64,000 bases of DNA, taken from assembly GCA_902787715.1 (NCBI GenBank), contig CADAHQ010000002.1, positions 124,001 through 188,000 of the forward strand. The letters are read 5' to 3'. A program made the position numbers and the translations under genes. The stretch comes from an uncultured Lachnospiraceae bacterium (GTDB lineage: Bacteria; Bacillota; Clostridia; Lachnospirales; Lachnospiraceae). A model generated the notes under the pieces. It did not search any database and was not told the origin of the DNA. It saw only the letters and a list, made by a program, of their open reading frames with translations. Position 1 is the stretch's first letter. The number at the start of each line of letters is the position of its first letter. Below are positions 1 to 64,000 of this stretch, piece after piece.

Positions 1-2
1 CC

Positions 3-425
3 TCGATGGACAACCTCGACGAGGAGACCATCCTTGTGCTCGACGGTATGCGCGGATGTATCACCGAGTTCAGCATGACGTCCTATGGCAAGATGATCAA
101 TGAAGCTCTCGACTTGTACAAGAAGGGCTACTACGATGAGTCGGCCAAGGTTTGGAAGGAAATTCTGCAGTACAACGGTAACTTCGAACTCGCTTACGTC
201 GGTATCGGACGTGCACTGCTTCGTCAGGGCGAGTACAAGGAAGCCATGAAGTACTTCAAGAACGCTCACGACAGCGAGAACTATTCCAAGGCGTTCCGTC
301 ACTATCGTGAGGAAGTAGTAGAGAAGTACATCCTCTATGCGGTTATCGCTCTGGCGGTATTGATTATTGTACCGAAGGTTATCCGCAAGATCAGAAGATT
401 GCGAAAGGAGATTAAGGAAGCATGA
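3..425 (+). CDS. TPR-containing membrane protein, C-terminal part (5' end outside the window)
   Basis: The frame is open to the left edge, so only about the last 140 residues are visible and the first ATG at 6 need not be the start. The visible part has a tetratricopeptide-like helical pair (EALDLYKKGYYDESAKVW, then ELAYVGIGRALLRQGEYKEA), one membrane segment (YILYAVIALAVLIIVPKVI) and a basic tail. It overlaps the next gene by 4 bases (ATGA), so the two are translationally coupled. By analogy with similar Lachnospiraceae loci the missing part may be an NHL-type propeller; that is inference. Likely a cell-surface accessory of the sugar-transport locus downstream. Confidence 0.6.
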   Translation, partial: SMDNLDEETILVLDGMRGCITEFSMTSYGKMINEALDLYKKGYYDESAKVWKEILQYNGNFELAYVGIGRALLRQGEYKEAMKYFKNAHDSENYSKAFRHYREEVVEKYILYAVIALAVLIIVPKVIRKIRRLRKEIKEA

Positions 426-1099
426 GAAAATTACTCTCCAATATCGCATATTACTTTAAGGGTGAGGGCTGGCGCAACTACCGAAAGTCGTTCCGCTATG
501 CATTTTACGTAATCCTTCATCCGTTCGACGGATTCTGGGATCTGACCCACGAAAAGCGCGGCTCCATGGGAGTTGCGCACACCATCGTAATCCTGACCGT
601 GCTCACGCACCTTTGGGACCGGCGGTTTACAAACTTCATGTTGAACAACACGCAGTGGAGTAAGTTCAGTATCTGGCTGAACGTCCTCGGTATCCTGGTT
701 CCCCTGATTATCTGGGTAGCCGCGAACTGGGGTATCACGACACTGTTCGACGGCAAGGGCCGGTTCAAGGATATCTACATGGGAACCGCCTACGCGCTGA
801 CGCCGTATCCGATGATCGGTCTGCCGATGATTTTCCTGAGTAACGTGGTGACAAAAGAAGAGGGCGTGTTCTACACCTACTTCAACACCTTCGCACTGGT
901 TTGGGCCGCATTCCTGGTTCTCTGTGCGGTGCTCATGATTCACGACTACTCGCTTCTGAAGGGCATCGTGGTTGTGCTTGCATCCATCGTCGGTATGGCA
1001 GTTATCATGTTCGTCGTATTGCTGTTCTTCAGTTTGATCAGCGACGCTGTCATGTACTTCGTCGCAATCTACAAAGAAATACTGTATCGAATAGGATAG
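422..1099 (+). CDS. YIP1-family integral membrane protein
   Basis: A 225-residue protein with about five hydrophobic segments (TIVILTVLTHLW, LNVLGILVPLIIWVAANWG, ALTPYPMIGLPMIF, FALVWAAFLVLCAVLM, IVVVLASIVGMAVIMFVVLLFF) and a soluble N-terminus. The ALTPYPMIG loop resembles the conserved YTxxP-type motif of YIP1-domain proteins. The biochemical role in bacteria is unknown. It starts inside the stop of the TPR gene and is followed 19 bases later by the DUF5696 gene, so it is part of one operon with the sugar ABC transporter. The domain call is good; the function is not known. Confidence 0.7.
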   Translation: MRKLLSNIAYYFKGEGWRNYRKSFRYAFYVILHPFDGFWDLTHEKRGSMGVAHTIVILTVLTHLWDRRFTNFMLNNTQWSKFSIWLNVLGILVPLIIWVAANWGITTLFDGKGRFKDIYMGTAYALTPYPMIGLPMIFLSNVVTKEEGVFYTYFNTFALVWAAFLVLCAVLMIHDYSLLKGIVVVLASIVGMAVIMFVVLLFFSLISDAVMYFVAIYKEILYRIG

Positions 1100-1118
1100 C
1101 GAGAAAGGAGGAATAGAG

Positions 1119-3755
1119 ATGAAAGCTTTCAAGAAGTATTTGAAAGATCATAAAGCGAAATTGATCGGATATCCGATTGCAATTGCAGTCATCGCAGTTC
1201 TCGTCCTGCTCGCGGTGCATTTCGGTAAACAGAAGTCTTCTGCTCCGGAGGAATTTACCATCTATCATCTGGAAGCAGAGGGAGCACTTCCCGTGGAAGT
1301 GATTGAGGGTGCCAACGGTTCGAAGATTGAATTCGACCCGAACACGACGCATTTTACGTATACGGATCGCTTCGGCCACAAGTGGTACTCGGACTCCTTG
1401 GCGGAGGACCCCACTCATGCAGAGCTTTCCGCACTGGTCCTGATAACGTATCAGAACAACATTGGTACACGGTATGAGCTCGATTCCGACACCGAGTCCG
1501 TGCAGAGAAAGAACTACACGTACGAGGTTGACCAGGCAGCGAAGAAGATTACCATCAATTACACAATCGGTAAGATTTCTCCTACCTACTATGTGCCTTG
1601 TGCGATTCCCGAGGCGCGTTACAACGAGATTCGTGAGTCGTTCCATACGGAAAATGCAGCCTCCAACAAGAGTGATATGCTTGCTTCCTACATCAAGATG
1701 ACGTGGGAAAAGGTTGACAAGCTCGACAACAAAAAATACCTCGATCTCTATCCGAAGATTGAGGAAGACCTGAAGGCGGGCGCTGTTATTTATCTTCTCC
1801 GCGACAATGTTCCGGAGTGGAAGAAGGCAAAGCTGCAGGGTATTCTCGAGGATGAGCTCGGTTATACCAAGGAAGACTGGGAAAAAGACCAGGAGCAGTA
1901 CTGTGAGGAAAGCAGCGGAACCAGTCAGCCCGCAGTCAACGTGACGCTGGAGGTTATGCTGGAAGGCGACGAGCTGGTAGTCAACGTTCCGTTTGAGAAG
2001 ATTGCTTACAAGTCGGCTTACCCGCTGACGGAGCTCTATGTGCTTCCGTACATGCTCTCCGAGCCTTCGAACTCGGACGGCTATCTCTTCGTTCCGGACG
2101 GTTCCGGTGCGTTGATCAATTTCAACAACCAGAAGGGACAGCAGGCATACAGCGCGAAGATTTACGGACATGACTACGCCATGACCCAGGATGTGCTTAT
2201 CTCCGATCCGAGAGTTAACTATCCGATCTACGGCATCGGTGTTACCAAGAGAACAACCGCAGGTCAGGCAGAGACTTTGGACCAGGGTCTGCTGGCGATC
2301 ATTGAGTCCGGCGACAGCTACGGAACCCTGAAGGCCAGCGTACCCGGCGGTACCGGTGCCAATGTAAACTACGTAACTACGAAGTTCGATATCATCCACA
2401 ACGAGCAGGTTAACGTGGCAAGCCGTTCCACCGCAGCCGTATTCGCGTATGAGAAGGAACTGGCAAGGGACGAGAACATCACGATTCGTTTCCGTCCGAT
2501 TGCGACATCCAGCTACGTGGATATGGCAAAGTCCTATCGCGAGTACTACATTGCGAAGAATCCTTCCCTTGCGACCAAGGTCTCCGGAACGATGCCGGTA
2601 GCTGTTGAACTCGTAGGTGCGATCGAGAAGATACAGCACATTCTCGGTATCCCGAAGGAGAGACCGTTCGCAATGACGACCTACGATCAGATGGTCGATA
2701 TCGTGAAGGATCTGAACAATGAGGGAATGACGAACTTAAGTGTCATTCTGGAAGGCTGGTTCAACGACGGTATCAAGCATGATGTTCCCGATGATGTATC
2801 CCTGATCGGTGTGCTGGGCGGCAAGAAGGACTTCAAGAACGCCATCAAGAAGATTCAGGAGAACAACACGCTGTACCTCAAGTCGTCCTTCACTTTCGTC
2901 TACGAGAACGGCTGGTTCGACAGCTACAGCTATCGAAGAGACACGGCGAAGTACATTTCCCGTGAATTTGTAAAGAAGCAGAAGATCAGTGATGTCTGGT
3001 ACGGAGTCATCGAAGACAGCGATTACTACTATCTTGCGAATCCGGCGTACATCGAGAAGACCGTTCGCGGATTCTACGATGAGATTAAGGATTTTGACAT
3101 AAAGAATATTGCATTTGCCGATGTCGGTAACAACCTTGCTGCGGACTACAACCGCAAGAAGACGGTTACCCGCGAGAAGGCGAAGAACAAGCAGGTCAGC
3201 TTCCTCGCAGATTTACTCAACGACGGTTCCAAGATGGTTTTGTACGATCCGTACGCATACGCAATCCCGGATTCCAGTCTGATTGTGGATATGGACGTGG
3301 ACAGCACGCATAACTGTCTGACCGATACGGCCGTTCCGTTCTTCCCGATTGTTCTCCACGGTTATGTGGATTTCACGGGTGATGCGCTGAATGTGACCGG
3401 TGACTTCACCAGCAATCTTCTGAACTGTGCCGAGAGCGGCTCCGGTTTGTACTTCATCTTCATGAACAACTCCGGAATGGATCTCGCAGAGTCGGAATAC
3501 ACTTACCTCTACGGTGCGAACTACGACAGTTGGAAGGCAGATGCCCTGAAGTGGTACAAGAGATTCAAGGAGGACTTCTCCGGAATCTACGATCAGACGA
3601 TTGAAGACCACAAGGTTATCGCCGAGGATGTCAAGATGACGCAGTACGCTGACGGCACCAGAGTTTATGTCAACTACAGAACAGCGGAATTCACGACGGA
3701 TGATGGAATCACCATTCCGGCACAGGATTGGGTTGTTCGGAAAGGAGGTAACTGA
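1119..3755 (+). CDS. DUF5696 family membrane-anchored protein
   Basis: An 878-residue protein with a basic N-terminus, one membrane anchor (residues 15-31, IGYPIAIAVIAVLVLLAV) and a very long extracellular part, about the usual size for DUF5696. The second half has TIM-barrel-like blocks (VSLIGVLGGKKDFKNAIKKI, NIAFADVGNNLAADYN), so a glycosidase-like fold is plausible, but no catalytic pair can be assigned. The RBS AAAGGAGG precedes the ATG. It ends 2 bases before the first permease gene, so it is co-transcribed with a sugar importer. It is probably involved in handling a carbohydrate at the cell surface; the substrate is unknown. Confidence 0.75.
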   Translation: MKAFKKYLKDHKAKLIGYPIAIAVIAVLVLLAVHFGKQKSSAPEEFTIYHLEAEGALPVEVIEGANGSKIEFDPNTTHFTYTDRFGHKWYSDSLAEDPTHAELSALVLITYQNNIGTRYELDSDTESVQRKNYTYEVDQAAKKITINYTIGKISPTYYVPCAIPEARYNEIRESFHTENAASNKSDMLASYIKMTWEKVDKLDNKKYLDLYPKIEEDLKAGAVIYLLRDNVPEWKKAKLQGILEDELGYTKEDWEKDQEQYCEESSGTSQPAVNVTLEVMLEGDELVVNVPFEKIAYKSAYPLTELYVLPYMLSEPSNSDGYLFVPDGSGALINFNNQKGQQAYSAKIYGHDYAMTQDVLISDPRVNYPIYGIGVTKRTTAGQAETLDQGLLAIIESGDSYGTLKASVPGGTGANVNYVTTKFDIIHNEQVNVASRSTAAVFAYEKELARDENITIRFRPIATSSYVDMAKSYREYYIAKNPSLATKVSGTMPVAVELVGAIEKIQHILGIPKERPFAMTTYDQMVDIVKDLNNEGMTNLSVILEGWFNDGIKHDVPDDVSLIGVLGGKKDFKNAIKKIQENNTLYLKSSFTFVYENGWFDSYSYRRDTAKYISREFVKKQKISDVWYGVIEDSDYYYLANPAYIEKTVRGFYDEIKDFDIKNIAFADVGNNLAADYNRKKTVTREKAKNKQVSFLADLLNDGSKMVLYDPYAYAIPDSSLIVDMDVDSTHNCLTDTAVPFFPIVLHGYVDFTGDALNVTGDFTSNLLNCAESGSGLYFIFMNNSGMDLAESEYTYLYGANYDSWKADALKWYKRFKEDFSGIYDQTIEDHKVIAEDVKMTQYADGTRVYVNYRTAEFTTDDGITIPAQDWVVRKGGN

Positions 3756-3757
3756 TC

Positions 3758-4945
3758 ATGAGTGAAGAGAAGACGTTAAATGCAGCGGACATCGAAGAGC
3801 TCGCAGGTGATGTCGCGGCAGAAGCCACGGAAGTCGCCGGGGCAGCAGAGGATTCGGCGACGGAAGCTCTCGATGCGGCAAAGCAGGAAGCGGACAACGT
3901 GGTTGACGGTGTATTTGCCGAGGCCGGAGATGCAGCGGAAGTAGCTGCTTCGGCACTCGAGGAAGCTCCGGAACAGTCTGCGGCAGAGATGTTTCCCAGC
4001 GCGGAATCCGCAGCGAAGAAGCTCAGCTACGGCTCTCCGAAGAAGGCGAAAAACCTCGCAAGAGGAAATGCCATTGCAGGATTCCTGTTCGTGTTACCTT
4101 TCATTATCGGTTTCCTTTTGTTCCTGGTGTATCCGCTCGGTATGTCCGTTCGGATGGCATTCAGTAAGGTTTCCGCAACAAGTAACGGTCTGACCTACAC
4201 ATGGGTCGGCGCCTTCAATGCAAACGCCAACTTCTACAAGATTTTCCGGGTTGAGACAGACTTCCTGGAAGCCCTCGTGGAGGAGTTGAAGAGAATGGCA
4301 CTCTTCGTGCCCGGTATCCTGGTGTTCAGTTTCTTCATGGCAACACTTCTGAACCAGGAATTCAAGGGTCGTACAGCCGTTCGTGCGATTTACTTCCTTC
4401 CGGTAATTCTGGCATCCGGCGTGTTCCTCGGTGTCGAGGCCAACAACCCGCTGATTACCAACATGAAGGATCTGGTAAAGGCCAACAACAGTGCCGCAGA
4501 TATCACCAAGACACTGGAGGATATTCTCCTGACAGGTGAAACCGGCAACAAATTCTTCCAATACGTCATCGATATCGTAGGTCAGGTTTACGATATCGCC
4601 ATGGCGTCGGGTATCCAGATTATCGTATTCCTGTCCGGTCTGCAGACCATCCCGCCGAGCATGTACGAGGCGGCCAAGATGGAAGGCTGTACCGCATGGG
4701 AAAGCTTCTGGAAGATTACCTTCCCTTTGATCGGTTCCATGATTCTGGTCAACGTGGTTTATACACTGGTTGACTTCTTCACGAGAACAGACAGTAAACT
4801 GATGACGCTCATCAACGATACGTTGCTGATTCGATTCGAGTACGGTAAAGTTGCTGCAATGTCCTGGACCTACTTCCTGATTGTGGCAGCGTTCTTAGGG
4901 CTGGTATTTGCAATCTTCTCGAGGAGGGTATACTACTATGACTAG
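3758..4945 (+). CDS. Carbohydrate ABC transporter permease, MalF/LplB type, with long acidic N-terminal extension
   Basis: A 395-residue integral membrane subunit of a CUT1-type sugar importer. The permease core starts near residue 100 (IAGFLFVLPFIIGFLLFLVYPLG) and has the usual six segments, with the EAA loop YEAAKMEGCTAWESFWKITF that contacts the ATPase. The first 90 residues are an Ala/Glu/Asp-rich, low-complexity cytoplasmic extension that family members normally lack. The stop overlaps the start of the partner permease. No ATP-binding subunit is encoded here, so a shared MsmX-like ATPase elsewhere is likely (inference from the CUT1 family). Confidence 0.9.
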   Translation: MSEEKTLNAADIEELAGDVAAEATEVAGAAEDSATEALDAAKQEADNVVDGVFAEAGDAAEVAASALEEAPEQSAAEMFPSAESAAKKLSYGSPKKAKNLARGNAIAGFLFVLPFIIGFLLFLVYPLGMSVRMAFSKVSATSNGLTYTWVGAFNANANFYKIFRVETDFLEALVEELKRMALFVPGILVFSFFMATLLNQEFKGRTAVRAIYFLPVILASGVFLGVEANNPLITNMKDLVKANNSAADITKTLEDILLTGETGNKFFQYVIDIVGQVYDIAMASGIQIIVFLSGLQTIPPSMYEAAKMEGCTAWESFWKITFPLIGSMILVNVVYTLVDFFTRTDSKLMTLINDTLLIRFEYGKVAAMSWTYFLIVAAFLGLVFAIFSRRVYYYD

Positions 4946-5945
4946 AGCCGAAAAAAGACAGGCGTTCTGGGAACGGAACCGCAAATCCGGCGGATACCTC
5001 CTCAAAAAGAAGATCGGACAGTGGCTTTTCAGCCTGGGCCGCGCGATTCTGATCTTCGGACTTTGCTTCCTCATTCTTCAGCCGTTGCTGCAGAAGTTGT
5101 GTGTAAGCTTCATGGCAGAGATTGACTTGTACGACAATACAATCACCAGTGTTCCGAGACACTTCTCCACCATTTCCTTCGGTAATGCATGGCGGCAGTT
5201 CAAGGGAATCAAGACGTTCATCCGCTCGCTGTGGCTTGCGGTTGGCGTTGCAGGTCTGCAGATGCTTTCCTGTACGCTGGTCGGTTACGGTTTTGCAAGA
5301 TTCAAGTTTCCGCTTAAGAAATTCCTGTTCGGTTGCGTAATCCTTATGCTGATTGTGCCGCCGACGACAATCATTACTCCGCTGTATCTGTACTTCGGTA
5401 ATTTCGATATCTTCGGAATCATCGGCGCGATCACGGGGACCCACAAGGGTCTGAACCTTCAGGGTCTGGCGATACCGTATCTCCTGATGTGCGCGACTTG
5501 CGCCGGTTACAAGGCGGGTCTGTACATTTACATGATGCGGCAGCATTTCCGGAACGAGCCGAAGGAGCTCGAGGAGGCAGCCTATGTGGATGGTTGCGGA
5601 AGACTCCGTACCTTCTTCCAGATTCTGCTTCCCGGCGCACGGCCGATGATGGTTTCCTGCTTCCTGTTCGCTTTCGTATGGCAGTGGACGGATCAGATTT
5701 ACACGCGTGTGTTCTTCCCGACAGCAAAGTGGGATCTGGTTTCCACGAAGCTGTTGAACATCGGAAACCTCTTCGATGGTGAGAATAAAGCGAAATACGG
5801 TGTTGCGTATGTAACTCCGCAAGCGTATATGAACCAGGTTATGGCTACCGGTACATTGATTGCTCTGGTGCCGTTGCTTGTCATCTACATCGTAGCACAG
5901 AGGAGTTTCGTCGAGAGTATTTCCCAGAGTGGTATTAAGGGATAA
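4938..5945 (+). CDS. Carbohydrate ABC transporter permease, MalG/LplC type
   Basis: A 335-residue second permease of the importer. The start at 4938 is preferred over an upstream in-frame ATG because GAGGAGGG lies just ahead of it and it overlaps the previous stop. Six membrane segments are visible, and the EAA loop reads LEEAAYVDGCGRLRTFFQIL. The C-terminus (FVESISQSGIKG) has the typical SGIKG ending of MalG-type subunits. It pairs with the permease encoded immediately upstream and with the lipoprotein encoded 158 bases downstream from its own promoter. Confidence 0.93.
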   Translation: MTRAEKRQAFWERNRKSGGYLLKKKIGQWLFSLGRAILIFGLCFLILQPLLQKLCVSFMAEIDLYDNTITSVPRHFSTISFGNAWRQFKGIKTFIRSLWLAVGVAGLQMLSCTLVGYGFARFKFPLKKFLFGCVILMLIVPPTTIITPLYLYFGNFDIFGIIGAITGTHKGLNLQGLAIPYLLMCATCAGYKAGLYIYMMRQHFRNEPKELEEAAYVDGCGRLRTFFQILLPGARPMMVSCFLFAFVWQWTDQIYTRVFFPTAKWDLVSTKLLNIGNLFDGENKAKYGVAYVTPQAYMNQVMATGTLIALVPLLVIYIVAQRSFVESISQSGIKG

Positions 5946-6002
5946 TGCCCAAAGACGGTGCCATTCACAGTCGGTTTCTTGTGAAAAACTGAAAAAAAAC
6001 AG

Positions 6003-6031
6003 TGGAAATTATGAAAAGACTGTGATATAAT
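6003..6031 (+). promoter_or_regulatory. Promoter for the solute-binding protein gene
   Basis: Extended -10 TGATATAAT (hexamer 6026-6031) with a weak -35 (TGGAAA, 6003-6008) at 17 bp. It lies between the permease and the binding-protein gene, which would allow the binding protein to be made in excess over the permeases. Confidence 0.6.
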
Positions 6032-6103
6032 CCAAATTAAGATGTTTTCGGTATGTCCGAAATACATTTTAAGTACCCTATATTTTTCAAGGAGGAGCTT
6101 ATA

Positions 6104-7594
6104 ATGAGCACAATCAAGAAAATGCTGCTGGTAGTTACGGCTTGCGTGTTCGTGCTTGCACTTGCTGCTTGTGGGCCTGACAAGAACAACACGACGACTA
6201 CGACGACGCCTACGCCTACGACTGTTGCAGCAGCAACTGCCACTCCTACTCCGGTACCCGATCGTGACCTGAAGGGTCTCGCAGTAGTAGTTGGTGACTG
6301 GTGGTCTGGTGACGACTGGCAGTTCCCTACCTCGTCCACCGCTGACGAGTTGAACTCTGAGTATCAGCATGAGATGATGAAGAAGTACAACTACACGATC
6401 ACTCGTAAGACGATCTGCGGTTGGAGCGATCAGGCTGAGACCTGCCTTCTTTCCATCACCTCCAATGAGCCTCTTGCCGATGTTATGACGTTTGACTACA
6501 GATTCATCGGTGCGTTCATGGATCAGGAAGACCCGTTGTTCAGTGATGTTGCTACCCTCAAGGAATTCGATTTCACGGATTCCAAGTGGAACAAGGCTGT
6601 TGTTGACAGTATGACGGTTGGCAATGCCATCTACGGTTTTGCTACGGGTATCGAGCCCAGAACCGGTATCTTCTACAACAAGGATCTTGTTAAGAAGCTT
6701 CTCGGTGAGTCCGAGGTTGATAAGCCTTACGACTGGCAGGCATCCGGCGAGTGGACTTGGGACAAGTTCAAGGAATTCGCTAAGAAGCTTACCGTTGATA
6801 GCGACAACGACGGACAGACCGATATCTACGGTCTCATCACACAGCAGTCCGTATTCTTCGAGATGACGATGCTCTCCAACGGTCATGCAATCGTTACGAA
6901 GAGTGCTGACGGCAGCAAGTTCGTTAACAACGCTACGAACAGCGAAGTTATCGAGGACTGCAACTGGGCTTACAGCTTCTATACCGAAGGTCTTACCCGT
7001 AGAGCTGTTGAAGGTGAGCAGTGGAACTTCTTCGAGGATGTATTCAAGCAGCAGAAGGCTGTTATGATTCCTTACGATGAGTACAAGGCTGGGGACTTCT
7101 CCGCTATGGAGAAGGATGCTGAAGGCAAGGAAATCGGTCGTGCATACGACTTCATTTACGGTTTTGTATGCTTCCCTAAGGGACCTAAGGCTTCCAACTA
7201 CATCCCTGTAGCAAGAGAGAACATCATGGTTATCCCGAACTGTGAAGTGACGAAGGCTAAGCTTGCTGACATCGCATTTGCTTACAACATCTTCACTGAC
7301 AAGTCTCCGGAAATCAAGGACGATCCGAATGCTTGGAAGGGTGCTTATGAGGCAATCTTCCGTGATGAGAGATCCGTAAATGAGACTCTTGACATCATGA
7401 TCAACAAGATTACGCCTGTTATGAACCCGAGCTACATTATCCCTGGTCTCTGGGATAACAGCACCGGTGTCATCCAGACGAAGTTCTTCTACAACTGCGA
7501 TAGCCCTGACCAGACTCCTGGCCAGTTGCTTGAGAGCTTGAACTCCGAAATTCAGACTCTGATCGACGAGTTCAATACCCGTAGAGCTAAGTAA
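6104..7594 (+). CDS. Extracellular solute-binding lipoprotein of a sugar ABC importer
   Basis: A 496-residue family 1 solute-binding protein. The start at 6104 follows AAGGAGGAGCTT. The N-terminus is a lipoprotein signal (MSTIKKMLLVVTACVFVLAL then the lipobox LAAC, Cys about residue 23), followed by a Thr/Pro-rich linker (TTTTTTPTPTT) that lifts the domain off the membrane. The mature region has typical motifs (NAIYGFATGIEPRTGIFYNK and DWQASGEWTWDKFKEFAKKL). It captures a carbohydrate ligand for the two permeases upstream; the ligand cannot be read from the sequence. Codon use is strongly biased, as in highly expressed genes. Confidence 0.9.
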   Translation: MSTIKKMLLVVTACVFVLALAACGPDKNNTTTTTTPTPTTVAAATATPTPVPDRDLKGLAVVVGDWWSGDDWQFPTSSTADELNSEYQHEMMKKYNYTITRKTICGWSDQAETCLLSITSNEPLADVMTFDYRFIGAFMDQEDPLFSDVATLKEFDFTDSKWNKAVVDSMTVGNAIYGFATGIEPRTGIFYNKDLVKKLLGESEVDKPYDWQASGEWTWDKFKEFAKKLTVDSDNDGQTDIYGLITQQSVFFEMTMLSNGHAIVTKSADGSKFVNNATNSEVIEDCNWAYSFYTEGLTRRAVEGEQWNFFEDVFKQQKAVMIPYDEYKAGDFSAMEKDAEGKEIGRAYDFIYGFVCFPKGPKASNYIPVARENIMVIPNCEVTKAKLADIAFAYNIFTDKSPEIKDDPNAWKGAYEAIFRDERSVNETLDIMINKITPVMNPSYIIPGLWDNSTGVIQTKFFYNCDSPDQTPGQLLESLNSEIQTLIDEFNTRRAK

Positions 7595-7612
7595 TCTCGT
7601 TTGAGATCCCTG

Positions 7613-7650
7613 AAAGGCTGTCCCTAATGGGACAGCCTTTCTTCATTTTA
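7613..7650 (+). terminator. Rho-independent terminator of the sugar-transport operon
   Basis: A perfect 12-bp stem (7613-7624 with 7629-7640, AAAGGCTGTCCC) closed by TAAT and followed by a T-rich stretch. Confidence 0.9.
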
Positions 7651-7707
7651 TCAACTCTTTTTACTTCCCCATAAAACTTCAGTGCGAATATAAACCGGAG
7701 AAATTGT

Positions 7708-9867
7708 ATGGCAAAAAATACGGAAAATGCAATCTGGCTCGACGAGAGCAAAACCTTTGAGGAGCGCGCAAAAGCGCTCGTTTCGGAAATGACTTTGGAA
7801 GAGAAAGTGTTTCAGACACTTTTCAGCGCACCGGCGATTCCGCGTCTCGGAGTCCCGGCATACAACTATTGGAACGAAGCGTTGCACGGCGTAGCACGCG
7901 CCGGCGTGGCAACGGTATTCCCGCAAGCAATCGGCCTTGCGGCGGCATTTGACGAGGAGATGATTGAGAAGATTGCGGATATCATCTCGACGGAAGCCCG
8001 CGGCAAATTCAACATGCAGCAGGCGTACGGTGACACCGACATCTACAAGGGACTGACCTTCTGGTCTCCGAACGTGAATATCTTCCGCGATCCCCGGTGG
8101 GGCCGTGGGCATGAGACCTTCGGTGAGGATCCCTTCTTAAGCGGCCGGCTCGGCACGCGGTTTATCCGCGGTATGCAGGGCGACGGCAAATACATGAAAG
8201 TAGCCGCGTGTGCGAAGCATTTTGCGGTGCACAGCGGTCCGGAGGACCTGAGACACAGCTTTAACGCCGTAGTCAGCAAGCAGGACCTTCGGGAGACGTA
8301 TCTCCCGGCGTTTCAGTCCTGCGTGACGGAAGGGCACGTGGAAGCCGTCATGGGCGCGTACAACCGCACCAACGGCGAGGCGTGCTGCGGCAGCAAGACG
8401 CTTTTGAAGGACATCCTGCGCGGCGAGTGGAAGTTCGGCGGCCATGTGACGTCGGACTGCTGGGCGCTCAAGGATTTCCATGAGTTCCATATGGTGACGA
8501 AGAACCAGGAGGAGACCGTGGCGCTGGCCATGAACTCCGGGTGCGACTTAAACTGCGGCAATCTCTATGTACACCTCCTGCAGGCAGTCCGCGACGGGCT
8601 TGTGGAGGAGAAGACGATTGACCGCGCCGTGACCAGACTCTTTACAACCCGGATGAAGCTCGGCTTGTTTGACAAAAAGGACGAGGTGCCTTTCAACGCC
8701 ATCGGGTACGATGCGGTGGATACGAAGGAGAGCCGCGAGTTCAATCGTGCTGTCAGCCGGAAGACCATCTGCCTTTTGAAAAATGCAGATAACCTGCTGC
8801 CGCTTGACCGGGCGAAGCTTCACACCATCGGTGTGGTGGGGCCGAACGCCGACAACCGCAAGGCACTTGTGGGCAACTACGAGGGTACCGCATCGGAGTA
8901 TGTTACCGTTTTGGACGGTATCCGGGAGGCGGTTGGCGACGATGTGCGCATCGTGTATTCGGAGGGCTGCCATCTCTTTAAGGACCGCGTCCAGGGACTC
9001 GGAAAGGCCAACGACCGCGCCGCGGAAGTTCGGGCGGTTGCGCAGATGAGCGATGTTGTGATTGCCGTGATGGGTCTGGATCCCGGCCTTGAGGGCGAAG
9101 AGGGCGACGAGGGCAATGAATTTGCCTCGGGCGATAAGCCGAATCTGGCGCTTCCGGGCCTTCAGGAGGATGTGTTAAAGGAGCTTGCCGCGTGCGGTAA
9201 GCCGGTGGTTTTGGTAATTCTTTCGGGCAGTGCGCTGGCGATTCCGTGGGCGGATGAGAACATTCCCGCGATTCTCACGGCGTGGTATCCGGGAGCGCAG
9301 GGCGGACGCGCCGTTGCGGATGTTCTGTTCGGCGACGCTTGCCCGGAGGGCAAACTTCCGGTGACGTTCTACCGGACAAGCGAGGAACTGCCTGCATTTA
9401 CCGACTATGCGATGAAGGGCAGAACGTACCGCTACATGAAGCAGGAGGCGCTGTATCCCTTCGGCTACGGCCTGTCGTATACAACGTTTGCGATTTCGGA
9501 TGCTTCCGTTACGGGCGAGGTCGGAGGCAGCATCACGTGCCGTGCCGTGCTTGCCAACACGGGAGACCGCGACGGGGCGCAGACGCTGCAGGTGTACGTG
9601 AAATCCCCGTACAAGTCCGCGCCGAATGCGCAGCTTAAGGGTCTTAAGAAGGTATTTGTTTCGGCGAAGAATCGTGAGGAAGTAGTGATTTCTCTTGCGC
9701 CCGAGGCGCTTGGTGTATATAATGAAAACGGTGAGCGCGTGCTGGTTCCGGGAGAGTATGAAATCTTCCTCGGCATGTCGCAGCCGGATTCCCGCAGCTG
9801 TGAACTTTTGGGCACGAAACCGCTTCGGTTTGTGCTTTCCTACGACGGGGCAGTGCGGAAAATCTAA
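7708..9867 (+). CDS. Glycoside hydrolase family 3 (beta-glucosidase/beta-xylosidase-like)
   Basis: A 719-residue protein, the normal length for a GH3 enzyme with (alpha/beta)8, alpha/beta-sandwich and C-terminal fibronectin-III-like domains. The catalytic nucleophile is probably Asp250 in HVTSDCWALKDF. Other family marks are GRGHETFGEDPFL near residue 135, the GDEGNEFASGDKPNLALPG loop of the second domain, and YPFGYGLSYTTF leading into the FnIII-like domain. There is no signal peptide, so it acts in the cytoplasm on imported oligosaccharides. The sequence style is closest to the xylosidase/glucosidase subgroup; substrate is not certain. Its position after the importer suggests one catabolic locus. 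Confidence 0.9.
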   Translation: MAKNTENAIWLDESKTFEERAKALVSEMTLEEKVFQTLFSAPAIPRLGVPAYNYWNEALHGVARAGVATVFPQAIGLAAAFDEEMIEKIADIISTEARGKFNMQQAYGDTDIYKGLTFWSPNVNIFRDPRWGRGHETFGEDPFLSGRLGTRFIRGMQGDGKYMKVAACAKHFAVHSGPEDLRHSFNAVVSKQDLRETYLPAFQSCVTEGHVEAVMGAYNRTNGEACCGSKTLLKDILRGEWKFGGHVTSDCWALKDFHEFHMVTKNQEETVALAMNSGCDLNCGNLYVHLLQAVRDGLVEEKTIDRAVTRLFTTRMKLGLFDKKDEVPFNAIGYDAVDTKESREFNRAVSRKTICLLKNADNLLPLDRAKLHTIGVVGPNADNRKALVGNYEGTASEYVTVLDGIREAVGDDVRIVYSEGCHLFKDRVQGLGKANDRAAEVRAVAQMSDVVIAVMGLDPGLEGEEGDEGNEFASGDKPNLALPGLQEDVLKELAACGKPVVLVILSGSALAIPWADENIPAILTAWYPGAQGGRAVADVLFGDACPEGKLPVTFYRTSEELPAFTDYAMKGRTYRYMKQEALYPFGYGLSYTTFAISDASVTGEVGGSITCRAVLANTGDRDGAQTLQVYVKSPYKSAPNAQLKGLKKVFVSAKNREEVVISLAPEALGVYNENGERVLVPGEYEIFLGMSQPDSRSCELLGTKPLRFVLSYDGAVRKI

Positions 9868-9894
9868 ATTGTGTGGGTGACGATGGAGGATGGA

Positions 9895-10875
9895 ATGAAG
9901 ATTGACGATATCATGAATGAGGACATCGAGCAGGTTGCGTCCGAGTCTTTCACGGAGAGAGTACAGCTCTCCAAGGAGGAGCGGATTGCTTCCGCGAAGC
10001 GCGCGATTCGCGCCGGCGGAAAGGCCGGGTCCGCGAAGGAGGCGTCGGAGGATACGGACGACGATGATTACATTGTCTCCGAGGACGACGAGGACGCCCG
10101 CAAGGACGCTGCGGAGGACGATTCCGAGAACGATTCCGAGGACGAAGTTGACGCGGAAGAAGAGACGTATGCCGATGACGCGGAGGACGACTCCGAGGAG
10201 TCTTACGACGCAGACGATGCCGACGATTCCGACGATGAGAACGCGAAGGATGACGCAGAGGATGACGCGGATGATGACGCGGAGGACGGCGAGATTACGG
10301 AGGAGCCTTCGAAACTGAAGGGATTCCTTCGGGAGCTTGGGTTCTTTGTGGCTTGCTTCCTGATAATCTATGCTATCTTCTATGTGTTCCCGCCGTATCT
10401 GGTGAGCGGCTCTTCGATGAATAAGACGCTGACGGACAAGGCTTTCGGTTTCGGCTTCCGGTATATCACGCCGGAGCGCGGGGATATCGTGATTGTAAAC
10501 ACCGGCGAGAAGGAGAACGGCACGGACAATGCCAACTTCATCAAGCGTGTCATCGGTGTTCCGGGCGATACCATCAAATGCGAAGTCGAGAGATACGAAT
10601 ACGATGTCACCCTGGGTGACGGCACAGTGGTAGCTGCAGGCGAGCCGGTATACCGCGTGTACGTAAACGGGGTTCTGGAGGAAGTTCCCTACGCAAGCTA
10701 TACGGGCGGCACGATTTATGCGGCGAAGACAGGCGAATGGACGCTGGCGGAGAATGAATTTTTCGTCATGGGCGACAACCGGTTTAACTCCCACGACAGC
10801 CGTTCCATCGGCCCGGTGACGAAGGACGAGATTGTGTGCAAAATGCTGTTCTTCCTCTGGGGAAAGCATGATTGA
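9895..10875 (+). CDS. lepB: Signal peptidase I with a long acidic N-terminal region
   Basis: Type I signal peptidase, about 326 residues. Residues 1-140 are cytoplasmic and dominated by Asp/Glu repeats, then one membrane segment (ELGFFVACFLIIYAIFYVFP), then the catalytic domain. The Ser nucleophile lies in SGSSMNK, the general-base Lys in NFIKRVIGVPGD, and box E is GDNRFNSHDSRSIGPV. A normal Gram-positive SipS is about 180 residues, so the acidic extension nearly doubles the protein. Start: ATG 9895 has GGAGGA four bases upstream; ATG 9883 and GTG 9871 are in-frame alternatives. It cleaves signal peptides of exported proteins. Confidence 0.9.
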   Translation: MKIDDIMNEDIEQVASESFTERVQLSKEERIASAKRAIRAGGKAGSAKEASEDTDDDDYIVSEDDEDARKDAAEDDSENDSEDEVDAEEETYADDAEDDSEESYDADDADDSDDENAKDDAEDDADDDAEDGEITEEPSKLKGFLRELGFFVACFLIIYAIFYVFPPYLVSGSSMNKTLTDKAFGFGFRYITPERGDIVIVNTGEKENGTDNANFIKRVIGVPGDTIKCEVERYEYDVTLGDGTVVAAGEPVYRVYVNGVLEEVPYASYTGGTIYAAKTGEWTLAENEFFVMGDNRFNSHDSRSIGPVTKDEIVCKMLFFLWGKHD

Positions 10876-10893
10876 TTCGTCATACCTTACCGC

Positions 10894-10922
10894 TTTACAT
10901 TCGCGGGTCACTCTGCTATAAT
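10894..10922 (+). promoter_or_regulatory. Strong sigma-A promoter for fba
   Basis: TTTACA (10894-10899), a 17-bp spacer, and extended -10 TGCTATAAT (hexamer 10917-10922). Confidence 0.85.
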
Positions 10923-10996
10923 AACTACGGTTGTCCGGCGCGAACTCCGCGCATGACATACATGTCAAAAATATAAAATGAAAGGAAAATATACGT

Positions 10997-11965
10997 ATGG
11001 CATTAGTTACAACAAAAGAAATGTTTGCTAAGGCTTACAACGGTGGTTACGCCATCGGTGCCTTCAACGTAAACAACATGGAAATTGTACAGGGTATCAC
11101 GGAAGCAGCCGGCGAGCTGAACAGCCCGGTTATTCTTCAGGTTTCCAAGGGAGCTCGCGCTTATGCGAACCACACCTACCTTGTAAAGCTGGTTGAGGCT
11201 GCTGTTATCGAGAATCCGCAGATTCCGATCGCTCTTCACCTTGATCACGGCGATACCTTCGAGCTCTGCAAGTCCTGCATCGACGGCGGTTTCACCTCCG
11301 TTATGATCGATGCTTCCTCGAAGTCCTTCGAGGACAACATCGCTCTCACGAAGCAGGTTGTTGAGTATGCTCATGACCACGGCGTAGTAGTTGAGGCTGA
11401 GCTCGGTACCCTCGCAGGTATTGAGGATGAGGTTTGTGTAGAGTCCGGCAAGGAGAGCTACACCCGTCCTGAGGAAGTTGAGGAGTTCGTTGGCAGAACC
11501 GGATGCGACTCGCTTGCAATCGCTATCGGTACCTCCCACGGCGCATACAAGTTCACGGCTGCTCAGTGCACGAGAAATGCCGACGGCGTTTTGGTTCCGC
11601 CGCCGCTCCGTTTCGACGTACTTGAGGAGTGCATCAAGAGACTGCCCGGTTTCCCGATCGTTCTTCACGGTTCGTCTTCCGTTCCGCAGGAGTTCGTAAA
11701 GATGGTTAACCAGTACGGCGGAAATATGCCGGATGCCGTAGGTATTCCGGAAGAGCAGCTTCGCCATGCGGCAGAGCTTGCTGTCTGCAAGATCAACATT
11801 GACTCCGACATCCGTCTTGCGATGACCGGTAACATTCGTAAGTATTTTGCTGAGCATCCGGATCACTTCGATCCTCGCCAGTACCTTAAGCCCGCTCGTC
11901 AGGCTGTTAAGGACATGGTTGCTCACAAGATTAAGTATGTTCTGGGTTCGGACAACAAGATTTGA
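10997..11965 (+). CDS. fba: Class II fructose-bisphosphate aldolase
   Basis: A 322-residue zinc-dependent aldolase that cleaves fructose 1,6-bisphosphate to DHAP and glyceraldehyde 3-phosphate in glycolysis and the reverse in gluconeogenesis. The N-terminal GAFNVNNMEIVQGI, the metal/base motif ALHLDHGDTFELC, EAELGTLAGIED, the zinc-ligand region IGTSHGAYKF and the phosphate-binding LHGSSSVP are all present. It is a single-gene transcript with its own strong promoter and terminator, and its codon use is that of a highly expressed gene. RBS AAAGGAAAAT precedes the ATG. Confidence 0.96.
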   Translation: MALVTTKEMFAKAYNGGYAIGAFNVNNMEIVQGITEAAGELNSPVILQVSKGARAYANHTYLVKLVEAAVIENPQIPIALHLDHGDTFELCKSCIDGGFTSVMIDASSKSFEDNIALTKQVVEYAHDHGVVVEAELGTLAGIEDEVCVESGKESYTRPEEVEEFVGRTGCDSLAIAIGTSHGAYKFTAAQCTRNADGVLVPPPLRFDVLEECIKRLPGFPIVLHGSSSVPQEFVKMVNQYGGNMPDAVGIPEEQLRHAAELAVCKINIDSDIRLAMTGNIRKYFAEHPDHFDPRQYLKPARQAVKDMVAHKIKYVLGSDNKI

Positions 11966-11984
11966 TTCTTACGTTAGGACACCG

Positions 11985-12016
11985 GCCCCCCGAAGCGAAA
12001 CCTTCGGGGGGCTTTG
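11985..12016 (+). terminator. fba terminator
   Basis: A perfect 11-bp GC-rich stem (11985-11995 with 12002-12012) followed by a short T run. Confidence 0.88.
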
Positions 12017-12044
12017 TCAACCCGGATTCACGGGGAGGAAGAGA

Positions 12045-13250
12045 ATGGGCAGGCGGACACTTAAGACAATCATCGGTAGCGTGCTGCTCGCACTTTGGGC
12101 GCTTTTCGCAACCGCGTGCGGCGACGAAAAGATGACGCCGGAGAGCGAGAACAAAAAGGGATTGGCGTACTATGAAGCCGGGGACTATGCGAAGGCCGCG
12201 GAGTATTTTCTGCGCGCTCTGGAGCTGGATAATACCGACCTGGAGATCCACAACAACTACGGCATGACGCTTCTTCAGCTCAAGCGCTACGACGACGCGC
12301 TGCGGGAGTTTGAGATCGTGCTTGTCAACAGCGCCTCGGAGTCGAAGGCCGACCGCCTCAACAAATTCGCAACAAGAGGCAAGGGCCTTGCGTACATCCA
12401 GAAGCAAAGCTATCCGGACGCGCTGACGTGCTTTAACAGCGCGCTCGAGATTAAGGCGGAGAGCGGCTGGGACGTGGACATCCTGTTCTATAAGGCCAAC
12501 ACGCTGGAGTGCATGGGGTATCGCAGTTCGGCCATTGACATTTACACGGAGATTCTTGCCCGCAGCAAGGACAATGTCAAAGCGTATCAAAGCCGCGGCA
12601 ACTTATACCGCATCGAAGGCAAATACGACGCGGCGGAGGAGGATTACAAGAAGGCGTTGTCGCTCTCGGAGGGCAGTTATGAGGCCTACATCGGCCTGTA
12701 CACCTGCTATCTCTCCATGGGCGTGCCGGAGCAGGGAGCGGACCTTTTGGACAAGGCCACAAGGCTCCCCGTTAAGACTGACGAAGACAAATACTACCTC
12801 GGCCAGGTGCATTTTTATCAGGAGAACTACAAGTCAGCAAAAATCGAGATGGAGTATGCGCTGGACATGGGCTTCCATGAGGCCGGGTATTTCTTAGGGG
12901 AGATTGCCCTCGCGAACAAGGAGTATGAGACCGCCATCGCCTACTATGAGCAGTACCGGCAGAACAGCGCGGTGGAATCGCCCACGGTGTGCAACCAGGA
13001 GGCGGTGTGTTATCTCGCCCTGTTCGAGTACGGGAAGGCGCAGGAGATGCTTGACATCGGTCTCGGGGTACCGGGTTCGGCGGCAAGACAGCAGCTTCTG
13101 CGAAACCAGGTTGCATTGTACGAGGAGAAGAACGAGCTGGCAAAGGCATATGAGACACTGGGAGAGTACCTTGACGACTATCCGCAGGACGCGGAGGCGG
13201 CAGCGGAATACAAATTCCTAAAGAAGCGTCTCGGGATAACCACGGACTAG
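12045..13250 (+). CDS. TPR-repeat lipoprotein
   Basis: A 401-residue protein. The start at 12045 is preferred over longer frames that run back through the fba terminator, because CGGGGAGGAAGAG precedes it. The N-terminus is a lipoprotein signal (IIGSVLLALWALFATAC, with Cys at the lipobox). The rest is tetratricopeptide repeats, for example GLAYYEAGDYAKAAEYFLRA, NNYGMTLLQLKRYDDALREF and GNLYRIEGKYDAAEEDYKKA. It is anchored outside the membrane and probably scaffolds protein interactions; the partner is unknown. It is followed 44 bases later by hflX. Confidence 0.85.
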   Translation: MGRRTLKTIIGSVLLALWALFATACGDEKMTPESENKKGLAYYEAGDYAKAAEYFLRALELDNTDLEIHNNYGMTLLQLKRYDDALREFEIVLVNSASESKADRLNKFATRGKGLAYIQKQSYPDALTCFNSALEIKAESGWDVDILFYKANTLECMGYRSSAIDIYTEILARSKDNVKAYQSRGNLYRIEGKYDAAEEDYKKALSLSEGSYEAYIGLYTCYLSMGVPEQGADLLDKATRLPVKTDEDKYYLGQVHFYQENYKSAKIEMEYALDMGFHEAGYFLGEIALANKEYETAIAYYEQYRQNSAVESPTVCNQEAVCYLALFEYGKAQEMLDIGLGVPGSAARQQLLRNQVALYEEKNELAKAYETLGEYLDDYPQDAEAAAEYKFLKKRLGITTD

Positions 13251-13294
13251 CCGGAACCGTCGCGGGGGATTTCAGAAAGGAAAAAAGAGAAGGT

Positions 13295-14542
13295 ATGTAC
13301 GAAACAGACAAAGAGACAGAGGCCGTTGTTCTGGTCGCTGTGGAGGAAGACAGCCCGGATGCGGGGGCGGTGCGCGCTGAGGATTCCCTGTCGGAGCTCG
13401 CGGAGCTTGTGAAGACCGCGGGGGCCGAGGTGGTGGGACGCCTTGTGCAGAACCGTGAGTCGGCTCATCCGGGCACCTATATCGGCAAGGGCAAGATTGA
13501 GGAGCTGCGGGAGCTTTTGGAAGCCACCGGGGCGAGCGGCATCGTCACCGACGATGAGCTTACACCGGCGCAGATGAAGAATCTGGAGGATGCCTTGGGC
13601 TGCAATGTCATGGACCGGACGATGGTGATTCTGGACATTTTCGCCCAGCACGCCATGACCGGCGAAGGAAAACTGCAGGTTGAGCTGGCGCAGCTTCGGT
13701 ACCGCTCGACGCGCTTAATCGGCATGGGCCGGGCGATGTCCCGCTTGGGCGGCGGCATCGGTACGAGAGGCCCCGGCGAAAAGAAGCTGGAGACGGACCG
13801 CCGTGTCATCCGAAACCGCATCGCGCAGTTAAACCGGGAACTCACGGAGATGAAGAAAAACCGGGAGGTGCGCAGGGAGGCGCGGACCCGTTCCGCCATC
13901 CCCGTCGTGGCCATTGTCGGCTACACAAACGCCGGCAAATCCACCCTCTTAAACTACTTGACGGACGCCGGCGTCCTCTCTAAGGACGCTTTGTTTGCAA
14001 CTCTGGACCCCACGACACGAAACTATCGGCTGCCGAACGGTCAGGAGATCCTCTTCACGGACACTGTAGGGTTTATACGGAAGCTTCCGCACCATTTGAT
14101 TGATGCGTTCCGCTCCACCCTCGAGGAGGCCGGGTATTCCGACTTGATTCTACACGTGGTTGACGCGTCCAATCCGGATGCCGACACGCAGATGTCGGTG
14201 GTGTACGAGACGCTGCGGCGGTTGGAAATCGGAGACCGGAAGGTTATCACGGCGTTAAATAAACAAGACAGAATCGTGGGCGAGAGGGTCTTGAAGGACC
14301 TGAGCGCCGAGCGGGTGGTGAAAATTTCCGCAAAGACCGGCGAGGGCATTCCCGCGCTTTTGGACGCCATAACCGATGTCCTTTTGGAGGGCAAGGAGTA
14401 TGTGGAGCGCGTCTACAGCTACGCGGAGGCGTCGAAGCTGCAGGGCATCCGCAAATACGGCCAGCTCCTCTCGGAGGAGTATGTGGCGGACGGCATCGCC
14501 GTGAAGGCGTATGTCCCGAAGGACCGCAAGGACCTGATGTAG
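13295..14542 (+). CDS. hflX: GTPase HflX
   Basis: A 415-residue ribosome-associated GTPase that splits stalled or stressed ribosomes. The N-terminal HflX domain includes GKGKIEELRELLE and the linker GMGRAMSRLGGGIGTRGPGE. The G domain has Walker A (GYTNAGKSTLLN), switch II (DTVGFIRKLP), and NKQD as G4. Length is normal for the family. RBS GAAAGGAAAAAAG precedes the ATG. It probably shares a transcript with the TPR lipoprotein and is closed by a strong terminator. Confidence 0.95.
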   Translation: MYETDKETEAVVLVAVEEDSPDAGAVRAEDSLSELAELVKTAGAEVVGRLVQNRESAHPGTYIGKGKIEELRELLEATGASGIVTDDELTPAQMKNLEDALGCNVMDRTMVILDIFAQHAMTGEGKLQVELAQLRYRSTRLIGMGRAMSRLGGGIGTRGPGEKKLETDRRVIRNRIAQLNRELTEMKKNREVRREARTRSAIPVVAIVGYTNAGKSTLLNYLTDAGVLSKDALFATLDPTTRNYRLPNGQEILFTDTVGFIRKLPHHLIDAFRSTLEEAGYSDLILHVVDASNPDADTQMSVVYETLRRLEIGDRKVITALNKQDRIVGERVLKDLSAERVVKISAKTGEGIPALLDAITDVLLEGKEYVERVYSYAEASKLQGIRKYGQLLSEEYVADGIAVKAYVPKDRKDLM

Positions 14543-14577
14543 ATTACCCCGGAAAACAATCGAAAAACCATGTGAAA

Positions 14578-14615
14578 AAGAAGCCCGAAAGCCTTGAATT
14601 TCGGGCTTCTTCGCG
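14578..14615 (+). terminator. hflX terminator
   Basis: A 12-bp stem (14578-14589 with 14600-14611, core GAAGCCCGAAA); the tail TTCGCGGCTTTTC is only moderately T-rich. Confidence 0.75.
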
Positions 14616-14668
14616 GCTTTTCAGGGGCATTTTCCGAAGAGATGAAAAGTCAGTCGACACGAGTAGAA

Positions 14669-14714
14669 CCACAAGATATAGTGTTTTTTTCACAAATTGT
14701 TCAAGATTTAGTTG
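14669..14714 (+). promoter_or_regulatory. Two NrdR-like boxes upstream of nrdD
   Basis: The 16-mer at 14669-14684 (CCACAAGATATAGTGT) fits the NrdR box in its inverted form. A second, weaker copy at 14699-14714 shares CAAGAT-TAGT and lies 30 bp downstream, close to three helical turns as in known NrdR operators. The second box overlaps the -35 element, which would give repression of nrdD when NrdR is nucleotide-loaded. The NrdR gene itself is not in this window. Confidence 0.75.
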
Positions 14715-14740
14715 ACACGTACCTGCTGCTGTGCTATGAT
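14712..14740 (+). promoter_or_regulatory. nrdD promoter
   Basis: Consensus TTGACA (14712-14717), a 17-bp spacer and extended -10 TGCTATGAT (hexamer 14735-14740); the -35 overlaps the second NrdR-like box. Confidence 0.88.
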
Positions 14741-14815
14741 GTAGTCAATCGCCCGTGAGGCATAAATAAAGAGAGAAAAAACCGAGGAAACGGAGAAAAG
14801 GAGAGTGTAGCAGGT

Positions 14816-17275
14816 ATGATTCAGGTAGCGAAACGAAACGGGGAACTGAAAGAATTTGATCTGCACAAGATTGACGCAGCAATCGAGAAGGCGTTTAAGG
14901 CGACGAACAAGGAGTATACATCCGATATCATCAGCCTTCTTTCTCTGCGCGTTACGGCGCAGTTTCAGGATAAAGTCAACAACGGCGTGATCGGCGTTGA
15001 GGACATTCAGGACAGCGTGGAGCACGTTTTGGAGCAGACGGGCTATACCGACGTTGCGAAGGCATACATTCTGTACCGCAAGCAGCGCGAAAAGCTGCGT
15101 GAGATGAAGTCCACGATTCTTGACTATAAGGAAATCGTGAACAGTTATGTCCATGAGGAGGACTGGCGTGTTAAGGAGAACTCCACCGTTACGTATTCCG
15201 TCGGCGGTCTGATTCTTCACAACTCCGGTTCCATCACTGCGAACTACTGGCTTTCCGAGATTTACGATCCGGAGATCCATGAGGCTCACAAGAAGGCCGA
15301 CATCCACATTCATGACCTGTCCATGCTGACCGGTTACTGCGCAGGTTGGTCCTTGAAGCAGCTGATCATGGAAGGTCTCGGCGGTATCCCCGGCAAGATT
15401 ACCTCGTCCCCGGCAAAGCACCTCTCGACCCTCATGAACCAGATGGTGAACTTCCTCGGTATCATGCAGAACGAGTGGGCCGGCGCACAGGCATTTTCCT
15501 CGTTTGATACCTACCTTGCTCCGTTCGTTAAGATCGATAACCTCTCCTACAAGGAAGTGAAGCAGTGCATCCAGAGCTTCGTTTACGGTGTAAACACGCC
15601 GAGCCGCTGGGGTACACAGGCTCCGTTCTCGAACATCACCCTCGACTGGACGGTTCCGGCGGATATGGCCGAGCTTCCCTGCCTGATCGGCGGCGAGGAG
15701 ATGGACTTCTGCTACAAGGATTGCAAGAAGGAAATGGACATGGTCAACAAGGCATTTATCGAGACCATGGTGGAAGGCGATGCCAACGGCCGCGGCTTCC
15801 AGTACCCGATTCCGACCTACTCCATCACGAAGGATTTCGACTGGTCCGACACCGAGAACAACCGTCTTCTCTTCGAGATGACCGCGAAGTACGGCACGCC
15901 TTACTTCAGCAACTACATCAACAGCGATATGCAGCCCAGCGACGTTCGTTCCATGTGCTGCCGTCTTCGCCTCGACCTGCGTGAGCTTCGCAAGAAGACC
16001 GGCGGTTACTTCGGTTCCGGCGAGAGCACCGGTAGTATCGGTGTTGTAACCATCAACATGCCTCGTATCGCATACCTGTCGGCGGATGAGAACGACTTCT
16101 TCAAGCGCCTCGACCACATGATGGACGTTTCGGCACGCTCCCTGAAGGTAAAGAGAAGCGTCATCACGAAGCTTTTGAACGAGGGTCTGTATCCGTACAC
16201 GAAGAGATATCTCGGAACCTTCGAGAACCACTTCTCCACCATCGGTCTGATTGGTATGAACGAGGTTGGTTTGAACGCGAAGTGGCTCCGCAAGGATATG
16301 ACGCATCCGGAGACCCAGGAGTTCACGAAGAAGGTTCTCAATCACATGCGTGACCGTCTGAGCGATTACCAGGAGATGTACGGCGATCTGTACAACCTCG
16401 AGGCAACGCCGGCTGAGTCCACGACGTACCGTCTTGCGATGCACGACAAGAAGCAGTATCCCGACATCATCACGGCAGGCAAGCCGGGTGAGACGCCTTA
16501 CTACACCAACAGCTCGCATCTTCCGGTTGGCTACACGGACGATGTGTTCACCGCACTGGACATTCAGGACAAGCTCCAGACGTTGTACACCTCCGGTACC
16601 GTATTCCACTGCTTCCTCGGCGAGAAGTTGCCGGATTGGAAGGCAGCTGCGAAGCTGGTTCGCACCATTGCCGAGAACTACGAGCTTCCGTACTATACGA
16701 TGTCCCCGACGTACTCTGTATGCTCCGAGCACGGATACCTCACCGGTGAGGTGAAGGAGTGCCCGATCTGCGGCAAGAAGACTGAGGTTTACAGCCGAAT
16801 CACCGGTTACTATCGTCCGGTACAGAACTGGAACCAGGGCAAGCTGCAGGAGTATGCCGATCGTCTTGAGTACAACGTAAGCAGCATCACCGGCATGCAG
16901 AACACCATGGGTGCTACCGTGACAGCGGAAGACCTGAAGAGTGTGGATGATGTAAGTTCTACCGTAGTAGAACAGGAAACTGCAGCGGCTCCTGAGGCGG
17001 TGGAAACCGTAGAAGAGACCGTACAGGCCGTTGCGGACGACAAGGGATCCCTCCTTTTGTTCACGACCCAGAAGTGCCCGAACTGCAAGCTTGCTAAGGA
17101 GTTCTTAGGCGACATCAACTACACGGTAGTCGATGCGGAAGAGAACAGCGATCTTGCCATGAAGTACGGTATCATGCAGGCGCCGACGCTCGTTGTGCTC
17201 GGCGGCGACAAGGTCGAGAAGTATGCAAATGCTTCCAACATCCGCCGCTATGTAAATGAGCATTCCGGAAATTAA
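14816..17275 (+). CDS. nrdD: Anaerobic (class III) ribonucleoside-triphosphate reductase with fused C-terminal redoxin domain
   Basis: An 819-residue glycyl-radical enzyme that reduces ribonucleotides to deoxyribonucleotides without oxygen. Domains: ATP-cone (about 1-90), catalytic barrel with Cys381-Cys382 in SMCCRLR, zinc site (Cys636-x2-His639, Cys649-x2-Cys652), and the glycyl-radical loop SRITGYYRPVQNW with Gly664. After an acidic/Val linker (about 695-740) comes a glutaredoxin-like domain with CPNC at 754-757 and the cis-Pro loop MQAPTLVV. This suggests reduction by a thiol redoxin rather than by formate (inference). The activase gene nrdG is not next to it. RBS AAAGGAGAG precedes the ATG. 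Confidence 0.95.
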   Translation: MIQVAKRNGELKEFDLHKIDAAIEKAFKATNKEYTSDIISLLSLRVTAQFQDKVNNGVIGVEDIQDSVEHVLEQTGYTDVAKAYILYRKQREKLREMKSTILDYKEIVNSYVHEEDWRVKENSTVTYSVGGLILHNSGSITANYWLSEIYDPEIHEAHKKADIHIHDLSMLTGYCAGWSLKQLIMEGLGGIPGKITSSPAKHLSTLMNQMVNFLGIMQNEWAGAQAFSSFDTYLAPFVKIDNLSYKEVKQCIQSFVYGVNTPSRWGTQAPFSNITLDWTVPADMAELPCLIGGEEMDFCYKDCKKEMDMVNKAFIETMVEGDANGRGFQYPIPTYSITKDFDWSDTENNRLLFEMTAKYGTPYFSNYINSDMQPSDVRSMCCRLRLDLRELRKKTGGYFGSGESTGSIGVVTINMPRIAYLSADENDFFKRLDHMMDVSARSLKVKRSVITKLLNEGLYPYTKRYLGTFENHFSTIGLIGMNEVGLNAKWLRKDMTHPETQEFTKKVLNHMRDRLSDYQEMYGDLYNLEATPAESTTYRLAMHDKKQYPDIITAGKPGETPYYTNSSHLPVGYTDDVFTALDIQDKLQTLYTSGTVFHCFLGEKLPDWKAAAKLVRTIAENYELPYYTMSPTYSVCSEHGYLTGEVKECPICGKKTEVYSRITGYYRPVQNWNQGKLQEYADRLEYNVSSITGMQNTMGATVTAEDLKSVDDVSSTVVEQETAAAPEAVETVEETVQAVADDKGSLLLFTTQKCPNCKLAKEFLGDINYTVVDAEENSDLAMKYGIMQAPTLVVLGGDKVEKYANASNIRRYVNEHSGN

Positions 17276-17312
17276 TTCGGAACCGATAACAAACGAAAGA
17301 CAACGAAGAAAC

Positions 17313-17341
17313 GGACCGGCTCGGGAGAAACGAACCGGTCC
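17313..17341 (+). terminator. Possible weak terminator or attenuator between nrdD and thyA
   Basis: An 11-bp stem with one mismatch (17313-17323 with 17331-17341, GGACCGG core) but no T run, so some read-through into thyA is expected. Confidence 0.4.
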
Positions 17342-17398
17342 GTATCGCAAATACGACAAATGAAGCTGCGGAGGATTTTCCGCAGACGGAGGAGCAGG

Positions 17399-18247
17399 AT
17401 GAGTTACGCAGATGATGTATTTGTCAAGATGTGCCGCGACGTCCTTGACAATGGCACGGACACCCGGGGCGAGGCGGTGCGTCCGCACTGGGAGGACGGC
17501 TCGCAAGCCTACACAATCAAAAAGTTCGGCGTGATAAACCGGTATGATCTCTCGAAGGAATTTCCGGCGCTCACGCTCCGCAAGACACCGATTAAGTCGG
17601 CCACCGAGGAGCTTCTGTGGATCTGGCAGAAGAAGAGCAACAACGTAAACGACATGGGCCTTCACATCTGGGACTCCTGGGCGGACGAAAACGGTTCCAT
17701 CGGCAAGGCCTACGGCTACCAGATGGGCGTCAAGCACCAGTACAAAGAGGGCATGTTCGATCAGGTGGACCGCGTGATTTACGACTTAAAGCACACGCCC
17801 TTTTCACGCCGGATTCTCACCAATATCTATGTGCACCAGGACCTTCACGAGATGAATCTCTACCCGTGCGCGTACAGCATGACATTTAACGTGACGGCGC
17901 CGAAGGACGGCGGGAAGCTTGTGCTCAACACAATCTTGAACCAGCGCTCCAACGACATCCTTGCGGCAAATGCATGGAACGTCTGCCAATACGCTGTCCT
18001 CACCCACATGATCGCCCAGGTTTGCGACATGCAGGTGGGCGAGTTCGTTCACGTGATCGCGGACGCACACATCTACGACCGTCATGTGCCGCTCATCGAG
18101 GATTTGATTGCGCAGCCCACGCATCCGGCACCGAAGTTCTGGCTCAATCCCGAGATTAAGGATTTCTACGAGTTCACCAAGAACGATGTCGCGCTCACGG
18201 ACTACGAGTACAACGACTGGAAGGCCGTAATACCCGTAGCCGTCTAG
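17399..18247 (+). CDS. thyA: Thymidylate synthase
   Basis: A 282-residue ThyA that methylates dUMP to dTMP with methylene-tetrahydrofolate. The start at 17399 follows GGAGGAGCAGG; a longer frame from 17360 lacks an RBS. The catalytic Cys is in NLYPCAYSMTF, dUMP-phosphate Arg in LNQRSND, and the dUMP-contacting Asn in ANAWNVCQYA. HMIAQVCDMQVGEFVHVIAD and HIYDRH are conserved. The pieces around the active site (LYPCAY for the usual LPPCH, and ANAWN for GLPFN) are divergent. It lies between nrdD and folA, so three steps of DNA-precursor supply cluster here. Confidence 0.9.
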   Translation: MSYADDVFVKMCRDVLDNGTDTRGEAVRPHWEDGSQAYTIKKFGVINRYDLSKEFPALTLRKTPIKSATEELLWIWQKKSNNVNDMGLHIWDSWADENGSIGKAYGYQMGVKHQYKEGMFDQVDRVIYDLKHTPFSRRILTNIYVHQDLHEMNLYPCAYSMTFNVTAPKDGGKLVLNTILNQRSNDILAANAWNVCQYAVLTHMIAQVCDMQVGEFVHVIADAHIYDRHVPLIEDLIAQPTHPAPKFWLNPEIKDFYEFTKNDVALTDYEYNDWKAVIPVAV

Positions 18248-18270
18248 CGCGGAGCAATTCGGTTATCATT

Positions 18271-18315
18271 GTAAGTATGGTAAGTATGGTAAGTATGGTA
18301 AGTATGATAAGTGTG
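18271..18315 (+). repeat. 9-bp tandem repeat (GTAAGTATG)
   Basis: Four perfect head-to-tail copies of GTAAGTATG (18271-18306) and one degenerate copy (ATAAGTGTG), in the gap between thyA and the vanZ-like gene. It ends just ahead of the GGGG used as the RBS of the latter. Possibly a phase-variable spacer. Confidence 0.9.
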
Positions 18316-18326
18316 GGGTAATTGCG

Positions 18327-18998
18327 GTGAACAAATTCAGAATTGTTTCTCTGCCGTTTTTGGGGATTTGTATTCTTTTTACATATCTTTTCCTGGAAAC
18401 CATGATTGTGCCAGCGTATCATTTTGACCAGACAGGGTTGTTGAAGGCGGTTCTTATTATAACGGTCAGTGCTTTTTTGGGAGCGGTGTTTTGGCTTCTC
18501 GGAACGCCCTTCGAGAAAAGGGCGCGGACCTTTCGGGTTCTTTTGACGATTGCAACCGTTGTGTACGGTATATGTCTTTTCGAGGTGCTGTTCGGAAGTG
18601 TGGATGTGACCCGCAAAAACGCCGGGATTCAGTCGTATTCCCTGGTTCCGTTTCGCACGATTCGGGCGTATTCCGACGGGACGGTCAACACTTCCGTTGT
18701 GATTGAAAACCTGCTCGGGAATTTCCTGCTGTTTGCTCCGATGGGAGCGGTCGCTCCGTTCTTTTTTGAAATCCTTCGGGAGCGAAAAATTTTTTGCGCG
18801 CTCGCTTTGCTCGGGCTCTGCATGGTGGAATTCCTGCAGTTTGTCACCGGCCGCGGAAGCATGGACATCGATGATGTCATTTTGAATCTTGCGGGCGCAG
18901 TTTTGTTCCATCTGCTTTTTTGGAACAAGCGGGCGGAAGCGTTTTGGGATAAGGCGGGGCTCATTGAAGATGAATGGGACGTCCCGTTGCCGGAGTAA
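18327..18998 (+). CDS. VanZ-family membrane protein
   Basis: A 223-residue protein with a GTG start behind GGGG. It has about five membrane segments and the VanZ-type pattern: a first segment pair, then the loop SLVPFRTIRAYSDG, VIENLLGNFLLFAPMGAVAPF, and VEFLQFVTGRGSMDIDDVILNLAGA. VanZ-like proteins are linked to low-level teicoplanin tolerance in enterococci, but most clostridial homologues have no assigned role. It stands alone, converging on folA at a shared terminator. The RBS region abuts the 9-bp repeat array. Confidence 0.88.
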   Translation: MNKFRIVSLPFLGICILFTYLFLETMIVPAYHFDQTGLLKAVLIITVSAFLGAVFWLLGTPFEKRARTFRVLLTIATVVYGICLFEVLFGSVDVTRKNAGIQSYSLVPFRTIRAYSDGTVNTSVVIENLLGNFLLFAPMGAVAPFFFEILRERKIFCALALLGLCMVEFLQFVTGRGSMDIDDVILNLAGAVLFHLLFWNKRAEAFWDKAGLIEDEWDVPLPE

Positions 18999-19005
18999 AA
19001 AAGCA

Positions 19006-19037
19006 AGGCGGAAACGGTTGAAACACCGTTTCCGCCT
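19006..19037. terminator. Bidirectional terminator between vanZ-like gene and folA
   Basis: A perfect 13-bp stem (19006-19018 with 19025-19037, AGGCGGAAACGGT) with A-rich sequence on the left and a T-rich stretch on the right, serving two convergent genes. Confidence 0.9.
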
Positions 19038-19074
19038 GTTATGGTTTTTGTTGATTCTTCAGCGGCGAAGGAGT

Positions 19075-19587
19075 TCATTCCTCTTCGGAAAGCTCCGCCG
19101 GCTTATGCTGATATGTCGTAAACGCGTACGTCAGATCGTAGTAGGTCTGCTCGTCGCTCTCCTCGAGTAGTTCCCAGTCCGGGGCGTCGTCGAGGTTCGG
19201 AAAGTAAGTGTCCGCGTCGTAGGCGTAGTCAATCTTCGTCACGTAGGCGGTGTCACATAAAGGCAGGAACTGACGGTAAATGCTCGCCCCGCCGATGACG
19301 AAAACATCGTCGGTCGGATAGGCGGCCGCAGCCGCAGCGGCTTCCTTTACACTGTGCACGATGATGGCGTCCGGCACGTAGTATTTCGGGTCCCGGGTGA
19401 CCACGATGTTTACGCGACCCTTAAGGGGCTTGCCGCCGGGGAAGCTTTCGAGCGTGGCGCGGCCCATGATGACCACCTTGCCCATGGTCTGCTCTTTGAA
19501 AAACCGCATGTCAGCGGGAATGCTCACAAGGAGTTTGTTATTCTTGCCGATGGCCCAATTGCTGTCGACAGCTACGATACATTTCAT
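19075..19587 (-). CDS. folA: Dihydrofolate reductase
   Basis: A 170-residue DHFR that regenerates tetrahydrofolate with NADPH. The start at 19587 is chosen because the N-terminus MKCIVAVDSNWAIGKNNKL matches the family and a CGGAGGG RBS precedes it; the frame extends upstream without support. IPADMRFFKEQTMGKVVIMG, GRVNIVVTRD and VFVIGGASIYRQFLP are the standard substrate and cofactor motifs. The active-site acid is Asp in PADMRFF. It sits two genes from thyA, whose reaction oxidises the folate that this enzyme reduces. Confidence 0.95.
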   Translation of the reverse strand: MKCIVAVDSNWAIGKNNKLLVSIPADMRFFKEQTMGKVVIMGRATLESFPGGKPLKGRVNIVVTRDPKYYVPDAIIVHSVKEAAAAAAAYPTDDVFVIGGASIYRQFLPLCDTAYVTKIDYAYDADTYFPNLDDAPDWELLEESDEQTYYDLTYAFTTYQHKPAELSEEE

Positions 19588-19737
19588 CGGAATCCCTCCG
19601 TTTCTTTCGGCTGTGCCGGTCCTGAAGGGAGAGGACGGATCTCTGCGGAAAATGCACGGAAAGCGTCTCTCCACCGGTGATTGTATCACACATTGCGCGG
19701 AAGAACAACTTTTTGCGGGGAAACGCAATGTTTTTTA

Positions 19738-19766
19738 TTGCATTTTCCGGAAAATGGGACTATTAT
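19738..19766 (+). promoter_or_regulatory. ilvE promoter
   Basis: TTGCAT (19738-19743), 17-bp spacer, TATTAT (19761-19766). Confidence 0.65.
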
Positions 19767-19816
19767 TATCTACAAGTTTTCAGGTCCCGGAAGAGACCGG
19801 ATAGGAGAGTGAGAAT

Positions 19817-20887
19817 ATGTTGGACATCAAGTATGAGCTCACGAAGAGCCCCAAAGCTAAGCCGGCGGCAGATGACCCGCTCCGCTTCGGCACCATCTTC
19901 ACGGACCATATGTTCGTGATGAACTATGAGACCGGCAAGGGTTGGTTCAACCCGCGCATCGTTCCCTACGGTGAGATCAGCCTCGAGCCTTCCGCAATGG
20001 TTTTCCATTACGGCCAGGAAATGTTCGAGGGTATGAAGGCATACCGCACGGACGACGGCAGAGTGCTTCTGTTCCGCCCCTTCAAGAACGCGGAGCGTGC
20101 GAACAACTCCAATAAGCGTCTCTGCATGCCGCAGATTCCCGAGGAAGATTTTGTGGAGGCCTGCAAGGCAGTCGTTAAGGTGGATCAGGACTGGATCCCC
20201 ACAAAGCCCGGCACTTCCCTTTACATTCGTCCTTTCATGATCGCTACGGATCCGTTCCTCGGCGTTCGTGTTTCGGACACCTACCTTTTCATCGTTATTC
20301 TTTCGCCGGTCGGCCCGTACTATGCGGAAGGCCTGAACCCGGTTAAGATCTGGATCGAGGACGAATATGTCCGCGCCGTCAAGGGCGGTATCGGTGAGGC
20401 GAAGACCGGCGGCAACTATGTTGCGTCGCTCGCTGCGCAGGTTAAGGCTCATGACGAGGGCTACTCGCAGGTATTGTGGCTTGACGGCCGCGAGAGAAAG
20501 TACATCGAGGAAGTCGGCGCCATGAACATCTTCTTCAAGATTAACGGCACCATCGTTACGCCTATGCTCAACGGTTCCATCCTTCCCGGTGTTACGAGAA
20601 ATTCGGTAATCGAGGTTTGCAAGAGCTGGGGTCTTCCGGTTGAGGAGCGCAGAATCTCCGTTGACGAGCTTGTCGAGGCAGGCCGCACGGGTGCTTTGGA
20701 GGAGTGCTTCGGTTCCGGTACCGCAGCGGTTATCAGCCCGGTAAGCCATCTCCGCTTCGAGAACGAAGTGTTCCAGATCGGCGACGGCGGCATCGGCCCT
20801 GTAAGCCAGAAGCTTTACGACACCATCACGGGCATCCAGCTCGGCAAGATCGCTGACGATCGCAACTGGACCGTAGAGGTTAAGTAA
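19817..20887 (+). CDS. ilvE: Branched-chain amino acid aminotransferase
   Basis: A 356-residue PLP enzyme of fold type IV that makes or breaks down Leu, Ile and Val by transamination with glutamate/2-oxoglutarate. VFHYGQEMFEGMKAYR, the SLYIRPFMIA region, KTGGNYVASL (with the PLP-binding Lys in the AKTGGNY context), VGAMNIFF and the C-terminal GSGTAAVISPV are all typical. The length matches the eukaryote-like type II subfamily. It is monocistronic, with its own promoter and terminator. No T-box or leader peptide is evident upstream. Confidence 0.95.
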   Translation: MLDIKYELTKSPKAKPAADDPLRFGTIFTDHMFVMNYETGKGWFNPRIVPYGEISLEPSAMVFHYGQEMFEGMKAYRTDDGRVLLFRPFKNAERANNSNKRLCMPQIPEEDFVEACKAVVKVDQDWIPTKPGTSLYIRPFMIATDPFLGVRVSDTYLFIVILSPVGPYYAEGLNPVKIWIEDEYVRAVKGGIGEAKTGGNYVASLAAQVKAHDEGYSQVLWLDGRERKYIEEVGAMNIFFKINGTIVTPMLNGSILPGVTRNSVIEVCKSWGLPVEERRISVDELVEAGRTGALEECFGSGTAAVISPVSHLRFENEVFQIGDGGIGPVSQKLYDTITGIQLGKIADDRNWTVEVK

Positions 20888-20914
20888 TCATTTTCCGAAG
20901 AAAATGCATGACAC

Positions 20915-20955
20915 GCGCTCCCGGGGGAAACCCTCGGGGGCGCTTTAAGTTTTTC
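20915..20955 (+). terminator. ilvE terminator
   Basis: A long GC-rich stem (20915-20927 with 20931-20943) followed by TTTAAGTTTTTCTTG. Confidence 0.85.
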
Positions 20956-20984
20956 TTGTATCTGAATGCGGAAAATGGTATAAT
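20956..20984 (+). promoter_or_regulatory. rel promoter
   Basis: TTGTAT (20956-20961), 17-bp spacer, and extended -10 TGGTATAAT (hexamer 20979-20984). Confidence 0.82.
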
Positions 20985-21044
20985 CCAAATTTATAGTGGG
21001 TGTAGTGTTTATGCCCGTCATTACGGCGGAAAGGAGGGACCGTT

Positions 21045-23366
21045 ATGGAAGACGAGAAGATGATACCGGAAGTATTTAACGAGGGTAAGGCCACGGATAA
21101 ACCGGACTCGCGCATCGGCATGACAGAGGATTTTACGGATCCGGAGCAGCTGTACAACAAACTGATTGAGACGATACGGCTTTATCGTCCGACGACGGAT
21201 CTCTCCATCATCGAACGGGCGTACCGCCTTGCTTTGGATGCGCACGGAAACCAGAAGAGAAAGAGCGGCGAGCCGTACATCATCCATCCGCTTTCGGTGG
21301 CTATCATTCTGGCGGAGCTGGAGATGGACAAGGAGACGATTGTGGCGGGCATCCTCCACGATGTCGTCGAGGATACGACCATCACCGAGGCCGAGCTTTC
21401 CCGCTTGTTCGGCGCGGAGGTCACGCTTCTTGTAGACGGCGTGACAAAGCTGACACAGCTCAATTATTCCCAGGATAAGATTGAGGTTCAGGCAGAGAAT
21501 CTTCGGAAGATGTTCATCGCCATGGCGAAGGATATCCGCGTCATCGTAATCAAGCTGGCGGACCGCCTTCACAATATGCGGACGATGCAGTACCAGACAT
21601 CCGAGAAGCAGATCGAGAAATCCCGCGAGACCATGGAGATTTATTCTCCTCTTGCGCATCGTCTCGGTATCAGCAAGATCAAGAAGGAATTGGACGACCT
21701 GTCCTTAAAATACTTAAAGCCCGACATTTACAAGCAGCTCTCGGAGGATATCCGCGCGACCCGTGCGGACCGCGAGGCGTTTGTTCAGAAGATTTCCGAC
21801 GAGGTCGGAAAGAAGATGGAGGAGGCAGGCATCAAGGCCGAGATCGATGGGCGCGCCAAGCACTTCTTCAGCATTTACCGAAAGATGGTCAACCAGAACA
21901 AGACCATCGAGCAGATTTACGATCTCTTCGCGGTACGCATCATCGTGGAGAGCGTCAAGGACTGCTATGCGGCTCTCGGTATCCTGCATGATATGTACAA
22001 GCCGGTGCCGGGGCGGTTTAAGGACTATATCGCCATGCCCAAGGCGAATAATTACCAGTCGCTCCACACGACGCTGATCGGCCCGGGCGGTACGCCCGTG
22101 GAGATTCAGATCCGCACCGAGGAGATGCACCGCATCGCCGAGTACGGTATCGCAGCCCACTGGAAATACAAAGAATCCCAGAGCGGCAAGCGCATCGACA
22201 ACGGCGAGGATGAGAAGTTAGCATGGCTTCGTCAGATTCTCGAGTGGCAGCGCGATGTGTCGGACAACAAGGAATTCTTAAACAGCTTAAAGGACGACTT
22301 CAACCTCTTCAACGACAGCGTGTATTGCTTCACGCCGACGGGCGAGGTGAAGACGCTGCCGGTAGGCTCCAACACCGTGGACTTTGCATACAGTATCCAC
22401 AGTGCGGTGGGCAACAAGATGATCGGCGCCCGCGTCAATGACCGTCTGGTGACCATCGACTACGAGATCCAGAACGGCGACCGCGTGGAGATTATCACGT
22501 CCCCCAACGCCAAGGGCCCGAGCCGTGACTGGCTCAAGATTGTCAAGAGTGCCCAGGCGAGAAACAAGATTAATCAGTGGTTCAAGGCGGAGCTCAAGGA
22601 TGACAACATCATCCGCGGTAAGAACGCCATGATCACATATGCAAAAGCGAAGGGCATCAACTTCCCGGAGGTCTCCAAGCCGGAGTTCCAGGAGGCAGCC
22701 CTCGTCAAATACGGCTTCCGCGACTGGGATTCCCTGACGGCCGCCATCGGCCACGGAACCCTGAAGGAAGGCCAGGTTGTCAACAAGCTCTACGAGGAGT
22801 GGAACAAGGCCCGCCTCCACAATATGAGTGCGGAGGAACAGGTGGAGACGCTTCTCTCGGAGGAGCAGCATACGAAGCCCGCGAGAAACCGCCAGGGCGG
22901 CGGAATCATCGTGCAGGGGGCAAATGACTTGTCGGTGCATTTTTCGAAGTGCTGCGCACCGGTGCCGGGAGATAAGATTATCGGCTTCGTCACCAGAGGG
23001 CGCGGTGTTTCCATCCACCGGGCGGACTGCGTGAATATGCAGCACCTTTCGGAGGAGGACAAGCAGCGGCTCATTGACGCCTCCTGGGAGGCGCCTGCCG
23101 AGGAGACGCTCACGGAGCTTTCATACAACGCGGAAGTGCGCATCTTCGCCAACAACTCGCATAAGACGGAGACCCTCCTTGAGGTTATCCGGATTCTGAA
23201 TGAGAACAACTTAAGCATCAACTCCACCACCGTGCGGCCGGGCAAGAACGACGTGAGCACGATTCTCGTGGCGTTCGAGGTCCACAGCACGGCACAGCTC
23301 AATGCCATGATGAACCGCATCCGCCAGATTGAGTACGTGGTGGATGTGGAGCGCACGTCGGGCTGA
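21045..23366 (+). CDS. rel: Bifunctional (p)ppGpp synthetase/hydrolase (RelA/SpoT)
   Basis: A 773-residue long Rel protein controlling the stringent response. The N-terminal HD hydrolase (about 55-200) has ILHDVVEDT and KLADRLHNMRTM. The synthetase (about 240-360) has GRFKDYIAMPKANNYQSLHT. The TGS domain (about 400-460) has VYCFTPTGEVKTLPVGSN, followed by the helical and zinc-finger-like regions (HFSKCCAPVPGDKIIGF) and a C-terminal ACT domain (TLLEVIRILNENNLSIN). Both catalytic sites look intact, so it should make and degrade (p)ppGpp. RBS GGAAAGGAGGG precedes the ATG. Confidence 0.97.
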   Translation: MEDEKMIPEVFNEGKATDKPDSRIGMTEDFTDPEQLYNKLIETIRLYRPTTDLSIIERAYRLALDAHGNQKRKSGEPYIIHPLSVAIILAELEMDKETIVAGILHDVVEDTTITEAELSRLFGAEVTLLVDGVTKLTQLNYSQDKIEVQAENLRKMFIAMAKDIRVIVIKLADRLHNMRTMQYQTSEKQIEKSRETMEIYSPLAHRLGISKIKKELDDLSLKYLKPDIYKQLSEDIRATRADREAFVQKISDEVGKKMEEAGIKAEIDGRAKHFFSIYRKMVNQNKTIEQIYDLFAVRIIVESVKDCYAALGILHDMYKPVPGRFKDYIAMPKANNYQSLHTTLIGPGGTPVEIQIRTEEMHRIAEYGIAAHWKYKESQSGKRIDNGEDEKLAWLRQILEWQRDVSDNKEFLNSLKDDFNLFNDSVYCFTPTGEVKTLPVGSNTVDFAYSIHSAVGNKMIGARVNDRLVTIDYEIQNGDRVEIITSPNAKGPSRDWLKIVKSAQARNKINQWFKAELKDDNIIRGKNAMITYAKAKGINFPEVSKPEFQEAALVKYGFRDWDSLTAAIGHGTLKEGQVVNKLYEEWNKARLHNMSAEEQVETLLSEEQHTKPARNRQGGGIIVQGANDLSVHFSKCCAPVPGDKIIGFVTRGRGVSIHRADCVNMQHLSEEDKQRLIDASWEAPAEETLTELSYNAEVRIFANNSHKTETLLEVIRILNENNLSINSTTVRPGKNDVSTILVAFEVHSTAQLNAMMNRIRQIEYVVDVERTSG

Positions 23367-23449
23367 TTTGCGCGGGAGACAGAAGGTGACTCCCTGATGA
23401 AGGTGCAGGAGCCCGGAAGGCGACTCCGGGGAACGGAGCGGAGGAAACT

Positions 23450-24175
23450 ATGAGGACGATTAAAACCGTACATGTGGGGCCGGTGGACACCAATTGTTAT
23501 CTTGTGTGCAACCCGGAGACGCAGCAGATCGTTATCATCGATCCCGGCGCCGATCCCGATGCAATCCGCGCGGAGATTCGCGAGACCGGGATGCTTCCGG
23601 CGGCGATTCTTCTTACCCACGGGCATTTTGATCATATCGGTGCGGTGAAGGAGCTTACGGAAGTCTACGATGTGCCGGTTGTGGCCGGCAAGGCAGAGGA
23701 AGCGTTTCTCTCGGATTTTGACAAGATTCTGCCGCCGCAGTTTCAGGAGATGCTCCCGAACGTGTCGTACAACATTCATGTCGACAAATGGGCGGAGCAT
23801 GAGGAATTGATTGAATACGGCGGTTTTCCGATCACGTGCCTTGCAACGCCGGGGCATACGGAGGGCGGCATGAGCTATTTCTTCCCGACGGAGAGAATTC
23901 TGTTCTCGGGCGACACGCTCTTTATGGAGAGCATCGGCCGGACGGACCTGCCCACCGGGGATGCGAAGGTGCTGATTGCATCCATTCGCGAGCAGTTGTA
24001 CCGGTTGCCGGACTCCACGCTGGTGTTCCCGGGCCACGGCCCCGCCACCAACATCGAGTACGAGAAACGGTACAATATGTACACCTGGGAAAAGGGTCAG
24101 ACCAAGGCCATGAGCTCCTTTGCGAGACCGAAGGACGCAAAGAAGAGCAGCGGCGTGAACGGCGTCAAGGATTGA
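23450..24175 (+). CDS. MBL-fold metallo-hydrolase (glyoxalase II-like)
   Basis: A 241-residue metallo-beta-lactamase-fold hydrolase. The di-metal motif THGHFDHIG, the histidine in TPGHTEGGMSYF, the Asp in FSGDTLFMESIGRTDLP, and the last His in VFPGHGPATNIEYEK are all present. It belongs to the YcbL/glyoxalase II-like group, often found directly after rel and the D-Tyr-tRNA deacylase in clostridia. The substrate is unknown. It follows rel after 83 bases with GGAGGAAAC as RBS, so co-transcription is likely. Confidence 0.9.
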   Translation: MRTIKTVHVGPVDTNCYLVCNPETQQIVIIDPGADPDAIRAEIRETGMLPAAILLTHGHFDHIGAVKELTEVYDVPVVAGKAEEAFLSDFDKILPPQFQEMLPNVSYNIHVDKWAEHEELIEYGGFPITCLATPGHTEGGMSYFFPTERILFSGDTLFMESIGRTDLPTGDAKVLIASIREQLYRLPDSTLVFPGHGPATNIEYEKRYNMYTWEKGQTKAMSSFARPKDAKKSSGVNGVKD

Positions 24176-24293
24176 AAAACCGCGGCGGCCGAAGAAATTC
24201 AGAGCTTGTAAACAGCGGGAAGAAACAATGGTTCTACCGTTGTAGAATATTAATAATATTCAGGCGATTATTTCACGGGAGGAAGGAGTGCGC

Positions 24294-25820
24294 ATGGACG
24301 GGTTGGTGGAATTGAACCTGTACGGGCGGGACTATGAGCAGGAACTGCGGCCGCTTCTGCGGGCGTTCCTTCCGAATGCGGAATTTGACGTCAACCATTA
24401 CGAGGCGGAGGAGGAGCCCATGCGGGATCTCTGCCGCGAGGAGCCGAAAGCTCTTCTCTCAGCAAATGCCGCCTACGACTGGTCCTTTGCCTGCATCTTA
24501 ATGGAGGAGTGGTTCCGCATCCGCGTGTATCGGAAAGGCGAGCTTGTGGGAACCGCCGATGCGGACGGCGTGGACCCGGAGAGAAAAGCATATCGGAACC
24601 GTGTTGCAAGGGAGATCTACCGGATTCTTTCGAAGGAAACCGGGCAGACCCTTCCCTGGGGAATCCTCACAGGCGTTCGGCCCACGAAGCTTGTGTACGA
24701 AGGGCTTGAGGCCGGCGAGGCGCGGGAGTCCATTGAGGAGCGGCTGCGCAACGAATATCTGGTGAGCGATGAGAAGATTGCCACCAGCTTTACGGTTGCG
24801 ACCCGTGAGCGCGACATCCTCACCGGCATGAATTACCGCGACGGTTACAGCATTTATATCGGCATTCCGTTCTGTCCCACGACGTGTCATTACTGTTCCT
24901 TCACGTCCTATCCCCTCGCCAAATACGGCGGGCTTACGGACGCGTATCTTACGGCGCTTACGAAGGAATTGCAATATCTCGGCGGATGTCTTCCGCAGAA
25001 GAAACTGCAGACGGTTTACATCGGCGGAGGCACGCCTACGGCGCTGTCCGCGGAGCAGTTGGAGCGGCTTTTACAGACCGTTCGGGACACGCTTCCCATG
25101 GAGCATTGCATCGAATATACGGTGGAGGCGGGGCGTCCGGACAGCATCACGGCCCGGAAGCTGCAGGTTCTTAAGGAGTACGGCGTAACCCGCATCAGCA
25201 TCAATCCCCAGACCATGCAACAGCGGACCCTGGATCTGATCGGGCGGCGGCACACGGTGGCGCAGATTGTCGAGGCCATGCATATGGCAAGGGAAGCCGG
25301 CCACGACAATATCAATATGGACATTATCATCGGCTTAACGGGCGAAGGCCCGGAGGACGTTGCGGACACGCTCTCGCAGATTGCGGAGCTTTCGCCGGAT
25401 TCGCTGACGGTGCATACCCTTGCCCGCAAGAGAGCGGCGCGTCTCACGACGCAGAAGGAACTCTACGAAGGGCTGGAGGCCCACGGCGTCAAGGAGATGC
25501 TCGCGGAGAGCATTGCCTTTTGTAAAGAGCACGATTACCTGCCGTACTATCTGTACCGGCAGAAGAATATGGCGGAGAACCTGGAGAATGTGGGCTATGC
25601 CCGCTTCGGCAGAGAGGGCATCTACAACATCCTCATCATGGAGGAGAAGCAGACCATCTTAGCGGCCGGCGCGGGGGCAATGTCGAAGTTTGTGTTTCCC
25701 GCGGAAGACCGCATCGAGCGGGTGGAGAACGTGAAGAGTCTCACGGACTACATTGAGCGCATCGATGAGATGATTGAGCGGAAGAAGGCATTTTTCGAAA
25801 ACTGTACGGGAGAATTGTGA
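24294..25820 (+). CDS. hemZ: HemZ-like coproporphyrinogen dehydrogenase (radical SAM)
   Basis: A 508-residue radical SAM protein of the HemN/HemZ group. The start ATG 24294 has GGAAGGAG six bases upstream; GTG 24288 is less likely. The N-terminal 170 residues are the HemZ-specific domain. The cluster motif CPTTCHYCSF follows near residue 196, then YIGGGTPTALS and ITIEAGRP-like YTVEAGRPDS. Family members are annotated as oxygen-independent coproporphyrinogen dehydrogenases, but many HemN-like proteins are heme chaperones or methyltransferases, and no other heme gene is nearby. It sits between the MBL hydrolase and the HD-GYP gene in one orientation. Confidence 0.88.
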   Translation: MDGLVELNLYGRDYEQELRPLLRAFLPNAEFDVNHYEAEEEPMRDLCREEPKALLSANAAYDWSFACILMEEWFRIRVYRKGELVGTADADGVDPERKAYRNRVAREIYRILSKETGQTLPWGILTGVRPTKLVYEGLEAGEARESIEERLRNEYLVSDEKIATSFTVATRERDILTGMNYRDGYSIYIGIPFCPTTCHYCSFTSYPLAKYGGLTDAYLTALTKELQYLGGCLPQKKLQTVYIGGGTPTALSAEQLERLLQTVRDTLPMEHCIEYTVEAGRPDSITARKLQVLKEYGVTRISINPQTMQQRTLDLIGRRHTVAQIVEAMHMAREAGHDNINMDIIIGLTGEGPEDVADTLSQIAELSPDSLTVHTLARKRAARLTTQKELYEGLEAHGVKEMLAESIAFCKEHDYLPYYLYRQKNMAENLENVGYARFGREGIYNILIMEEKQTILAAGAGAMSKFVFPAEDRIERVENVKSLTDYIERIDEMIERKKAFFENCTGEL

Positions 25821-25852
25821 TCGGTCTCCCGCGAAAAGGATAACTGGTAACG

Positions 25853-26500
25853 ATGAACTTAGAACGAGAACGAAAACTGATCGGGCGCATGGGCGCGAAA
25901 CTGACGGTGGAGAGCGACCTTCAGGACTTCTGTGCCCACGGTGAGATTGTCAGCCGCCTTGCGGTGCTGACGGCGAAGGCGCTCGGCGAGGACGAGGCAT
26001 TTTGCGACGAGATCGGCGTGGCCGGCATGTTGCATGACATCGGCAAGCTGGAGCTTGCGGACGTCATCTACGGAAACCGGAAGGATATCATGGCAGTTGA
26101 GCGCTCCAAATACGTCCGCATGCATCCGGCGCTGGGCATCGACGTGCTGCGCAAGGAAGGCGTGTACACGGAGCAGGTGATCTCCTACATTGCAAACCAC
26201 CACGAGAACTACGACGGCACGGGATATCCACACCATATTGAGGGAGAGGACATTCCCTACGGTGCGCGAATCCTTCGGGTATGCGACGTGTTTGCGGCAT
26301 TGGTGAGCAACCGGGCGTACCGGTCTGCATTTTCCGTGGACACGGCCGTGGAGATGATGATTGACGATGTGAAGGACTACGACATGCGGGTGTTCCTCGC
26401 GTTCCTTTCCGTGGTCTACAGCGATGAATTCAAGAGCGTGCGGGACATGATCAACCGCGCGAATGCAAATGCGGCGCTGAAGCCGCGAACGGAGGGTTAG
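25853..26500 (+). CDS. HD-GYP-type phosphohydrolase
   Basis: A 215-residue single-domain protein. The metal-binding HD is in GMLHDIGKLELADVIYG and the GYP signature in HHENYDGTGYPHHIEGE, followed by YGARILRVCDVFAALVSNRAYR. HD-GYP domains hydrolyse cyclic di-GMP or related dinucleotides; there is no receiver or sensor domain attached. It is 4 bases upstream of hisS, so the two are probably one transcript. Substrate is not certain. Confidence 0.88.
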   Translation: MNLERERKLIGRMGAKLTVESDLQDFCAHGEIVSRLAVLTAKALGEDEAFCDEIGVAGMLHDIGKLELADVIYGNRKDIMAVERSKYVRMHPALGIDVLRKEGVYTEQVISYIANHHENYDGTGYPHHIEGEDIPYGARILRVCDVFAALVSNRAYRSAFSVDTAVEMMIDDVKDYDMRVFLAFLSVVYSDEFKSVRDMINRANANAALKPRTEG

Positions 26501-26504
26501 AGAT

Positions 26505-27821
26505 ATGAGCAACAACAAAGTACAACCGAGAATTATGCCCGGTTTTATGGAACTTCTGCCGGAGGATCAGATTGCGTTTAACCGCATGTTCGACACGATC
26601 CGCAGAGTGTATGAGCGCTACGGCTTCCTGCCGCTTGACACCGCCACCATCGAGCTTTCGGAGGTTTTGCTTGCGAAGGCCGGCGGCGAGACGGAGAAGC
26701 AGATTTACCGTTTCCAGAAGGGTGATACGGACATGGCGCTCCGGTTCGATTTGACGGTGCCGCTTGCGCGTTACGTTGCGCAGCACGCAGGGGAGTTGGC
26801 GTTTCCGTTCAAGCGCTACCAGATGAGCAAGGTGTTCCGCGGGGAGCGCCCTCAGAAGGGTCGTTTCCGCGAATTTTACCAGTGTGATATCGACGTGATC
26901 GGCGTGGATTCCCTCGACATCGTGTACGATGCGGAGATGCCTGCGGTCATTTACAACGTCTTCAAGGAGCTTGCCTTCGGTGCGTTCACGATTCGCATGA
27001 ACAACCGCAAGGTCCTGAACGGCTTCTTCTCGGCCCTCGGGTATGCGGACAAGATCGGCGATATCCTCCGCACCATCGACAAGCTGGAGAAGATCGGCCG
27101 CGAGGCTGTGGAGAAGGAGCTCGGCGAATTCGGCGTCGCCGAAGCTGACATTGCGAAGATTCTTTCCTTCCTCGCCATCCGTGGGGAGAACGATGCGGTC
27201 ATCGAGGCGCTTCGCGCACAGGACGTGGACAATGAACTCTATCGCGCCGGCGTGGAGGAGCTTGCCACGGTGGTTGCCTATCTGCGCCGCTTCGGCGTGG
27301 AGGAGAGCGCGTTCATCATCGACCTCACGATTGCACGCGGCCTTGACTATTACACCGGCACGGTATTCGAGACCATGCTCAACGACTACCCGAGCATGGG
27401 CAGCATCTGCTCCGGCGGTCGCTACGACAGCCTTGCCGGGTACTACACGGACCAGAAGCTTCCGGGCATCGGCATCAGCATCGGCCTTACGCGTCTGTTC
27501 TACCAGCTCAAGGAGAACGGCCTTGTTCCGCCGTCCCAGGCGAGCCTTGCGCGTTGCCTTGTGATTCCCATGGGCGAGGCGCAGATGGACGCTGCGCTTG
27601 CTGCCGCCACGACAATCCGCGGCGCCGGCATTCCCGCCGATGTGTACTACCAGAGCAAGGGCATGAAGCAGAAGATGAAGTATGCCGCAAAAATCGGCGT
27701 TCCCTACGCCGCCATCATCGGCGAGGATGAGGCAAATGCAGGCACCGTGATGCTCAAGGACATGAACACCGGCGAGCAGCGCGCGGTTTTTGTCGCGGAG
27801 CTTCCGGACGCAGTCAGGTAG
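26505..27821 (+). CDS. hisS: Histidyl-tRNA synthetase
   Basis: A 438-residue class II aminoacyl-tRNA synthetase. Motif 2 reads KVFRGERPQKGRFREFYQCD, the His-specific motif is RGLDYYTGTVFE, and motif 3 lies in GIGISIGLTRLF. A C-terminal anticodon-binding domain is present (ARCLVIPMGEAQMDAALAAA), which separates it from the HisZ regulatory paralogue. No T-box leader is visible upstream because the gene follows the HD-GYP gene directly. RBS GGAGGG. Confidence 0.93.
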   Translation: MSNNKVQPRIMPGFMELLPEDQIAFNRMFDTIRRVYERYGFLPLDTATIELSEVLLAKAGGETEKQIYRFQKGDTDMALRFDLTVPLARYVAQHAGELAFPFKRYQMSKVFRGERPQKGRFREFYQCDIDVIGVDSLDIVYDAEMPAVIYNVFKELAFGAFTIRMNNRKVLNGFFSALGYADKIGDILRTIDKLEKIGREAVEKELGEFGVAEADIAKILSFLAIRGENDAVIEALRAQDVDNELYRAGVEELATVVAYLRRFGVEESAFIIDLTIARGLDYYTGTVFETMLNDYPSMGSICSGGRYDSLAGYYTDQKLPGIGISIGLTRLFYQLKENGLVPPSQASLARCLVIPMGEAQMDAALAAATTIRGAGIPADVYYQSKGMKQKMKYAAKIGVPYAAIIGEDEANAGTVMLKDMNTGEQRAVFVAELPDAVR

Positions 27822-27884
27822 GCGGGAACGCTACGGGTTTTGACGGATATTCCGCAACAAAAACGAACTTTTTCAAGGGATCCT

Positions 27885-28169
27885 ATGAGAATTTGGCTGA
27901 ATGAGCACATCGCGCTTGTCGCGGCGATTCTGTGCGTGACAAACGGTATTGCTTTTGTTATGATGTGGGTGGACAAGCGCAGGGCGCAGCGCCATGCCTG
28001 GCGCATTCCGGAGCGGACGCTGTTACTGTCAGCGGTATGTTTCGGCGGCATCGGTAGTTTCTTAGGGATGTACGGCTTCCGGCACAAGACGAAGCATACG
28101 GTGTTCCGCGTGGTTGTCCCGATAGCAGCGGCAGTGCAGATCGGAATTCTGCTCGCACTGTTTCTGTAA
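27885..28169 (+). CDS. DUF1294 small membrane protein
   Basis: A 94-residue protein; the ATG at 27885 follows AAGGGATCCT, and a TTG-started longer frame is not supported. Three hydrophobic segments and the family core FVMMWVDKRRAQRHAWRIPE followed by GGIGSFLGMYGFRHKTKH identify DUF1294. Its function is unknown. It sits between hisS and galM in the same direction. Confidence 0.85.
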   Translation: MRIWLNEHIALVAAILCVTNGIAFVMMWVDKRRAQRHAWRIPERTLLLSAVCFGGIGSFLGMYGFRHKTKHTVFRVVVPIAAAVQIGILLALFL

Positions 28170-28246
28170 ACCTTTTCAATACGCAATGCAATGAGACGCA
28201 GCCGCCTTGACTGCGCAGCATAGAAATGCATAAAGGAGAACAAGCA

Positions 28247-29329
28247 ATGGCAATGAATGTAACGAAACAGGGGTTTGGCACGACGAAGGACGGCAAGGAA
28301 GCTACCTTGTACGTGATGGAGAACAAGAACGGCATGAAGGTTACGGTTTCCGATTTCGGTGCCGTGATTGTAAATATCTTCGCTCCGGACCGCGACGGCA
28401 ATTTTGAGGACGTGGCCCTCGGCTACGACAGCGTGACCGGCTACGAGGACAACGGCCCCGGCTACGGCTCCTTCATCGGAAGACATGCGAACCGCATCGG
28501 CGGGGCTGCATTTACCGTAGGTGGAAAGACGTATGAGCTTGCGAAGAACGACAACGGCGTCAACAACCTCCACAGCGGTCCGAAGAGCTACAACAAGTAT
28601 TTTTACGACGTGGAGACGTTTGTGGACGAGGAGAGCGTAAGCGTGGAATTTTCCCGCATGTCGCCGGACGGTGAGCAGGGCTTCCCGGGCAACCTGGATG
28701 TTTCCGTGACGTACACCTTGACGAACGACAACGACCTTGCAATCGAGTATTTCGCAGTGAGCGACAAGGACACGGTCATCAACCTTACGAACCATACGTA
28801 TTTCAACCTTGCAGGCCAGGCCAGCGGCCCGGTGCTTGACCAGGAAGTCTGGATCAACAGCCACCAGATCACGCCTACCGACAAGCTTTTGATTCCTACC
28901 GGCGAGATTATGGACATCACCGGAACGGCGATGGATTTCCAGACCGCAAAGCCCATCGGGCAGGACATCGAGGCTGACATGGAGTGCTTAAAGATTGCCG
29001 GCGGTTACGACCACAACTACGTGCTCGACCTCGACATTGAGGACGATGAGATGGAGCTTGTGGCTTCCCTCTACGACAAGAAGAGCGGCCGCAAGATGGA
29101 AGTTTACACCGATCTTCCGGGCATGCAGCTCTACACCGGCAACTTCATCAATCCTGCCGGCGACCCGAACAAGGGCAAGGGCGGCGTTTCTTACGTAAGA
29201 CGCGGCGGTGTCTGCTTCGAGACCCAGTTCTATCCGAACGCCTGCAACATCCCGAGCTTCCCGACCAGCATCTTCCAGGCCGGCGAGCCCTACGATTTCT
29301 GCACGGTATACTCCTTCTCGGCGGAGTAA
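28247..29329 (+). CDS. galM: Aldose 1-epimerase (mutarotase)
   Basis: A 360-residue GalM that interconverts alpha and beta anomers of galactose/glucose. The start ATG 28247 has GGAG eight bases upstream; the upstream in-frame ATG 28226 lacks one. YGSFIGRHANRIGGAAF, NNLHSGPKSYNKYFYD, NLTNHTYFNLAGQ and the catalytic Glu region GVCFETQFYPNA are typical. No signal peptide is visible. No Leloir genes are adjacent. Confidence 0.95.
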   Translation: MAMNVTKQGFGTTKDGKEATLYVMENKNGMKVTVSDFGAVIVNIFAPDRDGNFEDVALGYDSVTGYEDNGPGYGSFIGRHANRIGGAAFTVGGKTYELAKNDNGVNNLHSGPKSYNKYFYDVETFVDEESVSVEFSRMSPDGEQGFPGNLDVSVTYTLTNDNDLAIEYFAVSDKDTVINLTNHTYFNLAGQASGPVLDQEVWINSHQITPTDKLLIPTGEIMDITGTAMDFQTAKPIGQDIEADMECLKIAGGYDHNYVLDLDIEDDEMELVASLYDKKSGRKMEVYTDLPGMQLYTGNFINPAGDPNKGKGGVSYVRRGGVCFETQFYPNACNIPSFPTSIFQAGEPYDFCTVYSFSAE

Positions 29330-29375
29330 GAGTCTTCCTGCAATACTATTGAATTGTCAGACCGACGGATATAAT

Positions 29376-29403
29376 CAAGGCGTCCTCCTCGGAGGGCGCC
29401 TTG
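29376..29403. terminator. Bidirectional terminator between galM and the HTH gene
   Basis: A 12-bp stem (29376-29387 with 29392-29403, CAAGGCG core) between two convergent genes; T-rich on the right and AT-rich on the left. Confidence 0.78.
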
Positions 29404-29407
29404 TTAG

Positions 29408-29848
29408 TTACTCGATAATCGGAAGGTTTTCCGTGAGAAGCTGTTCGTTGATGTTGAAAACGGACCAGTTGCCGTGATTTAGGTTGAAAATGATGATTGC
29501 GTCGAAGGAGTTGCGGGGATAAAGAATCCCGTTTTGAGAGATTGCGAGTGCCTGCTGTGTCTCTTCAAGAGTCATGTGGGAGGCGATGCAAAGGGCAATA
29601 ACTTTGACACGGGACGGGTTTTGCTTGTTCCCGTTGATGATTTGATACGCGTAATGTTGTTCCAGATTGCTCTCCGAAACAACGTTTCGCAGAAGAAGGC
29701 CTTTCTTGTGCATGATAGTGTTGAGGTAGTTGCTCAAGGTGACAGTATGACCTTCTTTTCGCAACTCGGAGAGGTAGACACTGAGTTCCTCGCTGTTATG
29801 AACCTCGCTGATTGAGCGGAACCAATTGTCTGTTTTTAAGTCTTCCAT
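29408..29848 (-). CDS. HTH protein A of the kinase island
   Basis: A 146-residue protein; the ATG at 29848 has ACGGAGGT ahead of it. The middle section (TLSNYLNTIMHKKGLLLRN, then QIINGNKQNPSRVKVIALCI) looks like an Xre/lambda-repressor-type helix-turn-helix, followed by MTLEETQQALAISQNGILYP and a C-terminal region RDAII-like (NSFDAIIIFNLNHGNWSVFN). It is about half identical to the protein at 31985-32434. It is divergent from the kinase gene across a shared 130-bp gap, an arrangement typical of regulator/target pairs. It may bind DNA or act as a kinase partner; neither is shown. Confidence 0.7.
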   Translation of the reverse strand: MEDLKTDNWFRSISEVHNSEELSVYLSELRKEGHTVTLSNYLNTIMHKKGLLLRNVVSESNLEQHYAYQIINGNKQNPSRVKVIALCIASHMTLEETQQALAISQNGILYPRNSFDAIIIFNLNHGNWSVFNINEQLLTENLPIIE

Positions 29849-29875
29849 GGGTACCTCCGTATCAATTCGGTGTGT

Positions 29876-29904
29876 TTGACCTCCGAGCGGATATGTGATA
29901 AGAT
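29876..29904 (+). promoter_or_regulatory. Promoter of the kinase gene
   Basis: TTGACC (29876-29881), 17-bp spacer, and extended -10 TGATAAGAT (hexamer 29899-29904). Confidence 0.78.
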
Positions 29905-29987
29905 GAATTTGCAAAGTTGTCGTTCGGAAATCCCGCAAAACCACGCAAAATCCCTATTTACTTTATCGAAATCGGAGTGTGAGTTCA

Positions 29988-31052
29988 ATGAGCCCGCAGG
30001 ATAAATGTGCATTGTCTTTTTATCGCGAAATAGAGCCGATAGGCGCCTCGGACAAGGTGATGCTTGTACGACACAGCGAGACGGGGCAACTCTGCGTCAA
30101 GAAGACGTTGCATCGTTATAATCGGGACTTGTATCAATTTCTGAAAGACAACTGTTTCAATGGGATTCCGCGGATCTATGAGTGCGTCCAAGACGGGGAT
30201 GTTATCATCGTGGTTGAGGAATATATAAGCGGAATTACACTTCGCCGGTATCTTACGGAAAACGGGTCGATGCCGGAGAAAAAGGCGAAGAGAATCGTCG
30301 GGGAAATCTGTGATATTCTCAGAAATCTTCATGAGACATCGTTTCCAATCGTATGTCGTGACCTCAAACCGGAAAATATCATTTTGGACGGGAAGGACAA
30401 ACCGGTCATCATCGATTTTGACTCCGCTAAATTCATCCGCAAAGAAACCAGCGATACCGTTCTTTTGGGGACTCCGGGCTATGCCGCGCCGGAGCAGTTT
30501 GGATTTGCGGCATCGGATGAACGAACGGACATTTACGCGATGGGTGTAATCCTAAACGAGTTGCTGACCGGCAGCATGCCGCAGGAACGGGTGGCTCAGG
30601 GTCGTCTCGGGAAGTTGGTCAGAAAAAGTACGAGTTTGGACCCCAAGCTTCGGCCGAAAAGCATTCGTGAGTTTCGTTCGCAGTTGAATGTGCCGGCCTG
30701 GACACCGCCCGGGTTTCGGTCGCTTGAACCCTCAAATATGTTTATCGGCACCATCGGCTACATTGCCAATGCGGCGTTCACATTTTATATCTGGTATTCA
30801 AATCGCGAGCTGCAATTCTCTTCAGGACCACAGATGGCGATTATGTGGATGATGTTTTTCCTTTGGACGGTAGCTTACGGATTTGACTATCTCGGAATGA
30901 GGACAAAGATGCCGGTTGTTCGTAATATTCCGAACAGACCCACAAGGATTCTTATTTATGCTGTTATCTGGTTTGTCGGTTTTATTGCAATCGGGTCTGT
31001 ACTGTCCGTGGTGTTTGCTTGGATCGAGGAGGTTTTCGGTTCTGGTGTATAA
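29988..31052 (+). CDS. Membrane-anchored Hanks-type Ser/Thr protein kinase
   Basis: A 354-residue protein; the ATG at 29988 is chosen because GGAG lies 10 bases upstream. The kinase domain (about 10-250) has an ATP-site Lys at 38 or 39 (CVKK), the catalytic loop CRDLKPENII with Asp125, DFD at 143-145 in place of DFG, and the activation segment GTPGYAAPEQFGF. The glycine loop (EPIGASDKVM) is degenerate. Three membrane segments follow (about 258-345). There is no PASTA domain, so it is not PrkC. Divergent from HTH protein A and upstream of a zinc-ribbon/TM2 protein, suggesting a small signalling module. Confidence 0.85.
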   Translation: MSPQDKCALSFYREIEPIGASDKVMLVRHSETGQLCVKKTLHRYNRDLYQFLKDNCFNGIPRIYECVQDGDVIIVVEEYISGITLRRYLTENGSMPEKKAKRIVGEICDILRNLHETSFPIVCRDLKPENIILDGKDKPVIIDFDSAKFIRKETSDTVLLGTPGYAAPEQFGFAASDERTDIYAMGVILNELLTGSMPQERVAQGRLGKLVRKSTSLDPKLRPKSIREFRSQLNVPAWTPPGFRSLEPSNMFIGTIGYIANAAFTFYIWYSNRELQFSSGPQMAIMWMMFFLWTVAYGFDYLGMRTKMPVVRNIPNRPTRILIYAVIWFVGFIAIGSVLSVVFAWIEEVFGSGV

Positions 31053-31108
31053 AGAATATGATATGCTGGCCGGGATATGTTGTGCGGGCAGCACAGAGAT
31101 CGTAACAG

Positions 31109-31134
31109 ACGCTCCTTCGGGGGGCGTTTTTTTG
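31109..31134 (+). terminator. Terminator after the kinase gene
   Basis: A short stem closed by TTCGG with the arms GACGCTCC and GGGGCGT, followed by a seven-T run. Confidence 0.85.
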
Positions 31135-31249
31135 TGCGAACACGGCAATGAAAACGATTTGGAAATGTAAGTAAAATACGTAATTTCATCGTGTCGTTGA
31201 TATTGGATGCAAAAGTGTGCTGCCAGCACAAAAACTGTGTGGACTAACT

Positions 31250-31258
31250 TGATATAAT
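31250..31258 (+). promoter_or_regulatory. Extended -10 for the zinc-ribbon/TM2 gene
   Basis: TGATATAAT (hexamer 31253-31258); no clear -35 hexamer 17 bp upstream. Confidence 0.6.
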
Positions 31259-31315
31259 CTAGAAAAGAAACGGAATCAGAACAATACGATCCCGTAAGAA
31301 TGAGGAGGTTTGTAT

Positions 31316-31876
31316 ATGGCTTTAGTAAAATGCGAAATCTGCGGAAAAGATATCAGTGATAAGGCGACAGTGTGTCCACGCTGTGGAACACCGCGTGAGG
31401 TGGTAAATACAATTTCGTGTACCGAATGCGGGGCTGTAATTCCGGTGGGAGCAACAGAGTGTCCGGTGTGCGGATGTCCTGTAGAAATTACCAGGGAGAC
31501 ACCGACATTTGTTCAGCCGCAGATGAAGTTTTGTCCGAATTGCGCGGCATCAATTCCGGCTGCGGCCGTTATTTGCACAAAGTGCGGATGTCAGGTTGGA
31601 CAGATGAAAACCGAGACGCCTAATATCGTGATTACAAACACAAATGTGAATACAAATACAAACACAAATACTGTCGGAGGATACGGAGGCACACCGAAGA
31701 ATAAATGGGTAGCCTTGTGCCTGTGTGCATTCGGTGGTTTTTTCGGAGCTCATAAGTTTTATGAGGGAAAGGCCGGGACAGGACTCTTATATCTCTGTAC
31801 TATGGGATTGTTTGGATTTGGATGGCTCTTTGATTGCTTTAATTACCTCTTGAAACCGAATCCCTATTATGTTTAA
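31316..31876 (+). CDS. Zinc-ribbon and TM2-domain protein
   Basis: A 186-residue protein; ATG 31316 follows TGAGGAGG. Three CxxC-CxxC zinc-ribbon units occupy residues 1-95 (CEICGK/CPRCGT, CTECGA/CPVCGC, CPNCAA/CTKCGC). An Asn/Thr repeat linker (NTNVNTNTNTNTN) follows, then a TM2 domain with KNKWVALCLCAFGGFFGAHK and a second membrane segment ending in FNYLLKPNPYYV. TM2 proteins of this sort are common in Firmicutes but their role is unknown. Its place between the kinase and an HTH gene suggests it belongs to the same island. Confidence 0.85.
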   Translation: MALVKCEICGKDISDKATVCPRCGTPREVVNTISCTECGAVIPVGATECPVCGCPVEITRETPTFVQPQMKFCPNCAASIPAAAVICTKCGCQVGQMKTETPNIVITNTNVNTNTNTNTVGGYGGTPKNKWVALCLCAFGGFFGAHKFYEGKAGTGLLYLCTMGLFGFGWLFDCFNYLLKPNPYYV

Positions 31877-31920
31877 AACTATGGTAAGGTGTTGTCTTCG
31901 AGAGATGCGTGCCATATTGA

Positions 31921-31949
31921 TTGTAATCAAAGAGGGATAATGCTATACT
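31921..31949 (+). promoter_or_regulatory. Promoter of HTH protein B
   Basis: TTGTAA (31921-31926), 17-bp spacer, and extended -10 TGCTATACT (hexamer 31944-31949). Confidence 0.78.
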
Positions 31950-31984
31950 GAAGCAGAGACAACAGTATAAGTATGAGGATCCCT

Positions 31985-32434
31985 ATGAGAAAGCAATTCG
32001 AAAAAACCACAGAAGAACTGAACACAATTCTCGGCGAATCCAGAAAAGAGAAGGCTTTGGAGGAGTATCTTCGAAGCCTGGAAGAGGCCGATGATGATTT
32101 AATCCTCAGCCATTATCTTAACGACATCTTAGCGCAAAAAGGGCGTGAACTCAGTGATGTTGTGAAGGAAAGCGAATTGTCGAGGGATTACGTGTACAAC
32201 ATCTTCAACGGCAGCCGGAAGAACCCCGATAAAATGAAGCTTGTGGGCATTTGTCTCGGATGTCATATGACTCTGAAAGAGACACAGCGCGCGTTGGAGA
32301 TAGCGCAAAAAGGCGTTTTGTATCCGAGAAATCCGGCTGATGCAATCATCATTTTCAATATCAACAAAGAGAACTGGTCGGTAATGGATATCAACCGGCA
32401 GCTGTATGAACACGGGTTTGAAATTATCAATTGA
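31985..32434 (+). CDS. HTH protein B, paralogue of HTH protein A
   Basis: A 149-residue protein. ATG 31985 has GAGG six bases upstream and is preferred to ATG 31973, which has no RBS. It has the same layout as the protein at 29408-29848: an N-terminal helical region, an Xre-like helix-turn-helix (SDVVKESELSRDYVYNIFNG), then MTLKETQRALEIAQKGVLYP and DAIIIFNINKENWSVMDIN. The HTH half differs more than the C-terminal half. It has its own promoter and terminator. Small HTH proteins ending this way are frequent in Lachnospiraceae, but I know of no tested function. Confidence 0.72.
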   Translation: MRKQFEKTTEELNTILGESRKEKALEEYLRSLEEADDDLILSHYLNDILAQKGRELSDVVKESELSRDYVYNIFNGSRKNPDKMKLVGICLGCHMTLKETQRALEIAQKGVLYPRNPADAIIIFNINKENWSVMDINRQLYEHGFEIIN

Positions 32435-32448
32435 AAAATAAGAACACT

Positions 32449-32485
32449 GTCCTCACCCTACAATACACAGGGTGAGGACGTTTTT
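32449..32485 (+). terminator. Terminator after HTH protein B
   Basis: A perfect 11-bp stem (32449-32459 with 32469-32479, GTCCTCACCCT) followed by GTTTTTG. Confidence 0.9.
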
Positions 32486-32489
32486 GTCC

Positions 32490-32524
32490 TTGACAGGGAT
32501 ACTTATCTAGCGATATCTTATAAT
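32490..32524 (+). promoter_or_regulatory. Probable promoter of the 145-residue protein
   Basis: Consensus TTGACA at 32490-32495. The -10 is ambiguous: TATCTT (32514-32519) at 18 bp or TATAAT (32519-32524) at 23 bp. Confidence 0.55.
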
Positions 32525-32572
32525 GAAAATAGGGTCGTAATGAACCGTATCGGTGGAAGGGAGGATCTTTTT

Positions 32573-33010
32573 ATGCACGCTTACAATGAATTGTACCTGT
32601 GTGATGCCAAGGAAAATCTGGGATGGTTTTTTGACTATCTTATTAATGATTGTCATATGGAGCCGGATTGCGCAATGGACTGTTTTTTGCAGTGTCGGCT
32701 GTCGGAAGAGTTCTCGCGCGGTAATCCGGCGGTTGTTTCCGGAATGTCGGGGATGGAATTGGCGATGTGGATTCTTCAGGAAAATGATCCTGAAACAGCG
32801 GTTCCCCAGGTAATCTATCCCTTGGTGCCGACACCGGAGTATTGGGCAGGTTGGGCACTTGCTGAATATCAGTGGCTTAGTGGAAGGAGTTTTCGTGATA
32901 TCATAAATCACATCAGTTTCTCGGAGGTGTTGTCTTTATATCATGTATATCATGAAATGGATACGGAACGGTTTTGCGAGTACATGGAGATGCGCTGCGG
33001 GATGAATTGA
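32573..33010 (+). CDS. Uncharacterised small protein
   Basis: A 145-residue cytoplasmic protein; ATG 32573 follows GGAAGGGAGGATC. The conserved-looking blocks are CDAKENLGWFFDYLINDC, RGNPAVVSGMSGMELAMWIL and TPEYWAGWALAEYQWLSGRS, rich in aromatic residues. I recall similar proteins in clostridia, often beside DUF3990/DUF3791 genes of toxin-antitoxin type, but no such partner is present here. The function is unknown. It is monocistronic with its own terminator. Confidence 0.7.
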   Translation: MHAYNELYLCDAKENLGWFFDYLINDCHMEPDCAMDCFLQCRLSEEFSRGNPAVVSGMSGMELAMWILQENDPETAVPQVIYPLVPTPEYWAGWALAEYQWLSGRSFRDIINHISFSEVLSLYHVYHEMDTERFCEYMEMRCGMN

Positions 33011-33032
33011 AGACGAATCAAGAGAAACGGAG

Positions 33033-33062
33033 AAGCGAATATTCAGCGAATATTCGCTTTTT
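33033..33062 (+). terminator. Terminator after the 145-residue protein gene
   Basis: A perfect 11-bp stem (33033-33043 with 33049-33059, AAGCGAATATT) running into TTTTT. Confidence 0.87.
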
Positions 33063-33065
33063 CCG

Positions 33066-33095
33066 TTGACAAACAGTGGAATTTTGTTTTATATT
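33066..33095 (+). promoter_or_regulatory. Promoter of the AlbA_2-domain gene
   Basis: Consensus TTGACA (33066-33071), 18-bp spacer, TATATT (33090-33095). Confidence 0.78.
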
Positions 33096-33118
33096 GAATG
33101 CGAGGAGGTGAGTGAATT

Positions 33119-34522
33119 ATGGTAATTGAGAGTGAGAATCTGGAGTTCAAACGGGAGTTTACGGAAGAGATATACAAAGAAGTTGTTGCGTTTGCCAATA
33201 CAGATGGAGGAACAGTGTACGTAGGAATCGATAACGAGGGGAATGTTGTTGGCTTATCGAATGTTGACGAGGAATATGTAAGAATAACTAACGGGATTCG
33301 AGATGCAATTGAGCCGGACGTTACGATGTTTGTGCGTTACACAATTCAGGAGAACCGGGTCGTAAGGATAATTGTCAGTGAGGGCACAAACAAACCGTTC
33401 TACTTAAAAGGGAAGGGACTGAAACCCGGTGGGGTGTATGTGCGTCAGGGGAGCACCAGTGTTCCGGCTTCCTTCGATGCTATTCGCAGGATGATCAAGG
33501 AGAGTGACGGGGATGTTTTTGAAAACATGAAATCACTTCAACAAGAGCTCTCCTTTGAGTATGCTCAGGATGCCTTTCGCAGATGCGGCATCGTGTTGGA
33601 GAAGTCAAAGTATCAGACACTTGGCATTACGGAGAGCGGCGTTTGCGGGTACACCAAGCTGGGAATGTTGTTGTCGGACCAATGCGAGCATACAATCAAG
33701 ATTGCGGTGTTTGAGGATGAGGGCAAGAGAGTATTTCGAGATCAGCGTGAATTCGGGGGTTCGGTACTAAAACAGCTGGAAGAGACCCTTGAGTATCTTC
33801 GTTTGTGTAATCGGACCGAAGCGAGAATTCAGGGACTTCAGCGTATTGAGAGTCCGGAGTATCCGGAAGAAGCGATTCGGGAAGCAATTCTGAATGCGAT
33901 TATACACAGGGATTATTCTTACAGCGGAAGTGTGATGGTTAATGTTTACGATTCCCATATGGAGGTGATTTCCCTCGGAGGGTTGTTGCCTGGATTGGAG
34001 CCGGAGGATATCAAAACAGGGATTTCCGTCCTGCGAAATCGTAAACTGGCAGAAGTGTTTCACCGGTTGAGGCTTGTGGAGGCGTACGGTACGGGAATCG
34101 GGAGAATCTACGGCTTGTATGAGGATTGCCCGGAGCAGCCGCAGATTAAACTGACAGCCAACACGTTTAAAATCATTCTTCCGAACCGTAATGCAGCGAG
34201 GGATAAGGCGTGTGCTTCTTATGATACCGCTGGCTTGCAGGCCCGAAGAGTTCGGGAAGAAAATGCTGTCTACGGCGGTGTTTCTGCGCAGCCGGGACCA
34301 TACGGAAACTACCGCGAGGTCGGTAAGCCCTTGTTTGTGACGCGCCAGATGAGCCGCATTCTGGCATACGTGGATGAGTACGGAAAAATCACCGATGAGG
34401 AGATTGGAAAACTCCTGGCCGTAAAGAAAACGAGGGCATTTACAATAGCAAAACAGATGCGTGACGGAGGGTTGCTTCGAGCGGAGGGACGCGGGGAGGA
34501 ACGACGATACGTGAAAACGTAA
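33119..34522 (+). CDS. AlbA_2 (Schlafen-like) / RecG-C-type putative transcriptional regulator
   Basis: A 467-residue protein; the ATG follows GAGGAGGTG. The N-terminal AlbA_2 domain (about 5-120) has the signature LEFKREFTEEIYKEVVAFAN and GGTVYVGIDNEGNVVGL. The middle to C-terminal part resembles the RecG-like/HATPase_c_4 region (EEAIREAILNAIIHRDYS, then VEAYGTGIGRIYGLY). The last 65 residues form a winged-helix (GKITDEEIGKLLAVKKTRAF). Such proteins are usually called ATP-binding or transcriptional regulators and lie in accessory islands; the nucleic-acid target is unknown. Confidence 0.82.
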   Translation: MVIESENLEFKREFTEEIYKEVVAFANTDGGTVYVGIDNEGNVVGLSNVDEEYVRITNGIRDAIEPDVTMFVRYTIQENRVVRIIVSEGTNKPFYLKGKGLKPGGVYVRQGSTSVPASFDAIRRMIKESDGDVFENMKSLQQELSFEYAQDAFRRCGIVLEKSKYQTLGITESGVCGYTKLGMLLSDQCEHTIKIAVFEDEGKRVFRDQREFGGSVLKQLEETLEYLRLCNRTEARIQGLQRIESPEYPEEAIREAILNAIIHRDYSYSGSVMVNVYDSHMEVISLGGLLPGLEPEDIKTGISVLRNRKLAEVFHRLRLVEAYGTGIGRIYGLYEDCPEQPQIKLTANTFKIILPNRNAARDKACASYDTAGLQARRVREENAVYGGVSAQPGPYGNYREVGKPLFVTRQMSRILAYVDEYGKITDEEIGKLLAVKKTRAFTIAKQMRDGGLLRAEGRGEERRYVKT

Positions 34523-34538
34523 TTCTGCGGAAAAACAA

Positions 34539-34561
34539 AGGGGCCGGTACGTCCGGCCCCT
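34539..34561. terminator. Terminator shared by the AlbA_2 gene and the convergent ABC gene
   Basis: A perfect 9-bp stem (34539-34547 with 34553-34561, AGGGGCCGG). An A5 run to the left provides the U-tract on the minus strand. Confidence 0.8.
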
Positions 34562-34592
34562 CGCATTGTTCTTAGGGAGAAGTGTGTATAGG

Positions 34593-36338
34593 CTAGCCTT
34601 CCACAATCACACCGACTTCCTGCGATTTCTGGAGGCGATAGTAGTGACCTTGCTGTGCCATGAGTTCTGCGTGGGTGCCGCGCTCCACGATCTCGCCCTC
34701 GTGGAAGACGAGGATGAGGTCCGCGTTTTGGATGGTGGAGAGGCGATGCGCAATGGCGATTATGGTGCGAGCTCCGGTGAGCCGGTTGATGGCCGCCTGA
34801 ATGTGGCGCTCGGTCTGCACGTCCACGGAGGCGGTTGCCTCGTCGAGGATAATGATCGGCGAGTTGCGAAGGATTGCACGGGCGATTGCGACGCGCTGTT
34901 TCTGCCCGCCGGAGAGGCGTAAGCCCCGCTCACCGACCTGGGTTTCGTAACCGTCGGGCATCGCCAGGATATCGTCGTGGATGTAAGCGGCGCGGGCTGC
35001 ATTTTCAATCTCTTCGCGGGTTGCGGAAGGGCGGGCGTAGCCGATATTTTCCGCGATCGTGCCGTTAAAAAGGAACGTATCCTGCAGCACCGGCGAAATG
35101 TTTGCGCGGAGGCTTGAAAGCGTCACGGTTTTGATGTCCTTGCCGTCAACTAAGATGCGTCCGCCTACGGGATCGTAGAAACGGGAGATCAGCTGCGTCG
35201 CAGTGGTTTTGCCCACGCCGGTGGGGCCAACCAAAGCCACCATCATGCCGGGCTTGCATTCGAAGGAAACGTCCTTAAGGACAGGAATATTATTGCCGTA
35301 ATCAAAGTCCACATGCTCGAAGGTGACAGCGCCCTGCACGTCCGTAAGATCCACGGCGTCCGGGGCATTGGTAATGTTCGAAGGAGTGTCGAGGATGAGC
35401 GTCACACGCTCCGCGCCGGCCAGGGACTGCTGGAGGCTCTCCAGGAGATTGGCAAGGCCCGAAACGGGGGCGTAGAAGAGGCCTAAGTAGAGGACGAAGG
35501 CCACGATATCCTCGACGGTGAGCTGCCCTTTATGTGCGAGATAACCTCCGAAAAATACAACCAGCACCGTTCCGGCAGCGGAGAGAAGCTCTACGCAGGG
35601 GTGGAAGATGGCGCTGGCCCGAAGGGCGCGGAGCATTGCCACAACCTGCTCAAGGCTCTTGCTGCGGACGCGCTCGCCCTCGTATTCCTCCTGGCCGAAG
35701 GCCTGAATCTCATGCAGGCCCGAGAGGCTGTCCTGGAGCTGGGCGTTGAGTTCGCCCATGGTCTTCTGGGAAGCGCGGAAAAACGGGCGCACCACCTTGG
35801 CGAAGATGACACCGGAGCAAAGAATGAGAGGAATCGGCGCGCAGGTGATGAGCGCGAGTTTCCAGTTGACCGTAAGAAGGATGACAAGGACGCCCGCGAA
35901 GGTCACGAGATTTGTGATAATATCGGGAATCATGTGGGCATAGAGAAGCTCGAAGTCGCGGGTGTCGTTGACAACGCGGCTCATCAGATCGCCGGTCTGC
36001 TTGTCGTGGAAAAACGCCAGATCGAGGCTCTGGAGCTTATTGTACAGGCGGCTCCGAAGGTCCCCTACAAGGTACCAGGCGGCGCGGTGCGCAAGGTAGT
36101 TCGCGAGGAACCGGAACAATACCCGCAGAAGATAGAGACCGAGAAGCCCGAGGGCAAGATACCGGATGGTGGAAAGGGCTGCGTCATCGACGCCCTTACT
36201 GACGATGCCGGTCATCTTCGAGAGAAGCTTCGGCGCCGTAAGGTTGATGACGGTGAGAGCGAAGGTGGAGAGAATGGCGATTACGTACAGGCCCTTGTAG
36301 CGGGCCGCTTCTTTTGTGAGTTTCCAGAGTGTCTTCAT
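34593..36338 (-). CDS. ABC transporter, fused permease and ATPase (MdlB/MsbA type)
   Basis: A 581-residue half-transporter; the start at 36338 has GGAGGCTCC ahead of it. Six membrane segments (residues 1-310) form the type-1 exporter domain. The ATPase has Walker A ALVGPTGVGKTTATQLI, signature LSGGQKQRVAIARAIL, Walker B IIILDEATASVD and the H-loop AIAHRLST. Usually a dimeric exporter of lipids, drugs or peptides. It has no partner half-transporter next to it, so it probably works as a homodimer. The substrate is unknown. Confidence 0.92.
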   Translation of the reverse strand: MKTLWKLTKEAARYKGLYVIAILSTFALTVINLTAPKLLSKMTGIVSKGVDDAALSTIRYLALGLLGLYLLRVLFRFLANYLAHRAAWYLVGDLRSRLYNKLQSLDLAFFHDKQTGDLMSRVVNDTRDFELLYAHMIPDIITNLVTFAGVLVILLTVNWKLALITCAPIPLILCSGVIFAKVVRPFFRASQKTMGELNAQLQDSLSGLHEIQAFGQEEYEGERVRSKSLEQVVAMLRALRASAIFHPCVELLSAAGTVLVVFFGGYLAHKGQLTVEDIVAFVLYLGLFYAPVSGLANLLESLQQSLAGAERVTLILDTPSNITNAPDAVDLTDVQGAVTFEHVDFDYGNNIPVLKDVSFECKPGMMVALVGPTGVGKTTATQLISRFYDPVGGRILVDGKDIKTVTLSSLRANISPVLQDTFLFNGTIAENIGYARPSATREEIENAARAAYIHDDILAMPDGYETQVGERGLRLSGGQKQRVAIARAILRNSPIIILDEATASVDVQTERHIQAAINRLTGARTIIAIAHRLSTIQNADLILVFHEGEIVERGTHAELMAQQGHYYRLQKSQEVGVIVEG

Positions 36339-36435
36339 GGGAGCCTCCTTGCCGACGTGAGGATTACTTGTTCTGTTATTGCTATCATACTGCAAGGAAA
36401 GTTGCCGTAAAATGGAGAATGTTTTCGAAAGACGC

Positions 36436-36472
36436 AAAAAAAGGGCCTCGTCGGAAAATGCGACGAAGCCCT
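36436..36472 (-). terminator. upp terminator
   Basis: An 11-bp stem with one mismatch (36443-36453 with 36461-36471) followed on the minus strand by a seven-T run. Confidence 0.87.
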
Positions 36473-36487
36473 AGACGTTGTCCTGAT

Positions 36488-37117
36488 TTATTTCGTGCCG
36501 AAGATGCGGTCGCCGGCGTCACCCAAACCCGGAAGGATGTAACCCTTATCGTTGAGGCAGTCGTCCATGGCGCCGATGTAGATGTCGACCTCGGGATGCG
36601 CTTTCTGCAGAGCGGCAAGTCCCTCGGGAGCAGCAATCAGGCAGAGGAAGCGGATGCGCTTGATGCCGCGCTTGTTTAACATATCGATTGCCGCGATTGC
36701 GGAACCGCCGGTCGCAAGCATCGGGTCAACGACGAAGATGTCGCGCTCCGCTGCGTCGTGAGGCATCTTGCAGAAGTACTCGTGGGGCTCAAGAGTCTCC
36801 TCGTCGCGGTAGAGACCGATATGACCGACCTTGGCGCTCGGATTCATGCGAAGGATACCGTCGCACAGACCGATGCCCGCGCGCAGAATCGGAACCACGC
36901 AGAGCTTCTTGCCCGCAATCTCCTTGACTGTCGTCTTGCAAAGAGGCGTCTCAATCACTTTGTCCGCAAGGGGAAGATCCCGGCTCGCCTCGTAGTATAT
37001 CAGCATCGCGACCTCGTTAACCAGCTCGCGAAAATCCTTCGTCGAAGTTTCTTTTCTCCGCATGATGCCGATCTTGTGCTGCAAAAGCGGATGGTCCATA
37101 ATGACTACTTTGCCCAT
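36488..37117 (-). CDS. upp: Uracil phosphoribosyltransferase
   Basis: A 209-residue salvage enzyme that makes UMP from uracil and PRPP. The start at 37117 follows AGGAGGAAC and gives the family N-terminus [36 protein letters not shown], the PRPP loop [19 protein letters not shown], and the C-terminal uracil-binding [17 protein letters not shown] are present. It has a strong promoter on the minus strand and its own terminator. Confidence 0.97.
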
Positions 37118-37222
37118 AATTTCGTTCCTCCTGTGGATGCGATTCGTTCGGTTTTCGACGGCAAATGCCGCCCCTTTTTGCGGCTTCGATCGGGAGCTCC
37201 CGGTCACGCCTTCATCTCGATT

Positions 37223-37251
37223 ATTATACTACCGGAGAGCCCAAAAGTCAA
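37223..37251 (-). promoter_or_regulatory. upp promoter
   Basis: On the minus strand, TTGACT (37251-37246), 17-bp spacer, TATAAT (37228-37223). Confidence 0.85.
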
Positions 37252-37270
37252 AACCAAAGAACCCCTGACA

Positions 37271-37299
37271 TTGACTTTTTTGCCGTCACAGGGTAAGAT
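37271..37299 (+). promoter_or_regulatory. Promoter of the dehydratase-like gene
   Basis: TTGACT (37271-37276), 17-bp spacer, TAAGAT (37294-37299). It is back to back with the upp promoter. Confidence 0.72.
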
Positions 37300-37357
37300 A
37301 TACGGAAAGAAATGCGGGGCGTCGGAGAGCCCCGGAAGGTCTTGGGGGTTACACGGG

Positions 37358-38584
37358 ATGTATAAGATTCTCAAAAACACGGAGGAGCACACGATACTGC
37401 TTCCCGCCACGCTGGATGAGCATTTTCCGCTTTTGAAGTACATGTTCTGGTCCAAAGGAAATGCCGTGGTGCCGCTCACCGAGAGCGATGAGTTCACGGT
37501 GCGGGAGGAGGGGCTTAAGTACTCCAACTACGACATTTGCTACCCCTACGTCTTGATGGCGGGGCAGATTATGCGGGCGCTGCGAAGCGGGAAGTACGAC
37601 CCGAAGAAGACGTCGGTGTTGATTCCGACGGCCGGCGATGCGTGCCGCGGGGCGTGCTACATCGGCATGATGGAGAAGTCGCTTACGAAGGCGGGCTTCC
37701 CGGACACACACATGGTGACCATCAACGTGCGCCACGTGTGCAACGAGATTTCCTTAAAGATTACCACGGACACCGCGATTCGCGGCTTGTTCGGCATGTT
37801 TTACGGCGACATTTTGATGATGCTCGCCAACCAGACGCGGCCCTACGAGGCCCACAAGGGCGAGACGGAGGCGCTGCGGCGCCGTTGGTACCGCGAGCTT
37901 TCGAAGGACATCCGCCTCGGGCGGCATCTGACGCTTCGGCATATGCGGAAGAATTTTACGCGGATCGCCGAGTCCTTCCGGGCGATTGAGCGGACCGGCG
38001 AGAAGCGGCAGCAGATTGGAATTGTGGCGGAATTTTACGCCAAATACTGCGCCCTGGGGAACTGGAACCTGATTCCCTACCTCGAGGACCACGGCTGCGA
38101 GGCGATTGTGGGCGGACTTTCGTGGTACATGCTGTACTATGTCGACTCGCATAAGCCCGCCAAATGGGGTCCCGAGCGCGTGGGCTTTGAGGCGGTGAAG
38201 AAGCTGATGACCCACGTGCAGACCGACATGCTTTACGCGATGAAGAAAGCCGGGTTCCACGTGCCGAGCCGATACGAGGTGATGGACAAAAACTCGCGGC
38301 CGTATGTTTCGCACAACCTCACCAACGCCGACGGTTGGCTCATGGGCGCCGAGGCGGTGGATCACATCCGCCACGGCGTGCGGAAGATTTTGTGCAACGC
38401 ACCCTTCGGGTGCCTTCCGAACGTTTGCGCCGGACGCGGCGTCTATCCGAACATCCGGCGGGAGTTTCCGGATGTGATGTTGATGGTAATCGAGACGGAC
38501 TCCTCGGGGTCGAAGCTTAATTACTACAACCGCGTGCAGATGGTCATCGACACCAAGATGCCGCCGCGGCAGAAGGAATCATAA
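37358..38584 (+). CDS. 2-hydroxyacyl-CoA dehydratase/activase-related protein (COG3581-like)
   Basis: A 408-residue protein; the ATG at 37358 gives the family-like start MYKILKNTEEHTILLP, whereas the open frame extends 200 codons upstream across the upp promoter. YPYVLMAGQIMRALRSGKYD and IPTAGDACRGACYIGMMEK resemble the C-terminal domain of acyl-CoA dehydratase activase-related proteins (HgdB/BcrC relatives). Cysteines in DACRGAC and CNAPFGCLPNVC are candidates for iron-sulfur ligands. No activase (HgdC-like ATPase) or second subunit is adjacent, so this is a stand-alone copy with unknown reaction. Confidence 0.72.
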   Translation: MYKILKNTEEHTILLPATLDEHFPLLKYMFWSKGNAVVPLTESDEFTVREEGLKYSNYDICYPYVLMAGQIMRALRSGKYDPKKTSVLIPTAGDACRGACYIGMMEKSLTKAGFPDTHMVTINVRHVCNEISLKITTDTAIRGLFGMFYGDILMMLANQTRPYEAHKGETEALRRRWYRELSKDIRLGRHLTLRHMRKNFTRIAESFRAIERTGEKRQQIGIVAEFYAKYCALGNWNLIPYLEDHGCEAIVGGLSWYMLYYVDSHKPAKWGPERVGFEAVKKLMTHVQTDMLYAMKKAGFHVPSRYEVMDKNSRPYVSHNLTNADGWLMGAEAVDHIRHGVRKILCNAPFGCLPNVCAGRGVYPNIRREFPDVMLMVIETDSSGSKLNYYNRVQMVIDTKMPPRQKES

Positions 38585-38618
38585 ATGTGAATTGCGAATG
38601 GGAAAAGAGAATTGTAAA

Positions 38619-38656
38619 AACACCTGGGCGTTGCGTTTGCCCAGGTGTTGATTTTT
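38619..38656 (+). terminator. Terminator of the dehydratase-like gene
   Basis: A perfect 11-bp stem (38619-38629 with 38639-38649, AACACCTGGGC) followed by GATTTTTT. Confidence 0.9.
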
Positions 38657-38660
38657 TACC

Positions 38661-38766
38661 CCAAAAAAGAGGAGAAGCCCGAGTAAGTTACCTTACCGGG
38701 CCAATATTATATGAAAATTTGAATAGGCTTTTTTGATTGAGGATTTTGTTTCCCTCTCTCTTTCTG
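38661..38766 (-). ncRNA. Probable small RNA, copy 1
   Basis: On the minus strand a TATAAT (38777-38772) is followed by about 100 bases without a start codon and then a stem-loop (38677-38701, GCCCGGTAAG against CTTACTCGGGC) that runs into CTTCTCCTCTTTTTT, a good intrinsic terminator. The body starts with a purine run (AGAAAGAGAGAGGGA). There is no good -35 at 17 bp, although the region upstream is conserved with copy 2 (CGACAAACTCTGCT). The CTCCTC before the U-tract is anti-Shine-Dalgarno-like. The second copy lies about 275 bp away in the same orientation. Confidence 0.6.
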
Positions 38767-38935
38767 ATTGCATTATATCGCACAAATATGAGCAGAGTTT
38801 GTCGGAAAAGACAACACTTTGTAAACAATTCAAAAGATTTCAATTCACAAATAATGAACGAAAAGAATCGCCGCAGCATCGCTGCAATCCGATCTGCGCC
38901 AAATGCAGCTGCCGCCGGGCATAAAAAAACTCCCC

Positions 38936-39042
38936 ATAAAAGAGGAGAAGCCCGAGTAAGTTTTGCCTTACCGGGCTGATATTATATGAAAATTTGAATA
39001 GGCTTGTTTATCGATCAGGATTTTGTCTCCCTCTCTCTTTCT
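38936..39042 (-). ncRNA. Probable small RNA, copy 2
   Basis: The same architecture as copy 1: TATAAT on the minus strand (39054-39049), purine run AGAAAGAGAGAGGGAGA, conserved block AAGCCTATTCAAATTTTC, and stem-loop GCCCGGTAAGG against CTTACTCGGGC. The tail is CTTCTCCTCTTTTATGGGGAGTTTTTTT. Differences between the copies fall mainly in the loop and in one internal stretch, while stem arms are kept, as expected for a folded RNA. Confidence 0.6.
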
Positions 39043-39126
39043 GACTGCATTATATCGTACAAATATTAGCAGAGTTTGTCGAGAAAAAGAATAAAATGTA
39101 AACATTTTGTAAAAGCAAAGTTCACC

Positions 39127-39268
39127 CCCCTCCGTGAATCTTCTCCCCGGATGTTCCAAAAGAAAAACTTTTGAGGACAGCCGGGGAGAAGATTCGAAGA
39201 GATGGCGGCTTTGACGCCGCCATCTCATGAGCAAAAGCGCATTAGCGGTTTTGCGAATGACGGAGGGG
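39127..39268. repeat. Cloverleaf-like inverted-repeat element
   Basis: A 9-bp closing stem (39127-39135 CCCCTCCGT with 39260-39268) encloses three arms: a perfect 15-bp stem (39136-39150 with 39181-39195, GAATCTTCTCCCCGG) with an inner AAAAG/CTTTT hairpin, a perfect 11-bp stem (39199-39209 with 39216-39226, GAGATGGCGGC), and a 6-bp GCAAAA/TTTTGC stem (39231-39254). The CCCTCCGTCA-type end resembles intergenic repeats I recall from gut Firmicutes. It could be a MITE-like element or a structured RNA. Confidence 0.75.
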
Positions 39269-39360
39269 TTGACTGAGCGAGAGGGAATTGATCTCTGCTT
39301 TTTGCGCGCAAATTTTCCGCTGAACGTATTATAACATGTCAAGGGACATATGAAAACTCT

Positions 39361-39480
39361 GGAATCTCGCTTACAAAACGGGAAAGTCATTTGCAAACCG
39401 GGAGTCTCGTTTACAAAACAGGAATCTTATTTACAAAACGGGAGTCTTGCGTTACAAATGGGACTCTCGGCTTGCAATTT
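39361..39480 (+). repeat. Six tandem 20-bp repeats
   Basis: Six head-to-tail units of exactly 20 bp with consensus GGARTCTCGTTTACAAAACG (39361, 39381, 39401, 39421, 39441, 39461); the last two are the most diverged. The period is not a multiple of three, so it does not encode a protein repeat. It ends 65 bp upstream of a strong promoter, so it may be an array of protein-binding sites. Confidence 0.88.
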
Positions 39481-39544
39481 ACCCACTGAGCGGTGCAACT
39501 CCCCACCAAACAACAAACATTTATCGAAATTCAATAAAAACATA

Positions 39545-39573
39545 TTGACATGCACAAAACCTCGTGCTATTCT
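39545..39573 (+). promoter_or_regulatory. Promoter of the DUF2975/Xre pair
   Basis: Consensus TTGACA (39545-39550), 17-bp spacer, extended -10 TGCTATTCT (hexamer 39568-39573). Confidence 0.85.
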
Positions 39574-39630
39574 ATACCCAACAAACAAACCCGCCCTGCC
39601 CCTCGCGGCGGCATTTTCCGGAGGAACCCC

Positions 39631-40110
39631 ATGAAACAAAAAGAATTGTCGTTTTGGTTAAAATTCATCATCGTAGGCATCGCCGTGTGCGGCGCCATCG
39701 TGTACGCGGCGGCATTGCCGTATCTGACAAACTATCTCGACAAGCAGGGAATCATGGAGGCCGGCAAATCCCTTCCGTGGCTGATCACGGTGTGGATTTC
39801 CGCAATCCCGTGCTACCTGGTGCTGATTTTCGCCTGGAAGATCGCCGGCAACATCGGAAACAACCGGTCCTTCTCCCGGGACAATGCGAAGTATCTCAAG
39901 TGGATCTCCTACACAACCGTGGCGGACGTCATCTACTTTTTCATCGCCAACGCGGTGCTTGCCGTGCTCGGCCTCTCGCAGCCGTCCCTGCTTGCGGCGG
40001 CCGTGGTAGTGTGCTTCTTCGGGGCGGCATTTTCCGTGTGTGCGGCGGCATTGTCGCACCTGGTGATCAAAGCGGCGGAGATTCAGGAAGAGAACGACCT
40101 GACAGTGTAG
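39631..40110 (+). CDS. DUF2975 membrane protein
   Basis: A 159-residue protein; ATG 39631 follows CCGGAGGAA. It has four membrane segments (LKFIIVGIAVCGAIVYAAAL, SLPWLITVWISAIPCYLVLI, SYTTVADVIYFFIANAVLAV, AAAVVVCFFGAAFSVCAAAL) and the family loop NIGNNRSFSRDNAKYLKWIS. DUF2975 proteins are nearly always paired with a YozG-like Xre regulator, as here 13 bases downstream. They are thought to be small membrane sensors or repressor partners; the signal is unknown. Confidence 0.87.
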   Translation: MKQKELSFWLKFIIVGIAVCGAIVYAAALPYLTNYLDKQGIMEAGKSLPWLITVWISAIPCYLVLIFAWKIAGNIGNNRSFSRDNAKYLKWISYTTVADVIYFFIANAVLAVLGLSQPSLLAAAVVVCFFGAAFSVCAAALSHLVIKAAEIQEENDLTV

Positions 40111-40123
40111 GGCGGAGGAAATT

Positions 40124-40381
40124 ATGAAGGAATCGGAAGAAAACGAAATCATGACGGAAGAGACAAAGCCTGCGGGACATCTGGTGTTCAACATCGACGT
40201 CATGCTCGCAAAGCGGAAGATGAGCGTGACGAAGCTCGCGGAGGCCGTCGGCATCACGCTTGCGAACATGTCGATACTAAAGAGCGGGAAGGCCAAGGCC
40301 ATCAAGGTGACGACGATTGAGAAGCTGTGCGACATTCTCGATTGCCAGCCGGGGGATTTGTTTGAGTATGTGAAAGACTGA
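40124..40381 (+). CDS. Xre-family regulator (YozG-like) paired with DUF2975
   Basis: An 85-residue protein consisting almost only of a helix-turn-helix domain: NIDVMLAKRKMSVTKLAEAV, GITLANMSILKSGKAKAI and KLCDILDCQPGDLFEYV. ATG 40124 follows GGCGGAGGAAATT; a second in-frame ATG lies at residue 10. It probably controls its own operon with the DUF2975 protein and perhaps the DUF4173 gene that follows 46 bases later. Confidence 0.88.
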   Translation: MKESEENEIMTEETKPAGHLVFNIDVMLAKRKMSVTKLAEAVGITLANMSILKSGKAKAIKVTTIEKLCDILDCQPGDLFEYVKD

Positions 40382-40426
40382 GAGCCACCGGAGCGCGGAG
40401 GCTTGAGAACAGAGTGGAGTGGAGAA

Positions 40427-42010
40427 ATGAACGAGAAGAAACGATATATAAAAAAGCTGGCGCTCTGCGCCGGTTACGCAGTGTTTGCGACAATCTGCCT
40501 GTACAAGGCGCCTCACGGGATCACGTATCCGGTGTTCGCGGCGGCGACGGTGGCGGGATTGTATGTGGTGATGCAGCTTCTGGGGGAGAAAGTGAAGCGT
40601 ACGTCAATCGGCTTTGTTGCGGGAATCGCGGCGCTGTCGGTGCATGTGTGTACCACCGGCAGCGAGAAGCTGATTGTCATGGACAAGTTCCTTTTGCTCG
40701 TGCTGTTTGCGATGCTTGTTTTGCACAACCTTTACGATGACAGGCGGTGGGACGTGACGCGGTACGTGTCCGCGATCATCAAAATGCTGACGTCGTCGGT
40801 GTCATTTTTGTTAGCCTTCGTAACGGACGGACTGTCGCTTCGGGAGCGCACGGCGAAGAACCTGCCGACAGCGGAGAATGCAACATCCCCGGCACCCGCG
40901 CCGAATCTTGTGTCCGCCTCGGACCTTACGGAAGTTCCGGCCGAGCCGATCTTCTTTGAAGCAGCGCCGGCAGCAGGTGTTTTGGCAAATCCATCCCCTT
41001 CGGACGGTATCGCTCGAAACGTTCTTCTGGGACTGTTCATTTCCATCCCGCTTCTTGCGATTGTCCTGCCGCTTTTGGCGTTCTCCGATGCTGTGTTCGG
41101 GGATGCTTTGAATGACGTGCTGAATCTGCAGTTTGATGAGGATATCTTCTATGTCGGCCTGATGGTACTCGGAATCTTTGTAGCATCCTACGCTGTCATT
41201 GCAAGAGCCGCAAAGCCCATGGAAAGCCTACAGACGCCACCTGCGGATGCCCGTACCAAGAGCCCGGTGACGGCTATAACCTTCACCACGGTGTTGCTCC
41301 TTGTGTATCTTGTGTATTGCGGAATTCAGGTGTTCTACCTCTTCCTCGGGGAGGGGCAGCTGCCGGCCGGCTATACCTACGCGGAGTACGCCCACGAGGG
41401 CTTTTACGAGCTTGTGTTTGTGTGTCTGTTTAACCTCGTGCTGGTGCTTTTGTGCCGCAGGAACAGAAGAAACCATATTGTTTTGCAGGTGGTGCTCACG
41501 GCCGTCTGCGCATGCACCTATGTGATGTTGGCTTCCAGCCTGTACCGGATGATACTCTATATCAGCGCGTACGGTTTTACCTACCTTCGGGCGTTTGTTT
41601 TGTGGGGGCTTGCGGCAATCGCTTTGGTGATGGCAGCTACCGTTGCCCTTGTGTGGCGCGACACGTTCCCGTTCGTCCGCTGCGCCCTTGCCGCAACGGT
41701 TCTGTGCTGGGTTGTATTTGCCTTCAGTTATCCGGATCGTTGGATTGCAAGGTACAATCTGACCCACGGTTGCGATGTGGATTATGTTTTAAACGACCTG
41801 TCCAGCGATGCGACGCCGGTGATAGTGGAGATTGCGGACAGCCTGGAGCCGGATTACGGCGCGTGGAAAACCGCGTCCCAGGCGGGGCGGCCGTACCGGT
41901 ACTATGTGAAGAAGATGGAGACGGAGTGCAGCGCAGGGGACTTCCGAAACTTCAATTTCTCGGAGTACCGCGCAAGAAAAGCAGTGGAGGAAGCGCTGGC
42001 GCGGGAGTAA
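40427..42010 (+). CDS. DUF4173-like polytopic membrane protein
   Basis: A 527-residue protein; ATG 40427 follows GTGGAGTGGAG. It has about 12 hydrophobic segments, a Pro/Ala-rich cytoplasmic stretch (about 155-205), and a C-terminal soluble part (residues 440-527) with NLTHGCDVDYVLNDLSSDATPVI. The YTYAEYAHEGFYELVFVCLFNL stretch is typical of DUF4173/DUF4153 proteins. Function is unknown. The same transcript as the Xre/DUF2975 pair is likely because no terminator separates them. Confidence 0.75.
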   Translation: MNEKKRYIKKLALCAGYAVFATICLYKAPHGITYPVFAAATVAGLYVVMQLLGEKVKRTSIGFVAGIAALSVHVCTTGSEKLIVMDKFLLLVLFAMLVLHNLYDDRRWDVTRYVSAIIKMLTSSVSFLLAFVTDGLSLRERTAKNLPTAENATSPAPAPNLVSASDLTEVPAEPIFFEAAPAAGVLANPSPSDGIARNVLLGLFISIPLLAIVLPLLAFSDAVFGDALNDVLNLQFDEDIFYVGLMVLGIFVASYAVIARAAKPMESLQTPPADARTKSPVTAITFTTVLLLVYLVYCGIQVFYLFLGEGQLPAGYTYAEYAHEGFYELVFVCLFNLVLVLLCRRNRRNHIVLQVVLTAVCACTYVMLASSLYRMILYISAYGFTYLRAFVLWGLAAIALVMAATVALVWRDTFPFVRCALAATVLCWVVFAFSYPDRWIARYNLTHGCDVDYVLNDLSSDATPVIVEIADSLEPDYGAWKTASQAGRPYRYYVKKMETECSAGDFRNFNFSEYRARKAVEEALARE

Positions 42011-42043
42011 GAAAGAGCTGGAGATAAACAGGAGATCGCGCAA

Positions 42044-42075
42044 AAAACGGTCGGGACAGTGTGCCCGGCCGTTTT
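42044..42075. terminator. Bidirectional terminator between the DUF4173-like gene and the MATE gene
   Basis: A 12-bp stem (42044-42055 with 42064-42075, AAAACGGTCGGG) flanked by A6 and TTTT, overlapping the stop of the convergent MATE gene. Confidence 0.87.
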
Positions 42076-43450
42076 ACATCGAAGCGGTTTCCCGAAGGTT
42101 TCTGTGGTGATAGAGCTGATAGAGGAAAAATGCAGTCATGCAGCAGACAAGGTCCGCAGTGGGCGTGGCGGCGACGATTCCCGTGAGGGGATTCACGAGG
42201 CAGAAGAGGAACATCAGAGGGATGTCCAGAAAGCCCTTGCGAAGCACCGCGAGGACGAAGGCGCTCTGCCAGCGGCCCACAGCCTGGAAGAAGGAGATGA
42301 ACGTGTAGGCGACGGCCGAGAAGGGCGCGCCGATACAGAGGATGCGCAGGAACCGCATCCCGAGGGTTAAGGACTCGCCGGGCTTGACGAAGAAACCGAC
42401 GAGGGGCCTTGCGGCGAACAGGCAGGCTGCCATGCAGCCGAGGCCGATGGCCAGGGCAATCAGCACGGTGTCGCGGATGGCCTGCTTCATGCGGCGGAAA
42501 TTCTTCGAGGCGTGGTTGTAAGCAAGAAGCGGCAGCACGCCCTGGGTAAGGCCGCGCACGGTGGCGTGGGCCAGCATATTGATTTTCTTGGCGACGCCGA
42601 GGCCCGCCTGGGCAGCGGTGCCGTTGGCCATCATCAGGCGGTCGAGGCAGGCGTAGGAAATGTTTTCGAAAAGAGTCATGATGCAGGCCGGAAGGCCGGT
42701 GCCGAAGATGCGCTTCACCATATCACGGTCCGTGTGAGCCGGAAGCCGGAAGGAAAGCACGGAGTGGGCTCTGCGGCGGTACTGCAGAACGATCATCACG
42801 GCAAATGCAATCCAGTTCGAGAGTGCGGTGGCTATGCCCGCGCCGAGCACCTCTTTTCCCGGAGGAAGAAGAACGAACATAAACAGCGGGTCGAGAAGAA
42901 TGTTGAGAACGCTTCCGCAGACGATGCCGATGCTTGCATCCATGCTGCGGCCCTCGCTTCGGAAGAGGTGGGCCGTCACCATGTTCATGGAGGTGCCCAA
43001 GCCGCCGAGCCCTACGGTGATAATGAGATAGCCCGTCGCATACCGGTGCACTTCCGGGTCGCCGCCGCCGAGAATGTTTAAGAAAGGATGCCGCAGAACC
43101 ATCGCGAGAGCGATGTAGACAAGGGTTGCGAGAGCACAGCCCCAAAAGGAAAAAGCGCAGGCTTCCCCTGCGTCTTTTTTGTTGCTTCGCCCGAGGCTTC
43201 TGGCGGATTCCCCGGCGCCGCCGACACCGAAGAGGTTGGCGATTGCGGAGAGGAACATGAACGCAGGAAGGCACACGGCAACAGAAGCCAGTTTTGCATC
43301 GCTTCCGGTAAGTCCGATGAAGAAGGTGTCCGCCATGTTGTAGATTACAAGGATAATCTGGCCGACGATGGTCGGCAGCGCGAGATGCGCAATGGCAACA
43401 GGCACCGGCTCCTGCTCGAACAATTTGGTTTCTCTGCGGTCCGTATTCAT
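42074..43450 (-). CDS. MATE-family efflux transporter
   Basis: A 458-residue protein with 12 membrane segments in two homologous halves. The start MNTDRRETKLFEQEPVPVAI is followed by the typical first segment IVGQIILVIYNMADTFFIG, and the second half repeats as GLTQGVLPLLAYNHASKNF. MATE pumps export drugs or metabolites with Na+ or H+ gradients. The RBS AAAGGAC is modest. The gene is divergent from alr. The substrate is unknown. Confidence 0.92.
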   Translation of the reverse strand: MNTDRRETKLFEQEPVPVAIAHLALPTIVGQIILVIYNMADTFFIGLTGSDAKLASVAVCLPAFMFLSAIANLFGVGGAGESARSLGRSNKKDAGEACAFSFWGCALATLVYIALAMVLRHPFLNILGGGDPEVHRYATGYLIITVGLGGLGTSMNMVTAHLFRSEGRSMDASIGIVCGSVLNILLDPLFMFVLLPPGKEVLGAGIATALSNWIAFAVMIVLQYRRRAHSVLSFRLPAHTDRDMVKRIFGTGLPACIMTLFENISYACLDRLMMANGTAAQAGLGVAKKINMLAHATVRGLTQGVLPLLAYNHASKNFRRMKQAIRDTVLIALAIGLGCMAACLFAARPLVGFFVKPGESLTLGMRFLRILCIGAPFSAVAYTFISFFQAVGRWQSAFVLAVLRKGFLDIPLMFLFCLVNPLTGIVAATPTADLVCCMTAFFLYQLYHHRNLRETASM

Positions 43451-43580
43451 GCCAAAAGTCCTTTTTCTTTAGTTAACAATGAACTTTCCCGTTTGTCAAC
43501 AGGCAACGGGAGGAAGAGCGGCGGGGAAGGATTTGCCGTCGGCAAATGTCAGAAAAACGGACAGCACAAGCCGAAAACTG

Positions 43581-43609
43581 TTCACAAACCGGCGGCCGTG
43601 TGGTAAAAT
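43581..43609 (+). promoter_or_regulatory. alr promoter
   Basis: TTCACA (43581-43586), 17-bp spacer, extended -10 TGGTAAAAT (hexamer 43604-43609). Confidence 0.75.
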
Positions 43610-43669
43610 ATTGCAAATGGCACGCGCTCTTTTTCGGGGCGGCGGGGCTTGTTTTGAGAGGCACGGAAT

Positions 43670-44854
43670 ATGGAATCGACATTGAAACGGACATGGTCGG
43701 AGATTGATCTGGATGCGCTGGTGCACAACTATCGCACGCTGTGCGCGCGTGTGAACGCGGGGAACCCTGCAAAGAGGGTGCGCTTTTTAGGCGTTGTCAA
43801 GGCGGACGCCTACGGTCACGGCGCGGTGGTCGTTGCGCGGACGCTGCAGGAGGAAGGTGCGGATTATCTCGCGGTCAGCAGTATCGACGAGGCGATGGAG
43901 CTTCGCGTAAACGGCATCACGATGCCCATTCTGATTTTGGGGCACACCCCGAAGGAGCAGGTGGAGAGACTCCTTCGGTACGATATCACGCAGGCGGTGA
44001 CCTGCAAGGCGAAGGCCGTGGAGTACTCGGAGGAGGCGACCCGCTTAGGCGGTACGCTTCGCGTCCATATCAAGGTGGACACAGGCATGTCGCGGCTTGG
44101 ATATCTGTGCGACGGCGACATGTTTTCTACAGGAGTAGAAGGCATATGCGAAGCGGTTTCCATGCCGGGGCTCGACGCTGAAGGAATCTTTACGCATTTT
44201 GCGGTTTCCGACGAGCCGGGCGAGGATGCGAAGGCCTACACCGAGCATCAGTTCAAGCTTTTTACGGACGTCATCGACGGTGTGGAGAAGAAGCTCGGCC
44301 GCAAATTCAAGCTTCGCCACTGCGCGAATACCGGAGCGGTGGCCCGCTACCCGGAGACGTATCTCGATATGGTTCGGCCGGGGCTTCTTTTGTATGGATA
44401 CGGGGATTTTGCGGAGGAGCTGGGGCTTAAGCCTGTGATGGCGCTTAAGACCAACGTTTCCACAATCAAAATATATCCTGCCGGCACGGCAATCAGCTAC
44501 GGCGGCATCTACAAAACCGACAAGACGGAGCGCATCGGCGTTCTGCCCTACGGTTACGCGGACGGTTTCTTCCGCTGCCTTTCCAACCGCTGCAGCCTGA
44601 TGACAGCGGACGGTCCGGCGCCGCAGCGCGGCAAGATCTGCATGGACATGTGCATGATTGACCTCACGGACAAGCCGAATGTCGGAATCGGCTCGGAGAT
44701 TGAGATCTTCGGACCCCGCAATCCCATCGAAACCATGGCGCAGCTGGCAGGCACGATTCCTTATGAGCTCACCTGCGCAGTCAGCAAGCGCGTACCGCGC
44801 CGCTATATCCGCGGCGGAGCGGTGGTGGAAGAAGAACTGCTATTGCGGATGTAA
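43670..44854 (+). CDS. alr: Alanine racemase
   Basis: A 394-residue PLP enzyme that supplies D-alanine for peptidoglycan. The PLP Lys is Lys44 in GVVKADAYGHG, and the second catalytic base is probably Tyr296 in GYADGFFR. HIKVDTGMSRLG, HCANTGAVARYP, MVRPGLLLYGYGDF and ICMDMCMIDLTD are standard. No other wall gene is adjacent. The start codon has only a weak RBS (GAGAGGCACGGA). Confidence 0.96.
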   Translation: MESTLKRTWSEIDLDALVHNYRTLCARVNAGNPAKRVRFLGVVKADAYGHGAVVVARTLQEEGADYLAVSSIDEAMELRVNGITMPILILGHTPKEQVERLLRYDITQAVTCKAKAVEYSEEATRLGGTLRVHIKVDTGMSRLGYLCDGDMFSTGVEGICEAVSMPGLDAEGIFTHFAVSDEPGEDAKAYTEHQFKLFTDVIDGVEKKLGRKFKLRHCANTGAVARYPETYLDMVRPGLLLYGYGDFAEELGLKPVMALKTNVSTIKIYPAGTAISYGGIYKTDKTERIGVLPYGYADGFFRCLSNRCSLMTADGPAPQRGKICMDMCMIDLTDKPNVGIGSEIEIFGPRNPIETMAQLAGTIPYELTCAVSKRVPRRYIRGGAVVEEELLLRM

Positions 44855-44885
44855 ACAAAAAAATTTATTTATGGGGGTAAGCAAA

Positions 44886-45242
44886 ATGTTTGAGTTTTCT
44901 CATGACAAAGCTCGCAAGTTGATTCAGATCCTGGCTTTTGTGCTGATTGGTTATGTAGCAGTGTATTGGTTCTATCCGTCTCTTTTGTACCGCAGCGATG
45001 TGTCTGACCTGCTCGGACTTCGGTGGAGCATGTACGGGACTTTTTGCTGCTGTCTTCTTTTTGCAATCGAAGAGGCCGGAGTCGTTCTCGGAGCGGTTCT
45101 CCTTACGTTCTTTGTGAACCTGTGCGAGGATATCAATCATATGCGCCGCGTGAATGACAAGGCGCCCTACGCAAAGGAGCCTTTGATTCATTACGTTGAG
45201 CCCTACAAATCAACCGCTTCCGAGGAGAAAACCGGGGAGTGA
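44886..45242 (+). CDS. Small uncharacterised membrane protein
   Basis: A 118-residue protein with two or three hydrophobic segments (LIQILAFVLIGYVAVYWFY, YGTFCCCLLFAIEEAGVVLGAVLLTFFVNL) and a hydrophilic tail. ATG 44886 follows GGGGGTAAG; the much longer frame from 44658 overlaps alr and is not real. I do not recognise the family. It lies 31 bases after alr and probably shares its transcript. Confidence 0.65.
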   Translation: MFEFSHDKARKLIQILAFVLIGYVAVYWFYPSLLYRSDVSDLLGLRWSMYGTFCCCLLFAIEEAGVVLGAVLLTFFVNLCEDINHMRRVNDKAPYAKEPLIHYVEPYKSTASEEKTGE

Positions 45243-45284
45243 TTTTGTCCTAGACGCCCGAAAATACCGCATCAGGAGGTTTCT

Positions 45285-46622
45285 ATGCCCAATCCTTATT
45301 TGCCTTTGTGGGAGTATATCCCGGACGGTGAGCCCCGCGTGTTCGGCGACCGCGTGTATGTGTACGGAAGCCACGACCAGGCGGCTTCGGATGCATTTTG
45401 CGACCATAAGCTGTTGTGCTGGTCCGCGTCCGTGGATGATTTGAACCACTGGACGTGCCACGGGCACATCTTCCATACGGCGGACGACACCGACCATAAG
45501 AGTGATACATCCGCGTGGACGGACGGCTATCTCTTTGCACCGGATGTGGTGGAAAAGGACGGCAAATTCTACCTCTATGCCTACATCATGGGCGCCCACG
45601 GGTGTGTGGCGGTGAGCGACCGTCCTGAGGGGCCTTTTAAGCTGATTGATCAATACCGCCACGGCGAGCCCACGACGCCTCACGAGGTGGGTTACGGCGA
45701 CGGCTGGTTCGTGGATCCGGGTGTTTTGGTGGATGACGACGGCCGCGTGTATGTGTACTGCGGCTTTGAGCGGTCCTTCGGCGTGGAGCTTGACGCAGAC
45801 ACCATGGTGGACACGAAGGACGACACCTTCGTTGAGGACATTCTGCCCCCGGGGCAGAAGCCCGAGGATTTCTACGAGGCGTGTTCGCCCCGCAAGATCG
45901 GCGATACCTACTACCTGATTTACTCGCCGCGCCGCGGCAGCCGGTTGATGTATGCAACCGCTGACAAACCCTTAGGACCGTACACGATCCGCGGGACCAT
46001 CGTGGACAACGGCATCAATTACCCGGCGGGCAACAACCACGGCTCCATCTGCAAAATCAAGGATCAGTGGTACATTTTCTATCACCGCATGACTAACAAC
46101 ACGATTATGTCCCGCCGCGGCTGCGTGGAGAAAATCGAGATTCTTCCGGACGGTACAATCCCCGAGGTGGAGATGACCTCCCTTGGTTTCCAGGAGTCCC
46201 TCAACCCTTACGAGATCACGCCGGCGGAGCTCGCGTGCTACCTCACGGGCGGCTGCTTTGTCACGGAAAATGACGCCTTCACCAGAAGTGTGGTGAACAT
46301 CACCCACGGCTGCGTTCTGGGCTACAAATACTTCGATTTCGGCGAGGATTTTGCGAGCAGGACGATGCAATTGCAGGTGCGCACCGGCGGTCGCGGGATT
46401 TATTCGAAGATCCATGTGCACATCGATACGCCGGACGGCCCGGAGATCGGCGTCCTCGATATCGGACTTGCGGACGGCGTGTATACCGCCGATGTTACTG
46501 CAGTGACCGGGCGGCACGCTTTGTTCTTCACCGCGGAGAGCACCGCGGGAGGGTGGTTCCCGGAGATGTTCGCGGGAAGAGAATTGTTCACCATGAAAGA
46601 GTTTACGTTCCGCAAGATGTGA
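45285..46622 (+). CDS. Glycoside hydrolase family 43 protein
   Basis: A 445-residue protein. The N-terminal five-bladed propeller (about 1-300) has the opening PYLPLWEYIPDGEPRVFGDR, the loop Asp region TDGYLFAPDVVEKDGKFYLY, WFVDPGVLVDDDGRVYVYCG and the candidate general acid Glu in DFYEACSPRKIGD. The C-terminal 130 residues look like a beta-sandwich (family 6-type carbohydrate-binding). GH43 members act on arabinan, xylan or galactan fragments. There is no signal peptide, so it is cytoplasmic and works on imported oligosaccharides. RBS CAGGAGG. Confidence 0.9.
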   Translation: MPNPYLPLWEYIPDGEPRVFGDRVYVYGSHDQAASDAFCDHKLLCWSASVDDLNHWTCHGHIFHTADDTDHKSDTSAWTDGYLFAPDVVEKDGKFYLYAYIMGAHGCVAVSDRPEGPFKLIDQYRHGEPTTPHEVGYGDGWFVDPGVLVDDDGRVYVYCGFERSFGVELDADTMVDTKDDTFVEDILPPGQKPEDFYEACSPRKIGDTYYLIYSPRRGSRLMYATADKPLGPYTIRGTIVDNGINYPAGNNHGSICKIKDQWYIFYHRMTNNTIMSRRGCVEKIEILPDGTIPEVEMTSLGFQESLNPYEITPAELACYLTGGCFVTENDAFTRSVVNITHGCVLGYKYFDFGEDFASRTMQLQVRTGGRGIYSKIHVHIDTPDGPEIGVLDIGLADGVYTADVTAVTGRHALFFTAESTAGGWFPEMFAGRELFTMKEFTFRKM

Positions 46623-46705
46623 GTGCGGCGGACAGCGTGCGGCTGACAGTTCGCGGCGGGCTTCGCTGTGGACGCGGAAAGAAAATCCAAAGGAGGTGTG
46701 CGGCG

Positions 46706-47209
46706 ATGAAGAAAGTGTTTCTTTTTCTGACCGAGTACCTCCTTTTGTTTATGCTTGCGGCGTGCATCGGCTGGCTCTACGAGATCGGCTGCGTGTATGT
46801 GATGTTCCACGAGTACCAGGATCGGGGAGTGCTGCATCTGCCGATGTGCCCGATCTACGGTTTCGGACTTTTGTTCCTACTCCTGGTCTTTCGAAACCGA
46901 AAGAACATCTTTCTGCTTTTTTTCGGAAGTGCGGCGATCACCACGGTTATCGAGTTCGTGAGCTCCTACGCGATTGAGCATTTTCTTCACGAGTCGCTTT
47001 GGACATACGAGGATTGGCCGCTGCAGTATGAGGGGCGCATCTCGGCCGTGAGCAGCGCGATGTTCGGGCTTTTGGCCACATTGTTTCTGCGGCTCGTACG
47101 ACCGCTTGTTGCGAAGCTGTTTAAGGGCAGGGCGCGTATGTGCGCAGCATGGCTTACGCTTGCGGCGGTTGTGTTCTGTGTCGTCTGGGAACTACGGTTC
47201 CGGGTGTGA
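46706..47209 (+). CDS. Putative ABC-transporter type IV-like (PF06541/CmpB) membrane protein
   Basis: A 167-residue protein; ATG 46706 follows AAAGGAGGTG. Four or five membrane segments and the family core IGWLYEIGCVYVMFHEYQDRG, LPMCPIYGFG and ESLWTYEDWPLQYEGRIS identify the group usually annotated as a putative ABC-transporter permease. No ATPase is next to it, so the ABC assignment is doubtful and the true function is unknown. Confidence 0.8.
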   Translation: MKKVFLFLTEYLLLFMLAACIGWLYEIGCVYVMFHEYQDRGVLHLPMCPIYGFGLLFLLLVFRNRKNIFLLFFGSAAITTVIEFVSSYAIEHFLHESLWTYEDWPLQYEGRISAVSSAMFGLLATLFLRLVRPLVAKLFKGRARMCAAWLTLAAVVFCVVWELRFRV

Positions 47210-47290
47210 GGGTGCATTTGCCGCAGGATTAACAAATGATTAACGGTGCATTGATGTTAAATTAAATTTACTTTTTCGACGTCGAAAGCA

Positions 47291-47319
47291 TTGATTTTTG
47301 CAAAAAAATGTGGTAATAT
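47291..47319 (+). promoter_or_regulatory. Promoter of the GlsB-like gene
   Basis: TTGATT (47291-47296), 17-bp spacer, extended -10 TGGTAATAT (hexamer 47314-47319). Confidence 0.78.
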
Positions 47320-47416
47320 GACCTCAGTTCAAGGGGGTGTACCCCGGAAGACAGCGACCGGCGCGCGACGGTCGGAACAACCAGAAAACATTCATATCAC
47401 TTACGGAGGTACTTCT

Positions 47417-47659
47417 ATGCAGATTCTTATTTCTTTGGCAATCGGTGCTCTTTGCGGTTGGTTGGCAGGACAGTTCATGGGATCGAAGAACAACGGTTTG
47501 ATTATCAACATCATTCTCGGTATCGTCGGCGGTGCGCTCGGTAACTTCCTGTTCGGTATCATCGGAATTTCCTTCCATGGTATCATCGGAAACATCATCG
47601 GCGGTGTTTTGGGTACCTGCATCCTGATTGCAATCGGAAGATTCCTGATGAAGAAATAA
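47417..47659 (+). CDS. GlsB/YeaQ/YmgE family stress-response membrane protein
   Basis: An 80-residue Gly-rich protein with three membrane segments (LISLAIGALCGWLAGQFMG, IINIILGIVGGALGNFLFG, GIIGNIIGGVLGTCILIAIG). The IGALCGWLAG and GIVGGALGNF motifs define the family, linked to general stress in other bacteria. ATG 47417 follows TACGGAGGT. It has its own promoter and terminator and strongly biased codons, so it is probably well expressed. Confidence 0.9.
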   Translation: MQILISLAIGALCGWLAGQFMGSKNNGLIINIILGIVGGALGNFLFGIIGISFHGIIGNIIGGVLGTCILIAIGRFLMKK

Positions 47660-47697
47660 TCATCGGTTGTTTGCGTACTGAGTATTGAGAAAAGTAT

Positions 47698-47726
47698 GGG
47701 GCTGCCGCCGGCAGCCCCGTTTTCTT
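47698..47726 (+). terminator. Terminator of the GlsB-like gene
   Basis: A perfect 9-bp stem (47698-47706 with 47710-47718, GGGGCTGCC) followed by GTTTTCTTG. Confidence 0.88.
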
Positions 47727-47745
47727 GAGTGCGGTTGGAGGAATT

Positions 47746-48324
47746 ATGAAGCGGGTCATTTACGGACTTTCATTTTTTCTGTTGCTTATCTTTGAAGCGG
47801 CATTTGCTTCTGTGGGCTGGGATTACTGGAAAGACGGGGAGTGGGCAGGAACCCTGTTTTGCATTTTTTTGTGTGTCCTGATGGGCAAAGGCATCGTCAG
47901 TTGTTATCGAAAAGCCTTTAAACCCGAGGTGATTGTGGTTCCGCAGCCCATGGCTCCGGGAATGATGATGCCCGGCGGAGGGATGCCGGGGGCCATGATG
48001 CAAAACGGCCAGCCGATGGTTCCGGGGGAACCGAATCCGGAGATGGACCATGTGGACGATATGTCCATGCAGTACAATCCTTATTTTTCGGATGTGTATG
48101 AGGAACAGCTTCAGCAACAGCGGCAGCAGCAGGAGATCATGCAGCGCCAGCTTGCGGAACAGCAGTTGCTCGCGGAGAGACAGCGAATCCTGCAGGAGCA
48201 GATCGAAAACCAGCAGCGGATGCAGCAGCAGATGGAGGCGCAGAAGCAACTGGAGCAGGAGCTTCAAAACCAGCGGATGGCGCAGGATATTATCAACGGG
48301 CCGGGACGCCCCATGGGACGCTAG
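47746..48324 (+). CDS. Membrane protein with Gln-rich coiled-coil tail
   Basis: A 192-residue protein; ATG 47746 follows TTGGAGGAATT. Two N-terminal membrane segments are followed by a Met/Pro/Gly-rich linker (APGMMMPGGGMPGAMMQNG) and, from about residue 118, a Gln/Glu-rich coiled coil (EEQLQQQRQQQEIMQRQL and so on) to the end. I do not recognise the family. The coiled coil suggests oligomerisation or partner binding in the cytoplasm. The next gene follows after 22 bases. Confidence 0.68.
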   Translation: MKRVIYGLSFFLLLIFEAAFASVGWDYWKDGEWAGTLFCIFLCVLMGKGIVSCYRKAFKPEVIVVPQPMAPGMMMPGGGMPGAMMQNGQPMVPGEPNPEMDHVDDMSMQYNPYFSDVYEEQLQQQRQQQEIMQRQLAEQQLLAERQRILQEQIENQQRMQQQMEAQKQLEQELQNQRMAQDIINGPGRPMGR

Positions 48325-48346
48325 TGCAAAAAAGGACGGTCAGCAG

Positions 48347-48709
48347 ATGGACGCGATGGAATTGTATCTGGAAAATATCGGCGATGACAATGCGCCGCTT
48401 GTGTGTGCGATGGGGGAGGAGTATACCACCGCTGAGATAAAAAAGATAATTTTGGACACGATTTGCCTGCTCGGGGAAGAAGGCGGAGAGGACGCGGAAG
48501 TAAATGAGAAAGTGCTTCTGCGTCTTTTGGCATTTGTCTCCATGGAACCGGTGCCGGAGGGCATGGAGGAGCTGGGCGATTACGACCGCTACTCCTGCAT
48601 CCGGAAGCTCGAGGCGATTCGCAAGCGCGAGAGCACGAGCCCGGAGGAGCGGCAGAAGCTCTTTTTGTTGCAGTACCTGTTGCGCGGATACGCCGCCAAA
48701 TGCCACTGA
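48347..48709 (+). CDS. Hypothetical cytoplasmic protein
   Basis: A 120-residue acidic protein with no membrane segment, predicted mostly helical (YTTAEIKKIILDTICLLGEE, EVNEKVLLRLLAFVSMEP). ATG 48347 has only a weak RBS (AAAGGACGG). The longer frame from 48050 lies inside the upstream gene. No family recognised. It is part of a three-gene run with the coiled-coil protein and the small membrane protein downstream. Confidence 0.6.
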   Translation: MDAMELYLENIGDDNAPLVCAMGEEYTTAEIKKIILDTICLLGEEGGEDAEVNEKVLLRLLAFVSMEPVPEGMEELGDYDRYSCIRKLEAIRKRESTSPEERQKLFLLQYLLRGYAAKCH

Positions 48710-48761
48710 CGCAAGGCCCGGAAACGCGCGGCCGGGCGGCATTTGCCGAAGGGAGGGTTCC

Positions 48762-49199
48762 ATGCAGTACGTTATTCTGCTTCTGGTAATCGGAATTTTA
48801 TTGTGCGTCCTCACGGGAAATGCAGGCGTTCTGTTCTACGTGGGCGCCGGCATTCTTCTGTTGCTTTCGGCGTCTTTGGTTGTGCTGTTTCTCTACAGCC
48901 TGTTCCTTCTGCTGCGCGCAAAGCGCGTGGATGCGGTCTTCACGCGGGTCGGGCCGCGGGACGAGGAGGATCTGCACAAGGTGGCATACTATAACATTGA
49001 CGGCACGGAGTATCCCTGCCTCTTTCCGGAGGAGGGAATCTTCCGAAAAAAGCTGTACCGAACGGACCGCACCTACCGCGTCCGCTTCCACAAAAAGCGC
49101 GGCTGCGTCTTCGACCGCTACGCGATTATCACCACCGTCGCCGGCCTCTCCGGCGGCCTGATTATCGGGGCAATCACTTTGCTTACGCTTCTTTCGTAA
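48762..49199 (+). CDS. Hypothetical membrane protein
   Basis: A 145-residue protein; ATG 48762 follows AAGGGAGGG. Two N-terminal segments (VILLLVIGILLCVLTG, GAGILLLLSASLVVLFLYSL), a soluble central part (AYYNIDGTEYPCLFPEEG), and a C-terminal segment (VAGLSGGLIIGAITLLTLL). No family recognised. It is the last gene of its run before a shared terminator. Confidence 0.62.
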   Translation: MQYVILLLVIGILLCVLTGNAGVLFYVGAGILLLLSASLVVLFLYSLFLLLRAKRVDAVFTRVGPRDEEDLHKVAYYNIDGTEYPCLFPEEGIFRKKLYRTDRTYRVRFHKKRGCVFDRYAIITTVAGLSGGLIIGAITLLTLLS

Positions 49200-49215
49200 G
49201 CGCGGGATACATCCA

Positions 49216-49260
49216 TAAAAAAGCAGCGGTGACCGCGGGAAGCGGAAGCCGCTGCTAATT
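49216..49260. terminator. Terminator between convergent genes
   Basis: An 8-bp stem (49222-49229 with 49249-49256, AGCAGCGG) with an additional inner GC hairpin. The A6 run on the left makes it strongest for the minus-strand yitT-like gene. Confidence 0.75.
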
Positions 49261-49292
49261 TAATGTTCAACAAATGCCGACACACGGCAGCG

Positions 49293-50174
49293 CTATGAGA
49301 GGCGCTTTTCGAAGTCCCCGAGCACCGCGGCGGAAGGGTAGACGTTGGCGAAGGCCGAGGGGTCCAGCTCTGCCAGCGCATGCTTTAAGCGGTGGTATTC
49401 GTACTCCGACATGACGCTGATGAGGAGCTTGCGCTCTGCGCCGGAATACACGCCGGTGCCGGTGAAAATCGTGGCGCTCCGGTTGATGTTGTCGCGGATC
49501 CAGTCACCGATTTCCTGCTCTTTGTTGGTGAAAATGTTCACCGTCACGGCGCGGTTTTGCAGGTGAATCTTATCGATGATCAGCGAGCAGACAAAGGCCG
49601 CGATGATGGAGTACACGGCGACCTCCGGATTGAAGACAATGGCGCAGACCGCGTAAACAACGATGTTTACGGCGAGAGAGACCTTGCCCACCGTGAGGGA
49701 CCGGAACTTCTGGCTCATCACGATGCCGATGATGTCCGTGCCGCCGCCTGAACCGAAGCCGATGTAGAGAAGGCCGCTGCCGATACCCTCGAAAAATCCG
49801 CCCACAATGGTGTTGGTAAGCGCATCCGAGATGATCGGTTCCTTCGGAATCGGCAGAAGCGACATCAACGCACTTTCCAGGATAATGGTAAACCCGGCCT
49901 TGATCATGGGCTTGCCCCCGAGGACGCGCCAACCGAGGATGACAATCGGGATGTTCATCAGGAAATAAAGGACACCGCGGATGTTGTAAGGCTCCAAGGG
50001 CGTTCCGACGGACAAGAGCGAGAGAAGCTGCGCAATACCGGTAAACCCGCCGGAATACAATCCGCCGGGAAGAATGAAAAAGTTGACTCCGAGACAGTAA
50101 ATCAGGGAAGCGATGACGCAGATGGTGAAGTTCGTAACACCGCTTTTGACGCTTCCTCTTTTGTTGTCAAACAT
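49293..50174 (-). CDS. YitT-family membrane protein (DUF161/DUF2179)
   Basis: A 293-residue protein; the start at 50174 has CGGAGGTC ahead of it. Five or six membrane segments (GVNFFILPGGLYSGGFTGIA, GIGSGLLYIGFGSGGGTDII) are followed by a C-terminal cytoplasmic DUF2179 domain with TIFTGTGVYSGAERKLLISV. Common in Firmicutes; suggested to be a transporter or sensor of small ligands, but untested. A TATAAT (50238-50233, minus strand, with TGTGG ahead) serves as its -10. Confidence 0.92.
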   Translation of the reverse strand: MFDNKRGSVKSGVTNFTICVIASLIYCLGVNFFILPGGLYSGGFTGIAQLLSLLSVGTPLEPYNIRGVLYFLMNIPIVILGWRVLGGKPMIKAGFTIILESALMSLLPIPKEPIISDALTNTIVGGFFEGIGSGLLYIGFGSGGGTDIIGIVMSQKFRSLTVGKVSLAVNIVVYAVCAIVFNPEVAVYSIIAAFVCSLIIDKIHLQNRAVTVNIFTNKEQEIGDWIRDNINRSATIFTGTGVYSGAERKLLISVMSEYEYHRLKHALAELDPSAFANVYPSAAVLGDFEKRLS

Positions 50175-50365
50175 GTCTGACCTCCGAAACTTGGTGAAAC
50201 GCGAGCCCCCCGGCCCGCATTTCCGACAATCTATTATACCACATCCGGGCATCCTGTGCGAAACCGGAATGCCTGCGGGATGCGAAGTTTTTCCATCGCG
50301 CGGAAAAGCGCGGCAAATCCATCCCCAAATGGAAAACTATATTGCAGAAAACGTGAATTTGCGGC

Positions 50366-50394
50366 TTGACATATCTTCTCAGATTGGTTACGCT
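50366..50394 (+). promoter_or_regulatory. Possible nudC promoter
   Basis: Consensus TTGACA (50366-50371) with only a poor -10 (TACGCT, 50389-50394) at 17 bp. Confidence 0.45.
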
Positions 50395-50476
50395 TAGACA
50401 AATGCGCGTTATAGCGGAGGCGGTCCGGCCCGGCGGCCGGAGCGGGGAATCTCCGAAAGATTAGGAGCAAAAAAGC

Positions 50477-51313
50477 ATGATACAGGATATTTTTCCGAGC
50501 AAACTGGACAATCATTATGAGCCATTCACCCTGAGGCCTGAGGATACTTTTGTGATCTGCGACGGCGACGGGAGGCTTTTGGTTAATACCAACGGGGGAA
50601 GGGTGCATTTTCCGGGAGGAGCCGATGCGGCCGACGGGACAACGTCGGATGCGGACGCCGCGGTGTACCTCTTTTCGCTGGACGGGGAGCGGTATTTTCT
50701 TCGGGCGGACGATGCACCGGCGGAGAAGGAAGGCTTTACCTACCGGACCCTTCGGGAGATTCGCGATCTGTGCGTCGGCAAGGAGGTGTATGCGGCATTT
50801 ACCGCGTATCATCTGTGGCGATGGTACCGCGACAACCGCTTTTGCGGACGGTGCGGCGGGGCGCTTGCCCACAGCGTCACTGAGCGCGCGCTTCAGTGCC
50901 CGGCCTGCGGCAACACCATCTATCCGCGCATCAATCCTGCGGTGATTGTCGGCGTGACGAAGGGTGATTGCATCCTGCTCACCAAATACCGCCGCGGCTT
51001 TGCGCACAACGCGCTGGTGGCCGGATTTACCGAGATCGGCGAGACCCTTGAGGAGACCGTCGCCCGCGAGGTGATGGAGGAGACGGGAGTCCGCGTGCGG
51101 AACATCCGCTATTACAAGTCGCAGCCCTGGGGCATGGCGCAGGATATGCTGGTGGGCTTCTACTGCGACGCGGAGGGCGACGGCGAGATTCACATGGACG
51201 AAAACGAGCTGAAGTACGCCGAGTGGGTGCGTCGCGAGGACATCGTGCTACAGCCCAACAACTTAAGCCTTACCAACGAAATGATGCGCATGTTCAAGGA
51301 AGGGAAGCAGTGA
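50477..51313 (+). CDS. nudC: NAD(+) diphosphatase/decapping enzyme NudC-like
   Basis: A 278-residue Nudix hydrolase with the NudC layout: N-terminal domain, zinc ribbon CGRCGG and CPACGN (about residues 120-155), then the Nudix box GFTEIGETLEETVAREVMEETG. NudC cleaves NADH and NAD-capped RNA. The NAD-specific motif, usually SQPWPFPxS, reads SQPWGMAQDM here, so the substrate may differ. ATG 50477 follows TTAGGAGC. Confidence 0.88.
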   Translation: MIQDIFPSKLDNHYEPFTLRPEDTFVICDGDGRLLVNTNGGRVHFPGGADAADGTTSDADAAVYLFSLDGERYFLRADDAPAEKEGFTYRTLREIRDLCVGKEVYAAFTAYHLWRWYRDNRFCGRCGGALAHSVTERALQCPACGNTIYPRINPAVIVGVTKGDCILLTKYRRGFAHNALVAGFTEIGETLEETVAREVMEETGVRVRNIRYYKSQPWGMAQDMLVGFYCDAEGDGEIHMDENELKYAEWVRREDIVLQPNNLSLTNEMMRMFKEGKQ

Positions 51314-51370
51314 GCTTCCCGCGAAAGAAACGCATGGTCGGCGAACCGTGAGTTCGCAAAGGAGATTCCG

Positions 51371-51943
51371 ATGACACTGGAAGAAGCAAAGAAACTGTAC
51401 CGCGACTGCGGCGGTGACGACCCATACATCATCTGGCATGAGGCCGGAGAGAAGACACTCGCGGAATACAGTGCCCTTAACATCCCCTTCGAAGTCAAGC
51501 GGGAGTGGGCAGCAGAGATTTTAGAGCAGGATTTTGCAAGCATGCAGCGGGAACCGGACCGCTCAAGCAGTGCGGTAGCAGACATCCTTACGATGATGAA
51601 CTACGAGTACGTAAATGCCCAGATGATCGGCGCCGGGCTTTTGGATGCCCTCGAGGACCAGATGCGCAGGGAAGATCCTACCAAATTAACCCGCGAGCAG
51701 GCCATGAACCGCATCCTGATTATTGAGGACATGACATCCCTTCTCCGTAAGAAGGGCGGCTGCCAGCTGTTCTACGAGTACACAACCCTCGCGCCGCGCA
51801 TGCGCCGCGTCATGGAAGCCTTTTCCGACTTCGTCTGCCCTACGGAAACCCGGTCGCAGCAAGGCCGTCGGCCCCGCACCCTCGCCCAGTGGAAAAAAGA
51901 CGCCGACGCCGCCTACCATAATGCTTGTGGGAAATGGTCATAA
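51371..51943 (+). CDS. Hypothetical helical protein
   Basis: A 190-residue cytoplasmic protein, probably all helical, with blocks such as DPYIIWHEAGEKTLAEYSAL and EQAMNRILIIEDMTSLLRKK. RBS AAAGGAG precedes the ATG. I do not recognise the family and no catalytic motif stands out. It follows nudC by 57 bases and may share its transcript. A strong terminator comes immediately after. Confidence 0.65.
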   Translation: MTLEEAKKLYRDCGGDDPYIIWHEAGEKTLAEYSALNIPFEVKREWAAEILEQDFASMQREPDRSSSAVADILTMMNYEYVNAQMIGAGLLDALEDQMRREDPTKLTREQAMNRILIIEDMTSLLRKKGGCQLFYEYTTLAPRMRRVMEAFSDFVCPTETRSQQGRRPRTLAQWKKDADAAYHNACGKWS

Positions 51944-51968
51944 AACTAATCGATTTTTGATTCCCAAG

Positions 51969-51993
51969 AGGAGCCGCAAGGCTCCTTTTTTTG
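51969..51993 (+). terminator. Terminator after the helical protein gene
   Basis: A perfect 7-bp stem (51969-51975 with 51980-51986, AGGAGCC) closed by a GCAA tetraloop and followed by a T8 run. Confidence 0.93.
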
Positions 51994-51994
51994 T

Positions 51995-52307
51995 CGCTCC
52001 CGGCTTTTGGGGGAAGTGCACGAAGAAAGCCGGGATGGCATGCGGTATTCTACTGCGTACAGCTCGTGGAACATCGAAGATGTTACCGAGAGCTGTACGC
52101 AGTAGAAGTCGACTCAGTGGCTTCGAGACTGCATAGGGGCGTTTTGAGGACTGTTCGTAGCACGCCGCCTTCCTTGATTCTTTTTCAAAGGCGGCGTGCA
52201 AGCCCCGCAAAAACGCCCCTTCCATGCAGTCGAAGAAGACACATAGTCGACTGGAGCCGTCATCCCGGGTTTCTATCGTGCACTCCCCCATGATAAAGCC
52301 GGGAGCG
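51995..52307. repeat. 313-bp giant multi-arm inverted-repeat element
   Basis: Outer stem: 13 perfect bp (51995-52007 with 52295-52307), 15 bp with a one-base bulge (52008-52023 with 52276-52290), and 13 of 14 bp (52024-52037 with 52261-52274). Inside are a perfect 15-bp stem (52050-52064 with 52091-52105) capped by AACATC/GATGTT, and a long arm made of AGTCGACT (52107-52114 with 52245-52252), 12 bp (52121-52134 with 52224-52235), 12 bp (52135-52146 with 52208-52220) and a perfect 12-bp tip (52160-52171 with 52188-52199). It lies between the terminators of two convergent genes and holds no credible ORF. Either a MITE-like element or a large structured RNA. Confidence 0.85.
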
Positions 52308-52311
52308 GTAC

Positions 52312-52344
52312 AAAAAAAGGCGGAACCGTTGCGGTTCCGCCTTT
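52312..52344 (-). terminator. Terminator of the FucI-family isomerase gene
   Basis: A perfect 13-bp stem (52316-52328 with 52332-52344, AAAGGCGGAACCG) followed on the minus strand by a T7 run. Confidence 0.93.
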
Positions 52345-52366
52345 GGAAAGTCAAAGGATTGATGCC

Positions 52367-53842
52367 TTAAGCCCAGGGATTCTCGGTCGGGTAAGGAAGC
52401 GACTTCGGCTGGTTGTAAGCAATGTCCTTGATGCCGAGGAACTTGAATACCTCGAACAGGGCCTTGCCGCAGTGACCGAATGCTACCGCACCGTGGTGAG
52501 GATATCTCTTCTGGATGAGCACGTGACGATAGAAGCGTCCCATCTCCTTGATAGCGAAGATTGCGATACCACCGAAGGAACGGGTAGGTACGTCGAGAAT
52601 CTCGCCCTCAGCGATGTAGGAAACAAGCTCTCCGTCGCTGTTGCACTGCAGACGATAGAAGGTGATGTCGCTCGCTGCGATGTCGCCCTCAAGGGTTCCG
52701 CGTGTGAAGTCAGGCTCGCTTCCTTCCGGCTCGAGGAGACGGTGCTGGATGAGCTGATACTTGATTGCACGGTCGCTGCACATCTTGCAGGACGGAGTGT
52801 TACCGCAGTGGAAGCCCATGAACGTATCGGTAAGCTTGTAATCATACTTGCCCTTGATGTCCTCGTCGTAGATGTACTGAGGAACGGAGTTGTTGATGTC
52901 AAGGAGAGTGATTGCATCGCCGGTTACGCAAGCGCCGATGTACTCGGAGAGTGCGCCGTAGATATCAACCTCGCAGGATACCGGGATACCGCGGCTTGCG
53001 AGACGGCTGTTAACGTAGCAAGGCTCGAAACCGAAGGTCTCCGGGAATGCAGGCCAGCACTTGTCGGCAAATGCCACATACTTGCGTGCACCCTTGTGCT
53101 GCTCAGCCCAGTCAAGGAGCGTAAGCTCGAACTGTGCCATACGAGCGCTCATCTCAGGGTAGTATTTGCCTTCGCCCATTTCCTTAGCCATGTCTTCGCA
53201 GACAGACGGGATACGAGGATCGTTCTCATGTGCCTTGTAAGCTACGAAGAGGTCAAGCTCGGAGTTCTCCTCAACCTCAATGCCAAGCTCATAGAGACCC
53301 TTGATGGGAGCGTTGCAGGCGAAGAAGTCCTGCGGACGAGGTCCGAAGGTAATAATCTTAAGATTCTTAACACCGATGATAGCGCGAGCGATCGGAACGA
53401 AGTCAGCGATCATCTTCGCAATGTCATCAGCGGTTCCTACCGGATACTCCGGAATATAGCCCTTGAGGTGGCGCATTCCGAGGTTGTAGGAGCAGTTCAG
53501 CATACCGCAGTAAGCATCGCCGCGGCCGTTGATCATGTCGCCGTCACCCTCGGCAGCAGCCACGAACATTACGGGGCCGTCGAAGTTCTTAGCGATCAAA
53601 GTCTCGGGAGTCTCGGGACCGAAGTTGCCGAGGAAAACTACAAGTGCGTTGCACTCGGCCTTCTTAACATCCTCAACCGCCTTGAGCATATCAAGCTCGT
53701 TCTCCACAGTTACGGGACACTCATAGAGGTCACCCTTGTAAGCAGCCTTGATAGCGGCGCGTCTCTTCTCGGACAGAACGATCGGGAAGCAGTCACGGCT
53801 AACGGCAACAATACCGAGTTTCACTACAGGAATATTGTTCAT
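52367..53842 (-). CDS. L-fucose/L-arabinose isomerase family protein
   Basis: A 491-residue protein; the start at 53842 gives MNNIPVVKLGIVAVSRDCFP and is preceded by GAAAGG. The Rossmann-like N-terminal domains (ALVVFLGNFGPETPETLIAK) and the metal-binding C-terminal part (GNTPSCKMCSD, then HHGAVAFGHCGKALFEVFKFL near the end) fit the FucI/AraA superfamily, which interconverts aldoses and ketoses. The exact sugar cannot be read. It is monocistronic with a strong promoter and biased codons, so it is probably highly expressed. No kinase or aldolase of the fucose pathway is adjacent. Confidence 0.85.
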   Translation of the reverse strand: MNNIPVVKLGIVAVSRDCFPIVLSEKRRAAIKAAYKGDLYECPVTVENELDMLKAVEDVKKAECNALVVFLGNFGPETPETLIAKNFDGPVMFVAAAEGDGDMINGRGDAYCGMLNCSYNLGMRHLKGYIPEYPVGTADDIAKMIADFVPIARAIIGVKNLKIITFGPRPQDFFACNAPIKGLYELGIEVEENSELDLFVAYKAHENDPRIPSVCEDMAKEMGEGKYYPEMSARMAQFELTLLDWAEQHKGARKYVAFADKCWPAFPETFGFEPCYVNSRLASRGIPVSCEVDIYGALSEYIGACVTGDAITLLDINNSVPQYIYDEDIKGKYDYKLTDTFMGFHCGNTPSCKMCSDRAIKYQLIQHRLLEPEGSEPDFTRGTLEGDIAASDITFYRLQCNSDGELVSYIAEGEILDVPTRSFGGIAIFAIKEMGRFYRHVLIQKRYPHHGAVAFGHCGKALFEVFKFLGIKDIAYNQPKSLPYPTENPWA

Positions 53843-53891
53843 TCTAAGTACCAAACCTTTCTCTAATTTGGCGGAGACCGCCATTACAACT

Positions 53892-53920
53892 ATTATACTT
53901 TATCGGAAAATGACTGTCAA
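53892..53920 (-). promoter_or_regulatory. Promoter of the FucI-family isomerase gene
   Basis: Minus strand: consensus TTGACA (53920-53915), 17-bp spacer, consensus TATAAT (53897-53892). Confidence 0.9.
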
Positions 53921-53981
53921 CAAAAAACAGCATTGTGACCGTCGATTGCGAGAGATTCCGAAGGGGGCTTCGGGAGGACGG

Positions 53982-54014
53982 AAAAAAGCCGGTTGCGTTG
54001 CGGCAGCCGGCTTT
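53982..54014 (-). terminator. Terminator of the lipoprotein gene
   Basis: An 8-bp stem (53985-53992 with 54007-54014, AAAGCCGG) with a T6 run on the minus strand. Confidence 0.87.
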
Positions 54015-54034
54015 CTTTTCGGTAGTTTTCGTTG

Positions 54035-54604
54035 TTATTTTACAATCAGGGAACCAAGAATCGTCTTTGCTTCCTCGCTGTCGAATTTGAAACCGGCGCT
54101 GGACACGCGGACAGGCTTGTCATTTACGGTCGCAATCAGCTCAAAACCGTATCCGCCGAAACCGTCGCTGTACTGGAAACCGGTCCAGGTGATGTCGCCG
54201 TAGGTTCCGGAGACGTCCACCTGCTCGTTGGTGTAAGTGTTCTTGTTGTAGTCGTAGTGCTGCTTCGCAAGGCTCTCATCCTCCCGCTTGAAGTCGAAAT
54301 ACTTGAAATCCGACTTCTTCACGGAGCAGTAGCGCGTGTCGTTCTCATCGAACACATCACCCTTGCGGAACGTCCACTCTGCGGGGATTCCCACCGTGAA
54401 ATCGCCCCACTCCTCAGTGGATGCAATGGTCAGGCCGGCAGCCTCGGTAGGCGTAGGATCCTCCTCGGGGGTCGGAGTGTCGGCTTCGTTTTTTTTGTCG
54501 TTCTTCTTTCTGCGGTCATTGTCATCGTCGTCATCGTCGTCGCCGCAGGCAGCAAGGCATACGCAGAGGCAGAGGACGAGCACAAGCATCAAAAGCTTTT
54601 TCAT
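54035..54604 (-). CDS. Putative lipoprotein
   Basis: A 189-residue protein with a lipoprotein signal (MKKLLMLVLVLCLCVCLAAC; Cys20 in LAAC), an Asp7 stretch, a charged and Thr/Pro-rich linker (about 28-55), and a beta-rich domain (WGDFTVGIPAEWTFRKGDVF to the end) that looks like a PsbP/DUF-type fold. Function is unknown. It is divergent from the VYAGP-protein gene across a shared 270-bp gap holding two outward promoters. Confidence 0.78.
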   Translation of the reverse strand: MKKLLMLVLVLCLCVCLAACGDDDDDDDNDRRKKNDKKNEADTPTPEEDPTPTEAAGLTIASTEEWGDFTVGIPAEWTFRKGDVFDENDTRYCSVKKSDFKYFDFKREDESLAKQHYDYNKNTYTNEQVDVSGTYGDITWTGFQYSDGFGGYGFELIATVNDKPVRVSSAGFKFDSEEAKTILGSLIVK

Positions 54605-54712
54605 AAAGTCTCCTTTTTCCGGCGGCCCTGATTTGCCGTTTCGTCGCGCTTAAACTGTGGATTTCAGAGGAAATCGCACCCGGCTGCCGCCGTATATTTC
54701 ATAACAAGTAGG

Positions 54713-54740
54713 ATTATAATTCGGAAAATGCTTTTGTCAA
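54713..54740 (-). promoter_or_regulatory. Lipoprotein gene promoter
   Basis: Minus strand: TTGACA (54740-54735), 16-bp spacer, TATAAT (54718-54713). Confidence 0.87.
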
Positions 54741-54763
54741 GCCTCGAATCACGTCCTTCGTGA

Positions 54764-54792
54764 TTGTTCCGGGGACCGATTTGTGGTATGAT
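54764..54792 (+). promoter_or_regulatory. Promoter of the VYAGP-protein/radical SAM operon
   Basis: TTGTTC (54764-54769), 17-bp spacer, extended -10 TGGTATGAT (hexamer 54787-54792). Confidence 0.75.
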
Positions 54793-54874
54793 GTAAGTAC
54801 GGTCTTTGCAGGACCGGAAAGAGGAAAGAAGATGCTGCACCGCTATGGCGAAGCAGCAGGGGAAGGAGTTTTCC

Positions 54875-55528
54875 ATGGGACTTTTTGACGATTTGAAGAA
54901 GAAAAAATACCCGAAGAACGGGATGTCCGGCGGACGCATGGGCCGCGTTTATGCCGGCCCCGGGCAGATGCCCGGATACCGCAGCGGGGACGAGGATGAA
55001 AACGAGGATCCGAACATGTGTGACGTTTACGCCGGCCCGGGTATGATGGATGAGATTGGTTACGAGGAGGAACCGGAAGTGACGGAGTCCGAGGCTGAAG
55101 AAACCGAAGCTGAAGCAACCGAGACTGAAGAAACTGAAGCAGAGGCGACAGAGGCGGAGGCACCGGTGCCGGAAGAGGAGAAGACAGAATCCGAAGTGCC
55201 GGAGCCGGAGGAAGAGCCCAAAGTCCCGAGACCGAGCCGGGACCAGTTTGACCCCCGGAACATGATGGCGGTGTACGCCGGCCCGGAATATTGGTCGCCG
55301 AAGCCCCAGAACCAGCCGGCGATGATGTTCGTTTATGCGGGGCCCGCGCAGATGCAAAATTACCGCGGTGGATTTATGAACCCGCAGCCGGCACCCGAGC
55401 AACCGGATGAGCCTCTGGAAAAGAAGAGCTTCTGTCCGGAGTGCGGCGGGCTTCTTCAGCAGGGATTCCGGTTCTGCCCGTTCTGCGGAACCCCCCTGAA
55501 GAAAAAGGGGGAGCAGGTGGACGTATGA
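54875..55528 (+). CDS. VYAGP-repeat protein with C-terminal zinc ribbon, probable substrate of the adjacent radical SAM enzyme
   Basis: A 217-residue protein; ATG 54875 has GGAAGGAG ahead of it (ATG 54845 is an alternative). The pentapeptide VYAGP occurs four times, at residues 25-29, 51-55, 133-137 and 153-157, each preceded by Met at -3 (MGR, MCD, MMA, MMF) and usually followed by Gly/Glu/Ala and then Met or Trp. A Glu/Thr/Ala-rich acidic linker fills residues 65-115. The C-terminus is a zinc ribbon (Cys187, Cys190, Cys201, Cys204). There is no signal peptide. The stop overlaps the start of a SPASM radical SAM gene. The layout suits a multicore modification substrate; this is inference. Confidence 0.75.
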   Translation: MGLFDDLKKKKYPKNGMSGGRMGRVYAGPGQMPGYRSGDEDENEDPNMCDVYAGPGMMDEIGYEEEPEVTESEAEETEAEATETEETEAEATEAEAPVPEEEKTESEVPEPEEEPKVPRPSRDQFDPRNMMAVYAGPEYWSPKPQNQPAMMFVYAGPAQMQNYRGGFMNPQPAPEQPDEPLEKKSFCPECGGLLQQGFRFCPFCGTPLKKKGEQVDV

Positions 55529-56559
55529 TGTATTGCTTACGGCATTGCGTCTGGGAGATTACCCTTGCGTGCTGCTTTTCCTGCAAATACTGCGGCTCAG
55601 CCGGCGGGCATGCGAGAGCGAATGAGCTCACGACGGAGGAGTGCTTCTCCGTGGCAGACCAGCTGGCGGAGCTTGGGTGTGAACGCGTCTCCATGATCGG
55701 CGGCGAAGTGTTCATGCGAAAGGATTGGAAAGAAATCGTCGGAAGACTCACCGGCCACGGAATCCGCGTGAATATCATCACCAACGGCTTCCTGTTTACG
55801 GATGCGCTTCTTTCGGACCTTAAGCGCCTTTCCATCGAGTCGGTGTCGGTTTCGTTGGACGGTCCGCGGGAGGTGCACGATGCGTACCGCCAGGCGGGCA
55901 GCTACGACCGCGCTGTTGCGGCCATTGCGAAGCTTTCGGGCAGCGGGATTCCGGTCTCGGTCATCAGCACGTTAAATGCAGTCAATGCAAAGACCCTTCC
56001 TGTCCTGTACGAGACCCTTGTTGACAGCGGCATCTTTGCCTGGCAATTGCAGGCCTGCTCGCCGATGGGAAACGCCGCAAACGGCGGCATCGACATCGCC
56101 TTTGACCCGCGGGAGGTGATTGGATTTGTCGCAAGTCATATGCGGCAGGCGCCGTTTATGCTGGGGGTTGCGGACAATGTCGGTTATTTTACACCTGAGG
56201 AGGGGAGCATTCGCGGAAACCTGAGCGGAAAGGCTTACTTCGCCGGCTGCAGCGCCGGACTGTCGTCCATCGGCATCGACAGCGTAGGAAACGTGCGGGG
56301 GTGCGAGTCCATGTATGATCCGCATTTTACGGAGGGGAATCTCCGCGAGAGAAGCCTTCGCGACATATGGGAGGACCCGGACGCCTTTGCATACAACCGA
56401 AAGTTTGATGAGAGCATGCTCACCGGTCCATGCGCCGAGTGTGAGCTGGGCGGATTTTGCGCCGGGGGATGCCGTTCTTACAACTATTTTGTACACGGAA
56501 AGCTTTACGAAGCGCCCCGTTGCGCACGCGCCATGAACGCCGCGGAAGGAACCGAATAA
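55525..56559 (+). CDS. Radical SAM/SPASM protein, probable peptide or protein maturase
   Basis: A 344-residue enzyme. The start overlaps the upstream stop (ATGATG at 55525-55530). The radical SAM cluster is Cys16-x3-Cys20-x2-Cys23 in LACCFSCKYCGS, followed by MIGGEVFMRKDW and ITNGFLF. The C-terminus has a complete seven-Cys SPASM motif: Cys242, Gly then Cys260 (GNVRGC), Cys303-x2-Cys306-x5-Cys312-x3-Cys316, and Cys333, able to hold two extra iron-sulfur clusters. SPASM enzymes typically modify peptides (thioether or C-C bonds, oxidation, epimerisation). No RRE domain is apparent. The likely substrate is the VYAGP protein. Confidence 0.9.
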   Translation: MMYCLRHCVWEITLACCFSCKYCGSAGGHARANELTTEECFSVADQLAELGCERVSMIGGEVFMRKDWKEIVGRLTGHGIRVNIITNGFLFTDALLSDLKRLSIESVSVSLDGPREVHDAYRQAGSYDRAVAAIAKLSGSGIPVSVISTLNAVNAKTLPVLYETLVDSGIFAWQLQACSPMGNAANGGIDIAFDPREVIGFVASHMRQAPFMLGVADNVGYFTPEEGSIRGNLSGKAYFAGCSAGLSSIGIDSVGNVRGCESMYDPHFTEGNLRERSLRDIWEDPDAFAYNRKFDESMLTGPCAECELGGFCAGGCRSYNYFVHGKLYEAPRCARAMNAAEGTE

Positions 56560-56923
56560 AAGAACGTGGTTTTACCCATTGAAACCTCCCCGAAAATTGT
56601 TTTTTATCTGATTTACAAGTTTTTTTGACAAATTGAAGAGATTTCCTTGAAATTTTACCCGTCTCAAAAATACGAAAAAAACGTGTCTCAACCATTTTTC
56701 ATGTGTATGGGATGATATGGAGAAAAACACTTGAAAATCCGTCGTGGGCTTCCGAAACAAGACAGGTAAATTTTCGGAGAATTCCAAGTGAAATATCAAG
56801 AAAACACCTTTTTCCTTGAAAAAACCGGGAAAGTCGCATTTCAGACAGGTAAAACAACCAAGGCCCCAGCGGAAGCCGGGGCCTTCAATGTTTATGACAT
56901 AAGGGGAAGGAATTCGAGGCCGG
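56560..56923. other. AT-rich intergenic region without a gene
   Basis: It holds no credible ORF. GACAGGTAAA occurs twice (56759-56768 and 56843-56852) and a related inverted copy (TTTTACCCGTCTC, 56654-56666) lies upstream. The right end contains the terminator hairpin at 56860-56885. I see no promoter with both good hexamers. Confidence 0.6.
56860..56885. terminator. Terminator for the MerR-family gene
   Basis: A perfect 8-bp stem (56860-56867 with 56878-56885, AAGGCCCC); the minus strand continues GGTTGTTTT. Confidence 0.75.
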
Positions 56924-57745
56924 TCAGAAGGCCTTTTTCAGCAGCCGGAAGTGATTCCTGCCGTCCGCACTGAGCGCGATGTTGCAATGGAAGGTGCGAT
57001 TCTTTCCCTCGTTGGCGGAGAGAAGCATCGAGAGGATGGTGTTGGAGAACGCGATGGCGTGCTCGTATTTGTCGTCGGTTACGTGGAAGTCCAGACCGTA
57101 CTCGCCGCTCTCCTGCGAAGCAAACTCCGGGAAGAAGTCCTTTACGTTGCGGAAGCCGTGCTTTTCGTAGATCACGGAAAATGCCGGATCGGTGCGGAAG
57201 TCGCGAGCTTCCGGGGCGGCCTGCGAAGCGCCGGCCATGGCGCCTGCGAGCATCTCTCCGAAGTCCGGAAGTTTCTCGGTGGATTCGGCGGCTTCGCGGA
57301 AGCATTGCTCGATTCCCGCAAGCATTGCCTCGTAGTCGGAACGCGGCATGCCGAACTCCTCCTCAGGGTTGTAGTTCTTGATGTCAGTGATGATTCTTTC
57401 TCTGGTTTCGTTGATTTTTTCTTTGATTGTGCTCATTTCGGTCAGGTACGACGCGCGGATGGCTTTGATTTCCCGCAGGTGCGCTTCGGCTTCGGCGATT
57501 TTCGCGTCAAATGCCTTTGCAATCGCGAGGTCATCCTTTAGAAGCAGCTCTTTGATCTCCTCGATGGCGAAGCCGGCCTTCTGAAGATTGCGAATCTTCA
57601 CAAACGTTACGGCCTGCTCCTCGTTGTAGTATCGGTAGCCCGTCCAGGAATCCACCTCGGCCGGCTTTAAGAGACCGACGCTGTCGTAGTATCGAAGAGT
57701 CTGCGGATTGCAGTCACAGAGTTTTGCAAAAACTTTGATTGTCAT
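56924..57745 (-). CDS. MerR-family transcriptional regulator with effector domain
   Basis: A 273-residue protein. The N-terminal MerR winged helix has NPQTLRYYDSVGLLKPAEVD, SWTGYRYYNEEQ and a long dimerisation helix (residues 70-120). The C-terminal part (130-273) resembles a ligand-binding domain (EHAIAFSNTILSMLLS). RBS AAAGGAGGTAAC precedes the ATG. Its own promoter has the classical MerR geometry (19-bp spacer with a perfect dyad), so it very likely regulates itself. The effector is unknown. Confidence 0.88.
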   Translation of the reverse strand: MTIKVFAKLCDCNPQTLRYYDSVGLLKPAEVDSWTGYRYYNEEQAVTFVKIRNLQKAGFAIEEIKELLLKDDLAIAKAFDAKIAEAEAHLREIKAIRASYLTEMSTIKEKINETRERIITDIKNYNPEEEFGMPRSDYEAMLAGIEQCFREAAESTEKLPDFGEMLAGAMAGASQAAPEARDFRTDPAFSVIYEKHGFRNVKDFFPEFASQESGEYGLDFHVTDDKYEHAIAFSNTILSMLLSANEGKNRTFHCNIALSADGRNHFRLLKKAF

Positions 57746-57768
57746 ACCTGTTACCTCCTTTCGAGCAC

Positions 57769-57799
57769 TTTATATCATTACAGTTCACTGTAAGGTCAA
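57769..57799 (-). promoter_or_regulatory. MerR-type promoter/operator
   Basis: Minus strand: TTGACC (57799-57794), 19-bp spacer, TATAAA (57774-57769). A perfect dyad TTACAGT-GA-ACTGTAA (57778-57793) fills the spacer, as in MerR operators where the protein untwists an over-long spacer. Confidence 0.88.
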
Positions 57800-57908
57800 T
57801 AGGCTTTTTGAAAAAAATTCGGAAGAATTTTCCGCGGTCGGAAAATGCCGCAAATCCGATACCTCCATTATATCGAATCGGCCGCAGGTTGCAACCGGCA
57901 ATTCCTTC

Positions 57909-57936
57909 TTGCGTATTGCGGGCGGTGTGGTATAAT
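57909..57936 (+). promoter_or_regulatory. Promoter of the AraC-family operon
   Basis: TTGCGT (57909-57914), 16-bp spacer, extended -10 TGGTATAAT (hexamer 57931-57936). Confidence 0.7.
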
Positions 57937-58048
57937 CGGGATAATATTTTCCGAAAAATGATATCCGGACAAAACGGAACAGAAATTGACAGGATTTCTT
58001 TTCGCGCTCCGCGTACAATGAAATCATCAAAGAGAAGGAGTGGGACAG

Positions 58049-58933
58049 ATGGAGTGGCTTACCGGCATAAGGAAGGCTATCAATTACATGGAAGAGCATC
58101 TGGAGGACGACATCAGTGCGCAGGATGTCGCCGATCAGGTGTTTACGTCCTCGTTCTTTTTTCAGAAGGGATTTTCCGTGATGACCGGGTACGGGCTTTC
58201 GGAGTATATCCGAAACCGCAGACTGTACCTGGCAGCAGTGGACCTTCAGAAAACGGATGAGAAAATCATTGATATTGCCTACCGTTATCGCTATGAAACG
58301 CCGGAAAGCTTTACGAAAGCCTTTTCCCGTTTTCACGGCGTGAGTCCGACCCAAGTGCGGGAAGGCGCGCCGGTCAAACCATTCCTCCCTCTGAAAATTG
58401 AGATTACGATTCACGGAGGTAACAAGATGGATTACAAGATTAAAACCATGGCCGGCTTTACGGTAATCGGCTTTGCAAGAGAATTTGACGGAGAGACGGC
58501 TTACATCGAGATTCCGAAGTTCTGGGATGAGATTCGCGAAAGATACGCGAACAACGTCTGGAAGGGAAATGCACCGGCCAATGCAATCGAAAAAGCAATT
58601 GTAGATAATAACATCGGCGAGTACGGTGTCTGTGTTGACGATGTCGGCTGCGGCAGTTTCCGTTACATCGTTGCGGGCATTTACAAGGGAGGCGAAGTGC
58701 CGGAAGGCCTGACCGTTTACGAACTTCCGGATTTTGACTGGGCGATCTTCGATTGCTACGGTCCAAACCCCAAAGCGCTTCAGGATGTAAACACGAAAAT
58801 CTTTAAGGAGTGGATGCCGGGCAATCCTGACTTTGAGTTCCCGGGCCGTGTGAACATTGAGTGGTACGGCGACGAAGATCCGAGCTCTCCGGATTATCAC
58901 AGCGCGATCTGGATCCCGGTAAAGAAGAAATGA
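58049..58933 (+). CDS. AraC-family regulator with GyrI-like effector domain
   Basis: A 294-residue protein; ATG 58049 has GAAGGAG eight bases upstream. Residues 1-105 are the two AraC helix-turn-helix units (DISAQDVADQVFTSSFFFQK and IDIAYRYRYETPESFTKAFS). Residues 125-294 are a GyrI/Rob-like ligand domain (MDYKIKTMAGFTVIGFAREF and VYELPDFDWAIFDCYGPNP). This domain binds hydrophobic drugs in other families. It is first in a six-gene run and may control it. Confidence 0.92.
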   Translation: MEWLTGIRKAINYMEEHLEDDISAQDVADQVFTSSFFFQKGFSVMTGYGLSEYIRNRRLYLAAVDLQKTDEKIIDIAYRYRYETPESFTKAFSRFHGVSPTQVREGAPVKPFLPLKIEITIHGGNKMDYKIKTMAGFTVIGFAREFDGETAYIEIPKFWDEIRERYANNVWKGNAPANAIEKAIVDNNIGEYGVCVDDVGCGSFRYIVAGIYKGGEVPEGLTVYELPDFDWAIFDCYGPNPKALQDVNTKIFKEWMPGNPDFEFPGRVNIEWYGDEDPSSPDYHSAIWIPVKKK

Positions 58934-58958
58934 TTGACAGGCAGGGAGGATACAGGCG

Positions 58959-59501
58959 GTGATAGAAACAGAAAGACTTCTGCTTCGGGAGTATACACCG
59001 GACGATTATGATGCGCTCTATGAGATCATGTCCGATCCGGAAACCATGCAGCATTATCCTGCGCCCTTTGACGAAGAGCGCACCAGACGCTGGATTGAAT
59101 GGAATCTGGATAATTACGCGCAGTACGGCTTCGGTCTGTGGGCGGTGGTGCTGAAGGAGACCGGAGAATTCATCGGGGACTGCGGACTGACGCTGCAGAA
59201 TATCGACGGGGAAATGCTGCCGGAGATTGGGTATCATATCCATAAGAAGTACCAGAAGCGGGGCTTTGCGAAGGAAGCGGCCCGCGCTGTCCGCGACTGG
59301 GCCTTTCTGAACACAAAGTATCGCGCGCTGTATTCCTACATGAAATATACTAACGAGGGCTCCCGGCGCACGGCGGAGGCGGTCGGCATGAAAAAGGTGA
59401 AGGAATATCCGGATCCGAAAAATACAATTTCCTATGCATTTTCCGTCACAAGGGAAGAATGGATTCATAAGAAGGAGAAGGATGGAACAGACAATTCTTA
59501 A
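58959..59501 (+). CDS. GNAT-family N-acetyltransferase (RimJ-like)
   Basis: A 180-residue acetyltransferase with a GTG start behind AGGGAGGATACAG. MIETERLLLREYTPDDYDAL is the standard N-terminus; the acetyl-CoA loop is YHIHKKYQKRGFAKEAARAV. Closest in style to RimJ/L-type enzymes that acetylate protein N-termini or small amines. The substrate is unknown. It overlaps the next gene by 20 bases. Confidence 0.88.
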   Translation: MIETERLLLREYTPDDYDALYEIMSDPETMQHYPAPFDEERTRRWIEWNLDNYAQYGFGLWAVVLKETGEFIGDCGLTLQNIDGEMLPEIGYHIHKKYQKRGFAKEAARAVRDWAFLNTKYRALYSYMKYTNEGSRRTAEAVGMKKVKEYPDPKNTISYAFSVTREEWIHKKEKDGTDNS

Positions 59502-60354
59502 CTGGCTTTTGGAGGAACAAACTCCGGAAGTGCGGCTTCGGACATTGAAAGAATACAGGAAGCTTTCGGAAGACGATGAAGAAGTCGTCAATTGCAAGAG
59601 ACTGTTGCTGCAGAGCAAAGTATATGAGCGCGGCCTTAAGAAGCTGAAGAAAGACAAGCCCTGGGACAAGTATGATGCAATCCTGGCGTTTGCCGAGTGG
59701 GGGCTGACAAGAGACGATATCGGAGACGACATCGACGATGAGGTGTTTGCCCTGATTGAGAGCACAGGCTTTAAGATGCTTTGCGGTGAGCCGCTTCTGC
59801 TCCGAAACCTCGTTAAACTTGGATACTATACGGAAGACATCGTTAAGAATGAGATCGATTCCGTTCTTAAGCTGATCAAGGACGACGGCGGCTTCGGCTG
59901 CATCAGCACCAACAAAAAGATCAATGACCCGAAGAAACCCCACAAGAGCTGTGCGCGGCTGACGGTGGAATACCTGCTGCTGGTGGCCGAGCTGCATTTG
60001 CAGGGATACAGACCGGCGTGCGAAGACGCTCTGGTGCATTATTTTACGAAGCGAAACATTTTCTACCGGACAGACGATATGCAGACGCCTATGGTGGATG
60101 TGATGCTTGGTACATTTTATCCGCCGGATCCGATCAAAATCGGCGCGCATCAGATTGTTTACGCCCTGCGGGCATTGGGGTGCGAGCCGGAGTCAGAGGC
60201 CATGCAGGCCGGTTACAGAGTGCTTGATCAGTACAGGCTGGAGAACGGCAGATTCGTGCTGACAGCATCCAAAAGCGTACCGGCATTCAAGGCCGGGAAC
60301 GTCGGAGAAGAGAACAAGTGGGTGACGCTTTATGCCTGCATGGCGCAGGAGTGA
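59482..60354 (+). CDS. Uncharacterised protein, possibly helical toroid
   Basis: A 290-residue cytoplasmic protein; ATG 59482 follows GAAGGAGAAGG and lies inside the end of the GNAT gene. The sequence is helical and contains prenyltransferase/squalene-cyclase-like repeats (FKMLCGEPLLLRNLVKLGYY, KLIKDDGGFGCI, YALRALGCEPESEAMQAGYR), but no catalytic aspartate motif I can identify. Function unknown. Its coupling to GNAT genes on both sides suggests a shared resistance or modification role. Confidence 0.72.
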   Translation: MEQTILNWLLEEQTPEVRLRTLKEYRKLSEDDEEVVNCKRLLLQSKVYERGLKKLKKDKPWDKYDAILAFAEWGLTRDDIGDDIDDEVFALIESTGFKMLCGEPLLLRNLVKLGYYTEDIVKNEIDSVLKLIKDDGGFGCISTNKKINDPKKPHKSCARLTVEYLLLVAELHLQGYRPACEDALVHYFTKRNIFYRTDDMQTPMVDVMLGTFYPPDPIKIGAHQIVYALRALGCEPESEAMQAGYRVLDQYRLENGRFVLTASKSVPAFKAGNVGEENKWVTLYACMAQE

Positions 60355-60365
60355 GGAGAAATCGG

Positions 60366-60854
60366 ATGGATTATCAAACAGAAAAACTGATCCTTCATTT
60401 CGTCACAGAGGACGATCTGGCAGAGGTCGCCGGGAAATGGCCCGCCGATCATCATCCGCTCTCGGATGCGGAGGCGCGGGAAGCCATCGCCTATATGCGC
60501 GGGAACTACGAAAGAAATACGAAAGGCTGCATCTATCACCTATGCCTTGCGGTGTGCGGGAAGGAGCATCCCGAAACCATCATGGGCTGGTGCGGGCTGG
60601 ACGGCACGAGGAATCACTCGGAGCCTGAAATCTTTATCCTCCTGGAGGAAGAATACCGGAACAAGGGATACGGAACAGAATGCGTAAAGGAACTGCTGCG
60701 GATTGCGGCGGAGGACTTTGCGCTTTCCGGCGTTCACGGCGGCTGTGATAAAGAAAACATTGCATCCGCCCGCGCCATGAAAAAGGGCGGCATGGTGCAG
60801 TACGGCACGGAAGATAACGGTGATCCGCTGTTTCGATTCTCCATAAAGAAATAA
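60366..60854 (+). CDS. GNAT-family N-acetyltransferase
   Basis: A 162-residue acetyltransferase; ATG 60366 lies behind GAGGAGAAATCG. MDYQTEKLILHFVTEDDLAE opens the fold and the acetyl-CoA loop is LEEEYRNKGYGTECVKEL. A distinct protein from the GNAT at 58959 and of unknown substrate. Separated by 11 and 21 bases from its neighbours. Confidence 0.87.
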   Translation: MDYQTEKLILHFVTEDDLAEVAGKWPADHHPLSDAEAREAIAYMRGNYERNTKGCIYHLCLAVCGKEHPETIMGWCGLDGTRNHSEPEIFILLEEEYRNKGYGTECVKELLRIAAEDFALSGVHGGCDKENIASARAMKKGGMVQYGTEDNGDPLFRFSIKK

Positions 60855-60875
60855 GCGAAGACGGGAGGAAATGCC

Positions 60876-61376
60876 ATGCGCAAGAAACTCATCCTCATCA
60901 GCGGTTCACCCTGCGTCGGCAAGACGGCCGTGGGAGAGAGGCTCTTTGAAAGCTATGACAACAGTGCATACCTGGACGGGGACTGGTGCTGGTGCGTGCA
61001 TCCTTTCTCCGTCACGGACAGCCGGCTCCGCAACGGGGACAAGAGCATGTCCTTTGTTCTTTCCAACTATCTGGAGTCGGATTTTGCATATGTATTTTTC
61101 ACATCGGTCGTGCTGACGGATCCGCAGATTCGGGAAGGAATCCTTAAGGGGATTACGGCGAAGGATTATGAAACCGTCGCATTCACGCTCACCTGCTCGG
61201 AAGAGACACTTAAGAAGCGCCACGACAAGCGCGGAGACAAAGGCGAAACGAACTATTACTGGCTGCATTTGCCGCCCTGCCCGGGGGATATTGTGGTCGA
61301 TACGGACAGCAAGAGCGTCCGTGATGTAGTTCGGGAAATGAAAAAGCTGATTGGAAGGAGTGTTAACCATGAATAA
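60876..61376 (+). CDS. P-loop nucleotide kinase-like protein
   Basis: A 166-residue protein; ATG 60876 follows GGGAGGAAATGCC. Walker A is GSPCVGKTAVGERLF at the N-terminus; LDGDWCWCVHPF and the LID-like region TLKKRHDKRGDKGETNYYWL follow. The layout resembles shikimate/chloramphenicol-phosphotransferase-like kinases. It overlaps the next gene by 8 bases. The substrate is unknown; a small-molecule kinase role is inferred. Confidence 0.8.
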   Translation: MRKKLILISGSPCVGKTAVGERLFESYDNSAYLDGDWCWCVHPFSVTDSRLRNGDKSMSFVLSNYLESDFAYVFFTSVVLTDPQIREGILKGITAKDYETVAFTLTCSEETLKKRHDKRGDKGETNYYWLHLPPCPGDIVVDTDSKSVRDVVREMKKLIGRSVNHE

Positions 61377-62874
61377 GGAATGGGCGGATAAGAATAAAGA
61401 GATACAGACTCTTCTGGCGAAAGAAGCGACATTCGAAGAGGCAATAAAGAAACTGATAGAATTCCGGGGAGAATTATTTCAGCAGATCACCTGGATCGTT
61501 GAAGGCTATCCGGAGGAGGCGTTTTATCAAATGCCTTTTGCGGGGGCTGCGGGGTATCACAGCAAGACGCTTGCGTATTCCATATGGCACATTTTCCGAA
61601 TCGAGGATATCGTGGCTCACGAAATGATCGCCGGGGATAAGCAGATTCTGTTTCGCGAAGGATTTCTTGAGAAGACCGTGTCTCCGATCATCACCACCGG
61701 AAATGAATTGAAGGGCGAAGAGATAGCTGAGTTTTCGAAGAAACTCAATGCGAAGGAGCTCTATCTCTATGCGAAGGCTGTCAAGGAATCAACGGATCAG
61801 ATTCTTTTGCAGCTACAATACAAAGACCTGAAGAAAAAGTTTACGGATGAGACGAAGCAGAAACTGATCGACGGCAAATGCGTCAGCGAGGATGAGAACG
61901 CATTCTGGCTGATCGACTACTGGTGCGGGAAGGATATAAAGGGGCTGATTCAGATGCCGTTTTCCCGCCACTGGATCATGCATATCGAAGCGATGCTGCG
62001 CATCAAGGATCGGCTTTGCAAGCTTGCAAGAAAGGGCGCCGACCCGGTTGCAATCTGCGGATTGTCCTGCAGCCATTGCTTCCTGGGTGCGTGGTGCGGC
62101 GGCTGCAGAACAGTTTACAATACCTGCTCCTGCGCAATATGTTCCGAAGGAAGAATTTGCCCCAACGTAAAATGCTGCAAGGAAAAGAACATAGATGCTT
62201 GTTACGAATGTAACGAGCTGGAAACCTGTGAAAAAGGATTCTATGTGCCGTCCAATGACGGGGCAAACGCGGCAAAGGCGCAGAGCCTTTATATCCGAAA
62301 GTACGGAAAGAAAGCGTTTCTGAAGATTCAGACCAAATTGCATGAGAAGTATGAGTTTCAGAAGGTTCAGGAGATTCTCGGACAGGATTACAAAGAGGCA
62401 CTGCGGATGCTGGAGGAAAACGAGGCATTTGCCTTTCTGGCGGTGGATGACCTGCGGGATGATGAGATATTGCTTAAGGTGAATCATTTGACGGAGGCGC
62501 AGCCCGAGCGGAAGTTCGTTCCGGCGTATCACTTTGACATCTGCCTTTTGGACGGAACCGTCATCGGGGGGTGTGATCTGCGCATCGGCCACAGCGACAA
62601 ACTGTACATCGGCGGCAACATCGGCTACCACATTGACGAGCCCTACCGCGGGCATCATTATGCAGCAAAGGCCTGCAGGTTGATGTTCCTGCAGGCCCGT
62701 AAGCACCGACTGACGTATCTGATTATCACCTGCCTTCCGACGAACAAGGCATCGTCCCGGACATGCGAGCTGGCCGGCGGCCGGTATCTTGAGACGGTCG
62801 CGATTCCCGAGGACAATGAGATGTACGCCGAAGGCAAACGCGAGGTTATGATCTACCGATTTGAACTTGAATAG
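61369..62874 (+). CDS. Three-domain fusion: DinB-like, Cys-rich DUF3795-like, GNAT
   Basis: A 501-residue protein; ATG 61369 follows TGGAAGGAG. Residues 1-215 look like a DinB-type four-helix bundle (WIVEGYPEEAFYQMPFAGAA, HSKTLAYSIWHIFRIEDIV, HWIMHIEAMLRIKDR). Residues 225-290 contain a dense Cys region (ICGLSCSHCFLGAWCGGC, then CSCAICSEGRICPNVKCC) like DUF3795. Residues about 355-501 form a GNAT acetyltransferase with acetyl-CoA loop YHIDEPYRGHHYAAKACRL. I know each domain separately but not this combination. A metal-assisted transferase is possible; no function can be asserted. Confidence 0.8.
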   Translation: MNKEWADKNKEIQTLLAKEATFEEAIKKLIEFRGELFQQITWIVEGYPEEAFYQMPFAGAAGYHSKTLAYSIWHIFRIEDIVAHEMIAGDKQILFREGFLEKTVSPIITTGNELKGEEIAEFSKKLNAKELYLYAKAVKESTDQILLQLQYKDLKKKFTDETKQKLIDGKCVSEDENAFWLIDYWCGKDIKGLIQMPFSRHWIMHIEAMLRIKDRLCKLARKGADPVAICGLSCSHCFLGAWCGGCRTVYNTCSCAICSEGRICPNVKCCKEKNIDACYECNELETCEKGFYVPSNDGANAAKAQSLYIRKYGKKAFLKIQTKLHEKYEFQKVQEILGQDYKEALRMLEENEAFAFLAVDDLRDDEILLKVNHLTEAQPERKFVPAYHFDICLLDGTVIGGCDLRIGHSDKLYIGGNIGYHIDEPYRGHHYAAKACRLMFLQARKHRLTYLIITCLPTNKASSRTCELAGGRYLETVAIPEDNEMYAEGKREVMIYRFELE

Positions 62875-62883
62875 CAACCGGAA

Positions 62884-64000
62884 TTATTCCGGAAGTGGCG
62901 AAATCTGTTTTCTGTAGATGCGCATCAGGAAGAACGCGCACAGCAGAGCGGAGGCAATCTCGGCAATCGGGTAGGAGAGCCACACGAAGTCGAGGCGCTT
63001 CACAACCTTCGCCATGAACCATGCCACCGGCAGGAGGATGACCACCTGGCGGCAGACCGACACGATTGTTGCGTACAAGCCGTTTCCGAGAGCCTGGAAC
63101 ACGGAGATCGTGATGATCGAGAACGATGCCGCGATGAAGTGGAGACTTATGTAGTGGAATGCGGGCTTGCCGTAGAGTACAAGCTTTTCCAGGGACTCGG
63201 CGTCCTCACTGAAGAGCGAGAGCAGCTGCTCCGGGATGGCCCAGAAGAGAATCGTTCCGACCACCATGATGCCGGCGGCGATAAAGTAGCTTAAGCGGAG
63301 GGTCTCCAGCATACGCTTCTTTCTGCGCGCGCCGTAGTTGTATGCGAGAATCGGAACCATGCCGCTGTTGAAACCGAAGACCGGCATGAAGATGAAACTC
63401 TGGATGCGGAAGTAGATGCCGAACACGGTGACCGCATCCATGGTAAAGCCCGCCAAAAGCTTGTTCAGGATGAAGGTGATTACGGACGCAATCGCCTGCA
63501 TTAGGATACTGGGGAAGGCAACCTTGTAAATGTTGCGGATGGTGGCACCGTTGAGGTGGAACCCGCGCATGGAAAGGCTGACTTCCTTGTTTTTTCGAAG
63601 GTTAAAGTACAGCGCGATAAATGCAGCCACACACTGTCCGATGACGGTTGCAATCGCGGCACCCTTGACACCCATGCGGGGAAAACCGAAGTGGCCGAAC
63701 ACAAGCGCATAGTCGAGGATGATGTTTACCACAGCGCCGGTACCCTGGGTAATCATCGAGTAGATGGTCTTGCCGGTGGACTGCAACAGACGCTCCAGGA
63801 GAATCTGGAAGAACATACCAACAGAGCAGCCCATGACGATGGAGAGGTAGTCCTTTCCGTAGCCGATGGTCTTCATGGTGAGGTCGTAATTTTCCGCAAA
63901 ATCCTTCGCAGCAAACTGGGAGCGGATGAAGGGGCCCGCCAGCGTGAAGCCTAAGACGCAGAAGATGACCGCGTAGAGGGTGTACAGGAAGATACCGTGG
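62884..64000 (-). CDS. MATE-family efflux transporter (5' end outside the window)
   Basis: At least 372 residues in frame to the right edge; the ATG at 63876 is internal because the upstream codons still read as membrane segments (FLYTLYAVIFCVLGFTLAGP). The visible part has about nine membrane segments and the MATE signatures FGFNSGMVPILAYNYGARRK and RMGVKGAAIATVIGQCVAAF. Its stop lies 9 bases from the stop of the fusion protein, so the two are convergent. Substrate is unknown. Confidence 0.9.
   Translation of the reverse strand, partial: HGIFLYTLYAVIFCVLGFTLAGPFIRSQFAAKDFAENYDLTMKTIGYGKDYLSIVMGCSVGMFFQILLERLLQSTGKTIYSMITQGTGAVVNIILDYALVFGHFGFPRMGVKGAAIATVIGQCVAAFIALYFNLRKNKEVSLSMRGFHLNGATIRNIYKVAFPSILMQAIASVITFILNKLLAGFTMDAVTVFGIYFRIQSFIFMPVFGFNSGMVPILAYNYGARRKKRMLETLRLSYFIAAGIMVVGTILFWAIPEQLLSLFSEDAESLEKLVLYGKPAFHYISLHFIAASFSIITISVFQALGNGLYATIVSVCRQVVILLPVAWFMAKVVKRLDFVWLSYPIAEIASALLCAFFLMRIYRKQISPLPE

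Follow-up and report, generated by a model that had tools for sequence, protein, structure and literature searches.

Two overlapping genes in the window (the whole stretch of 64,000 nucleotides analysed here) probably form a protein-splicing cassette, in which a zinc-ribbon protein would be the multi-site substrate of a short radical SAM/SPASM enzyme; by analogy with characterised spliceases, we give this reading a probability of about 0.7. In the proposed mechanism, the enzyme would cut Tyr from each VYAGP sequence of its substrate (tyramine excision) and rejoin the chain, so that a reactive ketone remains in the backbone, with VYAGP acting as a splice site that has Ala instead of Gly. Recognition would proceed without a Nif11/NHLP leader and without a PlpY partner, likely by docking via the zinc ribbon and a single-copy YPx[N/R] element, and the product would perhaps be a set of ketoamide warheads for protease blocking, in which Val occupies P1. 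The splicing chemistry is considered probable from the precedent of PlpX, and the docking role of YPx[N/R] and the zinc ribbon, as well as protease inhibition, is inferred more weakly. The features concerned are as follows.

54863-54868, + strand: AAGGAG, Shine-Dalgarno-like, 6 nt 5' of the substrate ATG (sequence)
54875-55528, + strand: substrate ORF, 217 aa, with four VYAGP sites, an acidic linker and a C-terminal zinc ribbon (ORF translation, Pfam)
54905-54919, + strand: KYPKN (residues 11-15), candidate single-copy recognition element YPx[N/R] (motif counts; putative role)
54947-54961, + strand: VYAGP site 1 (residues 25-29; sequence)
55025-55039, + strand: VYAGP site 2 (residues 51-55; sequence)
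55271-55285, + strand: VYAGP site 3 (residues 133-137; sequence)
55331-55345, + strand: VYAGP site 4 (residues 153-157; sequence)
55433-55486, + strand: zinc ribbon Cys residues, CPEC...CPFC (187-204; PF13240)
55528-56559, + strand: radical SAM/SPASM enzyme, 343 aa, probable splicease (family models, tree, alignments, AlphaFold model)
55570-55593, + strand: radical SAM motif CxxxCxxC (residues 15-22; Cys invariant in a 55-row alignment)
56248-56523, + strand: SPASM region with seven Cys (241, 259, 302, 305, 311, 315, 332; PF13186, 31.7 bits; Cys invariant in both alignments)

The original prediction, made from the letters of the window, had described a protein with four VYAGP repeats, each with Met three residues before the Val, together with an acidic stretch, a C-terminal zinc ribbon and a stop codon overlapping the enzyme start, and all of this was confirmed in the ORF. 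Asp and Glu account for 42% of residues 61-125, the ribbon scores 26.7 bits on PF13240 (Pfam gathering score, 25), and the stop TGA (55526-55528) has its last base in common with the ATG at 55528. Four of the five Cys in the window substrate make up the zinc ribbon, whose pattern is also present in 57 of 72 related substrates, and none lies inside VYAGP; the Cys-rich core with thioether acceptor residues that marks sactipeptides and ranthipeptides is absent from this protein. All four window sites are of the form X-Y-A, not X-Y-G. Across the 2.48-Mb genome (54 contigs) the VYAGP codon pattern occurs four times, always within the substrate gene, and a reversed control pattern occurs three times.

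Two minus-strand genes lie before the pair. A putative lipoprotein with an Asp run after its Cys (CGDDDDDDDNDRRKK) is encoded divergently from the pair at 54035-54604, preceded by a perfect TTGACA-16-TATAAT promoter-like match, and its Pfam matches are weak and below the cut-off. The 505-aa protein encoded at 52367-53884 has the L-fucose isomerase C-terminal domain as its sole match.

The CxxxCxxC motif and the seven SPASM Cys of the enzyme are invariant in both enzyme alignments (7 rows and 55 rows), and the complete seven-Cys SPASM motif that had been predicted is thereby confirmed. The predicted numbering Cys16/20/23 is right when counted from an ATG one codon before; from the ATG at 55528 these residues are 15, 19 and 22. 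Just 14 residues precede CxxxCxxC and 11 follow the last SPASM Cys, too few to accommodate a fused leader-binding domain (N-terminal RRE), and the enzyme has no C-terminal extension. An AlphaFold model of the enzyme (mean pLDDT 89, pTM 0.88) has a fold close to those of PqqE, SkfB and SuiB, which stood near the top in PDB sequence and fold searches; no solved splicease structure was recognised in these searches.

We found that the enzyme gene and the VYAGP-protein gene are a conserved pair. In GTDB genomes a scan turned up 92 relatives; the enzymes of the 80 loci retained share 61-94% identity, with titles pointing mostly to Lachnospiraceae and to other Clostridia of rumen and gut. When the ORF with the best score among those ending close to the start of the enzyme was taken at each locus, a choice that favours the motif, and sites were counted as [VALTIG]-Y-[AGMNFYDSE]-[GAPCSV]-P, at least two VYAGP-like sites were present in the adjacent upstream ORF at 72 of the 80 loci. 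Among other ORFs of at least 100 aa from the same loci, at least two sites were found in 3 of 1,874, of which L015 and L064 are true motif proteins. Shuffling left at least two sites in 0.17 of the 72 substrates, and the sites numbered 294 in all over these substrates versus a shuffled mean of 4.3. Each of the 72 proteins has 2-9 sites, and the L169 protein has 10. With starts chosen by script, the two genes overlap in 32 of the 72 pairs and are separated by 0-30 nt in 30 more.

The eight other loci depart from this arrangement in several ways. A single site stands beside the enzyme in L044, L067 and L075; the motif protein lies downstream of the enzyme in L064 and L080; and L084 has one weak site on the opposite strand. 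L029 has no local motif ORF, and a six-site ribbon protein is encoded on another contig of the same genome (L141). In L083, a contig end cuts the locus so that the ribbon alone is visible, and a three-site ORF is found on another contig of its genome (L157). The L157 ORF, which contains DYPNNY, runs off its contig end, and the ribbon part in L083 runs off its contig start; the two are perhaps one gene split by assembly.

Surveys beyond these loci gave the same association. Within the genus, the enzyme was found in 16 of 22 genomes (11 of the 13 good ones), and at least two VYAGP within 2 kb occurred in 13 of the 16 enzyme-positive genomes versus none of the six enzyme-negative ones; in 11 of those 13 they lie beside the enzyme and in two in PAP2 tails on other contigs. 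A class-wide sample had the clade in 6 of 391 genomes (the window's own included), and the motif ORF adjoins the enzyme in all five new genomes, downstream in one. These data support the enzyme-substrate pairing of the original prediction and bear out its expectation of co-occurrence across many Clostridia genomes; the contrary outcome that it had named, a wide occurrence of VYAGP proteins with no enzyme, is not what the genus survey gave. A precursor gene beside the gene of its modifying enzyme, as in RiPP systems, is present at the same 72 of 80 loci.

Conservation within the site was read in a substitution scan of the 72 substrates, in which one position at a time was allowed to vary and the remaining four letters were held constant. 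Position 2 was Tyr in 184 of 184 cases and position 5 was Pro in 184 of 185, whereas Val at position 1 gave way to A, T, G, L or I in 28 of 212, Ala at position 3 was replaced in 32 of 216, and Gly at position 4 in 27 of 211. The residue after Tyr was Ala at 245 and Gly at 11 of 287 sites across the family, and Y-4 was M, I, F, L or V at 242 of 297 sites (background, 20%). An invariant Tyr preceded by a variable residue is what splicing predicts. Of the two residues that the earlier guess had named, Tyr is supported as the likely target, and a side-chain change on Val, which is replaceable, is not supported; a cross-link in VYAGP, also suggested at that time, is probably wrong, with the closest families pointing instead to tyramine excision.

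A second sequence element was suggested by the same substrates. Of 73 substrates, 64 contain YP.[NRGS] (three of them more than once), compared with a shuffled mean of 12.4 and with 93 of 1,663 control ORFs, and 45 of the 73 contain a stricter form, YPx[NR] with one of eight residues added, against 1.9 after shuffling and 25 of 1,663 among the controls; these counts come from the very data in which the YPx[N/R] motif was spotted by eye.

By family models, the enzyme is akin to the TIGR04103 and TIGR03913 enzymes. TIGR04103 (241.3 bits) and TIGR03913 (226) were its best NCBIfam models, the next scoring 140; the TIGR04103 cut-off of 725 bits was not reached by the window enzyme, and a Nostoc enzyme used as a control scored 853.1. 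Identity to the nearest TIGR04103 (Nostoc) and TIGR03913 (GDL) enzymes is about 35%. Among the plasmid matches listed (30, and then 40 drawn from across the ranking, of 95 records matched), TIGR04103, TIGR03913 and unnamed kin were found at 1e-44 to 1e-67, and mycofactocin and others at 1e-26 or weaker, with a gap between them. An unrooted tree of 33 rows cut to the core, from which PqqE and the long L136 were dropped and in which PlpX itself is not a row, was split into 26 and 7 rows with support of 100/99. The larger side holds the VYAGP clade (15 rows), Nostoc TIGR04103, the GDL-type enzymes, L106, clostridial enzymes with TPR-like tails, L103 and TIGR04133, the last on a very long branch (4.58) whose position inside the group is unsure; the smaller side holds MftC, NirJ, TIGR04053 and L099-L101. 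An earlier tree that included PqqE, L136 and a faulty L097 row did not resolve the groups.

Within the PlpX-like group the VYAGP clade forms a divergent branch, and the term "new system" in the original prediction was too strong. The clade was not described in the portions of the literature that our searches covered; the main primary splicease literature lay outside them, and an earlier description is possible. The VYAGP zinc-ribbon protein family has no name in the libraries searched.

Several known systems can be compared with the window pair. PlpXY acts at MYG and LYG sites with loss of C8H9NO; its tag PIRPLYGLPI is hydrophobic at Y-4 and carries Pro at Y+3, and another of its tags, AVAAGYGVVFPG, has no Pro at Y+3 (PMC10533398). 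A second source gives PlpX as a member of IPR026482 that works with PlpY (PMC11002830). The Nostoc locus has a Nif11 peptide ending GSIALYGLPPELF, with the core ALYGLPP, and a 71-aa ORF follows its enzyme. We take IPR026482 to be TIGR04103, in agreement with the Nostoc locus, which shows the anatomy described. PlpX/PlpY (Pleurocapsa) and TIGR04103 (nif11-class peptide radical SAM maturase 3) share with the window pair the radical SAM and seven-Cys SPASM motifs and sites of the form X-Y-small residue. The Pro at Y+3 of VYAGP recurs in the Nostoc core and in the PlpXY tag PIRPLYGLPI, which matches the extended site of the VYAGP clade at Y-4 as well, whereas the Nostoc core has Ser at Y-4. Other differences are the length of the enzyme (343 aa in the window, 420 aa in Nostoc), the lack of any PlpY-like ORF found or Nif11/NHLP leader, the mostly Ala residue after Tyr compared with Gly for PlpX, and substrates with two to ten sites, usually with a zinc ribbon, unlike those of the PlpX system.

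Peptides or proteins beside further relatives also carry X-Y-[G/A] sites. Near L096 and L098, leader-type peptides, judged NHLP-like by eye, contain TTAYGIARP and LAYGVPIHG close to their ends, and GG-leader peptides of L174 contain LYGIEP and LYGIKP. Clostridial relatives with TPR-like tails ("TPR" by eye; L110, L176, L180 and L097) resemble the VYAGP clade in having a multi-site protein directly upstream, with 6, 9, 10 and 8 Y-[GA]-x-P sites, respectively, in the forms KYGYP (L110), KYGVP and KYGYP (L176, L180) and KYAAP (L097). Pro stands at Y+3 in 33 of the 50 Y[GA] places of these four substrates and Lys at -1 in 35; they differ from the window pair in this mostly Lys residue before Tyr, in a C-terminal extension of the enzyme and in the I42 domain that two of the four carry. 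No motif was found within 1.5 kb of L175, L177, L178 and L179. The TIGR03913 GDL motif peptide-associated maturase belongs to the same clade as the window enzyme, and its DUF1843 peptides are short, with PYGPA, MYMAT, LYAAG and MLYGGA and without Pro at Y+3. GDL-type enzymes are larger and have a zinc-ribbon-like Cys set at their own C-terminus, the VYAGP clade having its ribbon on the substrate instead.

Other loci offered side observations. DUF1843 peptides at L105:3153-3866 have LYAAG, MYAAS and PYGAG near the N-terminus, possible Y-A/Y-G sites without Pro at +3. The zinc-ribbon-like Cys set is C-terminal in GDL-type enzymes and N-terminal in a Tropicibacter enzyme (L104, L105, L106), and the zinc ribbon may be a movable docking module. 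Beside a TIGR04133 enzyme of Parabacteroides, a lipoprotein (L137:578-1420) contains the X-Y-G-x-P site PCEYGSPHA close to its N-terminus, and TIGR04133 pairs might be spliceases too.

VYAGP is read as a splice site because of the X-Y-[G/A] sites of relatives and the PlpXY precedent. Against the splicease reading stand the Y-A site, whereas PlpX was shown to act on Y-G, the score of 241 of 725 bits with about 35% identity and no PlpY or leader found, and an imperfect match of the extended site (AVAAGYGVVFPG and DUF1843 without Pro at Y+3; Nostoc with Ser at Y-4); chemistry can also vary inside SPASM families. The enzyme could instead carry out another Tyr-centred backbone reaction that has diverged from that of PlpX, such as C-alpha/C-beta cleavage, epimerisation or chain cleavage; Tyr and Pro as the sole near-invariant site residues and the low identity to the nearest TIGR04103 and TIGR03913 enzymes would fit such a reaction, which we nevertheless hold to be unlikely, as the sister groups keep X-Y-[GA], often with Pro at Y+3, and shared chemistry is the simplest account.

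It is quite improbable that the enzyme cross-links Val and Tyr or alters side chains in the manner of mycofactocin, with Tyr staying in the backbone. The SPASM fold near PqqE, SkfB and SuiB is in keeping with such a reaction, and MftC, also a SPASM enzyme, works on a Val-Tyr pair (PMC8326336). The residue at -1, however, may be A, T, G, L or I in the VYAGP clade and is mostly Lys in the four sister substrates; MftC falls outside the clade on the tree, its gene is adjoined by that of the chaperone MftB, unlike the window pair, and its model gives the window enzyme 127 bits against a cut-off of 265. The mycofactocin substrate MftA has its VY at the C-terminus, whereas the VYAGP sites of the window are internal and multiple. 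A Val-Tyr cross-link of this style was hence set aside as weakened by both the substitution scan and the tree. That the zinc-ribbon protein is a partner or scaffold, with VYAGP binding another protein, is very improbable: zinc ribbons commonly mediate binding and 15 of the 72 adjacent motif proteins have no ribbon pattern, but short invariant-Tyr motifs in variable number, among unrelated linkers and in otherwise unrelated proteins, fit modification sites better.

We also searched for the accessory components of known systems. Using queries from 18 of the 80 loci (blastp E 1e-8; families in at least 8 loci reported), no third conserved gene (PlpY, RRE, exporter or protease) was found beside the pair; beyond the pair, the search returned ORFs that were antisense or in the wrong frame, and two families of 9 loci each, scattered in place, one of them an ABC ATPase. 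It recovered the divergent substrate family in 20 loci alone, and a small divergent partner could be missed by it. An ORF follows the enzyme in 56 of 77 loci (51-708 aa) with no common length, and phmmer with the Nostoc 71-aa ORF gave no match at E<=1 against ORFs of at least 45 aa in the 80 loci; a very divergent PlpY-like partner, or one elsewhere in the genome, is possible. A Pfam scan of 73 substrates (E<=0.001) listed zinc ribbons and a few fused domains and no Nif11/NHLP leader. The original prediction that the substrate has no leader/core split, and that no exporter or protease is nearby, was borne out by these scans, and in this the pair departs from RiPP pathways, in which a leader/core split goes with a protease or exporter. 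No export route is visible, and the site of action may be intracellular or post-lysis.

A more tentative proposal is that VYAGP with YPx[N/R] is a leaderless portable splice tag, through which one enzyme would edit the main chain of several cell proteins, some of them encoded at a distance, a cellular modification system rather than a natural-product pathway; we regard this as possible but doubtful. PAP2 membrane phosphatases L107 and L108 (61% identical) have C-terminal tails with two VYAGP and are encoded on other contigs of enzyme-positive genomes, a 79-aa two-site protein (L140) lies away from the enzyme, and the six-site substrate L141 is on a contig different from that of its enzyme (L029). 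In-frame fusions join substrates to RsmA (L013) and FMN reductase (L053). The substrate of L067 is fused to what is presumably a PHP-like domain, the fused part having no Pfam match, and L064 has a protein-kinase-like gene spread over two frames, the first matching PF00069 (35.1 bits) and the second carrying a two-site tail. These fusion and off-locus cases are single MAGs and may include assembly faults. No trans substrates are claimed in the window's own genome, where [VA]YA[GA]P codon matches other than the four sites number 8, scattered, versus 21 for the reversed control. Off-locus single VYAGP, among the matches listed and opened, were mostly chance frames or ordinary proteins, two of which are presumably a ribosomal protein L13-like and a sugar-kinase-like protein.

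PAP2 co-occurs with the enzyme in 15 of 16 enzyme-positive and none of 6 enzyme-negative genus genomes. As a general partner it was rejected: the VYAGP tail is present in 2 of the 15 alone, and co-occurrence within a genus may be mere descent. Of the other 13 PAP2 tails, the 11 that were read (9 plus L128 and L130; L121 and L126 left out) have no motif.

Spliceotide products are called protease inhibitors in a published account (PMC11117315). A chagasin I42 domain is present in the sister substrates L176 (46.1 bits) and L097 (39.5 bits; cut-off, 27.2), and none was found in the L110 and L180 substrates or in the 73 scanned substrates of the VYAGP clade. The two proteins with this domain (L176:293-1303 and, for L097, the ORF preceding its enzyme) consist of an N-terminal I42 domain and then tandem KYGxP or KYAAP sites, and appear to be two-warhead protease inhibitors. 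By analogy, VYAGP arrays would perhaps become multivalent ketoamide protease inhibitors with a small aliphatic P1. If so, protease blocking would be suggested as the function of the widespread VYAGP zinc-ribbon protein family.

If the splicing reading is true, backbone splicing that makes ketoamides would occur in many rumen and gut Clostridia by very compact machinery, namely one short enzyme and a short tag, with no leader or partner protein evident. Such minimal recognition would be directly testable and would offer a leaderless route to beta-amino-acid proteins, and the editing of ordinary cell proteins in trans would become possible.
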